49,534 bases of DNA. Origin: Opitutaceae bacterium (GTDB lineage Bacteria; Verrucomicrobiota; Verrucomicrobiia; Opitutales; Opitutaceae). Every line of letters begins with the position of its first letter. Within the stretch, counting starts at the first letter, position 1. The translations under genes were made by a program, and so were the position numbers. The stretch lies in NCBI GenBank assembly GCA_014879845.1, contig JACSRI010000110.1:1-49534 (forward strand), written 5' to 3'. The notes under the pieces were generated by a model that saw only the letters and a program-made list of their open reading frames with translations, did no database searches and was not told the DNA's origin. Positions 1-49,534 of the stretch are shown here, in pieces.

Positions 1-2016
1 GTGCAGTCCGCGCGCGGCGTCGCCCGCGGTCCCGTCGCGCGACTCGTCGCCCAGGGCGCGCGCAACTCCCACGACTGGACGCCCGAGAAGAACGAGCTGC
101 TCAAGGCCTTCGACGAGGCGGGCATCACCACGTGTTTCATGGATCCGCATCAGGGCGGGTTCATCGAGGGCCCGAAGAATCTCGTGCTCGCGCTCGTCGC
201 GCTCGAGCTCGCCTGGGTCGACGCCGGCGCCGCCACCGGCTCGCTCGCCGGCAATCTCGCGCTCTCGCCCATCCACGAGCGCGGCACACCCGAGCAGCGC
301 GACCGCTACATGAGCCGCTGCGTGCCGCCCCAGCCCGGCGAGGACCGCGCGATCTGGCGCGGCGCGTTTTCCCTCACCGAGCCCCTGCCCTACGTCGGCG
401 TCGAGACCGGCCTGCTCTGCGGCAAGGTCCGCGTGGCCGAGTGGAAGGACGGCGCCGAGCCGATGCTGCATGTCGACAAGCGCGCGCGCTTCATCACGAA
501 CATGGGCTTCGCCAACTTCTCGACCGTCGCGGTCGACACCGCCGATCCGCGCATCAAGTCGAGCTGCATGATCATCCTCGAGGAGACCGACCCCGGCACC
601 TTCGACCGCGGCGCGCCCACGCACAAGATGGTGCACCAGCTCTCCTCCACGCACGACCCGGTCTTCAACATGACCGTGCCGGCCAGCCGTATCATCGGCG
701 GCTATACCGTGAAGGACGGCGTGATCATCCCGAACTACTCGCACGAGGAGATCATCGCCGCCGTCTTCCGCCGCACGCGCGTGACCGTCGGCATCATGAC
801 CGCGGCGAAACTCCTCTCCGCCGTCGAGCCGGTGATCCGCTACCAGCGCACGCGTTTCCGCGGCGCCGCCAGCGTGAGCCCCGGCACGCCGCGCTACGAG
901 CTTGGCCTCCAACAGAAGGAGGATTGCCTCCAGCGCCTGGTCGACATCTGGGCCACCGGCGAAGCCGCCGCCTCGCTCGGCATGGCCACCGCGCGCCTCT
1001 TCGACGAACTCGACCCGCTCGAGAAGGTGAAGGACGCGAAGTTCGCCGAGCAGGGCATCGCCTCCGGCATGGCGCAGATGAAGGCCTTCCGCTCCATCGC
1101 CAAGCAGGCGCTGGAGTTCATCGCGCTCGAAGGTATGCCGGCGGCCGAGCGCGACTCCGCGCGGTTCGAGGCGCTCAGGGCCGATCCGCTCGTCCAGTAT
1201 CTCATCCTTGACTCGCAGGCCAACGTCCTCTGCCCCGCCACCAAGCTCTGGAACACCGGCCACGGCGCGACCGTCATGCGCGAAGCCGTGTCGCTCATGG
1301 GCGGCTACGGCATCACCGAGGATTGCCCCGGCTTCCTCGGCCACAAGTGGATGGACGCCCAGCTCGAGGCCACCTACGAGGGACCGGAGGCCGTGCAGCG
1401 TCGCCAGATCTCGGTGACGATGACCAACGAGGTTTTCCTCGCGAAGATGCGCGCCTGGGCCGCCGAGCTGCGCGCCATCGCGGCGAAGAACCCCGGCATC
1501 GGCGCTTGCACCGTCGCCAACGCCATGGACCTCTGGCTCTGGACGCTCGGCTATCTCCAGGCCTCGAAGGACGCGCTCGGCGCGAAGCTCCTCTCCGGCA
1601 ACCGCCACGGGGTGGTCTTCCCGCTTGTCGACTCACTCTGCTGGCTGCTCGCCTCGCACCGCCAGATCCTCGACGTGCTCGAGCTCCAGGAAAAGGGTCC
1701 AGCCAATCCCGTCGTGGCCGAGGGCCTCGAGGGCACGGTCGCGTTTCTCTCCGACCTCTGCGCCGTGCAGGCTGCGGCCGCCGCGGGCGAATGTGCGCGG
1801 ATCTGCGCGGAGTTGGTTTACGGGTACAAGTGCGCGGACACCTGCCCGGCCGACGGCTGCGCCCAATGCGCGGGCGCGACGGCCGCGGCGGAGGAGTTCG
1901 CCAAGCTGCGCATCCGCGTCGACGTCTGCCTCGCCGGCACCCGCCTCGCCAAGGACCGCGCCGCCGACTGCCTCGCCAAGGTCATGATCCCCGAAGCGCT
2001 CGATTATCCAAAATGA
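1..2016 (+). CDS. Acyl-CoA dehydrogenase family protein (5' end cut by window)
   Basis: Flavin-dependent acyl-CoA dehydrogenase that would oxidise an acyl-CoA and pass electrons to the ETF encoded just downstream. The 671 visible residues show the family order: N-terminal helical part, the middle beta domain (residues about 120-240, with AFSLTEP), then the C-terminal helical bundle containing MGGYGITED (about 436-444) and YEGPEAVQRR, the counterpart of the usual YEGTNEIQR. The reading frame is open from base 1, so the GTG there is probably not the true start and some N-terminal residues are missing. After the standard fold there is an extra helical extension (about 480-671) carrying a cysteine-rich patch, C598, C602, C611, C615, C620 and C623, which is not a feature of ordinary family members. 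It is co-directional with ETF-QO, etfB and etfA, which supports the assignment. The natural substrate cannot be told from sequence. Confidence 0.88.
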   Translation: MQSARGVARGPVARLVAQGARNSHDWTPEKNELLKAFDEAGITTCFMDPHQGGFIEGPKNLVLALVALELAWVDAGAATGSLAGNLALSPIHERGTPEQRDRYMSRCVPPQPGEDRAIWRGAFSLTEPLPYVGVETGLLCGKVRVAEWKDGAEPMLHVDKRARFITNMGFANFSTVAVDTADPRIKSSCMIILEETDPGTFDRGAPTHKMVHQLSSTHDPVFNMTVPASRIIGGYTVKDGVIIPNYSHEEIIAAVFRRTRVTVGIMTAAKLLSAVEPVIRYQRTRFRGAASVSPGTPRYELGLQQKEDCLQRLVDIWATGEAAASLGMATARLFDELDPLEKVKDAKFAEQGIASGMAQMKAFRSIAKQALEFIALEGMPAAERDSARFEALRADPLVQYLILDSQANVLCPATKLWNTGHGATVMREAVSLMGGYGITEDCPGFLGHKWMDAQLEATYEGPEAVQRRQISVTMTNEVFLAKMRAWAAELRAIAAKNPGIGACTVANAMDLWLWTLGYLQASKDALGAKLLSGNRHGVVFPLVDSLCWLLASHRQILDVLELQEKGPANPVVAEGLEGTVAFLSDLCAVQAAAAAGECARICAELVYGYKCADTCPADGCAQCAGATAAAEEFAKLRIRVDVCLAGTRLAKDRAADCLAKVMIPEALDYPK

Positions 2017-2028
2017 CGAACAGAAAGG

Positions 2029-2182
2029 GCCACAGAGAGCACAGAGGAGGCACAGAGTTCACAGAGATGCGTTCTCTGAATCCCACAACCACATCTCCAC
2101 GCGTACGCCGAGACCCAGGAACAATCGATATCTCCAGCACGTGCTCCGTGCCCTCTGTGCCTCCTCTGTGACCTCTGTGACC
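2029..2182. repeat. Long imperfect inverted repeat built from CACAGAG units
   Basis: The left arm (about 2029-2070) is a run of CACAGAG heptamers separated by 2-4 bases. The right arm (about 2139-2182) is the reverse complement of the same pattern (CTCTGTG units). Aligning one arm against the reverse complement of the other gives roughly 36 matches over 42 positions, with a loop of about 70 bases. It fills the junction between the acyl-CoA dehydrogenase and ETF-QO genes. As RNA it could form a long stem. The GTG at 2141, which opens the ETF-QO frame, lies inside the right arm and is therefore unlikely to be a start codon. Confidence 0.85.
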
Positions 2183-2224
2183 CAAGACTCCGTCTCCGAA
2201 TCGCCCGTCGTCGATCGCCAGTCG

Positions 2225-4039
2225 ATGGCCGTCGACATCGTCTGCGTCGGCTTCGGGCCGGCGACGGCGGGGTTTCTCACCGCGCTGTCCAAGAAACTCG
2301 TCAATCCCGATGGCACGCCGATCGCCGAGAGCGCCGCGATGCCCGGCATGCCGCCGCAGGTCATCGCGTATGAACGGGCCGACGACGTGGGTTTCGGCGT
2401 TTCCGGCGTCGTGACGCCGGCGCGCAGCATCAAGGCCGCCTTCCCCGGCCTCGACCCCGCGCAAATCCCGATGGCCGCGCCGGTGAAGACCGAGAAGGTC
2501 GCCTACCTGCTCGATCCCGTCGGCGCCAGCCGCCGCTCGCTCGCGCTGCGCACGGCCGACGGGGTTCTCAAGCTCTTCAAAGGGAAGCACCACGCCATCG
2601 AGCTGCCGTGGATCCCCCCCTTTCTCGCCAAGCACGACGGCCTCGTCCTGTCGATGGGCCAGTTCATGCAGTGGGTGGGCGGCCAGGTGATGGGCAGCGG
2701 CACGGTCCAGGTCTGGCCGTCGATGCCGGTGGCTGGAGCACTCGTCGAGGACAACAAGGTCGTCGGCATCCGCCTCGTCGATCAGGGCGTGGAAAAGAAC
2801 GGCGCCGCCACCGGCGCATTCATGCCCGGCATGGATATCCGCGCCGCGCTCACCGTGATCGGCGACGGACCGGTCGGCGCCGTCGGCCAGCAGCTCGACC
2901 GCGAACTCGGCCTGCCGAAAGACCACCACGTGCACGACTGGGCCGTGGGCATGAAGTTCGTCATCGATCTTCCCGAGAGTTGCACACTCGAGCCGGGCAC
3001 GGTGCTGCATACGTTTGGTTATCCGGAGCCGGAGATCTTCGGTTTTCTCTACGTGCATCCGGGTCGCATCGCCTCGCTCGGCATCTTCGTGCCGTCGTGG
3101 TTCGACAGCCCCGTGCGCACGGCGTATCGGTATCTTCAGCACTGGATGCTGCACCCGTGGATCTGGCGTCACATCGAGGGCGGCACGCTCCGCTCATGGG
3201 GCGCGAAGACACTCCAGGAATCCGGCCGCCGCGGCGAACCCCACCTCGTGGGTGACGGCTTCGCCCGCATCGGCGAAGGCTCGGGAAGCACCAACGTGCT
3301 CACCGGCTCGGGCGTGGACGAGGCCTGGGCCACCGGCACGCTCCTGGCCGAGGCCGTCACCGAACTGCTGAAGCAGGGCAAACCCTTCACCCGGGAAAAT
3401 CTCGAGTCCACCTATGTCGCGCGCCGCCGCGCGAGCTGGGTCGATGCCGAGGGCCGTGTGGCCGAGAGGGCGCGCGATGGTTTCCAGCGCGGTGTGGTCA
3501 CGGGCTTGATCGGCATGGGCCTGGCCGGACTCACGGGCGGCCGCCTTCGCGCGCCGGGCAAGCCCATGCCACCGCACAAGCGCCTGCCGACGATCGAGGC
3601 CTTCTATCGCGGCCGCATTTCCGCCGAGGAGATCGCGAAGATCCGCGCGGAGTGCCTCGCGAAGGGCACGCCGCTGCATCTCGCGCTCATGGACCGCGCC
3701 GGCTGGCCGGCCATCCCGCTCGATGGCAAGCTCCTCGTCTCACACCAGGACGCGCTCCTCATGGGCGGCAAGGTGCAAGCGCCCGGCGGATACGCGGACC
3801 ACGTCGTGTTTCCGTTCCCCGCGATCTGCGCGACGTGCGACCAGCGCACCTGCGTCGAGGTCTGCTCGGGCCAGGCCATCGCACACGGACCGGACGGCGT
3901 GCCCGTCTTCGACCGCGAGAAATGCATCCACTGCGGCGCCTGCCTCTGGAACTGCGCGCGCGAGCGTCCCGACGGCAGCGGCCGTACCGTGCTCGAATTC
4001 CGCGCCGGCTCCGGCGGCCTGCACTCGGCCGAGAACTGA
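2225..4039 (+). CDS. Electron transfer flavoprotein:quinone oxidoreductase-like, with ferredoxin-type C-terminus
   Basis: Predicted to take electrons from ETF and reduce membrane quinone. The 604-residue product starts with an FAD-binding dinucleotide fold (VCVGFGPATAG, residues 7-16), continues with the ETF-QO flavin and quinone-binding body (FGYPEPEIFGFLYVHPG around 264-280; LTGSGVDEAW around 359-368), and ends with an iron-sulphur domain. That domain has two four-cysteine sets: C535, C538, C543, C547 and C567, C570, C573, C577 (CIHCGACLWNC). Canonical ETF-QO binds one [4Fe-4S] with four cysteines, so the extra set suggests two clusters. I chose ATG 2225 because the longer frame from GTG 2141 would begin inside a repeat and add 28 unconserved-looking residues. 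EtfB follows after 18 bases. Confidence 0.85.
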   Translation: MAVDIVCVGFGPATAGFLTALSKKLVNPDGTPIAESAAMPGMPPQVIAYERADDVGFGVSGVVTPARSIKAAFPGLDPAQIPMAAPVKTEKVAYLLDPVGASRRSLALRTADGVLKLFKGKHHAIELPWIPPFLAKHDGLVLSMGQFMQWVGGQVMGSGTVQVWPSMPVAGALVEDNKVVGIRLVDQGVEKNGAATGAFMPGMDIRAALTVIGDGPVGAVGQQLDRELGLPKDHHVHDWAVGMKFVIDLPESCTLEPGTVLHTFGYPEPEIFGFLYVHPGRIASLGIFVPSWFDSPVRTAYRYLQHWMLHPWIWRHIEGGTLRSWGAKTLQESGRRGEPHLVGDGFARIGEGSGSTNVLTGSGVDEAWATGTLLAEAVTELLKQGKPFTRENLESTYVARRRASWVDAEGRVAERARDGFQRGVVTGLIGMGLAGLTGGRLRAPGKPMPPHKRLPTIEAFYRGRISAEEIAKIRAECLAKGTPLHLALMDRAGWPAIPLDGKLLVSHQDALLMGGKVQAPGGYADHVVFPFPAICATCDQRTCVEVCSGQAIAHGPDGVPVFDREKCIHCGACLWNCARERPDGSGRTVLEFRAGSGGLHSAEN

Positions 4040-4057
4040 TTCTCTCTTCCCCTCACC

Positions 4058-4870
4058 ATGCCCTCCGTCTTCCACATCGTCGTCTGCGGCAGCATTGTTC
4101 CTGATCCGCTGCAGACTCTCGAACCGATCACCACGCCGACTGGTCCGGCGCTCAAGAACGAGCTCATGCTCCCGGCCGTGCTCGACCCGTGGGCGTGGCA
4201 CGCGCTCTTCGAGGCGGCCAACCTCGCGAAGAACAACCCCGGCTCGAAGGTCTGGCTCGTCGCGCTCGGTCCCAAGGCGAAACTCCAGCAGGTGATGATG
4301 AGCGTGGCACAAAAGGCGCCGTTCGAACTCGTCGTCATCGACGGCCCCGCGAGCGGCTTCACCGAGTCCGCGGAGGTCGCGAGCGAACTCGCTGCCGCGA
4401 TCACCAGCATCGCCGGTCTCGACAAAACGAAACTCCTCCTCTTCGGCGGCTGGGAGTCGGCCTCGCGCGGCGCCGGCACGACGCTGCCGATGGTTGGCGA
4501 ACGTCTCGGCATCACCGATCAGTTCCAGGGCGTCGACCAGATCAGCGTGCAGCCCGACGGCTCATTCGAAGTCCTCGAGCGCATCGAGGGCGGCAAGCAC
4601 CAGGTCTCCACCTGCGCCGGTGCGCCGGCGCTGCTCGGCTGGGCCACGGGCAACCTGCCCGAGCCGCCGAACAACCCGCAGGTCGGCATGGCCAACATGC
4701 GCACACTCATGCCCGCGCTGCAGAAGGCCAAACCCGCGAAGGTCACCAACACCGGCCTCGCCTACGCGAGCGTCGCGCTCCCGAAACAGCGCCGCGAGAC
4801 CCGCATCGTGAAAGACATGCCCGCCGACGAGATCGCCCAGGAAATCGTCGCGTGGATCAGGGCCGACTGA
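4058..4870 (+). CDS. etfB: Electron transfer flavoprotein beta subunit
   Basis: Beta subunit of the soluble heterodimeric ETF, which carries electrons from acyl-CoA dehydrogenases to ETF-QO. The 270-residue length and the layout fit the family: an N-terminal VVCGSIVPDP strand, DPWAWHALFEAANL (the usual DPxAxEEAL helix region), LLLFGGWESASRGAGTTLP (residues about 127-145), which corresponds to the nucleotide-binding QAIDxDxxQTGxML region, and a PAL-type segment near residue 190 followed by the AMP-region tail. The nucleotide-binding segment is diverged: the usual acidic run is replaced by ESAS and the TGQ by GAGTT. This fits an ETF subgroup that has moved away from the mitochondrial-like type. 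It lies 18 bases after ETF-QO, and the start context is CACC-ATG with no Shine-Dalgarno. Confidence 0.87.
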   Translation: MPSVFHIVVCGSIVPDPLQTLEPITTPTGPALKNELMLPAVLDPWAWHALFEAANLAKNNPGSKVWLVALGPKAKLQQVMMSVAQKAPFELVVIDGPASGFTESAEVASELAAAITSIAGLDKTKLLLFGGWESASRGAGTTLPMVGERLGITDQFQGVDQISVQPDGSFEVLERIEGGKHQVSTCAGAPALLGWATGNLPEPPNNPQVGMANMRTLMPALQKAKPAKVTNTGLAYASVALPKQRRETRIVKDMPADEIAQEIVAWIRAD

Positions 4871-4879
4871 ACCAAAAGT

Positions 4880-4977
4880 TAACCACGGATGAACACGGAT
4901 AGACACAGATAGCAAGGCACCGGACCAGTCGGAATCTTTTCCGAGCATCTGTGTCCATCTGTGTCCATCCGTGGTTC
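4880..4977. repeat. Inverted repeat of ACACGGAT/ACACAGAT units
   Basis: The left arm (4880-4911) reads AACCACGGATGAACACGGAT followed by AGACACAGAT. The right arm (4945-4977) is its near-perfect reverse complement, about 27 of 30 bases matching, around a loop of roughly 33 bases. Each arm is itself a short tandem array with a period of about 10 bases. It fills the etfB-etfA junction. It is unrelated in sequence to the repeat at 2029-2182 but has the same architecture and lies in the same operon. Confidence 0.88.
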
Positions 4978-4996
4978 CTCACCCTCTTCTCCCATC

Positions 4997-6028
4997 ATGG
5001 AATCGATTCTCTTTCTCGCCTGTGTCGAAGCTGACGGCTCGCTCGCGAAGGCCGCGCGCGAGGCGCTCTCTGCAGCGAAGAATCTCGCCGCCGGACTCGG
5101 TGGCGCGCCACTCGTCGTCGGCTTGATCGGCGCCGAAGTGCAGTCCGCAGCCAACGCGCTCGCCGCTTGCGGCGCAGCGCGTTTCCTCGGCGTGGCCGGC
5201 GCGGAGTTCGCGCCGTCGCGCTACACGACCGACACCGCCGCGGCCACGGCGCTCGCCAAGGCCGCAGGCGCCACGATCGTCGTCGCGCCGGCCTCGTCGC
5301 GCACCAACCGTTGCCTCGCCGGCGCGGCGCAGCGCCTGGGCGGACGCGTTGACTCGCACGCCACGTCCATCGCCGCGGCGGCGGATGGCAAGATTTCCCT
5401 CACGCGTTGGTACTACCGCCAGCGCATGGAGGGTGTGCTCACGCGCACGGCCCGACCATGGGTCGTGCTGCTCGAGAGCGGCTGCGCCCCAGCCTATGCC
5501 GGCGTACCCGGCACAACCACGGTCGAGGCCGTCGCGGTGGAACTCCCGGCGTTGCGCACCACGGTGACCGGTGTGCGGGCGCCCGCGTCCGACGCGCAGA
5601 CCATTCGGCCCGATGCCAAGCTCCTCTTCGTCGCAGGCGCGGGCTGGACGAAGAAGCAGGCCGACGGGCAGGTCCACGCTACCGAGGCGGAGCAACTCAT
5701 TCTCGGATTCCTCGCCAGCGCCAAGGCCTCGCTTGGCAGCACGAAGTCGCTCGTCGACCTCAGCGGCGAGGGCCAGGCGGTGCTCAAGTTCATGAGCCAC
5801 CTCAACCAAGTGGGCCAGACCGGATCCACGCCGCGGCACCCGAAGGGTCTCGCGACATGTTGCCACGGCGAGGAGCCGCACACGGTGGGCTGGCGTTTCA
5901 TCAATGAGCGCCGCGCCATCAATCTCAACGCCGCCTGCAGTTGGGCGCAGGGCAAGGCCGACGTGCTCTACGTCGCCGACGCGTTCGATGTGATGCGCAA
6001 GGTGAACGCGCTGCTTTCATCCGGCTGA
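4997..6028 (+). CDS. etfA: Electron transfer flavoprotein alpha subunit, diverged FAD signature
   Basis: Alpha subunit of ETF, which binds FAD. The product has 343 residues. The N-terminal domain is Rossmann-like (residues 1-185, with APASSRTNRCLAG matching the family APxSxxGKxxxxR segment). The C-terminal FAD domain carries SLVDL (251-255) and QVGQTG (271-276). The canonical following motif GxSGAxQHxxG is replaced here by CCHGEEPHTVG (288-298), keeping only the His and Gly spacing, and the usual IVAIN becomes AINLN. The ATG at 4997 was chosen over GTG 4961, which sits inside the inverted repeat. Synteny with EtfB and ETF-QO makes the assignment safe despite the divergence. No terminator was recognised after it. 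Confidence 0.82.
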   Translation: MESILFLACVEADGSLAKAAREALSAAKNLAAGLGGAPLVVGLIGAEVQSAANALAACGAARFLGVAGAEFAPSRYTTDTAAATALAKAAGATIVVAPASSRTNRCLAGAAQRLGGRVDSHATSIAAAADGKISLTRWYYRQRMEGVLTRTARPWVVLLESGCAPAYAGVPGTTTVEAVAVELPALRTTVTGVRAPASDAQTIRPDAKLLFVAGAGWTKKQADGQVHATEAEQLILGFLASAKASLGSTKSLVDLSGEGQAVLKFMSHLNQVGQTGSTPRHPKGLATCCHGEEPHTVGWRFINERRAINLNAACSWAQGKADVLYVADAFDVMRKVNALLSSG

Positions 6029-6295
6029 GAGGATCGCATCGCGATTTCGGTCTGCCCGCACGGCGCCCATCGCCCAACGCGGATGCTCTGGCGGTTCGCG
6101 GGCGCGCTCGACGATCTGATAGCTCCCAGAAGCCGTGCGTCTCACGTGATCGCGTATGACGGGACGGCGGTTCGCGCGGGGTTGTTTGGGGCTTTCGCGA
6201 TGGAAACATCCCTGGCAAGGTCCGGGTCTGCTCTGCAGCCCGCTGGTCCTCATCAGCGTCCGCGCCAAGGCACCGAGCGCAGCTCAACCCGAGTC
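6029..6295. other. Intergenic region before first TonB-C repeat protein
   Basis: These 267 bases lie between etfA and the next co-directional gene. An open frame runs through from 6083, but it lacks family features and ends in the signal peptide that starts at ATG 6296, so I treat it as untranslated. I see no convincing promoter hexamers, hairpin or repeat. Confidence 0.4.
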
Positions 6296-7858
6296 ATGTC
6301 CTCACCCCTTCACACGCTGCTTCTCGGCATCATGCTCACGGCCGGCCTCTCGGCCGCGCCGACCGAGCCCTCCGCAGACCAACGGGTCGTTGCCCTTGGC
6401 ATCGCCTTCGATCGTGGGATTCCGGCGAAGCCGGAGATCGATCGGCCTCTCGGTGTGAGGGTGGCTCCGCCGATAGAACTGCCGGCCAACGTCGCCGCAG
6501 CCATGTCTCCCAAGGAGTGGGGGCGAGTGAGGCTTCGCATCGAGGCCGACGGCACGGTAGCTCACGCGAAGATTCTCAAGGGCCGGCCCGGGAAGGAGTT
6601 GGAAGCCCTCCTTGAGGGCACACTCAAGTCGTGGGTATTCGAGAGTCCAAGACACGAAGGCAAGGAACTGGCCACGACTATCCACGTCGTCTACGCGCCC
6701 CTCGTCGGACAGGCCTCGCGTGGGAATGACGGCGACCGGGCGGCGCAATTTTCCTACTTGGTCCCGCCCAGCTACCCGGATTGTCTTCGACGGTCCGTGG
6801 CGACCCACAACACACCAAGGCGGCTCGGTCTCGGGAGTCAGCAGGTGGTCGTCAACAGAGTGGTGCGCGATCCATCGACGGGGCGGATACACTCGATCCC
6901 TGAGATGCGGACGCTCGTTGCTGCCGAGTCGCTCGACTATTCCGAACCGGAGTCGGATGCGCGGGTGGCCCCGTTCCCGGGAGTCGTCCTTCTTGCGTTC
7001 GACCTGGATGAGCGCGGTGTGCCCCACAAATTCCGCGTGGTCGGCTCGACGTGTTCCGCGTTCGAGCCGGAAGCTGTCGCCGCCGCGAACCTGTGGCGCT
7101 ACCAGCCTGCGATGACTGCGGGGGTGCCGGTGCCGACATCCGTCACCGAGCCCGTGCAATTTCCCGCCGCGGGGCGTGTCATGCCGTCGTTCCTGCGGCC
7201 CGCTGGCGACGAGGCGTGGGACTCTCCGCCCAAGTTCCGACATCTTGCCTTGCCGGTCCACCCTCGCTCGAGTTCCAGCGATCTCGGCGGCGGGACGGCG
7301 GAGGCCCGCGTCTCCCTCGATGCAGAAGGCAAAATACTCGAGGTCGCCCCGGGGAAATCGACGCGCCCTGAGTTCTCCGGCGCACTTCGCGCCGCGCTCT
7401 TCGCCAGCACCTTCGAGCCCGCGACGAGGGGTGCTCAACCTGTCGTATCGTCATTCTCCGTAACCGCACGATTCGACAAAGGACCGGCGAACGAGTCGTT
7501 GGATGAAACCAGTCTCCCCAGCCTGAGACTCGCCGCAGCCGCAGGCATCGTCACCATCCAGGCGAAAGAACTCGATCGGCCCCCGCGTCGCCTGTCCGGC
7601 CGGCAACCCGCCTTTCGGGTCGCGGACCTTGAGGGCGCCCCGTCTGGTTCAACCACCGTGGAGTTCGCCATCGATCACCATGGACGTGTGTGCGAACCGA
7701 TCGTCATCCAGTCCACGCACCGCGCCCTGGGCTACGCCGCAGTGCAAGCCGTGGCATCCTGGTGTTTCGATCCGCCGACACGGGCGGGAACGCCGGTCGC
7801 CACGCGAGTCCGCATCCCCTTTCGCTTCGAGCCAGGCGCGGCAGCGGTGCAGCCGTAG
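6296..7858 (+). CDS. Secreted protein with four TonB-C-like repeats (paralogue 1)
   Basis: Unnamed periplasmic or surface protein of 520 residues. It starts with a signal peptide (residues 1-21, hydrophobic LLLGIMLTAGLSAA). It then carries four copies of a TonB C-terminal-type module at about 75-135, 228-290, 331-394 and 450-513. Each copy has the pattern V-x-L-x-[ID]-x-[DE]-G-x-[VI], a helix ending in W-x-[FY]-x-P, then G-x-[PE]-[LV]. Examples are LRIEADGTVAHAKI, LAFDLDERGVPHKF and VEFAIDHHGRV with WCFDPPTRAGTPV. Unlike true TonB it has no N-terminal anchor plus proline-rich spacer, so it is probably not an energy transducer itself. ATG 6296 is chosen because the signal peptide begins there. 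A close paralogue lies at 9387-10976. Confidence 0.7.
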   Translation: MSSPLHTLLLGIMLTAGLSAAPTEPSADQRVVALGIAFDRGIPAKPEIDRPLGVRVAPPIELPANVAAAMSPKEWGRVRLRIEADGTVAHAKILKGRPGKELEALLEGTLKSWVFESPRHEGKELATTIHVVYAPLVGQASRGNDGDRAAQFSYLVPPSYPDCLRRSVATHNTPRRLGLGSQQVVVNRVVRDPSTGRIHSIPEMRTLVAAESLDYSEPESDARVAPFPGVVLLAFDLDERGVPHKFRVVGSTCSAFEPEAVAAANLWRYQPAMTAGVPVPTSVTEPVQFPAAGRVMPSFLRPAGDEAWDSPPKFRHLALPVHPRSSSSDLGGGTAEARVSLDAEGKILEVAPGKSTRPEFSGALRAALFASTFEPATRGAQPVVSSFSVTARFDKGPANESLDETSLPSLRLAAAAGIVTIQAKELDRPPRRLSGRQPAFRVADLEGAPSGSTTVEFAIDHHGRVCEPIVIQSTHRALGYAAVQAVASWCFDPPTRAGTPVATRVRIPFRFEPGAAAVQP

Positions 7859-7894
7859 GCTGCAGACGAAAGCCAGGCGCGGAGTCCCGGCAGA

Positions 7895-8977
7895 TCACCC
7901 GCGCGTCATCGGTGGCGGAACCGCTTTGGGCCGCAGGACGAACGCGAGCACCAGGGCGGCCAAGCCGCCGCCACAGAGGAGAGCGCCCCCCAGGAGAGCC
8001 GGCGCCATGAGCGCGCGCACCAGACCCGATACGACATCGAGGATGGCATCGACGATCGCCACCGGCGCGTCCGGGGGCAGGTCGGCCGTGGCGAAACCGT
8101 TCATCATCGCGATGCCCACACCGGTGAAACCGCCGGCCACGAGTGTGGCGATCACCCCGGCAATGAAACACGGGATGCCCCACCAGAGCAGCAATCCGCG
8201 AAACGTGCGCACGGCGAGCAGCGCGATCAGAAGCGCCATCGCGATCGGCACCACGGGGCTCCAGTGGCCGATGGCTTCCGCCTGCCGGATCGTCGAGCGG
8301 GTCGACTCGATCTGCGCAAAGTCCCCCTCCGGGCCGGCCAATCGTTCCAAGCCGTCGAGCAACGGGATCGAGTCCGGAAGTTCGCCGGCCATGGCCTGCG
8401 CGATGCGTCCGAAGTTGTCGATCGCCTCCGCCATCTGGTCCGGTGATGGCCGGCAGGATACAGGCACACCCATGGACGATTCCCATTGCGCCGGCGTGCA
8501 CGGCGGCTTGCGCGCCAGCATCGCCGCGTAGGCTTCCGTCAGCGGCGGTCCGGCGAGCCGGCGCTTCACCTCGACGAGCGAGATCGCCGCGGCGTCGGTG
8601 GCGACGCCGGCGTGGAGAAACTGCTCGGCCGCATCCAAGCCCCGCTCGACCTCGGCGCGGAGCACCGACGCCGGCACGGCTGCGCCGAGCAGCGTGTTCC
8701 AATCCTCGGCGTCGAGTTCGCGCAGCGCCTCCGACAGGGCATGGGCGCCACCCTCGCCATCTCCGTCCGCATGTTCCCGGGCTGCGGCGGCAGTCCGGAG
8801 CGACTCGCCCACCAGCGCCGGCATGCGCTCGTAGATGCGTTCATTGGCGAGCACATCCTTGTAGAGTTCGGCCCGCGAACCGACCTTGAGCCAAGGGCAC
8901 ATGACCACCACGAAAAGCGTCGTGATGACGAAGGCGATGGCGACCAGGACGGCCAGGAAACGAAGCAGCGATTGCAT
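7895..8977 (-). CDS. Unrecognised multi-spanning membrane protein
   Basis: I do not recognise a family. The 360-residue product has one N-terminal membrane segment (residues 1-28, LLRFLAVLVAIAFVITTLFV), then about 215 mostly soluble residues probably outside the cytoplasm, rich in Ala, Glu and Asp and containing an isolated pair of cysteines (PPCTPAQW ... VSCRP). The C-terminal third has about four hydrophobic segments, including VVPIAMALLIALLAV, WGIPCFIAGVIATLVAG and ALLGGALLCGGGLAALVLAFVL. The start at 8977 (MQSLLRFL) is preferred over 9025 because it places the charge boundary directly before the membrane segment. It lies between the two TonB-C repeat paralogues in the opposite direction, with a 36-base convergent gap after paralogue 1. 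Confidence 0.6.
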   Translation of the reverse strand: MQSLLRFLAVLVAIAFVITTLFVVVMCPWLKVGSRAELYKDVLANERIYERMPALVGESLRTAAAAREHADGDGEGGAHALSEALRELDAEDWNTLLGAAVPASVLRAEVERGLDAAEQFLHAGVATDAAAISLVEVKRRLAGPPLTEAYAAMLARKPPCTPAQWESSMGVPVSCRPSPDQMAEAIDNFGRIAQAMAGELPDSIPLLDGLERLAGPEGDFAQIESTRSTIRQAEAIGHWSPVVPIAMALLIALLAVRTFRGLLLWWGIPCFIAGVIATLVAGGFTGVGIAMMNGFATADLPPDAPVAIVDAILDVVSGLVRALMAPALLGGALLCGGGLAALVLAFVLRPKAVPPPMTRG

Positions 8978-9386
8978 GGGAATGGGCGGCCGCACCGCAC
9001 GCGAGCACTGCGGCGACGCATCCATCCATCACCCACCGGTCTGCGAGGCGAGCCGGTAGTCCGGGGCTGAAAAAACTCACGCTCCACGGAAACACGAAAC
9101 GAGGGACGCGCCGGTCACCGAACGACGCCACCCGAATCGAGCAGGCCATATCGCGCGGTGAGAATGCGCGGCCCCTCCGCGGCGTCGCGCTCGGTCGCCC
9201 GGTCGCGACCTGCGAGTCCTCCAGGCTCGTTGCGCCGAGTTGGTTGTCGGGTGTCTCATCGTAAACTCCGGCGGCGGAAAGCCAGGACCGAACATCAGGC
9301 ATGCGCGAGATTGGCGTTGAGCGAGCTGGAGCATTGCAGCAGCCTGCCGGCCCGCGCGACCCGATCGCACGATCATCGAGAGCCCT
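8978..9386. other. Divergent intergenic region, 409 bases
   Basis: It separates the start of the minus-strand membrane protein from the start of paralogue 2 and so should hold two divergent promoters. The open frames running through it are extensions of the flanking genes or GC-driven artefacts. I could not assign promoter hexamers, operators or repeats. Confidence 0.35.
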
Positions 9387-10976
9387 ATGACACCTGCATC
9401 ACGCCCGAACCTCGACCGAACCCGGACCGCATGCCTGCAGTTTTGTCTCATCGCACTGGGATTCGGCGGAGTCCCACCGACCCCCGCCTGCGGTGCTGAC
9501 TCGGCAGCACAGCGACTCGTCATCACCTGCGACCAGAACCAGCCGACGGAGCCCATGCTGGACGCCGCGCCTCGGGTCCGTAGTGCAATGCCGATCGAGA
9601 TACCCGCCGAACTGGCGGGAGAACTCGCACCCGATTTCGTTGGGAGCGTCACCCTACGCATCGACACCGATGGTGCAGTCAAGCGTGTCACGATCGAGTC
9701 GCCCCGTCCGCCGCGCGCCATCGGTCGCCTGGTTGAAACCGCCCTTGGCTCGTGGAGATTTGAGCCGCCGACGCGCAACGGCCGGGCCGCGTCGGTCCTT
9801 GTGCACGCGGTGTATTCCCGTGCACCGAGTGCCCGGGAAGGCGAACCGCAGTTCCTGCTCATGGCACTCCCCGCCTACCCGTCGCCTCTGCTGCGCCCTG
9901 CCGGTTCGGCCTCTGTGTCCGATCCCGACCAAATGCAGAAGTTGCCCAACACCGTGCAGACGGCGGCGCCCCAGATGAGGTCCAACAAGTCGACCGGACA
10001 ATCCACGATCGTCACAGCCGATGCCAGGGCCGACCCGCGAGGCATGATGAGCCTGATGTCGCAAACGATCGTACCCACTCCGTGGTTCTCGGGCTACGTC
10101 ATGGTCCGGTCGACGATCGACACGGACGGCACAGTCACGCGTGTCGAGATTCTGCGCTCGACGGCCTCGGTTTTTGAACCTGCTGCTGCGGCGGCCGCGG
10201 CGGCGTGCCGGTTCACCCCGGCACTCCAGGACGGCAAACCAGTCCAAACGACACTGGTCATTCCGGTGCCGGTTCCCGGTGTGCTGCAGAATCCACCGCC
10301 GCTTTTTTTCCAGCGGGACCAGACCGACCCGACTGCAACCGCCTGGGATGAGCCTCCGCGCATGCAGCATGTCGCGTTTCCCATCTATCCGATCGAGCTC
10401 CTCAAAAAGCGCGTCGCCGGGCGCGCAACAGCCCGCGTCGAACTCGACGTCATGGGGAAAGTTGTCCGGACCGAGTTGCTTGAGGCTTCGCATCCCGAGT
10501 TCGGTCATGCCCTTCTCGCCTCGATCACCCGTTGCGTTCATGATCCGGCTCGCCGCGACGGGAAGCGCGTGTCGTGTTCACTGATACGCACAGCTGTGTT
10601 CGATCCGAACCTCGATTCCAAACCTCCGGTCGAAAGCGAGACACCCGCGATCGCTCTGCCCTATGTCGGCGATCGTCGTCCCGTGCCCGCGGCTTCCCTC
10701 GATACACCGTTGCACACAATCGCCGGCCGCCCACCGCAGTTCGCCCACGCGCAGGCCGACTCCGGACACGCTGAGTCGGCCACGGTTTCTTTCATCGTCG
10801 ACTGCAACGGCACCGTGCGCGAACCCCGGATCGTCCGGGCTTCGTCCGACGCCGCGGGGTATGCCGCCGTCCAGTCGGTTTCGAGCTGGCTCTACGCCAA
10901 TCCCATCCAGGGTGGCGTTCCGGTGCCAGCACACACCGAGGTCACCTTCCCCGCCGCCTCGACACCGCAGTCGTGA
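9387..10976 (+). CDS. Secreted protein with four TonB-C-like repeats (paralogue 2)
   Basis: 529 residues, with the same architecture as the gene at 6296-7858. It has an N-terminal signal-like segment (ACLQFCLIALGFGGVPPTPAC, split by residues 15-35; the Cys at 35 could be a weak lipobox) and four TonB-C-type modules at about 84-144, 235-295, 343-406 and 461-523. Diagnostic segments are VTLRIDTDGAVKRVTI with SWRFEPPTRNGR, VRSTIDTDGTVTRVEI with CRFTPALQDGKPV, VELDVMGKVVRTEL, and VSFIVDCNGTVREPRI. Between modules are shared boundary motifs such as WDEPPRMQHVAFPIYP, matching WDSPPKFRHLALPVHP in paralogue 1. This shows that the two whole genes, not only the modules, share ancestry. Function is unknown. 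TonB-C modules usually contact partner proteins or outer-membrane receptors, so a scaffold role is one possibility. Confidence 0.7.
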   Translation: MTPASRPNLDRTRTACLQFCLIALGFGGVPPTPACGADSAAQRLVITCDQNQPTEPMLDAAPRVRSAMPIEIPAELAGELAPDFVGSVTLRIDTDGAVKRVTIESPRPPRAIGRLVETALGSWRFEPPTRNGRAASVLVHAVYSRAPSAREGEPQFLLMALPAYPSPLLRPAGSASVSDPDQMQKLPNTVQTAAPQMRSNKSTGQSTIVTADARADPRGMMSLMSQTIVPTPWFSGYVMVRSTIDTDGTVTRVEILRSTASVFEPAAAAAAAACRFTPALQDGKPVQTTLVIPVPVPGVLQNPPPLFFQRDQTDPTATAWDEPPRMQHVAFPIYPIELLKKRVAGRATARVELDVMGKVVRTELLEASHPEFGHALLASITRCVHDPARRDGKRVSCSLIRTAVFDPNLDSKPPVESETPAIALPYVGDRRPVPAASLDTPLHTIAGRPPQFAHAQADSGHAESATVSFIVDCNGTVREPRIVRASSDAAGYAAVQSVSSWLYANPIQGGVPVPAHTEVTFPAASTPQS

Positions 10977-11628
10977 GTCAGAACTGAATCAGTCCGGTCA
11001 TCGCGACACGCGGGGCCTGCGAGCAGGATCCGCCGGGCAGTCGGACTGTACGATCAACGACATGGATACGACGGCGCTGCCGCTCGCCGGCGATGAGTGC
11101 GCTGCGGTTATCGACTGCAGGAGGCAAGACATCCGACGCTTGTTCCTCGGAGCTCGCGCACGATGCAAACCAGGTGGCGGCCATCGAAATCGCCACGCTT
11201 GCGGACGCGTGCGACCCTGGGCCCGGGACGATCAAGCCGACGATGGCGCGCCTGGATTCGCTGTGCTCCAAACCACGGTACCCGAGGCGTTCGAGCCGCC
11301 GACGCCGACCGTCGTACGGCGGCGACCTTGGCTCGCGAGCCCTCCATTCTCACGCTGACGGCCACGACACCCTTGCCGACCGCGCAATGGGCGCGTCCTT
11401 CCCGATGCCGGTAGGAAGCAAGGCCCCATCGTCCCGAATTGCCCCGCCCGTGCGGGTTCCCTCTCTCTTGAACGCCTGCGCCGCACCAAGGCGTGAAGCA
11501 TCGGCCCAGCAGCCTGGGAGCCTGAAGCGGCGCCGCCAGGTCCAAGCCAGATTGCGCGACCACCCATTGCGGCATTGCCAGAGGGCCCGAGCGTTTCGCA
11601 TGCTGGCCGATCTACTCGACCGCCATTC
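10977..11628. other. 652-base region without a convincing gene
   Basis: It lies between paralogue 2 and glnS. Several frames are open for 90-180 codons on both strands, but none starts with a plausible N-terminus or shows a recognisable domain. The composition (many Arg, Pro, Ser and His) is typical of out-of-frame GC-rich DNA. One minus-strand frame (11371-11303) reads GVVAVSVRMEGSRAKVAAVRRS, split here as GVVAVSVRMEG and SRAKVAAVRRS, which faintly resembles a TonB-C strand. It may be a decayed module, but the match is short. Confidence 0.4.
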
Positions 11629-13449
<1,821 letters not shown>

Positions 13450-13467
13450 GGTCGGGCGCGTTCTCCG

Positions 13468-13502
13468 AGGTAGGGAGGCCTCGCCGAGCCTCTCTACCTT
13501 TT
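13468..13502 (+). terminator. Intrinsic terminator after glnS
   Basis: A 12-base arm AGGTAGGGAGGC (13468-13479) pairs with GCCTCTCTACCT (13488-13499), with one G-T pair. The loop is 8 bases and the hairpin runs into TTTT (13499-13502). It sits 18 bases after the glnS stop codon. Confidence 0.85.
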
Positions 13503-13555
13503 CAGTAACCGGCGCGCCTCACGCGCAGCATGGTGGATGCGACACACGCACCACC

Positions 13556-14062
13556 ATGACATCGCTCAAGACCATCCTCCTTTCTCTCACCACCGCGGCC
13601 ACGCTCGGCTCGCTGGTGTTTGCCGTCGATTCGACCGCTCCGTCCACCGCCACCCCACCGGCCGCATCCTCTGACGGTCCGCGCAACCGCATCGAGCGGC
13701 TGATGAAGTTCGCCGCGTACAAGCTCGAACTCAGTGAGACTCAAGTCACGGCGCTCAAGGAAATCTTCACGCTGCACCAGCCCGAACTCCAGCCCCTGCT
13801 CGAGCGCGCCCGGACCGAGCGCGAAGAACTCCGGAGCCTCGTCGCCGCCGGCACGCTCGACGAGGCCGCGCTCGAAGCCCAGGCCGCGAAGATCGCCGAG
13901 ACGACCAAGGCACTCACCATCGCGAGCGCGCATCTTCGCTCCGACCTGCGGGCGGTCCTCACGCCCGAACAGGTCGACACGCTGATGCAGGCCCGCCGCC
14001 ACGGGGCCGCGCGCCGTCAGCATGGCCGCGAGGCCGTAGGCCACCGGATCAACGCGCCATAG
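13556..14062 (+). CDS. Spy/CpxP-like periplasmic protein (LTxxQ family)
   Basis: Small exported helical protein of 168 residues. Residues 1-23 form a signal peptide (TILLSLTTAATLGSLVFA). The mature part is a long amphipathic helical hairpin with two family-type repeats: LELSETQVTALKEI (about 56-69) and LTPEQVDTLMQARR (about 139-152), the latter matching the LTxxQ motif. CpxP/Spy/ZraP-type proteins act as periplasmic chaperones or envelope-stress modulators, so a similar role is plausible but not proven. It has its own start after the glnS terminator (CACC-ATG), and its 3' end overlaps the stop of the convergent aminotransferase gene by 14 bases. Confidence 0.7.
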   Translation: MTSLKTILLSLTTAATLGSLVFAVDSTAPSTATPPAASSDGPRNRIERLMKFAAYKLELSETQVTALKEIFTLHQPELQPLLERARTEREELRSLVAAGTLDEAALEAQAAKIAETTKALTIASAHLRSDLRAVLTPEQVDTLMQARRHGAARRQHGREAVGHRINAP

Positions 14063-15281
14063 CCGCGCCCACGACAGCCCCGAGGCGCGCGATCCCCTCG
14101 CCGATCTGCGCCTCGTTGGCATTGCTGAAGTTCAGGCGCAGCGTGTTGCGCCGCGGCTCGCCGATCCAGAAGGACTCGCCCGGCACGAAGGCAACCTTGG
14201 CTTTCATCGCCTCGTGCAGCAGTTGGAGTGAGTCCAGCCGGTCAGGCAGCGTCACCCAGAGAAACAGCCCGCCCTCCGGCCGCGTCCAGGTGCAGCCCTC
14301 GGGCATGTGCGTCGCCAGGGCAGCGAGCATGAGATCGCGCCGGCGACTGTAGACCTCACACAACCGCGCGACGTGCTGCTCGAGCGCACCCGGCACCTTC
14401 ACGCACTCGTAGGCGAGACGCTGCGTGAAGGTCGAGGTGTGCAGGTCGGTGGCCTGCTTCGCCGTGACCACCTTCTCGATGATCGAGCGCTCGGACGACA
14501 CGAACCACGCCACGCGCAGGCCGGGTGCGAGGATCTTGCTGGTGGTGCCCAGATACACCCAGGGCACATCCCCGGCCGAGGCCACGAGCGCCGGCTGCGG
14601 CATCCCTTCGAAACGCAGGCGGCCGTACGGATCATCCTCGACCACGAGCAGGCCGTGCTCCGCGGCGACCCGCATCACGCCCAGACGACGGTCGGCCGAG
14701 AGGCTCGTGCCGGTCGGGTTCTGGAAGTTGGGAATCAGATACAGGAACTTCGGCCGCCGCGGCGCGCGGTCGATCGCCTCACGCAGCGCCTCGGGCCGGA
14801 TGCCCTCGCTGTCGGACGCGACACCCACGATGTTCGCCTCGTACGCGCCGAAGGCCTGGAGGGCACCGAGGTAGGCGGGGTTTTCCGTGAGTACGACGTC
14901 GCCCGGGTCGAGCAGCACTTTGCCGAGCAGGTCGAGCCCCTGCTGCGAACCGTGCGTGATCACGACCCGCCCCGGATCAGCGGACAACCCGACCCAGTCA
15001 ACAAGGTGGCGCGTCACCCACTCGCGCAACGGACGGTGACCCTCGGTCGTGCTGTATTGCAGCGCGGCCGCCCCGTCGCCGCCGAGCACGACGGCCGCCG
15101 CCATCATGGCCGACTCGACGGGAAACAACTCCGGCGCCGGCAGGCCGCCGGCGAAGGAGATGATCTCCGGCGACTCCGTGACCTTGAGGATCTCGCGGAT
15201 CGCGCTGGGCTTCATCCCGGAGGTGCGCGTCGCGAAAGCGAGCGACGCGCGCCCTTGGCTCGGCGTGGTCGCGGGGCTCAT
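14049..15281 (-). CDS. PLP-dependent aminotransferase class I/II (2-aminoadipate/branched-chain type)
   Basis: Fold-type I PLP enzyme of 410 residues, transferring amino groups between an amino acid and a 2-oxo acid. Visible signatures are ITHGSQQGLDLLGKVLLD (cofactor phosphate region), NFQNPTGTSLS (the Asn-Pro-Thr-Gly motif), VEDDPYGRLRFEG (the Asp and Tyr contacting PLP), and the Schiff-base lysine in LGTTSKILAPGLRVAWF. The C-terminus has the EGGLFLWVTLP segment and an Arg for the substrate carboxylate (NTLRLNFSN). These features fit the LysN/ARO8-like and valine-pyruvate-type transaminases. The start at 15281 overlaps the stop of the preceding 68-codon ORF (ATGA), so translation is probably coupled. 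An attenuator-like leader lies upstream, so expression probably responds to amino-acid supply. Confidence 0.9.
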   Translation of the reverse strand: MSPATTPSQGRASLAFATRTSGMKPSAIREILKVTESPEIISFAGGLPAPELFPVESAMMAAAVVLGGDGAAALQYSTTEGHRPLREWVTRHLVDWVGLSADPGRVVITHGSQQGLDLLGKVLLDPGDVVLTENPAYLGALQAFGAYEANIVGVASDSEGIRPEALREAIDRAPRRPKFLYLIPNFQNPTGTSLSADRRLGVMRVAAEHGLLVVEDDPYGRLRFEGMPQPALVASAGDVPWVYLGTTSKILAPGLRVAWFVSSERSIIEKVVTAKQATDLHTSTFTQRLAYECVKVPGALEQHVARLCEVYSRRRDLMLAALATHMPEGCTWTRPEGGLFLWVTLPDRLDSLQLLHEAMKAKVAFVPGESFWIGEPRRNTLRLNFSNANEAQIGEGIARLGAVVGAAMAR

Positions 15282-15484
15282 GGCCGACCTCCCGCGCAGG
15301 GTGTGGACAGGGCGAGTCCCGCGCCCAGCCGGGCCGAGGCGACGATCTCGGCAACGGCGCCGAACTGGACCACGAGAAAGTCGTGGATCGGTTCGACGTG
15401 CGTCAGGCTCCCGCGCAGGTGCGCGAAGCCAAACTGCGGCGTGGCCAGATATTCCGTCCGGGTCTCGGGCGTGATGGTGTGCAT
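15278..15484 (-). CDS. Small unrecognised protein, translationally coupled to aminotransferase
   Basis: 68 codons starting at ATG 15484 in the context CCACCACC-ATG, which is the start context favoured across this window. They end in TGA overlapping the aminotransferase ATG. Codons end mostly in G or C like neighbouring genes. The product has no signal peptide. Its middle (FLVVQFGAVAEIVASA, about 36-51) could be a strand-helix pair. I recognise no family. The intrinsic terminator and leader peptide immediately upstream suggest that this is the first structural gene of the attenuated transcript. It could be a small accessory subunit, or simply an ORF that passes ribosomes to the aminotransferase start. 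Confidence 0.5.
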   Translation of the reverse strand: MHTITPETRTEYLATPQFGFAHLRGSLTHVEPIHDFLVVQFGAVAEIVASARLGAGLALSTPCAGGRP

Positions 15485-15535
15485 GGTGGTGGTGGTTTTC
15501 TATGAACCCCACCGGGACCGGGACCCGAGGTGCCA

Positions 15536-15571
15536 AACAAAAAGCCCCTCCGGTCTTGGCACCGGAGGGGC
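15536..15571 (-). terminator. Attenuator: perfect 11-bp hairpin plus U-run between leader peptide and aminotransferase operon
   Basis: Reading the minus strand, GCCCCTCCGGT (15571-15561) pairs perfectly with ACCGGAGGGGC (15554-15544) over a 6-base loop and runs into TTTTTGTTT (15543-15535). It starts 19 bases after the stop codon of the leader ORF and lies about 50 bases before the next ORF, so transcription of the aminotransferase genes must read through it. An alternative stem is visible: GGTGCC (about 15563-15558), overlapping the loop and the end of the 5' arm, can pair with GGCACC (about 15534-15529) downstream of the U-run. Confidence 0.85.
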
Positions 15572-15590
15572 GGGAAAGTCTTGGGTGACC

Positions 15591-15695
15591 TCACATCCCT
15601 CGCGGCGCGCGCGTAACGACGACGGCGGCGACGGCCGAAATCGCGGAGGCGATGACGGAGGTCGAGACGAGCGTGGTCGTGGCGTGGCGGGTCAT
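15591..15695 (-). CDS. Val/Ala/Thr/Ile-rich leader peptide (putative attenuation leader)
   Basis: 34 codons from ATG 15695 to TGA 15591. Composition: 6 Val (positions 10, 14, 22, 25-27), 7 Ala, 6 Thr (including T6-T8), 2 Ile, 4 Ser and 1 Leu. Residues 19-28 read ISAVAAVVVT. This resembles the E. coli ivbL and thrL leader peptides in size, composition and the terminal run of the regulatory residues, and it is followed at the correct distance by an intrinsic terminator and then by an aminotransferase operon. In the classical model, ribosome stalling at Val/Ile/Thr codons would favour readthrough. It could instead encode a short hydrophobic membrane peptide, but the downstream terminator argues for a leader. 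The TCAC-ATG context has no Shine-Dalgarno. Confidence 0.7.
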   Translation of the reverse strand: MTRHATTTLVSTSVIASAISAVAAVVVTRAPRGM

Positions 15696-15757
15696 GTGAG
15701 TAGTCGCAGGACGTCGGAGACCATCGACCGAGTCAAGCCCGACTTGAGCCGGCGGAC

Positions 15758-15821
15758 GTAGCGCAGGCTTCCAGCCTGCATCAGCCGGGCAGTTGCGATG
15801 CGGGCTGGAAGCCCGCGCTAC
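15758..15821. repeat. 25-bp inverted repeat (GTAGCGCAGGCTTCCAGCCTGCATC type)
   Basis: The left arm at 15758-15782 and the right arm at 15797-15821 are reverse complements at 23 of 25 positions, with a 14-base loop. Each arm contains its own smaller palindrome (CAGGCTTCCAGCCTG), so alternative cruciforms are possible. It sits between the divergent leader-peptide/aminotransferase unit and the HD-domain gene. It has the look of a dispersed intergenic element, but only one copy is in this window. Confidence 0.85.
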
Positions 15822-15868
15822 CGCTCGATCCCACTCGCCTCATTCGTCGACCACGAGCACGTTCGTGC

Positions 15869-16465
15869 ATGGATTCCATCCCTGAACGCCTCGCCCGTCA
15901 GGTCGCCTTTCTCGTCGAGTGCGACCGGCTGAAGGAGATCTTTCGCCAGACGCTCAACACACAGAGCCGCCGTCAGGAAAACGATGCCGAGCACTCGTGG
16001 GCCCTCTGCCTCTTCGTCATCACGCTGGCCGAGCACAGCAACACGCCCGTCGACGTGCTGCGTATCCTGAAAATGCTGCTCATCCACGACCTCGTGGAAA
16101 TCGATGCCGGCGACACGTTCGCCTACGACACCGCGCGCATGGCCGACCAGCACGAGCGCGAGGCGCGGGCTGCAGACCGGATCTTCGGCCTGCTGCCGCC
16201 CGACCAGGGCGCGGAGTTTCGCGGGCTCTGGGACGAGTTCGAGGCCAAGCAGACGCCGGAGTCGAAGTTCGCAACGGCGGTCGACCGTTTCCAACCGATG
16301 CTGCTCAACTGCCTCACCGAGGGTGCCGCGTGGCGCCGCCACGGCGTGACGCAGCACCAGGTCGTCGCCCGCAACGCGCACGTCGCGCAAGGCTCGCAGG
16401 CGATGTGGGAGTTCATCGCCGCAAAGGTGAACGAAGCGGTGCAGGCGGGTCACCTCGCCACGTAG
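15869..16465 (+). CDS. HD-domain phosphohydrolase (YfbR/HDDC2-like)
   Basis: Metal-dependent phosphohydrolase of 198 residues. The HD metal site is visible as DAEHSW (residues 39-44), LLIHDLVEIDAGD (about 70-82, giving the His-Asp pair and the EID triad) and a distal Asp in AVDRFQPML (about 137-145). This pattern matches the HDDC2/YfbR group, whose characterised members remove phosphate from deoxyribonucleoside 5'-monophosphates. The exact substrate here is inferred. There is no signal peptide, so it is cytoplasmic. It is followed after 40 bases by a small membrane-anchored protein that may share its transcript. Confidence 0.82.
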   Translation: MDSIPERLARQVAFLVECDRLKEIFRQTLNTQSRRQENDAEHSWALCLFVITLAEHSNTPVDVLRILKMLLIHDLVEIDAGDTFAYDTARMADQHEREARAADRIFGLLPPDQGAEFRGLWDEFEAKQTPESKFATAVDRFQPMLLNCLTEGAAWRRHGVTQHQVVARNAHVAQGSQAMWEFIAAKVNEAVQAGHLAT

Positions 16466-16505
16466 CGACCTCGACTCCATCGTCCGTATCCATCACCCTG
16501 CAGCC

Positions 16506-16997
16506 ATGGACTGGACGTTCCTCGAGTGGCTGGAGGCGGCCTCCTATGTCGTGACGGTGGTCGGCCTGCCGTTTGCCATCGGCGTGTTCCTCTACGAGCA
16601 GAGGCGCGAGCGACAGAACGAGGAGGAGGAGATCTACCAGCGGCTGTCCGACGAATACGCGGAGTTCCTCAAACTCATCCTGAGAAACGCCGACCTTCAG
16701 CTCATGCGCGCCGAGGCGGATGAGGATGCGCTCGACGCCGAGCAGAAGGAGCGCCGCCGCGTGCTCTTCGAATTGCTCATCTCGCTCTTCGAACGCGCCT
16801 ACCTGCTCGTCTACGAGGAGGACATGAAACGCCAGACCCAGCGCCTCTGGTCCTCGTGGGAGGACTACATGCGCTCGTGGTGCCGTCGCCGCGACTTCCG
16901 CGGGATGTTGCCCGAGTTGCTCGAGGGCGAGGATCCGGACTTCGTCGCGCACATCTCGAGGATCGCCGGCGAGGAAGGCACGCGCACCGGAAGGTAG
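16506..16997 (+). CDS. Small membrane-anchored coiled-coil protein, unknown function
   Basis: 163 residues. One membrane segment near the N-terminus (residues about 10-29, ASYVVTVVGLPFAIGVFLYE) is followed by a charged, helix-prone cytoplasmic part: EQRRERQNEEEEIYQRLSDE, then LFELLISLFERAYLLVY (about 98-114) and WEDYMRSWCRRRDFR (about 125-139). This layout is common in hypothetical bacterial proteins annotated only as membrane-associated (DUF4760-like). I cannot assign a function. Its stop lies 25 bases from the stop of the convergent GH95 gene. Confidence 0.6.
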   Translation: MDWTFLEWLEAASYVVTVVGLPFAIGVFLYEQRRERQNEEEEIYQRLSDEYAEFLKLILRNADLQLMRAEADEDALDAEQKERRRVLFELLISLFERAYLLVYEEDMKRQTQRLWSSWEDYMRSWCRRRDFRGMLPELLEGEDPDFVAHISRIAGEEGTRTGR

Positions 16998-17022
16998 GGA
17001 CTCCTCGCCGGGGCGGCTCTGC

Positions 17023-19362
17023 TCAGTGCAGCTCGAGCGTCGGGCCGACGAGAGTCATCGTCGCACCCGCCGTCGTCGCGAATTCGCGCGTCACGCCGCC
17101 CAGGCGCACGCGGCACGCACGTCCGAGCCGCGACTTGAGCTCGACCCGCTCGAGCGCACCCTCACGCCACCAGAGCGCAACCTCGAATCCGCCTCGCGCG
17201 CGCAGGCCGGTGACATGCCCGGTCGGCCAGGCTTTCGGCAACGCCGGGAGGAGATCGATGGCATCGTCGTGACTCTGCATCAACATTTCGGCGACACCGG
17301 CCGTGCCGCCGAAGTTGCCATCGATCTGAAACGGCGGGTGATCGTCGAGCAGGTTCTTGAGCGTCGACTTGCGCAGGAGGGCGTCGAGGTTCTCCAGCGC
17401 CTTATCGCCCTCATGGAATCGCGCCCAGAAGTTGACGATCCACGCGCGACTCCAGCCGGTGTGGCCGCCGCCGGCGGCTAGGCGGGCGTCGATGGTCCTG
17501 CGCGCGGCGGCGACATACTCGGGGGACTTCGAATAGGTGAACTGGCTGGCCGGGTGCAGGCCGTAGAGGTGCGAGAGGTGGCGGTGCCCGGGCTCGGCCT
17601 CCTTGAACTCCTCGGCCCATTCCATCAGGCGTCCATCGCTGCCGATGCCAGGCAGCGCGAGGCGCGCGAGGGCGCGCTCGACCTCGGCGACCTCGGGAGA
17701 CTGCACGCCGATCTCACGGGCGGCGGCGAGAAAGTTGGTCAGGGCATCCCAGGCAATCTCCTGGTCCATCGAGGCCCCCATCGAAACCGCATAGCGGCCG
17801 CCGTCAGAACCGAAGAACGTATTCTCCGGCGAGGCGCTCGGCCCGGAGACGAGGCGGCCGGTGCGGGGGTCCTCCACAAGCCAGTCGACGATGAACAACG
17901 CGGCATCGCGCAGCACGGGAAACGCGCGCGTCTCGAGGAAAGTCCGGTCACCGGAGTAGAGGTAGTGCTCCCAGAAATGCCGCGCCGCCCAGGCGTGGCC
18001 GAACGGCCACATGCCCCACTGGGGTTTTCCGTCGGTCGACGTGCCGAGCCACACGTCGGTCGTGTAATGGGCCACGGCACCCCGCGCGTCGTAGACCTCG
18101 CGCGCGGTCGTGCGGCCCGAGACCTCGGCAAGCGCCTCGACGAACGAAAAGAACGGCTCGTGGCATTCGGCGAGGTTGGTCACCTCGGCGGGCCAGTAGT
18201 TCATCTGGATGTTGATGTTGATGTGGTAGTCGGCGCCCCAGGGCGCGCCCAGGTGTTTGTTCCAGATGCCCTGGAGGTTGGCCGGGAGATCCCCGGGTCT
18301 CGACGAGCTGATGAGCAGGTGCCGGCCGAACTGGAAGTAGGTCTCGATGAGTCTGGCGTCCGCGCCGCCGGCCTTGACCGCGGCAAGGCGCTCATCGGTC
18401 GACCGATCGGGCACGGGATCGGGGCTCAGCTGGAGGTCGACGCGACGCATGAGCGCGGCGTGATCGTCGGCGGCGCGAGCCGCGAGATCCGGTCGCGCCA
18501 AGGCGGCGCGCGCGACCGCCAGCACCGCTTCAGGCGGGGTCGGCCGCGGCTTGGCCGGATCGCGGAGCTGATAATCGGTCCCGCAGGCGAAGACGAGAGT
18601 CGCGGTATCCGCCCCGGTCACGCGGAGCGTGGTGCCCTCGGTGCTCACCGCCCCGGCCTGCGTGGCGGCGACGAGCACGGTCTCAAAACGCACGCCTGGC
18701 GGATATCCCTCGATCTGCGCGGCGCCGGACATGCGCAACGCATCGGGCCCGATCACCTCGATCGCCGCGGCTGGACGCGCGAGCGAGGCAACCATCGAGA
18801 CTGCCCCCGGCCGGTCGGCCGAGAGGCGCACGACCAGCACCTTGTCGGGATAACTCGCGAACACCTCCCGGCGGTGGCGCACCCCATCGATCGTGAAGCT
18901 CGTGACCGCGACACCCCGCTCGAGATCGAGCGAGCGGCGGTAGTCCGAGGGCTCGGCGTCCGCGGCGGCGGGCATCTCGAGATGCAGGTCGCCGAGCGTC
19001 TGGTGACTGCGACCGCCGCCGTATTCGGCCAGCAACTCCCGCCGGACCAGCTCCTCGGCTTGCTTGAACTCGTGGGCGAAGAGCAGGCGGCGGATCTCCG
19101 GCAGGTGCGCGTGCGCGCCGGCGCGGTTCTGCGCCTGCGGGCCGGCCGACCAGATCGCCTCGTGGTTGAGCTGGATCGTCTCATGCGTCGTGCCGCCGAA
19201 GACCATCGCGCCGAGGGCGCCATTGCCCACGGGCAGGGCCTCGTGCCAGTCGGCGGCGGGCTGGCGGTACCAGAGTTCGAGACTCGAATCTGCACCGGCC
19301 GCGGCGTCGACGACCGCAGCACAGACGATGATCCAAGCGGCAACGACGGGGTGAGATCGCAT
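17023..19362 (-). CDS. Glycoside hydrolase family 95 (alpha-L-fucosidase/alpha-L-galactosidase type), exported
   Basis: Secreted hydrolase of 779 residues releasing terminal alpha-L-fucose or alpha-L-galactose from glycans by inversion. Residues 1-23 are a signal peptide (AAWIIVCAAVVDAAAGA). The N-terminal beta domain starts with LWYRQPAADWHEALPVGNG, including the conserved WxEALPxGNG. The helical catalytic domain contains INIQMNYWPAEVTNLAECHE, whose Asn residues match the catalytic asparagines of the family, then SPENTF, MDQEIAWDALTNF, HRHLSHLYGLHP and FQIDGNFGGTAG, with the catalytic Asp. A C-terminal beta sandwich ends the protein. All expected blocks are present, so it should be active. 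It is transcribed toward its neighbour at 16506, with the Gre factor and GH105 gene upstream on the same strand. Confidence 0.92.
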   Translation of the reverse strand: MRSHPVVAAWIIVCAAVVDAAAGADSSLELWYRQPAADWHEALPVGNGALGAMVFGGTTHETIQLNHEAIWSAGPQAQNRAGAHAHLPEIRRLLFAHEFKQAEELVRRELLAEYGGGRSHQTLGDLHLEMPAAADAEPSDYRRSLDLERGVAVTSFTIDGVRHRREVFASYPDKVLVVRLSADRPGAVSMVASLARPAAAIEVIGPDALRMSGAAQIEGYPPGVRFETVLVAATQAGAVSTEGTTLRVTGADTATLVFACGTDYQLRDPAKPRPTPPEAVLAVARAALARPDLAARAADDHAALMRRVDLQLSPDPVPDRSTDERLAAVKAGGADARLIETYFQFGRHLLISSSRPGDLPANLQGIWNKHLGAPWGADYHININIQMNYWPAEVTNLAECHEPFFSFVEALAEVSGRTTAREVYDARGAVAHYTTDVWLGTSTDGKPQWGMWPFGHAWAARHFWEHYLYSGDRTFLETRAFPVLRDAALFIVDWLVEDPRTGRLVSGPSASPENTFFGSDGGRYAVSMGASMDQEIAWDALTNFLAAAREIGVQSPEVAEVERALARLALPGIGSDGRLMEWAEEFKEAEPGHRHLSHLYGLHPASQFTYSKSPEYVAAARRTIDARLAAGGGHTGWSRAWIVNFWARFHEGDKALENLDALLRKSTLKNLLDDHPPFQIDGNFGGTAGVAEMLMQSHDDAIDLLPALPKAWPTGHVTGLRARGGFEVALWWREGALERVELKSRLGRACRVRLGGVTREFATTAGATMTLVGPTLELH

Positions 19363-19427
19363 GGGAAATCATCCCGGCGCCCGCCCCTCCGCCGGACAAT
19401 GCTAAATCACCGCCCCGGCCGCCGTCG

Positions 19428-19898
19428 TCAGAGCACCGACGAGATCGTGGCCTCGCGACCGCCCTCGAGGCGGATGCTGTCACCGACCCGCCGACCAAGG
19501 AGGGCGTGCCCGAGCGGCGACTGCGGCGTGATCACCATGACCTCCGTGCCCTCGTGGCGCACGATCACGCCGCCGTTGCGCGGGCCGATGAAGTAGAGGT
19601 CGCGGAACTTGCGCTGCTGGACCTCGACCAACGCGGCGAGCGCGATCGGTTCGCCCTCGCCGAACTCGCGCAGCGCGAGCGTGCGATAGAGTTCGATCGC
19701 CTCGCGCAGCTCGACGGCGTGGCGCGCCTGGCCGTCGGCGAGATAGGAGGACTCGGTCGCGCGCGTGTCGTATTTGTCCTCCGCGCGGTTATCCTCGTGC
19801 GTCGCCGCTTCCCGGGCCTCGCGTGATGCACCGGCGACGGTCTCGAGCTCGGCGGTGAGGTGATCGATGACGAGGGAGACGATCGCGCGCTTATCCAT
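19428..19898 (-). CDS. GreA/GreB-family transcription elongation factor
   Basis: 156 residues. The N-terminal half is a coiled coil whose tip is acidic (HEDNRAEDKYDTRATESSYL, residues 34-53), the part that in Gre factors enters the RNA polymerase secondary channel and promotes transcript cleavage. The C-terminal half is the FKBP-like Gre domain with ITPQSPLGHALLGRRVGDSI (about 122-141), a strong family signature. The tip sequence differs from housekeeping GreA (no paired DE/E at the usual position), so this may be a specialised Gre paralogue rather than the main GreA. It lies between GH95 (65 bases downstream) and GH105 (112 bases upstream) on the same strand. Confidence 0.85.
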   Translation of the reverse strand: MDKRAIVSLVIDHLTAELETVAGASREAREAATHEDNRAEDKYDTRATESSYLADGQARHAVELREAIELYRTLALREFGEGEPIALAALVEVQQRKFRDLYFIGPRNGGVIVRHEGTEVMVITPQSPLGHALLGRRVGDSIRLEGGREATISSVL

Positions 19899-20010
19899 GG
19901 GGCAAAGCGTTCATGGCTAGGCGCAGGGCCGCTCGATGGCAATGCGGCAGTTTGCGCGCGGAGCCGTCGGTACGGGCACGCCCGACTCCGCGCCGCGTCC
20001 GGGCCGGCGG

Positions 20011-22197
20011 CTACGCCTTCGCGCCCTGCAGGAATTTCGTCAGCTTGAGCACCTCCACGCCCGCCAGCAGCACGATGCCGATGCCGTGCGTGTCGTTCAG
20101 GTTCCAGAGCAGGTCTTTCTTGTAGTACTCGGACTGGAACGAAAACTCGGAGCCGCGGCACACGCCGTGGACATTGCCGAGGTGGTCGATGGAGTTGCGG
20201 TTGAGCGCCGACCATGCGCGGAAGACCGCGGCCACGTAGGGCTCGGGCTGCGCGAAAAGTCCCTGCTGCACGCCGCGGGCGAACGCATAGGCGAACATCG
20301 AGGTGCAGGACGTCTCGATGTAGGAGTCGTGCTCGTTGATGACCTGGTGCCACATGCCATCGGCGTCCTGCTGGGCGAGGAGGCCCTCGCACAACTCGCG
20401 GAACATGCTGAGCAGGGCCGGCCGCAGCGCGTGGTCCTTGGGCAGCACGGCGAGCAACTCGGAGAGTGAGAACACGACCCAGCCGTTGCCGCGTCCCCAC
20501 GGGATGCCCGTGTTCATGTCGCGCATGAAATCATAGACGTGCGCCATGAGCTTGAGGTCGGGCAGGAAGAGGAGGCGCTTGAAGCCGAGGAACTGGCGCG
20601 CGGCGTCGTCGATGTATTTCGCGTCGCCGGTGAGCTGGTAATACCGGCACAGGAACGGCACGCTCATGTAGAGATCGTCCGCCCAGAGCGTGTCCTCATG
20701 GAACGAATGCATGAGGTTCTTGCGGAAGAACGTGCCGTCGGAGAGCCGGATCTGCTTGGTCGAGATGTGATCGGCGACGATGTCGGCGATGACCCGGAAT
20801 CCGCGCAGGTCAAAGTACTTCGCGACCTCGAGCAGCGCCGAGCCGGCCGAGCCGCAATCGTCGAGACTGTCGAGGCTGGTGAGCAGGTGGTGGACGTTGG
20901 TCGCGCCGCCGTACTGCTCCTTGTCCCAGTGCGCGTAGCGGAACGTGTCGCAGCAGAACTGCAGGTGGTTGGCGACGTAGCGCTGTGCATCCTCCGAGCC
21001 GACGGCCTTGGCGGCATGGAGCACGCCGTAGAGCGTGACGCCGAGCGGGTAGTTCCACTTGCCGTAGAGCGCGTTGTCGTTGTACGGGCGCACCCACGTA
21101 TCGGGAAGATCGAGACGCCAGTAGACGTCGGCGCCGGCGGCGCCGGGCGCGAGCTTGTTGAGATCGCGCAGGGCCGCGAGGTCGGCGGCGGTGGCCGGAG
21201 CGATCGGCCCGAGGTGGATCCACGTCTCCGACGAGCCCGCGATGCGGCACGGGCTGGAAAACGCGAGCGCGCCGCCCGCGGGATCGGCGATCTTCAGCTC
21301 AAAGCCCCAGTCGGAGCCGGCGCACGTGGCGCGCACCATGACGTCGTGCAGGCCGAACGGTACGGTCACCCGGGCCGAAAACGGACCGGCCGCCGCGACC
21401 GAGTGCACGACCTTGTCGGCGACGACGATCTCGAGTGGCGCGCGGGCCGAGCCCGAAAGCGTGTAGGTGCCGCCATCCGCCTGCGTGAACAAGGCCCTGG
21501 TCCAGCCCACCGCGCATGCGCCGGCAGGCGTGCCGAACATGCGCTGGAAATTGCCCATCTTCGCCTGCGCGGCTGGCCACTCGAGCGACGGCAGCCAGCG
21601 CACCCCGGTCGCCGCGAGGTTCGTGCCCTCGGTCGGGATGGAGGCGAGGTCCCGATCTAGCGGTTCGGTGTGGAGCCAGCCCTCCTGCCCTTCCCGCTCG
21701 GGCACGGGCATGACAAAGTAGTACGGGAGCTTGCCCAGCCAGGTGCCGAAGACGGCGCCGAAGCCACCGCGCGTCTTCTTGAAGCGGATGACGAGGTGAT
21801 TCCAGCCGGCGCGCAGGGCGATGTTCAGTTCGGCCCGCTCCTTGAAGTAGCGCTCCTGGAAGATATCCGAGCGGAAGATCTGTTCGCCATTGCGCCAGAT
21901 CAGCAGCGGGCTGTGGCAATTGACGTCGAAGCGGATGGAAGACTCGGTCTCCGACCAGATTTTGGCCCACGCGTAGACGAACTGCCCGAGGCGCGCGTCC
22001 GGGTAGAGCCGCGAGAAGTCGGCGGCATAGCGATAGTCCTTGCCCCGGAGGATGCCGTGACGGTTGAAGGCGCGGTAGGTCGGCGGGTGCGCCGGGTTCT
22101 GGCCAATGAACCGCCGCACGACGGTCTCGAGGGTTTTCTCCACCTGCATGCCGGCGCGGGCATACATGCTGGCGTGATTCTCAAAGTAGAAGCCCAT
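20011..22197 (-). CDS. Glycoside hydrolase family 105 with N-terminal beta-sandwich extension
   Basis: Predicted unsaturated rhamnogalacturonyl (or similar uronyl) hydrolase, 728 residues. The catalytic (alpha/alpha)6 barrel is the C-terminal half (about 370-728). It contains the family Asp in WADDLYMSVPFL (505-516), PWGRGNGWVVFSLSELL (566-582) and ETSCTSMFAYAFARG (628-642), as in YteR/YesR. The first 350 residues are an added domain with strands and aromatic residues (for example GWNHLVIRFKKTRGGFG at 131-147) resembling a jelly-roll or ligand-binding module. Ordinary GH105 proteins have only about 370 residues. There is no signal peptide, so it probably acts on oligosaccharides taken into the cell, whereas the neighbouring GH95 is exported. 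289 bases upstream of it show no gene. Confidence 0.85.
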   Translation of the reverse strand: MGFYFENHASMYARAGMQVEKTLETVVRRFIGQNPAHPPTYRAFNRHGILRGKDYRYAADFSRLYPDARLGQFVYAWAKIWSETESSIRFDVNCHSPLLIWRNGEQIFRSDIFQERYFKERAELNIALRAGWNHLVIRFKKTRGGFGAVFGTWLGKLPYYFVMPVPEREGQEGWLHTEPLDRDLASIPTEGTNLAATGVRWLPSLEWPAAQAKMGNFQRMFGTPAGACAVGWTRALFTQADGGTYTLSGSARAPLEIVVADKVVHSVAAAGPFSARVTVPFGLHDVMVRATCAGSDWGFELKIADPAGGALAFSSPCRIAGSSETWIHLGPIAPATAADLAALRDLNKLAPGAAGADVYWRLDLPDTWVRPYNDNALYGKWNYPLGVTLYGVLHAAKAVGSEDAQRYVANHLQFCCDTFRYAHWDKEQYGGATNVHHLLTSLDSLDDCGSAGSALLEVAKYFDLRGFRVIADIVADHISTKQIRLSDGTFFRKNLMHSFHEDTLWADDLYMSVPFLCRYYQLTGDAKYIDDAARQFLGFKRLLFLPDLKLMAHVYDFMRDMNTGIPWGRGNGWVVFSLSELLAVLPKDHALRPALLSMFRELCEGLLAQQDADGMWHQVINEHDSYIETSCTSMFAYAFARGVQQGLFAQPEPYVAAVFRAWSALNRNSIDHLGNVHGVCRGSEFSFQSEYYKKDLLWNLNDTHGIGIVLLAGVEVLKLTKFLQGAKA

Positions 22198-22486
22198 GTG
22201 GATTCGGGGATGGGAGACAGCTGGTGCGCGGGCGGCCCCGCGGAAAGGCGACTGGAGTGGTTCGTGTCGTGGAAGCCGTGGTCTCTCGCGAGATCGAGCC
22301 CGTGCAAGTCAGGCGGCGGCACCGCGATGGGTTGGTGCGTGAATGGAGGAGGCCAGGTCGCAACCGCTGGCTGGGGTAAACAGGGCCGGCAACACTGACT
22401 TCCGGAGAAACGCACCGCCGCGGCGGGAAGACAACGCCCGCTTGATCTGACGGTAAGAGAGGCACGGGAGTTCGCGTCGCACTCGT

Positions 22487-23560
22487 TCAATCGACCGAGA
22501 GATCCAGCCACCGGACCAGCTGCCGGGCCGTGTCCCGCCAGCTCGGCAGCGGTCGTGTCACCGCCTCCTGGGCAAGCCGTCGCACGAGCGCGTCGTCGGT
22601 CGCGATTTGGCGCATCGCCTCTACCAGGGCCGCGGCATCCCCGGGCGGCACGAGCAGACATCCGCCCCCCGCCGCACTCTCCACGATAGCCGGCAGCGCG
22701 GTGGCCAGCACGGGCAACCCGGCCCAGAGCGATTCCAGCACCGGCAGGCCGCAGCCCTCCGCACGCGAAGGCAACAGCGAAAACCGCGCGGCGGCGAGGA
22801 GGTCGGCCACGCCTCGATCGTCGATGGCCTCGTGCAGCACGACCCTCCGGCCCGACCGCGCCATGGCGCGAATCCGCCGCACCGTCGCGCGGCCGAAATG
22901 CGGGTTGACCCGGCCCACGAACGCCACGGCGAGGTCGATCCCCTGCGTCGCAAGGGTCTCCACGGCATCGAGCACGGCCTCCTGGTCCTTGCGCGGCTCG
23001 ACGATGCCGATCATCACCGCGTCACGCGCCGCCGCCCGATCCGGCGGCCCCGAAACGCGCGGCCGCCCGTGCCCGTCGGCCCCGAGCGTGATCGGCCGGA
23101 CGTCCGGCACAGCCAATCGCCCGGTCCACGCCCAGTAGTCGCGCAGTTCGCGCGCGCTCGCCTCCGACACCGCGAACACCCGGCCGAAGCCCGCGAGCAA
23201 CCGCATGTAGTCGGGATGGCGCGCCACGCTCTGCGGCCAGGTGATCTCGGGAAACCGCAGCGGGATCGCGTCGTGAAAAAGGGCCGCAGCCCGGTCACCG
23301 TGCGCCGCGAGCCACGCGCCGAGCCCCGGGCGCTCCTCCTCGCAGAACAGCTCGGGCGTGACCAGCCAGTCGCCCTCGCCCAGCACGATCGGCTCCCGCG
23401 TCGCAGCCGAGACCCAGGCCGCCCGACGCGCATGCCAGACCGCCGCGGCGAAGCCGGCGCCGAGCCGCGCGGCCAGTTCCGCGCGCAGGCAACCGCTCAC
23501 GCGAGTGAGCCCGCTGCGGTGCTTCTGCGCGGAGGCCTTGGTGACATCGAACCAGATCAT
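22487..23560 (-). CDS. Glycosyltransferase family 4
   Basis: GT-B fold, retaining glycosyltransferase of 357 residues using a nucleotide sugar. The N-terminal domain has FHDAIPLRFPE (about 94-104) and a VFAVSEASARELRDY segment (about 127-141), typical of GT4 acceptor domains. The C-terminal domain has VMIGIVEPRKDQEAVL (the GxxxxRKxxxxL donor site) and PSRAEGCGLPVLESLWAGLP (about 265-284, the ExGxGLPxxE nucleotide-sugar motif). It is the last gene of the six-gene minus-strand operon that begins with the ACP-FabZ fusion, and its ATG overlaps the preceding gene's stop by 4 bases. Donor and acceptor cannot be told from sequence. Confidence 0.88.
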   Translation of the reverse strand: MIWFDVTKASAQKHRSGLTRVSGCLRAELAARLGAGFAAAVWHARRAAWVSAATREPIVLGEGDWLVTPELFCEEERPGLGAWLAAHGDRAAALFHDAIPLRFPEITWPQSVARHPDYMRLLAGFGRVFAVSEASARELRDYWAWTGRLAVPDVRPITLGADGHGRPRVSGPPDRAAARDAVMIGIVEPRKDQEAVLDAVETLATQGIDLAVAFVGRVNPHFGRATVRRIRAMARSGRRVVLHEAIDDRGVADLLAAARFSLLPSRAEGCGLPVLESLWAGLPVLATALPAIVESAAGGGCLLVPPGDAAALVEAMRQIATDDALVRRLAQEAVTRPLPSWRDTARQLVRWLDLSVD

Positions 23561-24864
23561 GCGCGTCCTCCCCTTCCACCCGGGACCTCCTCGTCCCGGC
23601 GCTCCCCGATCGCCCGCGCAAAGCGGGCGAGGATGCGCCCGGCGTTGCGCCCGGCGTCAAAGTGCTCCTCCACCCAGGCACGCGCCGCCGTGCGTAACCG
23701 GTCGGCCAGGACATCGTCGTCGCGCAGGCGCACAAACGCCCCGTGCCATTCCTCCGGTCGATCGAGATCGCAGACCAGTCCGGTGCGCTCGTGGCTGATC
23801 GCCTCCATCACGCCCTCGCCCCGCGCGGTCACAACCAGCACGCCGGCGGCCATCGCCTCGGGCACGACATTGGGCAGGCCGTCGCGGTCGCCGCTCGCCG
23901 TCACCACGCCGGTGTGCACCAGCACGTCGGCGCGCGCCAGCTCGGACCAGACCGCGGGTTGATCCAAGTGACCGGTCAACACCACGGCGCCGCGAACCCC
24001 GGGCGCGGCGGTCTCGCGGGCGAGCCGCTCGCGCAGCGGACCGTCGCCGATGATGCGCACCTCGAGGTCGACGCCGCACGCGAGCAGGTGCCGGTAGATG
24101 CCGACCTGGCGAAGCAGGCCCTTCTTCTCCACCAGCCGGGCCACGCACACCACGCGCAACGGGCGCCGGCCGGAGCGCAGCGGGCGCCACTCCGGGAAGC
24201 GGTCGAGCCCCCGGCGCGCCAGCACCACTCGATCCTCGGGCACGCCGAGCCCGAGCAGCCGGCGGCGCCCCGCCTCCGTCGAGGTGTGCACAAAGGCCGC
24301 GGCCGCGCACTTCTCTCGCAGGAACCAGTCGCCGCCGTGCTCGAAGAGGTCGTAGGCGTGCGCGCCCGTGCTGAACGTGATGTCGTTGAGCCGCGCCACG
24401 ACCCAGGCGGCCATGGCCGGGAGCGAGGCCCAGGCTGCATGCACATGCTGGATACCGGAGCGGCGCAGTTGGGAGGCGAGGATCACGCCCACGCCGGCGC
24501 CGTAGAGGTTCTCCCAGTAGTTGAGCCAATCGCGCGACCACCCGGTGAAAAGCAGCGCGGCGAACTCGGCGACCACGCGCGGGCGACGCCACCACTCCAG
24601 AGCGACGAACCACGGCAGCGCGAAGAGGCGCAGCTTCGAGAACTGCCGCACGGGCTGCCCGTCGAAGATCGGCGCCCCGGCGTGGAAGGAGTGGATCTGC
24701 GGCTTGAGCCCGAGCCGCCACATCCCGCGCACCTCGCGCTGCAGAAACGTCTCCGTCGGGTGCGGAAACCGCGTGAAGAAATACGCCACGCGCAGCGTCG
24801 CCGCATCCCCTTCGCGGATCACGCCACCGGCGGCGGCGTTCGGGCTGGGCGCGGTTCGTGCCAT
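23557..24864 (-). CDS. Glycosyltransferase family 4
   Basis: 435 residues. The N-terminal domain has VAYFFTRFPHPTETFLQREV, the motif typical of GT4 enzymes related to EpsD/WcaL-like colanic acid and exopolysaccharide transferases (start SxxFPxxSETFI). This is followed by IQHVHAAWASLPAMAAW and FSTGAHAYDLF. The C-terminal donor domain has VCVARLVEKKGL and DGLPNVVPEAMAAGVLVV, the latter carrying the conserved Glu. The start at ATG 24864 (MARTAPSP) is preferred over 25017, which would overlap the upstream gene by 134 bases. It lies 19 bases after the MGDG-synthase-like gene and overlaps the next GT4 by 4 bases, so all three are co-translated. Confidence 0.88.
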   Translation of the reverse strand: MARTAPSPNAAAGGVIREGDAATLRVAYFFTRFPHPTETFLQREVRGMWRLGLKPQIHSFHAGAPIFDGQPVRQFSKLRLFALPWFVALEWWRRPRVVAEFAALLFTGWSRDWLNYWENLYGAGVGVILASQLRRSGIQHVHAAWASLPAMAAWVVARLNDITFSTGAHAYDLFEHGGDWFLREKCAAAAFVHTSTEAGRRRLLGLGVPEDRVVLARRGLDRFPEWRPLRSGRRPLRVVCVARLVEKKGLLRQVGIYRHLLACGVDLEVRIIGDGPLRERLARETAAPGVRGAVVLTGHLDQPAVWSELARADVLVHTGVVTASGDRDGLPNVVPEAMAAGVLVVTARGEGVMEAISHERTGLVCDLDRPEEWHGAFVRLRDDDVLADRLRTAARAWVEEHFDAGRNAGRILARFARAIGERRDEEVPGGRGGRA

Positions 24865-24883
24865 GTCGCCGTCGCGCGCCGGT

Positions 24884-26083
24884 TCAGACCACCGGCTCGC
24901 TGATCTCCTCACCCGTGCCCGCGGCCGCGTCGCGCGCGAGCCCGACGAGTTCGCCGAGCACCACCTTGGGATCGTCGTCGTAGCGCAGGCCGATGAAGCG
25001 CTGCCGCATCGTCTCAAACTCCGCGGGCGCGGCGTGCCAGCGCGCGAGCAACGCCTCGAAGTCCTCGACGCGCGAGATCACGACCGAGGCCCTGTCCTGG
25101 GTGAAGAACTTCGCCGTGAGCCGCTCCTGCGGCATCACGCCGCCGAATCCGTTGAGGATGATCGGCGTGCGGTAGTAGAGCGCCTTGGCGCAGGTCGTGG
25201 TGCCGCCGCGCGTCACGATGACGTCGCTGGCCTGCACGAGCAGGTGCATGGTCGAGCAGTAGCCCTCGAGGTGGCAGCGGAGCTGCGGGTGGGCCTTGCG
25301 CCACTCGTTCACGCGTACGAAGGCCTTGTGGTTGCGCCCGCACACGATGATGACCTGGTGCGTGTCGGCGTACCTGAGCAGCGCGGGCAGCAGCGCGAGG
25401 TGGTTGTTGGCACCGACACCCCCGGTGGCGAGGAAGACGGTGAACTTGTCCGGATCGAGCCCGAGATTCTCCACGCGGTAGCGGCGGCGCTTCGCCGCGT
25501 CGAGCACGTCCTCATAGATGCGCGGATCCATGAGGTGGCCGCGCACGACGATGCGCTCGCGCGGCATGCCGAGCTTCACCGCGTAATCCGCGGCGGTCTG
25601 CGTGCGCGAGATGTAGAGGTCCACGGACGGCTCGATCCAGTTCTGGCTGTAGCCGTATCCACCGGAGAACTCACTGCAGTAGGTCGCGCAGCGCACGTTC
25701 TTCGCGCCGAGCTGCGCGCGCGCCTCCGGGAAGTAACCGCGGTTGAGGCAGTCGTGCACGCTGAAGACGAGGTGGGGCTGGAAGTTCTCCAGCACCTGCC
25801 GGTAGTAGCGGCGCCCGAGGCCGACGCCGCGGCGGTTGACAAACGCGAGCAGCTCGATGAGCAGGTAATAGGGATGGTGCAGCCAGGGAGCGTGCTTCTG
25901 GATGAAGTTGTAGAAGCGCACGCCGAAGCGGTTGATCGCGGAGGAGTCCTCGAGCATGCTCTCCACGCGCACGTCGATGGACCAGCCATGCAGGCGCTTG
26001 ATCCATCGGACAAAGGCGGCGGCCCGGGCGTCGTGCCCGCCGCCGGTGCTGGAGGTCAGCACAAGGATGCGAAGGGGAGTCAT
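24884..26083 (-). CDS. Glycosyltransferase of the MGDG synthase/MurG-like (GT28) family
   Basis: 399 residues with the GT28 GT-B fold. The N-terminus LVLTSSTGGGHDARA (residues 7-21) is the signature of monogalactosyldiacylglycerol synthases and the processive UgtP-type diacylglycerol glucosyltransferases (STGxGH). The central part has PHLVFSVHDCLNRG. The C-terminal donor domain has FLATGGVGANNH and the SDVIVTRGGTTTCAKAL segment (about 292-308), matching the GGxT nucleotide-sugar motif of the family. Family members glycosylate diacylglycerol or other lipids at the membrane face. Here it sits four bases after a short-chain reductase and downstream of a ketoacyl synthase and ACP-FabZ, which supports a lipid acceptor. 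Confidence 0.86.
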   Translation of the reverse strand: MTPLRILVLTSSTGGGHDARAAAFVRWIKRLHGWSIDVRVESMLEDSSAINRFGVRFYNFIQKHAPWLHHPYYLLIELLAFVNRRGVGLGRRYYRQVLENFQPHLVFSVHDCLNRGYFPEARAQLGAKNVRCATYCSEFSGGYGYSQNWIEPSVDLYISRTQTAADYAVKLGMPRERIVVRGHLMDPRIYEDVLDAAKRRRYRVENLGLDPDKFTVFLATGGVGANNHLALLPALLRYADTHQVIIVCGRNHKAFVRVNEWRKAHPQLRCHLEGYCSTMHLLVQASDVIVTRGGTTTCAKALYYRTPIILNGFGGVMPQERLTAKFFTQDRASVVISRVEDFEALLARWHAAPAEFETMRQRFIGLRYDDDPKVVLGELVGLARDAAAGTGEEISEPVV

Positions 26084-26087
26084 GCGT

Positions 26088-26912
26088 TCAGCTTAAGTCG
26101 AAGTAGCGACGCTGCACCCGGCCGCTCATGCCCTGCGAGGCAAAACGCTGGAGGAAGGGCGCGAGGCGCGCCTGGAAAAACGAGCCTGAGCGCACGACTC
26201 CGCGGCAACCGCGCCGGAGCGCGGTGCGCAAGTCGGCCGCGGCCCGCGCGGGCTCGGGCGCGTCGTGCAGCAACCCCTCGAGCCTGCGCCAGACGCGCGC
26301 GGCGACGGCATCGGCCGCGCCCTCCCCGCCTGGGGGCGCGGCGCGCATCGCGTTGTTGAAGTTCGTTCGATAGTCGCCCGGGCGGAAATCGATCACGCGC
26401 ACCGGCGAGCCCGCGCCCTCGAGCGCGAGGCCGGCGGTGCACGCCGCGAGTCCGGCCTTGGCCGCATCGTACGCACACAGGTACGGGATCGGAAACTCGG
26501 CCGCGAGCGACGTGACGTTCACGATACATCCGCGTCCGCGCGCGTGCATCGCACGCCAGGCGCGCCGCGCGAGCATGGCCGGCCCGTGCAGCAGGATCCG
26601 CATCTGGCCATCCCACTCTGCGTCCGACATCGCCGCGAAGGGAGCGAACACACCCGCGCCGGCGTTGTTGACGAGGAGATCGATCCCGCCGGACGCACGC
26701 TCGGCCTCCCCCCACGCGGCCTCGATCGACGCCGGCTCGGCGAGTTCGAGCACCAACCCGTGAAACCCCGTGGAGTCGGGCACGCGATCGCGCGTTCGCG
26801 ACGTCCCCCACACCTCGACGCCCTCCGACCGCAGCATCGCGACGAACGCCGCGCCGAGGCCCGAGGCCGCACCTGTGACCAGCGCCGTGCGAAACTGGTC
26901 GCTCAGCGGCAT
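26088..26912 (-). CDS. Short-chain dehydrogenase/reductase
   Basis: NAD(P)-dependent oxidoreductase, 274 residues. Classical SDR motifs are all present: TGAASGLG (13-20, cofactor), NNAG (82-85), Ser135, and the catalytic YDAAK with Tyr148 and Lys152. PGDYRTNF (about 178-185) corresponds to the PG segment after the active site. The C-terminal 70 residues are Arg/Ala-rich and variable. In this operon, next to a ketoacyl synthase and an ACP-dehydratase fusion, the most economical role is reduction of a 3-oxoacyl intermediate (the FabG step), but the sequence alone does not fix the substrate. It starts 5 bases after the ketoacyl synthase stop. Confidence 0.88.
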   Translation of the reverse strand: MPLSDQFRTALVTGAASGLGAAFVAMLRSEGVEVWGTSRTRDRVPDSTGFHGLVLELAEPASIEAAWGEAERASGGIDLLVNNAGAGVFAPFAAMSDAEWDGQMRILLHGPAMLARRAWRAMHARGRGCIVNVTSLAAEFPIPYLCAYDAAKAGLAACTAGLALEGAGSPVRVIDFRPGDYRTNFNNAMRAAPPGGEGAADAVAARVWRRLEGLLHDAPEPARAAADLRTALRRGCRGVVRSGSFFQARLAPFLQRFASQGMSGRVQRRYFDLS

Positions 26913-26917
26913 CGCGA

Positions 26918-28183
26918 TCAGGCGCGCCGAAGCACTACCGTGACGTTGGCCCCGCCGAAGCCGCTGCTATTGGACACCGCGACGCGCGGGGCCTCCGGCA
27001 GCGTCTCCCGCAGGATCGCGACGCCGGCGGCCTCAGGATCGAGCTTCTCGATGTGGGCCGAGCCGGGAGTGAAGCCCTCCTTCAGCGCTGTCGCGCAGAA
27101 TGCCGCCTCCATCACGCTGGAGAGCGACAGCCCGTGACCGGTGAGCGCCTTCGTGCTGCTCACCCACGGCCGCGTCCCGCCCTCGCCAAAGACGGCTTTG
27201 ATCGCGCGCAATTCGCTGACGTCACCGATCGGCGTCGAGGTGGCGTGGGCGTTGATGTAGTCCACCTCGGCCGGCGCGACACCGCTGGCCGCGAGCGCGC
27301 GCTCCATGGCGAGCTTCAGCCCCAATCCCTGCGGGTGCGACATGGCCACGCTGTGCCCGTCCGACCCCTGGCCCCAGCCGAGAAACTCGCAATAGACCGT
27401 CGCACCCCGGCGGAGGACCTCGTCCTCGGACTCGAGCAGCATGACGACGGCGCCGCCGGTGCCGACGAAACCGTCGCGTGCCGCGTCGAACGGGCGCGAT
27501 GCCTTCGTCGGGTCGGTCTGCACGGACAACGCTCGCATCCCGGCGAACGGGAGCATGCTCTCCCGGTTGCAGTCCTCGCCGCCGACGACGAACATGCGCT
27601 TCTGCCGCCCGAGACGGATCTCGTCATACGCGAAGCCCATGGCATGGCCCGACGAGGCGCAGGCGGACGAGAAACCCGTCGAAGCGCCGAGGATCTTGAA
27701 TCCGGCGACAAGGTTGAAATTGAGCGTGCCGGCGATGGATGCGACGATACCAGTCGGCGGGCAGCGCATCACCCCCACCTCGTTCATCTTCACCATCTGC
27801 CGGAACAACAGCATGGGCGAACCGCCGGAGGCCGCATAGAGGCCGGTGTCGGGATTGGAGATCTCCGCCGGGGCGAGGCCCGCGTCGGCGATGCACTGCT
27901 GCATCGCACACCACGCGTAGACGCCGTTGGGGGCGAGCGAACGCATCACCTCGCGCCGAAGGGTGTATCCAGCGGGGACCTTCCAGTCCTCGAAATCCGG
28001 CGAGTCCACCTCGAACCCCTTGACCGTGGCGAGCAGCTTGACGGGAGAGTCCGCGCCCTCGAACGGCGCGTAGCGCGCGATCCCGTGGCGCAGGTGGCGC
28101 AGGCTGTCGACGACGCTGGCGCGGTCGAGCCCGATGCTCGTGATGAATCCCAGTCCGGTGACGAATACGCGTGGCGAGCCCAT
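26918..28183 (-). CDS. Beta-ketoacyl-ACP synthase (FabF/FabB-like)
   Basis: Condensing enzyme of 421 residues that joins an acyl group to malonyl-ACP. The catalytic Cys-His-His triad is complete: C175 in GFSSACASSGHAMG, H313 in NAHATSTPIGD, and H350 in SSTKALTGHGLSLS. The N-terminal RVFVTGLGFITSIG and the C-terminal VAVSNSSGFGGANVTVV (the GFGGxN loop) are typical. ATG 28183 is preferred because the longer frame starts with TTG at 28207. The enzyme is co-transcribed with an ACP-FabZ fusion upstream and an SDR downstream, so it probably belongs to a dedicated acyl-chain pathway and not housekeeping fatty acid synthesis. This is an inference. Confidence 0.92.
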   Translation of the reverse strand: MGSPRVFVTGLGFITSIGLDRASVVDSLRHLRHGIARYAPFEGADSPVKLLATVKGFEVDSPDFEDWKVPAGYTLRREVMRSLAPNGVYAWCAMQQCIADAGLAPAEISNPDTGLYAASGGSPMLLFRQMVKMNEVGVMRCPPTGIVASIAGTLNFNLVAGFKILGASTGFSSACASSGHAMGFAYDEIRLGRQKRMFVVGGEDCNRESMLPFAGMRALSVQTDPTKASRPFDAARDGFVGTGGAVVMLLESEDEVLRRGATVYCEFLGWGQGSDGHSVAMSHPQGLGLKLAMERALAASGVAPAEVDYINAHATSTPIGDVSELRAIKAVFGEGGTRPWVSSTKALTGHGLSLSSVMEAAFCATALKEGFTPGSAHIEKLDPEAAGVAILRETLPEAPRVAVSNSSGFGGANVTVVLRRA

Positions 28184-28299
28184 CGAGATCGTTGGGGTGT
28201 AGGTCAACGCCTGGCCCTAGGCAAGCGGTTCACACGACGGACGACACTACCCCGGGGATGACGTTCCCCGGGAGACGATCGCGACGTGCGAGCCGGGCC

Positions 28300-29214
28300 T
28301 CAGCTCGCGGGCGGAGTCGAAGCAGCCTGCGGGGCCGGCTCGGCGGATTTTGGGGCCTCCACGAGGAAACCGAAGGTGAGGCTGACTTCCTCGGCGACGG
28401 CCGCGCGTTCCTGTCCCACGCGGATATGGCCTTCAAACGTCGCGAGCGGCATGCGCAGGCGCTTGGGTTTGACGCTGAGCTTCAGCACATCACCCGGGCG
28501 GCACACGCGATGGCAGCGCACGCCCTCGGCTCCGGTGAAAAAGATCGTCTTGGGATCCACGGGCGCGCCGAGCTGGGAGCTCGGGGCCTCGAGCAAGTAG
28601 AGCACGGCGAGTTGACCGAGCGCCTCGAGCATGATCGACGCCGGGAAGATCGGGTTGTCCTTGAAGTGCCCGGCAAGGAAGGTCTCGTCACCGGTGATCG
28701 TATACGTGCCGGTCGCCCAGGCGGAGGAGAGCGTCGCCTCGCGCACGAAGAGGAAGGGCGGCTGCTGTGGCATGACCGCGGCCACCTGTTCCAGCGGCAG
28801 ATACTTCGATGGCTGGGGCGGCGGCAGTCCGCGAACCTTGTGGTCAATGAAGACCTTGATATCGCCAACCGTTCGCAACGAGCGCAGCTCGTCGTTATTG
28901 ATCGAGATCTGCACGACCTCCTCGATCAGGATAACCGCCTCCATGAGCGTCAGTGAATCGAGGCCGAGGTCCTCGATCACACGCACATCGTCATCGGCGT
29001 GGCGCAAGCGCTCGGCCGCTCCGGGCTCAAGGAAGCGTTCGATGATCCCGAGGACAACGGTCGGGACCAGCTGGACATCCTTGGTGGCACGATAGCGCAC
29101 AGCGGCCTCGACGACCGCGGGCGAGCAGCGTTTTAGGGATTCGCGCAGTTGGGTTTCTTCGGGGGTCGGCACCCCGCTTTGCGCAGTAGAGGGATTGTTC
29201 GTGGCTGACGCCAT
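28300..29214 (-). CDS. Acyl carrier protein-FabZ (3-hydroxyacyl-ACP dehydratase) fusion
   Basis: A 304-residue two-domain protein. Residues about 45-128 form an acyl carrier domain with the phosphopantetheine serine at S87 in DLGLDSLTLMEAVILIEE. Residues about 140-288 form a hot-dog dehydratase: MPQQPPFLFV, then AGHFKDNPIFPASIMLEALG (181-200) containing the FabZ-type His183 and Glu197. The tail is Pro/Ala-rich. In most bacteria AcpP and FabZ are separate proteins, so the fusion places the dehydratase beside its own carrier. ATG 29214 is chosen because residues before it in the longer frame look unrelated. It heads the six-gene minus-strand operon, 116 bases before the ketoacyl synthase. It needs a phosphopantetheinyl transferase, which is not in the window. 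Confidence 0.87.
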   Translation of the reverse strand: MASATNNPSTAQSGVPTPEETQLRESLKRCSPAVVEAAVRYRATKDVQLVPTVVLGIIERFLEPGAAERLRHADDDVRVIEDLGLDSLTLMEAVILIEEVVQISINNDELRSLRTVGDIKVFIDHKVRGLPPPQPSKYLPLEQVAAVMPQQPPFLFVREATLSSAWATGTYTITGDETFLAGHFKDNPIFPASIMLEALGQLAVLYLLEAPSSQLGAPVDPKTIFFTGAEGVRCHRVCRPGDVLKLSVKPKRLRMPLATFEGHIRVGQERAAVAEEVSLTFGFLVEAPKSAEPAPQAASTPPAS

Positions 29215-29535
29215 CGTCCGCAGAGCAAACGGTTCGCCGAAAGTGATGACAACGCAAAATTCCAGCCGTTTGACCAACAGGTCGATGCGCGCCTAACCGC
29301 TTGACCACCCCCACCGATGGCGATCATTGTGCGCCCCTGTTGCACTCTTCCGAACACCGTGTGGAAAGCCTACCCCTACTGGCCGGTCTCCGCAGGCACC
29401 GCTCCCCGACGCAACGGACTCCAGGCCGCGTTTCCACACACTGCCCCATGCGCTCCTCAGGCTCGCTCTCCTTAAGTCGATGGACACAGCATCTCGCTCC
29501 ATCGGCCCCTAGGGGGTTCGCCCGGGCACCAGGCC
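29215..29535. other. Divergent intergenic region, 321 bases
   Basis: It separates the ACP-FabZ operon (minus) from the GT4 gene at 29536 (plus) and should contain both promoters. It is less GC-biased than the genes. I could not identify clear promoter hexamers, inverted repeats or a short gene. Confidence 0.35.
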
Positions 29536-30723
29536 ATGAACGCGTCGCCCGCACCTTTACCACTCACCGTCATCACGCATGAGTTCTTCCCCATGATGGG
29601 GGGGATCGCCACCTTCGTGGAGGAGATGGCGACGGCGTTGCACAAGTTGGGACACCGCACCGAGGTGTGGGCGCCCCAGGCATCCGCGCCGGTCGAGCGT
29701 CGGTTCCCGTTTGCCGTACGCCGCGTACCGCTCAAGGGCACGCAGGACCTCAGCTGCCAGCTGCGCATGGCCCGCGAGATGGTGGCCTATCGCCAGCAAC
29801 TCCGACGTGGGATCGTCTACCTGCCCGAGCCCGGGCCGCTGCTGGCGATGACCTACCTGCAGTTTTTCCGGGTCCTTAAGCCCGCCCGCCTCGTCCTGAC
29901 CTTCCATGGCTCCGAGGTGCAGAGTTTCGCCGCGCGCCCCGCAGCTCGCATGCTCGTGGGCCAGTTGATTCGCGCAGCCGACCGCATCTCCACGCCCTCG
30001 CAGTTTACGCGGCGACTCCTGGTTCGGCATTTCCCGGCGGCGGCGGAAAAGACCGTGCTCACGCCCGGGGCCGTCCGCGCCCACTTCAGGAGCGATCAGC
30101 CCGTGCGCGGCGCCAATGGCCGCAAGGTCGTGATCGTGACGGTCGGGCGCCTTCACCCGCGCAAGGGCCAGCTTCACATCCTCGAGGCGCTCAACACCCT
30201 GCCCGACTCCGTGCTCAGGGACGTCGAATACTGGGTCATCGGTCGCAGCGTGCGCGGCAACTACGAGGCCCGCCTTCGTCGCCGCGCGGCGGATTCTCGG
30301 GTCCCCGTCATCTTCCACGGCAACATCGATCACGACGACCTCGAGTTGATCTACCGCCGCTCCGACATCTTCGCGCTCACCAGCGTGAACCACGGCCACA
30401 GCGTCGAGGGCTTCGGGCTCGTCTATCTCGAAGCCTCGGCCTCCGGGCTGCCGGTCGTCGGCCACGATGTGGGCGGCGTCTCCGAGGCGGTGCTGCACGG
30501 CCAGACCGGTCTCCTCGTCCCCCCCGAGGACCGTCAGGCACTCGCCGCCGCGCTGGAGAAACTCATCTCCAATGCGCCGCTGCGACGCCAACTCGGCGAG
30601 AACGGCGTCCGCTGGGCCCGCCAGCACACCTGGCAGGATTCCGCGCGGACGCTGGTCGAGGGGCTCGACTCGGACGCGCGCCGCCCCAGCCCGACGCTCG
30701 CGGAGACGCTGCAGCCGGCCTGA
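29536..30723 (+). CDS. Glycosyltransferase family 4, divergent from the lipid operon
   Basis: 395 residues, GT-B fold. The N-terminal domain opens with THEFFPMMGGIATFVEEMA (residues 14-32), the classic GT4 start, and contains LTFHGSEVQSF (about 120-130) and ISTPSQFTRRLL. The donor domain has VTVGRLHPRKGQLHILEAL (about 201-219) and HSVEGFGLVYLEASASGLPV (about 291-310), the ExGxxxxE/GLP motif. The enzyme would add a sugar from a nucleotide donor to a lipid or glycan acceptor. It is transcribed away from the ACP-FabZ operon across a shared 321-base control region, so it probably belongs to the same pathway. It converges on the protease gene at 30793. Confidence 0.9.
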   Translation: MNASPAPLPLTVITHEFFPMMGGIATFVEEMATALHKLGHRTEVWAPQASAPVERRFPFAVRRVPLKGTQDLSCQLRMAREMVAYRQQLRRGIVYLPEPGPLLAMTYLQFFRVLKPARLVLTFHGSEVQSFAARPAARMLVGQLIRAADRISTPSQFTRRLLVRHFPAAAEKTVLTPGAVRAHFRSDQPVRGANGRKVVIVTVGRLHPRKGQLHILEALNTLPDSVLRDVEYWVIGRSVRGNYEARLRRRAADSRVPVIFHGNIDHDDLELIYRRSDIFALTSVNHGHSVEGFGLVYLEASASGLPVVGHDVGGVSEAVLHGQTGLLVPPEDRQALAAALEKLISNAPLRRQLGENGVRWARQHTWQDSARTLVEGLDSDARRPSPTLAETLQPA

Positions 30724-30745
30724 GGTGGATCGCCTCAGCGCCCGG

Positions 30746-30770
30746 GGTCGCGCTCGCGCCATTCGCGACC
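30746..30770. terminator. Hairpin between convergent genes
   Basis: GGTCGCG (30746-30752) pairs with CGCGACC (30764-30770) over an 11-base loop, in the 69-base gap between two converging genes. There is no T-run on either side, so it may be a factor-dependent terminator or simply chance. Confidence 0.3.
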
Positions 30771-30792
30771 GACCCGCCGCATCGCGGCCCGC

Positions 30793-32229
30793 TCAGTCGA
30801 CGGTGACCTGGATGTAGCGGAAGGTCCCGCGCTGGTTGATCAGGACCAGGTTCTTGCCTCGCCCGAGCAGCTGGCGGGCCCGGCGCAGGTCGCCCACGAC
30901 CTCGTTGTTGATCTTCACGACGACCGTTCCCGGCACGAGCACGGCGCCGTATTCGGAACGTGGCGCTGTATCCACAACCACGAGACCACCGACGCCGCGG
31001 GGGATCCCATACTCGTCCCGCAGGGCGGGTGTCACCGGTGCGACCGTGACCCCGGGAAACAACTCCTGCGCGCCGCGGGCCGTCTCGTCCTCGAGCGTCC
31101 CGAGCTCGGCGGTCACCTCCACGGGCTCGCCGTCGCGCATGACCCGGATGACGGCCCGGCTGCCGGGCATGAGCTGCGCGATCATGACGCGCAGCTCGGT
31201 CGAGTTGGCCACAGGGCGGCCGTCGAAAGCCACGATGACGTCGTCCTGCCGCAGTCCTGCCCGCTCGGCCGGGCTGTCCGGGATCACGTCGGCGACGATC
31301 GCCCCGCGCGCCTCGCTCAGGCCGAAGCGCGGCGCGAGCTCGGCATCGAGGTCCTGCATCTGCACGCCCAAGTACCCACGCGCGACCGTGCCGGTCGCCA
31401 CGAGGCTGTGCATGACCGATGAGGCGAGGTTGATGGGAATCGCGAAGCCGATGCCGATGCTGCCGCGGGAGGTCGAGATGATCGCCGTATTGATCCCGAC
31501 CACACGGCCCTTCGCGTCGACGAGCGCGCCGCCGGAGTTGCCTGGGTTGATCGAGGCGTCGGTCTGGATGAAACTCTCGTAGCCGCGCTCGATGATGCCG
31601 AGATTGGACCGCCCGGTCGCGGACACGATGCCCATGGTGGTCGTTTGTCCGACGCCCAGGGGATTGCCCACGGCGAAGACGATGTCGCCGACGCGGAGCG
31701 TGTCGCTGTCGGCCAGCGTGGCGTGCGGAAAATCGGAGCCGGAGACCTTGAGCACGGCGACATCGGTGCGCGGGTCGGTGCCGACGATGCTCGCGTCGAT
31801 CTCCCGGCCATCCGCGAGGGTCACCTTGATCTCGTCCGCCTCCTCGATCACGTGGTTGTTCGTGAGCACATAACCATCCGCGGAGACGATCACGCCGGAT
31901 CCGAGGCCGTAGGGGATCTTCTCCTCGCGTTGCTCGAAGCCCGGCCCGAAGAAGCGACGCAGGAGCGGGTCGTCGAAGGGAAAGACCGAGCCGCGCGAGC
32001 GCACGATGCGCGTCGAGGCCACGCTCACGACGGAGTGGCGCACCTGCTCGAGCGCATCCGCATAGCTCGTGATCACCGGCTGGTTCGACCGGTCAACAGG
32101 CTCGCGATCGACGCGGACCTCGACCTTGGGCGTCGCCGCCTCGCGCTCGACCTTCTCCGCCGAGCACCCGACCGAGGGCGCAAGTGCGAGCAGAGCACCG
32201 ACGAGGCGGAGGAAAGGACGCGAGGGCAT
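30793..32229 (-). CDS. DegP/DegQ-like serine protease, lipoprotein
   Basis: Periplasmic protease/chaperone of 478 residues for misfolded envelope proteins. The N-terminus is a lipoprotein signal (LLALAPSVGC, Cys22 as lipidation site), so it is probably membrane-tethered, unlike soluble DegP. The trypsin-like domain has the complete triad: H126 in TNNHVIEEAD, D156 in DPRTDVAVLKV and S232 in SINPGNSGGAL. Two PDZ domains follow: GYLGVQMQDLD onward (about 285-375), and a more diverged one ending in VVKINNEVVGDLRRARQLL (about 390-478). The length is as expected for the family. It lies 33 bases after prs on the same strand and next to lpxD, bamA and skp, a common envelope context. Confidence 0.93.
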   Translation of the reverse strand: MPSRPFLRLVGALLALAPSVGCSAEKVEREAATPKVEVRVDREPVDRSNQPVITSYADALEQVRHSVVSVASTRIVRSRGSVFPFDDPLLRRFFGPGFEQREEKIPYGLGSGVIVSADGYVLTNNHVIEEADEIKVTLADGREIDASIVGTDPRTDVAVLKVSGSDFPHATLADSDTLRVGDIVFAVGNPLGVGQTTTMGIVSATGRSNLGIIERGYESFIQTDASINPGNSGGALVDAKGRVVGINTAIISTSRGSIGIGFAIPINLASSVMHSLVATGTVARGYLGVQMQDLDAELAPRFGLSEARGAIVADVIPDSPAERAGLRQDDVIVAFDGRPVANSTELRVMIAQLMPGSRAVIRVMRDGEPVEVTAELGTLEDETARGAQELFPGVTVAPVTPALRDEYGIPRGVGGLVVVDTAPRSEYGAVLVPGTVVVKINNEVVGDLRRARQLLGRGKNLVLINQRGTFRYIQVTVD

Positions 32230-32262
32230 GGCGGCCGGAAGGGGCGCCGGACAGGGCGCGGG

Positions 32263-33210
<948 letters not shown>

Positions 33211-33301
33211 GGAGTCGCGTGACTATGCGGGCCGGCCGGCCCGAAAACAGGTTTTTTCGCAGGAAAATCGACGCGCCCCGGGGCTCCCTCGAGCCGAGAC
33301 C

Positions 33302-34369
33302 TCACGGAGGCGCGTCGGCCGCCGGCGCCGCCCGATCGAGATGGAGCGCGGCCTCGAGGGCGTCGACGCGCTTGAAGAGGTCGGGGATGCGCTTGCGCAG
33401 GACATTGAGACGCTGCTCGAGGTTGTACGGCAGGCATGGCGAGCCTTTGACGAAGCTGCCGGGCGCGAGGTCGGAGTTGACGCCGGTCTGGCCGTCAACC
33501 TTGGAACCCCGGCCGACGGTGAGGTGGCCGGCGAGTCCCGCCTGGCCGCCGAGCACGACGTAATCCTCGAGCGTGGTGCTCCCGGAGATGCCGACCTGCG
33601 CGCAGATGATACAATGCTTGCCGACGGTGACGTTGTGCCCGATCTGAACAAGGTTATCGAGCTTGGCCCCCTCCCCGATCACCGTGGTGTTGAAGCGGGC
33701 GCGGTCGATCGTGGCATTCGCGCCGATCTCGACGTCGTCGCAGACGTGGACATTGCCCACCTGCGGCACCTTTTCGTGCCGTCCGCGCACGGTCTCATAC
33801 CCGAAGCCGTCCGAACCCACCACGACCCCGGCCTGCAGGATCACGCGCTCGCCGACCACACACTCGGCGAGCACCTTCACGCCCGGATAGAGCCGGGAGT
33901 CGGCCCCAACTCGGACGTTCCGGCCGACATACACCCCGGCCTCCAGCCAGCTGCGCTCGCCGATCACGGCGCCAGCCTCGACGACGCAGAGCGGGCCGAT
34001 CGTGACACCCGGCGCGATGTGTGCGGAGGGATCAACCACGGCGCTGGGATGAATGCCCGCGGGCGGGCGGGGCCAGAGCTGCTGCTCGAGACGCTTGCAC
34101 ACGCGGGCGAGCGCAAGGGACGGATTGGTCACGCGCAGGAACGCCTGGTTGGCGCCGGGCGTGCCGGGATGGTCCTCGGGCACGATCACGACCGAGCCCT
34201 GCGATGTCGCGACGGCGGAGCGGTACTTCGGGTTGCCGAGGAAAGTGAGGTCCCCGGGCCGGGCCTGGGCGAGCGAGGCGATCGCACGGATCCTTTCAGT
34301 GGTCGTACCCTCGAGTCGGCCAGTTCCACAAATCGCGGCCAACTCCTCTGCGGATAGGGAGAATGTCAT
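33302..34369 (-). CDS. lpxD: UDP-3-O-acylglucosamine N-acyltransferase
   Basis: Third step of lipid A synthesis: adds the N-linked 3-hydroxyacyl chain to UDP-3-O-acyl-glucosamine from acyl-ACP. The protein has 355 residues. An N-terminal uridine-binding domain (residues 1-100, with [12 protein letters not shown]) is followed by a left-handed parallel beta helix of hexapeptide repeats ([18 protein letters not shown] onward). The catalytic His is H245 in [12 protein letters not shown], and the C-terminal helix (about 320-345) closes the trimer. It lies downstream of skp but behind an intrinsic terminator, so it probably has its own promoter in the 63 bases before its start. Confidence 0.95.
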
Positions 34370-34435
34370 GAGGTCGAGGCCGCTGGGGTCGCGGGCCGGA
34401 ACACCCGCATTGTCCGCGGCGTGGACGATGCGCCA

Positions 34436-34465
34436 ACAAAAAAGCCCCGCGGGCAGGCGGGGCTT
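34436..34465 (-). terminator. Intrinsic terminator after skp/ompH
   Basis: On the minus strand GCCCCGC (34463-34457) pairs with GCGGGGC (34450-34444) over a 6-base loop and runs directly into six T residues (34443-34438). It starts about 30 bases after the skp stop and ends the long rplY-to-skp run. Confidence 0.9.
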
Positions 34466-34492
34466 CCTCTTCCGGACCGCGGGGTCTCGGGA

Positions 34493-35128
34493 TTACTGCG
34501 CGGCCGGCGCGGGCGGCGCCTCCGGCGACTGCAGCTTGAAGTCGGCGGGCATGGACTTGTTGACCAGCGCGACGACGTCGGCCGTGATGTCGAAGCCGGG
34601 ATCGGCGTGGATGATGGTGGAGATGCCGATGTTGGAGCGGCCGGATGTGTCGATCACGACCGTGGCTCCACGAGCCTTGGCGATCTCCATGACGGCCTCG
34701 CGGATGTCGGCGAAGAAACGGGCGTTGTCCGTCGCGCGCCGCTGCGCGAGCTCACGCTCCTTGTTCTCCTTGAACTGCTCGGCCTGCTGGCCCTTTTCCT
34801 GGAACTGCTGATAGATGCGCTCGGCATCGGACATGGCCTTCTTCTTGGCGTCCTCGGTGAGCATCGAACTGCGCCCCTGCTCAACAGCGTCGTCGAGGGT
34901 TTTCTTGATCTCGTCGAGAGCGGCGCCCTCCTTCTGGAGGTATTCCTGCGCGGCGTGGGCCGCCTCCTGGATTTTGGACTCGCTGTCCTGCTTCTTCCAG
35001 TAACTGGCCATGACCTTCACCACGTCGACGGTGGCGAGCTTCACGGCCGGGGCGTCCGCGGCTTGCATGGAGAGGCTCGAGGCGAGGAAAATGCCGGCGA
35101 GCGCGATGGAGAGGATGGGTTTTCTCAT
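34493..35128 (-). CDS. Skp/OmpH-family periplasmic chaperone
   Basis: 211 residues. The signal peptide is residues 1-23 (ILSIALAGIFLASSLSMQAA). The mature protein starts with a short strand, KLATVDVVKVMASYW, then has the long coiled-coil tentacles (about 45-145, rich in Glu, Lys and Gln, e.g. AERIYQQFQEKGQQAEQF), and ends with the return strand ARGATVVIDTSGRSNIGIST and a Pro/Ala-rich tail. Skp binds unfolded outer-membrane proteins in the periplasm and hands them to BamA, whose gene lies 23 bases upstream. The length is somewhat above the usual 160 because of the tail. Confidence 0.92.
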   Translation of the reverse strand: MRKPILSIALAGIFLASSLSMQAADAPAVKLATVDVVKVMASYWKKQDSESKIQEAAHAAQEYLQKEGAALDEIKKTLDDAVEQGRSSMLTEDAKKKAMSDAERIYQQFQEKGQQAEQFKENKERELAQRRATDNARFFADIREAVMEIAKARGATVVIDTSGRSNIGISTIIHADPGFDITADVVALVNKSMPADFKLQSPEAPPAPAAQ

Positions 35129-35151
35129 GGTATTCGGGGAATGCGATCAGG

Positions 35152-37536
35152 TTAGAATTTGGTGCCGAAAGAGAAATTGAACTGGTTGCCCTCGTCGTTG
35201 CGACCGTCGGTCGTGAGCGGGAAGGCGTAGTCGAGGCGCAACGGCGAGCCCATCAGGAAGAAGCGCAGACCGAAGCCCCAGTTGTCGTTCATATTCGAGG
35301 TATTGAAGTCGAACGAGCCCCGATTGATGAAGCCGGCGTCGTAGAAGAAGACCCAGCGCACGGGATGCACGATGTCGATGGAGTACTCGAGGCTCAGGAA
35401 ACCCATCGACTTGCCGCCGACCGGCTCGCCGTAGAAGTTCTTCGGACCGACGTCGCGGTATTCGAAGCCTCGCATGTTGTTCGGTCCGCCCAGGAAGTAG
35501 CGATCGTAGAACGGCACGTCGGTGCTGTCGCCGTATTCCTGGATGGTGCCGAGGTTGGCCACGATCTCGAGGGTCTGGTTCTGGAAGCCAAACACCGGCA
35601 CATACTGGGCCGCGCGGCCTTCGAGCCGGTAGTAGCTCACGTCGGCGCCGAACGGGCCGCCGGCGACCTCGGTCAAGCCCTCGAGTCGGCTGCCGCGCGT
35701 GGTCGTGATGAGGTTGTTGCGGGTGTCGCGCAGGAGGCTGAAACCCACCTTCGAGATGGACTCCTTGCCGAGCAGGCCGCCGATGGCGCCGCCTCCACCG
35801 GAGTAGTTGGAGATCTCGATTGTCTCAAAGCGATAGGAAAGGCGGCCTTCGATCAGTTCGATGAGGCGCTTGCGCAGGTAGACCTCGAAGCCGTAGCGCG
35901 TCTCATCGTAGTACGCGCTGTCGTAGTTCGAGGTCATGCGGTAGACCTCGAAGCCGAGCGCGAGCTGGCGCTCGAAGAGCCAGGGCTCCTCGAAAGCGAG
36001 GATCACGTCGCTGGAGTAGGAACCGATCTGCGCCTTGAGGCGGAACTTCTGCCCGTCGCCCTGGAAGAAAGAACGGCGGTTGAAGAGGTCGAAGTTGGAC
36101 TGCGTGAGCTCGATGAAGAACACCGCCTTCTCCAGCGAGGAGAAGCCCGCGCCGAAGGTGAGGTTGCCCGTGCGGCCCTCCTTGAAGGTGATCTTCAGAT
36201 TCTTGCGGTTGGGGATGTTCGTGCTCTCGGGCGTGACGTTGATGTCCTCGAAGAAGCGCGTGTTCTCCAGGCGCGCCTTGGTCGTCTCCATGCGCACGGA
36301 GTCGAAGACGTCACCCGGGGCGAGCAGCACTTCGCGCAGCACGACGATGCTCTTGGTCTTGGTGTTGCCCTCGATGTTGACCGACTCGACCGTATAGCGC
36401 TCGCTCTCGGTGATGGAGAACTCGAGGTCGATGGCGCCAGTGGTGACATTGGGACGCCGGACGAGGCGGACGCTGGTCTCCAGGTAGCCGAACTGCCCGT
36501 AGAAGTCCTCAAGGCGCTTGGTCTCCTCGTCGAGCTTGGTGGGCGAGAAGATCATGCCGGTGTCCACGCGGGCCACACGTCGGAGCAGCTCGGAGGGGAA
36601 GAGCTTGGAACCGCTGACCTTGATCTCGCCGATCTTGTACTGCTTCCCCTCCTGCACCGGGATGGTGATGGTCATCTTCTTCTCGCTCGGGTAGGAGAAG
36701 GTGACCTTGGCGGGATCGATCTCGATATCGAGGAACCCTTCGTCGCGATAGAAATCGCGCAGCGTCTCGATGTCCTCCTCGAACTTCTGGTCCTTGAACT
36801 TGCCCGAGCCGGTGAGCCACGAGAACATCCAGTGCTTGCGCGTCTCCATCTTCTTCCGGAGTGCGGAGGACTTGATCTTCTCGTTGCCGACGAACTCGAC
36901 GGCCGCGATCTTCACCTTGTTGCCCTCGTCGATCTTGAAGACGATCGTGCCGAAGCCGGAGACCGGGTCGCGATCGATGGTGTAATCGACGCGGGCCTGC
37001 GAGTAGCCCGACTTGCGATAGTGTTCGAGGATCTTGTCGGCGTCGTCCTTGACCAGGCGCTCATCGAGCACACCGGAGCTGCGGCTCAGCGTCTCGTCCT
37101 CGAGGCGCTTGGAGCTGACCTGCTTGTTGCCCTCGAAACGGATGCCGCCGATGCGCATCTTCGGCCAGACCGTGAAGATCAGGTCGAGGGTCTTGGCGTC
37201 CACCGGCACACGCTGCACCTCGATACGCTCGAAGAGCATGGTGCGGTAGAGCGAGCGGATGTCGCGATCGACGAGCGTGACGTCGTACGGCACGCCCTCG
37301 CGCAGCGACATGTTCGCGCGCACGATCTCCTCGGTGATGCTGGCGATGCCGGAGAACTTGACCTCGATCTTGCGGATGACCGGGCCCTCGGGCTGGGCGG
37401 GTTGCCCGGGCTGGGCCGACGAGGCGGCCGGAGCGGCCGGCGCCTGGGCCAAGGCAGCGGGCGCGGCAAGAAGGAGACAGAAAAGCGAAAGCGCGCATCC
37501 GCGGAGCGCCCGCTTTGAGGGGAGGCTATTCGGCAT
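35152..37536 (-). CDS. bamA: Outer membrane protein assembly factor BamA
   Basis: Omp85-family insertase for outer-membrane beta-barrel proteins. 794 residues from ATG 37536 (the longer frame starts with TTG at 37545). The signal peptide is ALSLFCLLLAAPAALAQ, followed by a Pro/Ala/Gln linker. Five POTRA domains can be followed (VIRKIEVKFSG; MRIGGIRFEGNKQVSS; VKIAAVEFVGNEKIKS; YKIGEIKVSGSKLFPS; YTVESVNIEGNTKTKS). The C-terminal barrel contains GGPNNMRGFEYRDVGP, the VRGF/Y-type lid-lock motif, and ends in Phe (FNFSFGTKF), as expected for a barrel signal. The start overlaps the dnaB stop by 11 bases. skp lies directly downstream. Confidence 0.96.
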   Translation of the reverse strand: MPNSLPSKRALRGCALSLFCLLLAAPAALAQAPAAPAASSAQPGQPAQPEGPVIRKIEVKFSGIASITEEIVRANMSLREGVPYDVTLVDRDIRSLYRTMLFERIEVQRVPVDAKTLDLIFTVWPKMRIGGIRFEGNKQVSSKRLEDETLSRSSGVLDERLVKDDADKILEHYRKSGYSQARVDYTIDRDPVSGFGTIVFKIDEGNKVKIAAVEFVGNEKIKSSALRKKMETRKHWMFSWLTGSGKFKDQKFEEDIETLRDFYRDEGFLDIEIDPAKVTFSYPSEKKMTITIPVQEGKQYKIGEIKVSGSKLFPSELLRRVARVDTGMIFSPTKLDEETKRLEDFYGQFGYLETSVRLVRRPNVTTGAIDLEFSITESERYTVESVNIEGNTKTKSIVVLREVLLAPGDVFDSVRMETTKARLENTRFFEDINVTPESTNIPNRKNLKITFKEGRTGNLTFGAGFSSLEKAVFFIELTQSNFDLFNRRSFFQGDGQKFRLKAQIGSYSSDVILAFEEPWLFERQLALGFEVYRMTSNYDSAYYDETRYGFEVYLRKRLIELIEGRLSYRFETIEISNYSGGGGAIGGLLGKESISKVGFSLLRDTRNNLITTTRGSRLEGLTEVAGGPFGADVSYYRLEGRAAQYVPVFGFQNQTLEIVANLGTIQEYGDSTDVPFYDRYFLGGPNNMRGFEYRDVGPKNFYGEPVGGKSMGFLSLEYSIDIVHPVRWVFFYDAGFINRGSFDFNTSNMNDNWGFGLRFFLMGSPLRLDYAFPLTTDGRNDEGNQFNFSFGTKF

Positions 37537-38965
37537 AATTTTCAAAGCGGGTGATCTCTCGGAGGAACGTCAATCGAACCTCACCTACGGGTCCGTTTCG
37601 CTGCTTGGCAACGATTAAGTCCGCGTGGTCCGTCGCGACCGAGAAATCGTCCTTCGCGTCCTTCGGGCGGGCGAGCAGGAGCACCAAGTCGGCGTCCTGC
37701 TCGATCGATCCGGACTCGCGCAAATCGGAGAGGCGCGGCTGGCGCTTTTCCTTCTCCGATTCGCGGTTGAGCTGGCTGAGAACGATGACAGGGACGTGCA
37801 GCTCCTTGGCCGTGGCCTTGATGCCGCGCGAGATCTCGGCGATCTGCTGCTCGCGCTGGATTTTCGGATCGGTGCCGGTGATGAGCTGAAGGTAGTCGAT
37901 CACGATCAGCCCGAGCTTGTGGCGCGTGTGGAGCCGCCGCGCCTTGGCGCGTAGCTCGTGGATGTTGATCTGGCCGGAGTCATCGATCCAGAGAGGAGCA
38001 GTCTTCAGTTCGACCGCGGCTTGCGCGAGACGTTCCTGCTCTTCGCGATTGGCGAAGCCGCCACGCAGGCGCTCGGAGCTGACCTTGGCGCGGCTGCAGA
38101 GCAGTCGCATGGCGAGCTGCTCCGCGCTCATTTCCAGGCTGAAGACGAGCACGGGATGCGCGTGCTGCCGGCCCTTCTTCGGCATGCAGACCGCCTCGGC
38201 CATGTTCATGGCGAGACTGGTCTTGCCCATGGAGGGGCGGGCCGCGAGGACGATCATCTCCTGCGGATGCAGGCCGAAGGTGAGTGTATCCAGGTCCTTG
38301 AAACCGGTGGACAGGCCTGACAACTCGCCGCCGCGCTCGAGCAGTTTCTGGATGATCTGGACGGCGCCCGTGACGGACTCGCCAATCGGCCGGGCCGAAT
38401 CGGTGTAGCGATCCTCCGAGATCTTGAAGATCTCCTGCTCGATATCCTGGATGAAGTTCTCGAGCCCTTCCTGCGCGTAGTTGTAGCAGCGCTCGACCGC
38501 GCCCGTGGCCGTGCGGATGAGGCGCCGCAGGAGGTACTTCTCGCGGACGATCTCGATGAAGTGCCCGGCGTGCGCCGTGGTCTGGATGCTGTTCGCGATC
38601 GACTCGATGAAGGCGGGACCGCCGATGTTTTCGAGTTCGCCGCGGTTGTTCAGCTCCTCGGCGAGGATGATCGTACCGATGGCCGACTTGCGGTCGTAGA
38701 GCGCGATGAGCGCCTCGAAGATGACGCGATGCGCCGGCACGTGAAACGCTTCGGCCACCAGCTTCTGCTCGTGGCAGCGCGCGATGGTGTCGGCACCATC
38801 GAGGATACAACACGCAAGAATGCCCGCTTCAGCCTGCGGGCTGGCGGGCATCTCGCGACCTCCGGGTGACGTGAATCCGTCGCCGGAAGCCATGAAGGAG
38901 GTAGTGGGGCCGGAACCGCGGGATCCGGTTCCCTCACGCCTGATCGTCTTCCTGTCGCCAGGCAT
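37526..38965 (-). CDS. dnaB: Replicative DNA helicase DnaB
   Basis: Hexameric 5'-3' helicase of the replication fork, 479 residues. The N-terminal helical domain starts around ASPQAEAGILACCILDG (41-57). The RecA-like motor domain has Walker A ARPSMGKT (242-249), the Walker B-like LGLIVIDYLQLI, VIVLSQLNRESEKEKRQPRL (DnaB motif H3/H4) and an ESGSIEQDADLVLLL segment. No intein is present. The first ~38 residues are polar and not conserved, so a later start such as the Met at residue 39 is possible. It lies 39 bases after rplI, as in many bacterial rpsF-ssb-rplI-dnaB clusters. Confidence 0.96.
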   Translation of the reverse strand: MPGDRKTIRREGTGSRGSGPTTSFMASGDGFTSPGGREMPASPQAEAGILACCILDGADTIARCHEQKLVAEAFHVPAHRVIFEALIALYDRKSAIGTIILAEELNNRGELENIGGPAFIESIANSIQTTAHAGHFIEIVREKYLLRRLIRTATGAVERCYNYAQEGLENFIQDIEQEIFKISEDRYTDSARPIGESVTGAVQIIQKLLERGGELSGLSTGFKDLDTLTFGLHPQEMIVLAARPSMGKTSLAMNMAEAVCMPKKGRQHAHPVLVFSLEMSAEQLAMRLLCSRAKVSSERLRGGFANREEQERLAQAAVELKTAPLWIDDSGQINIHELRAKARRLHTRHKLGLIVIDYLQLITGTDPKIQREQQIAEISRGIKATAKELHVPVIVLSQLNRESEKEKRQPRLSDLRESGSIEQDADLVLLLARPKDAKDDFSVATDHADLIVAKQRNGPVGEVRLTFLREITRFENYAE

Positions 38966-39004
38966 GTCTGCTGCGGCCGGCTCTCAAGCGACCGGCGGGC
39001 GGCG

Positions 39005-39481
39005 TTACTCGGCGGCGGGAACGATCGGATTCTCCGAGACGACGTCGAAGGAGAACTCGACCTGCACGTCCGGATGGAGACGGATCTTCGTCGTGTGCTG
39101 CCCGAGGGTCTTGATCGGGTTGTAGACGTGGATCTTCTTGCGGTCGATTTCGACTCCGGCCTCGGTGAGCTTGGCGTGGATGTCGGCCGCGGTGACGGCG
39201 CCGAACATCTTGCCTCCCTCGCCCGTCTTGACGGCGATCGCGATGCGGGTCGACTCGATGCGACCGGCGAGCTTCTTCGCGGCCTCGAGCTCGGACTCCT
39301 CACGCTTGGCGCGCGCCTTGCGGAGGGCCTCGATCTGCTTGCGATTCGACTCGGTGAGCGGAATGGCGAGCTTGCGTGGGAGGAGATAGTTGCGGGCATA
39401 ACCGGCGCGCACGCGCACCTGGTCGCCCTCGCCGCCGAGGTTTTCGACGGGTTTCAGGAGAAGGATCTCACTGTGAGCCAT
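39005..39481 (-). CDS. rplI: 50S ribosomal protein bL9
   Basis: Large-subunit ribosomal protein, 158 residues. The N-terminal domain has ILLLKPVENLGGEGDQVRV and the signature GYARNYLLPRKLAIPLTE (27-44). A long connecting helix (45-75, e.g. RKQIEALRKARAKREESE) leads to the C-terminal RNA-binding domain (about 80-158). The length fits the family (about 148) with a short C-terminal extension. It lies between ssb and dnaB; the usual rpsR gene between ssb and rplI is missing. Confidence 0.97.
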   Translation of the reverse strand: MAHSEILLLKPVENLGGEGDQVRVRAGYARNYLLPRKLAIPLTESNRKQIEALRKARAKREESELEAAKKLAGRIESTRIAIAVKTGEGGKMFGAVTAADIHAKLTEAGVEIDRKKIHVYNPIKTLGQHTTKIRLHPDVQVEFSFDVVSENPIVPAAE

Positions 39482-39537
39482 GATTCAGGGAAGTTTGAGT
39501 GTTTGCGTTAAAGGAATGCGCGCCGCGACAGGCCCGC

Positions 39538-40008
39538 TCAGAATGGAACGTCGTCCTCGTTGATATTTTCGCTGCGCGCGGGAGCCGGGGAAGAACCGCC
39601 GCGCGGCGCCTGCCGCGCCGGGGGCGCGTTGTCCTCGAAGCTGCCGCCACCACCGGAGTCACCATCACCCCGGCCCTGGCCGCTGCCGACGAACTGGAAG
39701 TTGTCGAGCACGACCTTGAGCTTGCTGCGCTTCTCGCCCTCCTTCGTCTCCCAGCTGTCGAGCCGCAGGCGCCCTTCGACGAGGATCGGGCGGCCCTTGC
39801 TCATGTACTTCGCGATCACCTCCGCCTGGCGGCCGAACACGTCGACGTCGACGAAGGTTACCTCCTCGCGCGCGTTGCCATCCTTGTCCTTGAACTTTTC
39901 GTTCACGGCGAGGCCGATCTGGCAGACGGGCGTGCCCTTCGGCGTGACCCGAAGCTCGGGATCGCGCGTCAGGTTGCCCATCAGGATGACTTTATTGTAG
40001 GAGGCCAT
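39538..40008 (-). CDS. ssb: Single-stranded DNA-binding protein
   Basis: Binds ssDNA in replication and repair, 156 residues. The OB fold covers residues 1-110 (YNKVILMGNLTRDPELRVT at the start, TFVDVDVFGRQAEVIAKYM in the middle, RLRLDSWETKEGEKRSKL). A flexible Gly/Pro/Arg-rich linker follows and the protein ends in the acidic tip EDDVPF, which recruits partner proteins such as the replisome and repair enzymes. It is encoded 35 bases after rpsF, as in many bacteria. Confidence 0.97.
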   Translation of the reverse strand: MASYNKVILMGNLTRDPELRVTPKGTPVCQIGLAVNEKFKDKDGNAREEVTFVDVDVFGRQAEVIAKYMSKGRPILVEGRLRLDSWETKEGEKRSKLKVVLDNFQFVGSGQGRGDGDSGGGGSFEDNAPPARQAPRGGSSPAPARSENINEDDVPF

Positions 40009-40043
40009 GGCGGGGTGCGAGGAGGGGTCGGACGGACGAAAAC

Positions 40044-40346
40044 TCAGAGGCCCTGGACCAGCACGCGATACACGAGCGGGTTGAGGCGGAAGTGGTCCTG
40101 CAGACGAGCGGCCGTGTCGGCGCCGCCCGCGATATCGTACTGCGCGTAATTGCCGGCCGGCAGGGCCGGGTCGGTCTTGCGCGCGAATTCGCGGCGGCCC
40201 AGGTTCTCGACCTTGAGGACCTCGATTCCGAGGGAGGCGATCTCCTTCTGGAGGTCGGCGACGAGTTGGTCGGCGTTCTCCTCGCGGCCACGGGTGTCGA
40301 GGATGAGAGTGGCCTTATAGTTCTTCTTGATGGCGATGGCGGTCAT
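40044..40346 (-). CDS. rpsF: 30S ribosomal protein bS6
   Basis: Small-subunit protein of 100 residues with the ferredoxin-like S6 fold. It starts with NYKATLILDTRGREENADQL (strand 1 and helix 1). The middle contains EVLKVENLGRREFARKTD (the conserved LG-R-E-A region, about 39-56), and the C-terminus has FRLNPLVYRVLVQGL. There is no other Met in the N-terminal part, so ATG 40346 is the likely start. It overlaps the upstream pth gene by 32 bases, an unusually long same-strand overlap. Confidence 0.95.
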   Translation of the reverse strand: MTAIAIKKNYKATLILDTRGREENADQLVADLQKEIASLGIEVLKVENLGRREFARKTDPALPAGNYAQYDIAGGADTAARLQDHFRLNPLVYRVLVQGL

Positions 40347-40929
40347 CGGATGGCTGACGTCGGTTGAGCCGGTTCATCGCGGCGGCCACGCCCTGGGTTA
40401 GGATCAGGTCGAGGCCGGACAGATAGGCCGGCAAGAGTTGGGTTAAAGTGGTCTGTTGTTCGGGAGTGAACTTTCCGAGCACGAAGTCTTTGAGGTCGAT
40501 TTCCGGGGGCTGGCGCGGCCCGATACCGAGACGAAAGCGGCGAAATCCGTCGCCGAGGTGGGTGAGCACGCTCTGCACGCCGTTATGGCCGCCGGCACTG
40601 CCTCGGATCGAGAGTTTGGTTCCCCCAAGGTCGAGATTGAGCTCATCGTAGATGAGCACCACCTCGGTCGGTTCGATACGGAAGAACCGGCAGAACGCCG
40701 CCACGGCACGTCCGCTCTCGTTCATGAACGTCTGCGGCTTGAGCACGAACAGGTCGCGCTGGGCGCCCTGCGTGATCTTCGCCACGTCTGCATCGAACTC
40801 GCGGCGCCGCGTCCATGAACCCTCCCGGGCCCGGACAAACGCATCCGCGACGACGAAGCCGATGTTGTGGCGCGTGTCTGCGTAGTCGCGGCCGGGGTTG
40901 CCCAGGCCGACGATCAACCGGATCGACAT
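40315..40929 (-). CDS. pth: Peptidyl-tRNA hydrolase
   Basis: Releases tRNA from prematurely dropped peptidyl-tRNA, 204 residues from ATG 40929 (the longer frame starts at TTG 40935). Signatures are IRLIVGLGNPGRDYADTRHN (the GLGNPG start with catalytic His at about 20), LVLKPQTFMNESG-type segment (LKPQTFMNESGRAV), YDELNLDLGGTKL and GSAGGHNGVQSVLTHLG (Asn and His of the active site). The C-terminal tail (RRQPSDDRHRHQEEL) is encoded by the stretch that overlaps the start of rpsF. It sits 48 bases after rplY, a pairing often seen in bacteria. Confidence 0.96.
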   Translation of the reverse strand: MSIRLIVGLGNPGRDYADTRHNIGFVVADAFVRAREGSWTRRREFDADVAKITQGAQRDLFVLKPQTFMNESGRAVAAFCRFFRIEPTEVVLIYDELNLDLGGTKLSIRGSAGGHNGVQSVLTHLGDGFRRFRLGIGPRQPPEIDLKDFVLGKFTPEQQTTLTQLLPAYLSGLDLILTQGVAAAMNRLNRRQPSDDRHRHQEEL

Positions 40930-40977
40930 ACTCAAAGAACAGGTGCGCGGAGACGTCGCCGTCCCGCGGAAAAGAGC

Positions 40978-41727
40978 TTACTTCTTGGCCGGCGCCTTGG
41001 CGGCGGCAGCCGGGGCAGCGGCCTTGGCACCCGCGGCGGGCGCCGGAGCAGCGGCCTTGGCATCGCCCGCAGCCGGAGCGGCCGCGGCACCCGCGGCCGG
41101 AGCCGCGCCCTCGGCCGGAGCGGCCGCCTCGGCGGTCGCACCTGCAGCCGGAGTCGGCTCGGCCTCGACGACCGGCTGCACGCAGGCGACGATCGGGCGA
41201 TGCGGATCGCCCAGATACTTCACGCCCGGGAGCTTCGGCAGCTCGGAAAGGTGGACCGAATGGTCGATCTTGAGCTCGGACACGTCGACCTCGATGAAGG
41301 CCGGCAGGTCCTTCGGAAGGCAGCGGATGCGCACCTCGTGCGAAACCACCTCGAGGATGCCATTCTCAACACGCACGCCGTAGCAGTCGCCGACGGTGTG
41401 GACGGTCACGTTAAGCTCCATCTCCTCGTTGGCCGACACTTCCTGGAGGTCGACATGGAGGATGCGGTCGGTGATCGCGTCGCGCTGGATCTCTTTGATG
41501 ATGGAAAGGCGCTTCGACGACTCGTTTTCCGTGAGCTCGATCACCGCGGCCCGGCCGGCGATGCCCTTGAGCAGACGCGAAAACTCAGGGGCGTCGAGAG
41601 CGATGCTCTGGGGAGCGTTGAGCGTGCCGTAGATGATGCCGGGGATGCCTCCGGACTGGCGAACCCGGCGCGATGCACCGCGGCCAACACCAGCGCGCGA
41701 GGAGACCTTCAGGGAGAACTGTTTCAT
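40978..41727 (-). CDS. rplY: 50S ribosomal protein bL25 (CTC form) with long Ala/Pro-rich tail
   Basis: 5S-rRNA-binding ribosomal protein, long general-stress (Ctc/TL5) form of 249 residues. The N-terminal domain has RAGVGRGASRRVRQSGGIPG (about 11-30) followed by IIYG and the 5S-binding region, with KRLSIIKEIQRDAITDRILH. The C-terminal TL5 domain has NVTVHTVGDCYGVRVENGIL and PAFIEVDVSELKIDHSVHL. The last ~60 residues are nearly pure Ala/Pro/Gly ending in Lys, a low-complexity tail. The start ATG 41727 (MKQFSLKV) is chosen over the long open frame running to 42291. This gene opens the rplY-pth-rpsF-ssb-rplI-dnaB-bamA-skp run. Confidence 0.92.
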   Translation of the reverse strand: MKQFSLKVSSRAGVGRGASRRVRQSGGIPGIIYGTLNAPQSIALDAPEFSRLLKGIAGRAAVIELTENESSKRLSIIKEIQRDAITDRILHVDLQEVSANEEMELNVTVHTVGDCYGVRVENGILEVVSHEVRIRCLPKDLPAFIEVDVSELKIDHSVHLSELPKLPGVKYLGDPHRPIVACVQPVVEAEPTPAAGATAEAAAPAEGAAPAAGAAAAPAAGDAKAAAPAPAAGAKAAAPAAAAKAPAKK

Positions 41728-41782
41728 GGCTGTACCGAAATGGTGACGAGAGAAAAAGGGGTTGGATGTAAGAACCGCTCCA

Positions 41783-41814
41783 CCCGAAATCAACCAAATC
41801 TTTGAACTTTCGGG
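41783..41814. promoter_or_regulatory. Dyad CCCGAAA-N18-TTTCGGG in the rplY/SRPBCC divergent promoter region
   Basis: Seven-base perfect arms at 41783-41789 and 41808-41814 lie in the most AT-rich stretch of the 135-base gap between the two divergent starts. It could be an operator or part of the rplY leader. Nothing in the sequence identifies a binding protein. Confidence 0.3.
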
Positions 41815-41862
41815 AATTTGCAGCCCCTTACCCCGATTCGCACGCCCCACGACTGCCCCGGC

Positions 41863-42327
41863 ATGGCCATTCACACACTCACCAGCACCCAGATCATCTC
41901 CACCACCCCGGCTCGCGCCTGGGCGTTCTTCTCCGACCCGAGAAACCTCGCCCGGATTACCCCGGCAAGCCTTGGGTTTGAGATCCTCACGCCGGATCTC
42001 CCGGAACGCATCCACGAGGGCCTGATGATCGCCTACCGCGTGCGTCCCGTGCTCGGGCTGCCCATAACTTGGCTGACCGAGATCACCCACGTCCACGAGG
42101 GCGTGTCGTTCGTGGACGAGCAACGCGTCGGCCCCTACGCGGTGTGGCATCACGAACACCGGTTTCGCGACCTCGGCGACGGTCGTGTGCAGATGTCCGA
42201 TCGCGTCACCTACGTCCTGCCCTTCGGTCCGCTCGGCGTCCTCGTGCACGGCTGGCTGGTGCGGCCGCAACTGGAGCGGATCTTCGCCCACCGGGAACAG
42301 GCCGTGAACCGTCTCTTCCCGGCCTAG
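41863..42327 (+). CDS. SRPBCC-family ligand-binding protein
   Basis: 154 residues from ATG 41863 (the longer frame starts with TTG at 41818). The sequence follows the START/Bet v1-type helix-grip fold. It has an initial strand and a helix STTPARAWAFFSDPRNLARI, then ITPASLGFEILTPDL. Alternating strands follow (VRPVLGLPITWLTEITHV; FVDEQRVGPYAVWHHEHRF; VQMSDRVTYVLPFGPLG), and the C-terminal helix is VRPQLERIFAHREQAVNRLF. Related proteins are often annotated as SRPBCC or cell-division-inhibitor-like because some sit next to nucleoside-diphosphate-sugar epimerases. No ligand is known. Its stop codon overlaps the stop of the convergent membrane-protein gene. Confidence 0.78.
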   Translation: MAIHTLTSTQIISTTPARAWAFFSDPRNLARITPASLGFEILTPDLPERIHEGLMIAYRVRPVLGLPITWLTEITHVHEGVSFVDEQRVGPYAVWHHEHRFRDLGDGRVQMSDRVTYVLPFGPLGVLVHGWLVRPQLERIFAHREQAVNRLFPA

Positions 42328-42761
42328 CCGGAGACCGCGCCAACCACGAGCACGGCGATCACGACCCGCGTCGTCCAGGCCGCCGTCCGGATCCAGTTGG
42401 TGCGCACGAGCCGGGCATGGACGGCGTGATCAAATCCCTGCTCGAGTCGGCGGTGCGCCGGCACCTGCAGCAGCCAGGTGCTCGCCCACACCGCACCCAG
42501 CGCGACGAGCCCGCACCCCGTTAGCGCCCCTGGAGCCAACACCACCAACGCGAGAGCCAGACCGAGTTCGGCCAGCATCGGCGGCCCGACGACCCAGAGC
42601 GTGATCCGGGTATTCCATCGCTCGTAGCGCGCAAACTCCTCCCGTCCCACTGCACCAAAGAGCGGATAATGCACGACCTGGACGAACCAGATGAGGCCGG
42701 TCATGTAGGCCGTGACGGCGAGGTGCAGACGCGCAAGCAGGTTCAGGTCGTCGATCTCCAT
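42324..42761 (-). CDS. Small four-helix membrane protein, unknown function
   Basis: 145 residues from ATG 42761. Hydrophobic segments lie at about 10-33 (HLAVTAYMTGLIWFVQVVHY), 52-75 (ITLWVVGPPMLAELGLALAL), 78-100 (APGALTGCGLVALGAVWAST) and 122-143 (RTAAWTTRVVIAVLVVGAVS). The first loop has VHYPLFGAVG, and the third has LLQVPAHRRLEQGFD, motifs recurring in uncharacterised small membrane proteins. I cannot name a function. It overlaps the SRPBCC stop codon, and the terminator of the tRNA gene lies just upstream of its start. Confidence 0.6.
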   Translation of the reverse strand: MEIDDLNLLARLHLAVTAYMTGLIWFVQVVHYPLFGAVGREEFARYERWNTRITLWVVGPPMLAELGLALALVVLAPGALTGCGLVALGAVWASTWLLQVPAHRRLEQGFDHAVHARLVRTNWIRTAAWTTRVVIAVLVVGAVSG

Positions 42762-42806
42762 CGTGCCACGCCCGTTGGGATGCCCTTCGCGGCCAAGCCG
42801 GCCAAC

Positions 42807-42830
42807 AAAAAACCCGCGCCATGCGCGGGT
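42807..42830 (-). terminator. Intrinsic terminator after tRNA-Asn
   Basis: On the minus strand ACCCGCGC (42830-42823) pairs with GCGCGGGT (42819-42812) over a 3-base ATG loop and runs into a T-run (42812-42807). It lies 13 bases after the tRNA 3' end. Confidence 0.88.
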
Positions 42831-42843
42831 CACCGGATCAAAA

Positions 42844-42918
<75 letters not shown>

Positions 42919-43008
42919 GTGGGAAAGAGCGACCGAGAAAGAAACGGCAGCGGGTATTGTCAACACCGGAGCCGGAGGCGGGACGATTTTCTCTCGTCCA
43001 CGCCAGCC

Positions 43009-43680
43009 TCACTCCACTCCGAGTGCGCTGCCTCGGGAGCCCGCACGCAGGGCCTCGGCAAACGCCCGGAGTCTCGCCGGCGCCTTCACCCCTGGAGCCT
43101 GCTCCACGCCGCTGTTGGCGTCGACAAACCGCGCGCCCGTGGCCGCCAGCGCGGCGCCGATGTTTTCCGGCGAGAGCCCGCCCGCCAGGATCCACGTGCG
43201 ATCCGGATGCGTCGCGCGCGCCGCGCGATACCCCGCCCAGTCCCCTGTCTGTCCCGTGCCTCCGAAGCTGCCCGGAGCATAGGTATCCCAGAGGACGGTG
43301 TCGGCATGGGCAAGGACCCGCTCGGGAAAAACCACGCCGGGCGGCACCTTGGGCGCCAGCCAGAGGTGGTCGCGTCCGACCGCCGAGGACCACGCGGCAA
43401 GCACGTCCTCGGTTGTCTCAAGCGGGAAATGCACCTGGAACTCATCGAACCCCGCCTCGCGCCAGGCGCGCAGGTCGTCGACGGACGGCATGACCGCGAC
43501 CGCGACCTTGCGCCGCGGCGGCAGGCGCCCCGCCATGGCGGCAAACTGCGACAGCGCGATGTGGCGCGGCGACTGCGGGTGCAGGATAAAGCCGAGAAAA
43601 TCCGCCCCGATCGCGTCCGCCGCCTCGGCGTCGACCAGCGTGGTCAGGCCGCAGATCTTGAGGCGGATTCCGGCGATCAT
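43009..43680 (-). CDS. trpF: Phosphoribosylanthranilate isomerase
   Basis: Tryptophan pathway enzyme, 223 residues in a single TIM barrel. The general base Cys is in LKICGLTTLVDAEAAD (residues 7-22). The catalytic Asp appears in the TVLWDTYAPGSFGGTGQTGD segment, where GGTG binds phosphate. The C-terminal phosphate site is ILAGGLSPENIG, and VDANSGVEQAPGVK is the end signature. It starts 27 bases after the stop of the DegT-type aminotransferase gene on the same strand, so the two are probably co-transcribed. No other trp gene is in the window. Confidence 0.93.
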   Translation of the reverse strand: MIAGIRLKICGLTTLVDAEAADAIGADFLGFILHPQSPRHIALSQFAAMAGRLPPRRKVAVAVMPSVDDLRAWREAGFDEFQVHFPLETTEDVLAAWSSAVGRDHLWLAPKVPPGVVFPERVLAHADTVLWDTYAPGSFGGTGQTGDWAGYRAARATHPDRTWILAGGLSPENIGAALAATGARFVDANSGVEQAPGVKAPARLRAFAEALRAGSRGSALGVE

Positions 43681-43707
43681 AACAACGACGGCGCGACGCG
43701 AAGCTGG

Positions 43708-44802
43708 CTAGAAGGCGTTGACCGAGGCAATGACGTGCCCGACCTCGGCGTCGGTGAGTTCCGGGAAGATCGGCAGGCTGAGCACGGTCTGTGCGCAGGA
43801 CTCGGCGCGCGGGAGGTCGCCGGACTTGTAGCCGAGGCTCGCATACACGGGCTGCAGGTGCAGCGGGATCGGGTAGATCGTGTCCGTGCCCACGCCGCAG
43901 CTCGTGAGGTGTTCGCGTAGCGCATCGCGGCGCGGATGTCGGAGCGTGAACTGATGATAGACCGACTCACCCCACTCTGGAACGGTCGGCAGGGCACACT
44001 CGGCAAGGTGGATCTCCGCTCGGTAGCGGCGCGCGATGGCGCGGCGCCGCTCCGTCCAGGCGCGCAGGTGCCTGAGTTTCACGCCGAGAGCCGCGCCCTG
44101 GAAGCCCTCCATTCGGTAATTGTAGCCGACCTCGTCATGGCGGTAGCGCACGGCCATGCCGTGGGCGCGCAGCAGGCGCGCGCTCGCGAGCATCTCAGGA
44201 CGTCGCGAGATGACCGCCCCGCCTTCCCCGCAGCCGCCGAGGTTTTTCGTCGGATAGAAACTGAAGGTGCCCGCGTCGCCCAGCAGGCCGACCGGGCGCC
44301 CGCGATAGGTCGCGAGGTGGGATTGCGCGCAGTCCTCGATGACCGCGATGCCCGCCTTGGCCGCGATCGCGAGCAGCTCGTCCATCGGCGCCGCCTGGCC
44401 GAAAAGGTGCACGGCCACGATCGCCTTTGTCCGTGGCGTGATGAGCGAGGCGACGTGCTGCGGATCGAGGCAGAACGTCGCCGGGTCGATGTCGGCAAAC
44501 ACCGGCCGTGCGCCCACGTAACTCGCGGTCCACGCCGAAGCGATGAAGGTGAAGGCCGGCACGATCACCTCGTCGCCCGGGCCAAGGTGCAGCGCACGCG
44601 CCACGAGGTGGAGCGCGGTCGTGCCGTTGCTCACGCCGACGGCATCGCTTGCGCCACAGGCCGCGGCAAAGGCTCGCTCGAAGTCCTCCACGTCCTTGCC
44701 GAGGCAGAAACGGTTGGCGTCGTAGGCGGCGGCGATGGCGGCGAGGATCTCGGCGCGCAAGGCCTGGTGCGGTCGGGTGAGATCGAGGAACGGGACCTTC
44801 AT
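43708..44802 (-). CDS. DegT/DnrJ/EryC1-family PLP aminotransferase
   Basis: Nucleotide-sugar aminotransferase type enzyme, 364 residues from ATG 44802 (KVPFLDLTRPHQAL at the start). Signatures are GVSNGTTALHLVARAL (cofactor site), VIVPAFTFIASAWTASYVGA, FADIDPATFCLDP, VIEDCAQSHLATYRGR and the PLP lysine in FSFYPTKNLGGCGEGGAV. Family members transfer an amino group to keto-sugars for lipopolysaccharide or other glycans. The window also contains several glycosyltransferases, although not adjacent. It shares a promoter region with the divergent hisI gene, which contains a strong dyad, and precedes trpF. Confidence 0.93.
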   Translation of the reverse strand: MKVPFLDLTRPHQALRAEILAAIAAAYDANRFCLGKDVEDFERAFAAACGASDAVGVSNGTTALHLVARALHLGPGDEVIVPAFTFIASAWTASYVGARPVFADIDPATFCLDPQHVASLITPRTKAIVAVHLFGQAAPMDELLAIAAKAGIAVIEDCAQSHLATYRGRPVGLLGDAGTFSFYPTKNLGGCGEGGAVISRRPEMLASARLLRAHGMAVRYRHDEVGYNYRMEGFQGAALGVKLRHLRAWTERRRAIARRYRAEIHLAECALPTVPEWGESVYHQFTLRHPRRDALREHLTSCGVGTDTIYPIPLHLQPVYASLGYKSGDLPRAESCAQTVLSLPIFPELTDAEVGHVIASVNAF

Positions 44803-44833
44803 GGCGGTGAGAGGGCCGCAGCTAACCACAGCA

Positions 44834-44878
44834 GCCGCCCCGCGCATAGGCGAATATCGAAGATTTCCGCGGGGCGGC
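44834..44878. promoter_or_regulatory. Perfect 11-bp dyad with 23-base loop between DegT aminotransferase and hisI
   Basis: GCCGCCCCGCG (44834-44844) and CGCGGGGCGGC (44868-44878) are perfect reverse complements around a comparatively AT-rich 23-base loop. It sits 31 bases before the minus-strand aminotransferase start and about 90 bases before hisI, a position suited to a shared operator or a 5'-UTR hairpin. No T-run follows. Confidence 0.55.
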
Positions 44879-44927
44879 GCACCGCGGCTTGGCGATCGCG
44901 CAGCATGGGCTGCCACCTGGACATTTT

Positions 44928-44962
44928 GCACTCGTCACTCGGCATTCCGCACCCGTCACTCC
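44928..44962 (+). repeat. Five tandem 7-bp units before hisI
   Basis: The units read GCACTCG, TCACTCG, GCATTCC, GCACCCG and TCACTCC, ending four bases before the hisI ATG. The array therefore occupies the place where a ribosome-binding site would normally be. It resembles the other short-period intergenic arrays in this window. Confidence 0.65.
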
Positions 44963-44966
44963 CCCC

Positions 44967-45419
44967 ATGGACTCTGCACCGCTCTTCACCCCGCGCGGGA
45001 ACAAGGACGAGCTCGAGATGGGCGAGAACCTTCAGCCGAAGTTCGACGCCGATGGGCTCATCCCGTGCATCACGGTCGACGCCGCCACCAACGAGGTGGT
45101 GATGTTCGCGTTCATGAACGAGCTCGCACTGCGCCATACCATCGAGACGGGCAAGGTCACCTACTGGAGCCGCTCGCGCGGCAAGCTCTGGATCAAGGGC
45201 GAGGAGTCGGGCAACTTCCAACTCGTGCGCGAACTACGCACGGACTGCGACCAGGACGTGATCCTCGTCAAGGCCGACATCGGCGCCAACGGCGCGGCCT
45301 GCCACACCGGCTACAAGTCGTGCTTCTACCGCAAGCTCGACCCGGCGACCAAGAAACTCGTCATGGCCGGCGGCCCGCGCATGTTCGATCCCGCGCTGGT
45401 CTACAAGAAGAAGAGCTGA
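44967..45419 (+). CDS. hisI: Phosphoribosyl-AMP cyclohydrolase
   Basis: Third step of histidine synthesis: opens the adenine ring of phosphoribosyl-AMP. It has 150 residues, typical of the stand-alone HisI without a HisE domain. Signatures are FAFMNELALRHTIETGKVTY, YWSRSRGKLWIKGEESGN, LRTDCDQDVILVKAD (metal-binding Asp/Cys cluster) and ACHTGYKSCFYR (zinc Cys). ATG 44967 is chosen over the frame start at 44889 because homologues begin near LFTPRGNKDELE. No other his gene is nearby. It is divergent from the DegT aminotransferase and convergent with lpxA. Confidence 0.95.
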   Translation: MDSAPLFTPRGNKDELEMGENLQPKFDADGLIPCITVDAATNEVVMFAFMNELALRHTIETGKVTYWSRSRGKLWIKGEESGNFQLVRELRTDCDQDVILVKADIGANGAACHTGYKSCFYRKLDPATKKLVMAGGPRMFDPALVYKKKS

Positions 45420-45495
45420 GCGCTATGCGACGGGATGCGCCCCTCCGGTGCATCCCGCGACCCGTTCTCCGCCGCCGACACGGCGGCATGTCGGC

Positions 45496-46305
45496 TCAAT
45501 CGCCCTTCGCCTCGGCGCGTTCCGGCCCGGCACACAAGCCGCGCTGGCTCGCTTGGGCGAACTCGCGCACGGCCTTGACCTCGGCGCTGTCCGCATCCGG
45601 CCGCGCCGCCAGGGCCTCGAGGGCCTGGGAGCGGTTGAGCCCGGAGCGGTAGAGCGTCTTGTAGATCGAGCGCACGCGCTCGATCTGCTCCGGGGTGAAG
45701 CCGTTGCGCTCGAGCCCGACCTTGTTGTAGCCGCGGATCACGGCCGGGTAACCGTCGGCGATCATGAACGGCGGCACGTCGTGCAGGAGCTTGCCCATGC
45801 CGCCCAGCATCGCATACGAGCCGACGCGGCAGAACTGGTGCATCGCCGAACCCCAGGCGATGTTGACATGATCGCCCAGCACGACGTGGCCGGCCAGCGC
45901 CGCCTGCGCGCTCATGATGAGGTGATTGCCCACCACGCAATCGTGAGCGATGTGGCTGTAGGCGAGCACGACGTTGTCGTCGCCGAGGACGGTGAAGTCC
46001 CCGTCGTTGGTCGCGCCATGGATGCTCGAGTACTCGCGGAAGACGTTGCGCGCGCCGATGCGGAGCCCGGGCGTGCCGCCCTTGAACTTGAGGTCGTGAG
46101 TCTTCGTGCCGATCGACGCGTACGGATAGACCTCGCACTCGGGTCCCATGAAGGTGAGCCCCTCAACCGTGGCATGATGGTGGATACGGCAGCCGTCACC
46201 GAGCGTCACCTTGCCGCCGATGTAGCTGTACGGGCCGATCTCGACCTCGTTGCCGAGCGTGGCGCCGTCCTCGATGATCGCGGTCGGATGGATCTTCGAA
46301 CCCAT
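45496..46305 (-). CDS. lpxA: UDP-N-acetylglucosamine O-acyltransferase
   Basis: First step of lipid A synthesis, 269 residues. The left-handed beta helix of hexapeptide repeats spans residues 3-190 (KIHPTAIIEDGATLGNEVEI onward). The catalytic His is H121 in YSHIAHDCVVGNH, aligned with H125 of E. coli. GTNDGDFT-like loop (HGATNDGDFTVLG) is also conserved. The C-terminal helical domain starts near GYNKVGLERNGFTPEQIERV. It lies 10 bases after the lpxC-fabZ fusion, so the two are co-transcribed. The order fabZ-lpxA is widely conserved. Confidence 0.96.
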   Translation of the reverse strand: MGSKIHPTAIIEDGATLGNEVEIGPYSYIGGKVTLGDGCRIHHHATVEGLTFMGPECEVYPYASIGTKTHDLKFKGGTPGLRIGARNVFREYSSIHGATNDGDFTVLGDDNVVLAYSHIAHDCVVGNHLIMSAQAALAGHVVLGDHVNIAWGSAMHQFCRVGSYAMLGGMGKLLHDVPPFMIADGYPAVIRGYNKVGLERNGFTPEQIERVRSIYKTLYRSGLNRSQALEALAARPDADSAEVKAVREFAQASQRGLCAGPERAEAKGD

Positions 46306-46315
46306 GGGAGGGAAA

Positions 46316-47641
46316 TTACTCCGCGCCTTCCTCGATGATCGTGAACATCAGCTCGGCCGACGAAACGACCTGCCCGTCGACCGTGCAGGTGCACTCGGCC
46401 TGGGCGAGCTTGTCGCCGCGGGTCTTCACGATCTTGGCGTTGATGAGCAACTGGTCGCCGGGGACGACGGGGCGGCGGTACTTCACCTTGTCCGCGCTCA
46501 TGAAGAACGCCTTCTTGCCCGCGTTGGACGGCCGACGCAGGGTCACGATGCCGGCGGCCTGAGCCATGGCCTCAAGCTGGAGCACGCCGGGCATGACGGG
46601 CTTGTTGGGGAAGTGGCCCTGGAAGAAGGGCTCGTTGATCGAGACGTTCTTGATCGCGACGATCTCATTCTCGCCGATGAACTCCAGCACGCGGTCGATC
46701 ATCACGAACGGGTAGCGGTGCGGCAGCGTGTCGAGGATGCGCTCGATATCGAGGGAGGTTTCGCCGGGCAGCACGAAAGCCGGGCGCGGCTTCTTTTTCC
46801 CGCCCTTCTTCTTCTCCTCGAGCTTCACGCGCAGGGCCTTGGTCAGCTCGGCGTTGATGGCGTGGCCGGGGAGGTTGGCGATGATGTGGGCCTTGAGCGG
46901 ACGGCCGAGGAGGACGATGTCGCCGACGATATCCAGGATCTTGTGACGGACGAACTCGTCCTTGAAGCGCAGTCCCTCCTTGGAGATGATCTTGTCGCCG
47001 CGCAGCACGACGGCGCAGTCGAGCGAGCCGCCCTTGATCTTGCCCATCTTGATCAGGGGCTCGATGTCCTCGTAGACCGTGAAGGTGCGGGCCGCGGCGA
47101 TGTGCGCGGCATAGGAGTCGGGCGAGATCTCGAGCGAGAGGTGCTGGGCGTGGATGCCGCGGTCGTCGGCGGAGGTGCAGGAGATCTTCAGCCGGTCGTG
47201 CGGCAGGGCCGTGATCGAGCTGTTGCCGCGCTGGACGGTGACCGGCTCCTCGAGCACGAAATACTCGCGCTCCTTGTCCTGCTCGATAGGGTCGCCCTCG
47301 AGGATGAGGTCGACGAAGGGCTTGGCCGAGCCGTCGAGGATGGGCGGCTCGGAGGCGTTCATCTCGATGACGACGTTGTCGATGCCGCAGCCATGCAGCG
47401 CGCTGAGCACGTGCTCGACAGTGTGGATGTTGGCCTGCTCGGTCGTGATCGTGGTCTGGCGGACCAGGTCCGTGACGAGGGCCACATCCGGCCGGATCTC
47501 GGGCGCGCCGTTGAGGTCAACCCGCCGGAACACGATCCCGTGACCCGCTGGAGCGGGCTTGAGGGTCAGCCGGACGTTTTCCCCGGTATGGAGGGCCTTG
47601 CCTTCGATGCTCACCTCACGGGCGAGCGTGCGCTGCTTCAT
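46316..47641 (-). CDS. LpxC-FabZ bifunctional protein
   Basis: Fusion of the zinc deacetylase LpxC (committed lipid A step) with the 3-hydroxyacyl-ACP dehydratase FabZ, 441 residues. The LpxC part (1-280) has [20 protein letters not shown], the [12 protein letters not shown] site (catalytic Glu76 and zinc His77), [17 protein letters not shown] (zinc His and Asp) and [14 protein letters not shown]. After a Lys-rich linker ([13 protein letters not shown]), the FabZ part (about 300-441) has [16 protein letters not shown] and [20 protein letters not shown] with catalytic His and Glu. Such fusions are known in Bacteroidota and related groups. It is followed by lpxA after 10 bases. Confidence 0.96.
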
Positions 47642-47827
47642 AACCGCGCAGCATGCGAGGCCGCCGCGCCCGCTGACAAGCCCGGACGTGGATGCCCCTG
47701 GCGCGCGGCGGGCCTGGGGGGTTCTCCCCGGAAGCCCGTAAAAGGTTCCTCAATCCCCTGCCCCATAGGAACTCTCGCTTCCCTTTCATGGAGGAAACTG
47801 CCACTCCTCTCGCCACTCCCAACAGCT

Positions 47828-48088
47828 ATGATTGACGGCATCAACGGCATCTCCTCCGGCTCCGCTGGCTACCCGGTTTCGTTCATCACCAACGTCCGGC
47901 AGTCGACGCCCAAGGCCCCGACCGCACCGGTCGAGCAGGTGTCCCGCGACGTCTCGCCCGAGCAGATCGCCCGGCCCACCGGCGATGAGGCCGAGGTGAA
48001 GCAGGAATACATGGCGCTCGAGCTCGCCCACCGGCAGTTCTCGCAGATCCTGCCGCAGCTCGAGATGGCCAACGCCGACGTCGAGTAA
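47828..48088 (+). CDS. Small orphan protein of 86 residues
   Basis: I recognise no family. The N-terminus is Gly/Ser-rich (MIDGINGISSGSAGYP), the middle is Pro/Thr-rich and probably unstructured, and the C-terminal 30 residues (EYMALELAHRQFSQILPQLE) look like one amphipathic helix. There is no signal peptide or membrane segment. Codon use is like that of its neighbours, and an intrinsic terminator follows 28 bases after the stop, so it is probably a true monocistronic gene. Its start lies 186 bases from the divergent lpxC-fabZ start. Confidence 0.6.
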   Translation: MIDGINGISSGSAGYPVSFITNVRQSTPKAPTAPVEQVSRDVSPEQIARPTGDEAEVKQEYMALELAHRQFSQILPQLEMANADVE

Positions 48089-48116
48089 TCGACCCGCACG
48101 TCGCCCCTTTCGAAAA

Positions 48117-48140
48117 GCCCGGCTGCCCGCCGGGCTTTTT
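48117..48140 (+). terminator. Intrinsic terminator after the 86-residue gene
   Basis: GCCCGGC (48117-48123) pairs with GCCGGGC (48129-48135) over a 5-base loop and is followed by TTTTT (48136-48140). It is preceded by AAAA, so it could also work on the other strand. Confidence 0.92.
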
Positions 48141-48193
48141 CGTTTTCTCCCAGGATCGGAGTCCCGCGGACCGATCGCGCCCGCCGAAGCCGC

Positions 48194-49324
48194 TCACGCC
48201 ATCGTCTTGCGGAACCGCGACACCGCGATCGCCAGCACCACGACGCCGATCAGGAATAGCGCCAGAAGCTGAGGCCAGAGGATGTCCGCACCCACGCCCT
48301 TGAGGAAGATGCCGCGGATGATCACGAGGACGTGGCGCAACGGGTTGACGATCGTGATCCAGCGCACCGGCTCCGGCATGCTCGCGATCGGATAGATGAA
48401 CCCCGACAGCAGCATGGCCGGAAAGAAGAAGAGGAAGGTCGTCATCATCGCCTGCTGCTGCGTCGAGCTGACGGTCGAGATGAACAACCCGATGCCCAGC
48501 GTGCTCATCAGGAACAACCCCATTCCGAAGAGCAGCAGCAGGAAACTCCCGTGGATCGGGATCTGAAACCAACCCACGCCGACCGCCGTGACGAGCAGCA
48601 CGTCGACGTATCCGATGACGATGAACGGCGCGCACTTGCCGAGGATGAACTCGATCGGACGGATCGGCGTGACCATGATCTGCTCGATCGTGCCCACCTC
48701 CTTCTCGCGCACCACGGCCATGCCGGTAAGCATCAGCGTCACGAGCATGACGAGCACGGCCATGATGCCGGGCACCATGTAGTTTCGGCTCTCGAGGTTC
48801 TCATTGAACCACGCGCGCGGCCGCAGGTCCACGCCGCCGGTGGCGGGCACCCCACCCGCGCTCCGCTCGACCTGCCGCGCCTGCACCGTCCGGTTGAACC
48901 GCGCGGCGATCGACTGGCTGTAGTTGAGCACGTAGCGCGCGGTGTTCGAGTCAGCCCCGTCGACGATGAGCTGCACGGGGGCGGTCGATCCCGATTCGAC
49001 GCCCTCGCCGAATCCCGGCTCGATGCGCAGGATGCCGCCCGCCTCCGCCGCGTCCACCAGCACCCGCGCCGCCGCCTCGTCATCGGTCCAGAGGCGCGCG
49101 TCGAAATAATCCGACCCGAGGAACGCCGCCACCAGCTCCCGGCTGGCCGGCGTGTTGTCGCGGTCCATCACTACAAGGTGGATGTGGCGCACGTCCATCG
49201 TCACCGCGTACCCAAAGATCAGGCACTGCAGGATCGGCACGCCGAAGATCACCAGGCGCATGCGCGGATCCCGAAAGACCTGCGCGAACTCCTTGCGAAG
49301 CATGTGGAGGATGCGTTCGAGCAT
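48194..49324 (-). CDS. ABC-2 type transporter permease (YbhS/YhhJ-like)
   Basis: Membrane subunit of an ABC exporter, 376 residues from ATG 49324. One N-terminal membrane segment (LVIFGVPILQCLIFGYAVTM, about 24-43) is followed by a large periplasmic domain (about 45-175), then five hydrophobic segments, including VPGIMAVLVMLVTLMLTGMA and TTFLFFFPAMLLSGFIYPIA. The conserved REKEVGTIEQIMVTPIRP motif, which couples to the ATPase, is present. This layout is that of the YbhR/YbhS family, linked to drug or metabolite efflux. The paired permease starts upstream, 7 bases away. The ATPase and membrane-fusion protein should be outside the window. Confidence 0.9.
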   Translation of the reverse strand: MLERILHMLRKEFAQVFRDPRMRLVIFGVPILQCLIFGYAVTMDVRHIHLVVMDRDNTPASRELVAAFLGSDYFDARLWTDDEAAARVLVDAAEAGGILRIEPGFGEGVESGSTAPVQLIVDGADSNTARYVLNYSQSIAARFNRTVQARQVERSAGGVPATGGVDLRPRAWFNENLESRNYMVPGIMAVLVMLVTLMLTGMAVVREKEVGTIEQIMVTPIRPIEFILGKCAPFIVIGYVDVLLVTAVGVGWFQIPIHGSFLLLLFGMGLFLMSTLGIGLFISTVSSTQQQAMMTTFLFFFPAMLLSGFIYPIASMPEPVRWITIVNPLRHVLVIIRGIFLKGVGADILWPQLLALFLIGVVVLAIAVSRFRKTMA

Positions 49325-49331
49325 GGCGGGA

Positions 49332-49534
49332 TCAGCCCAGGCGCTTGCGGAAGCGCGCGATCGCCAGCGCGACGATGACCAGCGCGAAGACGGCGAGGAA
49401 GAGCGTGTCGCGCCACAGCGTGTCCAGGCCGACACCACGCAGGTAGATGCCCTTCACGATCGCGACGAAGTAGCGCGCGGGAATGATGTGCGTGATCACC
49501 TGCACGGGCACCGGCATGTTCGCGATCGCGAACA
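49332..49534 (-). CDS. Second ABC-2 type permease, C-terminal end only (cut by window)
   Basis: Only the last ~67 residues are visible. They include PVQVITHIIPARYFVAIVKG, the proline-containing segment before the final membrane helix, and TLFLAVFALVIVALAIARFR. They match the C-terminus of the neighbouring permease (RWITIVNPLRHVLVIIRG), so the two genes encode paralogous subunits of one exporter. The frame stays open to the window edge. The gap to the downstream permease is 7 bases, consistent with one operon. Confidence 0.85.
   Translation of the reverse strand, partial: FAIANMPVPVQVITHIIPARYFVAIVKGIYLRGVGLDTLWRDTLFLAVFALVIVALAIARFRKRLG

Follow-up and report, generated by a model that had tools for sequence, protein, structure and literature searches.

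A predicted valine-sensing leader-peptide attenuator and its targets in Opitutaceae

Background

Attenuators of the ivbL kind depend on ribosome stalling, for which a run of valine codons is needed just upstream of the pairing arm. In Escherichia coli, ivbL precedes ilvB in the ilvBN operon (NC_000913.3) and displays a short leader with a valine run (MTTSMLNAKLLPTAPSAAVVVVRVVVVVGNAP) followed by a hairpin and a T-run; inspected by eye, GCGCCG in the leader tail was complementary to CGGCGC of the terminator. In Actinobacteria, and in Corynebacterium ilvB-II among them, two sources describe upstream ORFs rich in branched-chain residues with a terminator before ilvB (PMC1262725, PMC10272879). The actinobacterial ORFs extend into the candidate terminators, and how exactly regulation works was stated to be unclear. 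For C. glutamicum ilvBNC, a title cited in PMC10272879 reports a leader that is translated without a ribosome binding site. Titles and abstract starts of open-licence literature held nothing relevant on leader peptides in Verrucomicrobia or under Opitut-, in line with the remark of a first-pass annotation of the present locus that leader-peptide attenuation is little described in such bacteria; the main text of one of the quoted sources has no mention of Verrucomicrobi-, Opitut- or Akkermansia.

Here we consider a locus of an Opitutaceae bacterium (Verrucomicrobiota), contained in contig JACSRI010000110.1 of assembly GCA_014879845.1; the whole stretch that was analysed, 49,534 nucleotides long, is called the window. 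Like E. coli ivbL, the locus displays a short leader with a valine run, a hairpin with a T-run and a leader tail complementary to the terminator. It differs from the E. coli system in its phylum, as it does from the actinobacterial ones, and from ivbL also in the APRG tail of most related leaders and in the genes behind, which are a small ORF and an aminotransferase gene in the window and ilvB at a second copy in the same genome (L167). These features indicate that classical leader-peptide attenuation occurs in Verrucomicrobiota, with new targets of the switch and with an antiterminator corrected from the one first proposed.

Results and discussion

Collection of related loci

Related loci were gathered with a model of leader tail and terminator (R1), built from five loci in which the unit precedes an aminotransferase gene. 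R1 matched 67 of 100 genomes of the family at E <= 0.01, and 60 of them at full length and E <= 1.3e-6; outside the family, the sole full-length match at the latter threshold came from G234, a member of the same order (387 genomes of the phylum). As R1 is narrow and the search filters were strict, the spread of the switches is understated by these figures.

Sixty-seven loci were carried on: 65 from R1 searches, the window included, together with L036 and L037; five of the 67 had trained R1. Dropped before the counts were L172 (a strong match whose leader lacks APRG), L191 and L193-L199 (weaker, no credible leader), L161 and L163-L165 (weak), L159, L160, L162, L166, L192 and L200 (terminator only) and L129 (same place as L167), and weaker R1 matches were left out. 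The loci were divided according to what follows the leader. Type A, with ilvB, comprised 23 loci, including that of G234 (L156) and L131, which lies at a contig end and was placed by its leader. Type B, with small ORF and aminotransferase gene, comprised ten. Type C, without ilvB or aminotransferase match in the stretch behind, comprised 34. Among these are L157, where the leader is followed by ilvN, and L177, which is cut off by the end of its contig; both belong to the 67 loci and fall outside the 42 small ORFs considered below.

Leader ORF and valine codons

The features of the window are compiled in Table 1.

Table 1. Features of the attenuator locus in the window
Feature	Coordinates	Strand	Remarks
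-35-like element	15731..15736	-	TTGACT, 41 nt before leader start
Valine-rich leader peptide ORF	15591..15695	-	MTRHATTTLVSTSVIASAISAVAAVVVTRAPRGM; 34 codons and TGA; found in 67/67 aligned loci by a search requiring at least four Val in the last 30 residues
Predicted antiterminator, 5' arm	15597..15608	-	GCGCCGCGAGGG; APRG codons inside leader ORF; pairs with terminator 5' arm; covariation on alignment A4
Predicted antiterminator, 3' arm	15559..15571	-	GCCCCTCCGGTGC; terminator 5' arm and two loop bases
Intrinsic terminator hairpin	15544..15571	-	11-bp perfect stem, 6-nt loop
Terminator T-run	15536..15543	-	TTTTTGTT
Possible hairpin directly before small-ORF ATG	15488..15513	-	5' side G-rich; mean z -1.35, 26/42 loci below -1; weak
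Small ORF with HDFLV	15278..15484	-	68 codons; ATG at 15484, TGA 15280-15278; first gene behind the switch
PLP aminotransferase gene	14049..15281	-	410 aa; Pfam Aminotran_1_2; coding sequence from the ATG at 15281 to 14052, stop codon ending at 14049

The leader of the window contains VAAVVV, i.e. the four valines within six residues already pointed out by the first-pass annotation, but its three consecutive threonines, then placed at the start of the ORF, are residues 6 to 8. Valine accounted for 21.9% of residues over the 67 leaders. Counted from the C-terminus, positions 8 to 19 contained 52, 43, 76, 61, 66, 64, 57, 57, 54, 36, 30 and 25% valine, at each position more than isoleucine and leucine together (21, 0, 1, 10, 3, 7, 12, 10, 12, 21, 24 and 16%). 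Across the APRG region (positions 2 to 7) valine fell to 0-4%, so that the enrichment is situated directly upstream of the arm. From this codon enrichment we infer valine as the amino acid signal and predict a response to it; the valine part of the Val/Ala/Thr/Ile leader originally proposed is thus retained, while a mixed signal is not, since valine exceeded isoleucine plus leucine at every one of these positions.

Two mutually exclusive helices

The perfect 11-bp hairpin and its T-run were found in the window 19 nt past the leader, exactly as first annotated. Alone, the terminator folds at -26.5 kcal/mol. On alignment A4 (67 loci) 98.8% of its cells were paired, two-sided changes affected six of 12 pairs, and covariation reached 0.170 against 0.089 (sd 0.006) in shuffles, none of 500 being as high.

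A competing helix had been sought by the first-pass annotation between GGTGCC and GGCACC. Both are present in the window, the former in the loop and the latter just downstream, but a pair of this kind was present in only two of the 67 related loci, and the pairing was rejected. The competing helix is instead predicted between the APRG codons and the 5' arm of the terminator. It would be exclusive with the terminator, and its own 5' arm falls within the leader ORF. The stretch folds alone at -26.6 kcal/mol in the window, where a joint fold of antiterminator and terminator stretches yields the terminator. Over the 67 loci, 89.1% of antiterminator cells were paired versus 37-63% in slid controls; for both helices, pairs were counted on an alignment that had been fitted to the model of the terminator, by matches to which the loci themselves were chosen, five of them being its training set. 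Covariation was 0.170 versus 0.127 (sd 0.007) in shuffles (0/500 as high), and two-sided changes were encountered in six of 12 pairs (1/500 shuffles as high), kinship among the loci inflating the significance of such shuffle tests. Against the helix, the control slid by +2 displayed 13 cells with two-sided change where the antiterminator displayed 12, and the loop-side G-C pair of the antiterminator was unpaired in 40 of the 67 rows.

Arms also appeared matched to their own partners. The mean binding of a 5' arm within its own sequence was -23.0 kcal/mol, versus -20.9 kcal/mol with the arms of other sequences; the own arm was better than the mean of the others in 49 of 67 loci and worse in 18 (Wilcoxon p 1e-5, uncorrected for kinship). 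The arms of L190, L186, L156, L184 and L188 are unlike the rest, yet matched to their own partner. The natural variants of the whole family allow terminator and antiterminator to be distinguished by compensatory change.

An ordinary terminator of a short transcript behind a chance GC-rich ORF is hardly credible as an account of the locus. GC-rich noise commonly contains Val, Ala and Arg codons, and the earlier claim rested on one sequence; against this, 67 loci share the leader ORF, the valine run and the second helix, and no upstream gene on the same strand was seen that would need a terminator, the neighbour at 15869 being divergent.

Promoter-like box and proposed mechanism

In 58 of the 67 loci, TTGA[CT] preceded the leader start by 36-50 nt; a control stretch placed another 80 nt upstream contained it in three of 67. 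Such a box would put the start site close to the leader start codon. No clear -10 box was recognised in the window. At the attenuator no Rfam family, be it T-box, riboswitch or any other element, reached its gathering score, the only one to do so in the window being a tRNA at 42847-42918. Rfam anti-hemB (L117, L147) and suhB (window) matched below gathering score only and were taken as chance.

The leader ORF, the terminator and the helix that excludes it are read from sequence, as are their conservation together and their linkage to targets. On these grounds the element is very probably an attenuator of the ivbL kind, in which ribosomes on the leader control transcription in response to valine; the leader-peptide attenuator recognised by the first-pass annotation is thus supported. 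Transcription would start just upstream of the leader ORF. With plentiful valyl-tRNA, the ribosome would pass the valine codons up to the stop and cover the APRG codons, upon which the terminator (15571-15544) would form and the RNA would end near 15536. With valyl-tRNA in short supply, the ribosome would presumably stall in the valine run, leaving the APRG codons (15608-15597) free to pair with the 5' arm of the terminator; no terminator would then form, and RNA polymerase would continue through the small ORF to the aminotransferase gene that overlaps it.

Attenuators preceding ilvB

The first-pass annotation had the attenuator serve an aminotransferase and not ilvB. The link to the aminotransferase gene stands, but ilvB is a target as well, both in the own genome, where another contig carries the same element as the window in the order leader-ilvB-ilvN (L167), and elsewhere. 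Type A leaders were present in 22 of the 100 family genomes, which are precisely the 22 that encode a complete or almost complete IlvB with at least 69% identity, and lay directly before ilvB in 21 of them, the locus of G105 being split over contigs. The aminotransferase is a minority target of this family of switches. The IlvB of L167 matched PRK08155 best (811 bits, below the cut-off of 870) and passed the general TIGR00118 cut-off, while its IlvN matched PRK08178 best (95 bits, below the cut-off of 128).

Other IlvB copies were differently equipped. Those of G103 and G075, at 73-74% identity, lack the N-terminal part and had no strong leader match. IlvB at 55-56% identity was preceded by a different valine-rich leader, e.g. 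NVVVVVVVGWTASARG, missed by R1, in all six loci examined (L227, L228, L230-L233); a seventh such genome, G076, lies outside these six. Most other IlvB matches were at 42-48% identity, and leaders there were sought with R1 only. The IlvB of the own genome is 56% identical to that of E. coli, versus 46% to the second IlvB of the same genome, and by eye the E. coli ivbL terminator is close to that of the loci with 55-56% IlvB. Common descent with E. coli ivbL is possible, but GC-rich terminators with such an appearance are common.

Types A and C shared no genome where 6.8 would be expected (22 and 31 of 100, the 31 including G114; P 8e-5, uncorrected for kinship), and they may be forms of one locus. 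Types A and B co-occurred in two genomes, that of the window and G033. On a tree of the second IlvB (76 genomes, one row, L276_G092, on a very long branch) both types were scattered, with a minimum of 12 changes for valine-attenuated ilvB (type A and 55% loci) and of 15 for the combination of leader and small ORF (G004 included), so that neither corresponds to a single clade. Independent pairs from this tree gave no significant result in a sign test (median p 0.5). An earlier version of the tree was discarded, as 20 rows on a far branch were taken for misread frames.

Two loci stood apart. In G004 (L157) ilvN lies directly behind the leader and the only ilvB match of the genome is at 43%, which has the appearance of an ilvBN operon after loss of ilvB. 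L172, the second strong R1 match of G005, has a valine-rich leader ending LVDVVVVAVVSN, a similar terminator and then, by eye, an MFS-transporter-like ORF, which would be one more type of target, encountered in a single genome.

The small ORF

A small ORF followed the leader in all 42 assessable loci (32 of type C, 10 of type B). Its length varied from 62 to 111 codons. The shared motif is HDFLVxNxRPDL, with H in 37, D in 41, F in 33 and L in 42 of 42, a loose form of it having been part of the search, and its codons displayed silent changes. Of 15 pairs analysed by a counting method (own script), 12 had a finite dS and gave dN/dS values of 0.21-0.62; dS was saturated in the other three. With all 12 measurable pairs below 1, the small ORF appears to evolve under purifying selection. 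Comparison with NCBIfam, Pfam and PDB gave nothing of note.

The small ORF begins where ilvB would be expected to start, and it is preceded by GGCC, CCGG and GGAGCGGGC, which by eye recur before ilvB in several type A loci. Collinear matches to the IlvB N-terminus were detected in eight of 42 small ORFs versus four of 2100 shuffles, and matches to the IlvB HNFLV segment in ten of 42 versus 24 of 2100. The mean z for the N-terminus was +1.56 (42 small ORFs), versus -0.09 to -0.26 for four control segments. All p-values on the resemblance to IlvB, those of the profile comparisons below included, are optimistic, the tests having been devised after the resemblance was seen by eye, and since p was below 0.05 in only 11 of 42 for the N-terminus and 14 of 42 for the motif segment, most small ORFs taken singly do not display it. 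Single profile scores were weak (best E 0.029) and a full-family profile comparison (36 rows) was not significant (P 0.084); a hand-picked subgroup of six rows gave P 0.0015, with a score of 25.7 versus at most 21.2 in 40 column shuffles. Descent from IlvB is thus likely, on these comparisons, for part of the family. For the copy in the window they gave some likeness around the HDFLV motif (z 2.4, p 0.015) but none over the N-terminal part (z 0.2).

A decaying duplicate of an ivbL-ilvBN region, in which the small ORF would be a remnant of ilvB and the switch out of use, would account for this starting position, for the resemblance of part of the family to the IlvB N-terminus and for G004, whose leader is followed by ilvN with no close ilvB. 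It is nonetheless improbable, as dozens of loci have conserved the two helices as well as the promoter-like box, the HDFL-like motif is present in 42 of 42 and dN/dS stays below 1 wherever measurable.

In the window (15485-15518) and in 42 related loci, a G-rich stretch resembling a Shine-Dalgarno sequence lies about 20-27 nt upstream of the ATG of the small ORF. The possible hairpin listed in Table 1 might bring this stretch and the ATG together, or mask them.

Aminotransferase gene

As first annotated, the hairpin is followed by the small ORF and a PLP aminotransferase gene; stop and start overlap (ATGA), which suggests translational coupling. The best PDB sequences were 1x0m, 3aov, 1wst and 2egy, and by sequence the protein came closest to aminotransferases of the multi-substrate, kynurenine and 2-aminoadipate types, its closest solved relatives being the multiple substrate aminotransferase (1wst) and the 2-aminoadipate transaminase (2egy) of P. 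horikoshii. None of the curated NCBIfam cut-offs was reached among the models shown. The substrate is perhaps branched-chain or a broad range of 2-oxo acids. The enzyme need not act on valine, because the own genome encodes two class IV aminotransferases, one of which (L115) exceeds the ilvE_I cut-off (250 versus 245.55 bits); so it would be an addition to the pathway or part of another one.

The unit preceded the aminotransferase gene in all ten loci at 57% identity or more (window, L117-L120, L122, L125, L142, L036, L037) and in all eight genomes of the 100-genome sample with an orthologue of at least 58%. Comparison of upstream regions, suggested by the first-pass annotation as a check, showed leader ORF and hairpin kept before close orthologues; the compensatory changes are those read from all 67 loci. 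In the family sample no R1 match was found beside the homologues at 47-55% (12 genomes) and 36-37% (four), i.e. 0 of 16, which counts against the main reading. The unit was likewise absent beside the distant homologues L010-L016.

Loci without a biosynthetic gene

Leader, terminator and small ORF stood alone, with no ilvB or aminotransferase match in the approximately 1.4-2.2 kb checked behind, in 30 of the 100 family genomes; in one further type C genome, G114, the contig ends before a small ORF is visible. These loci pose the question of why an amino-acid attenuator is kept with no biosynthetic gene behind it. A speculative reading, rather improbable as a whole, is that a valine attenuator was detached from acetolactate synthase in Opitutaceae and kept, and that in about one third of the sampled genomes it governs only a protein of 62-111 residues, perhaps derived from an internally deleted ilvB (N-terminal residues and HNFLV segment), which might act as a regulator under valine starvation, for instance by binding the remaining acetolactate synthase; the aminotransferase gene would have been added behind in some lineages, including that of the window. 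The small HDFLV protein offers a specific candidate for a regulator of branched-chain amino-acid synthesis that lacks annotation.

For peTrpL of S. meliloti the amino acid is tryptophan and not valine. This attenuator leader peptide was reported to act in trans (PMC7298713), and the product of an attenuator may be important by itself, as the stand-alone loci here suggest. Together with these 30 genomes, it speaks for a working attenuator with terminated leader RNA, leader peptide or small HDFLV protein in trans as its main output and the aminotransferase gene as a later passenger. We consider this rather unlikely: the small protein has no family or PDB match and no known target or partner, in the window the aminotransferase gene and the small ORF overlap, and every close orthologue of that gene came with the leader.

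Upstream neighbourhood

The divergent neighbour on the opposite strand (15869-16465, +) encodes an HD-domain protein. Between it and the leader, at 15758-15821, the window contains two inverted copies of a palindromic repeat, GCAGGCTGGAAGCCTGCGCTAC. With at most two mismatches, the core of this repeat had 62 matches in the own genome versus none for a reversed control, and it is REP/BIME-like.
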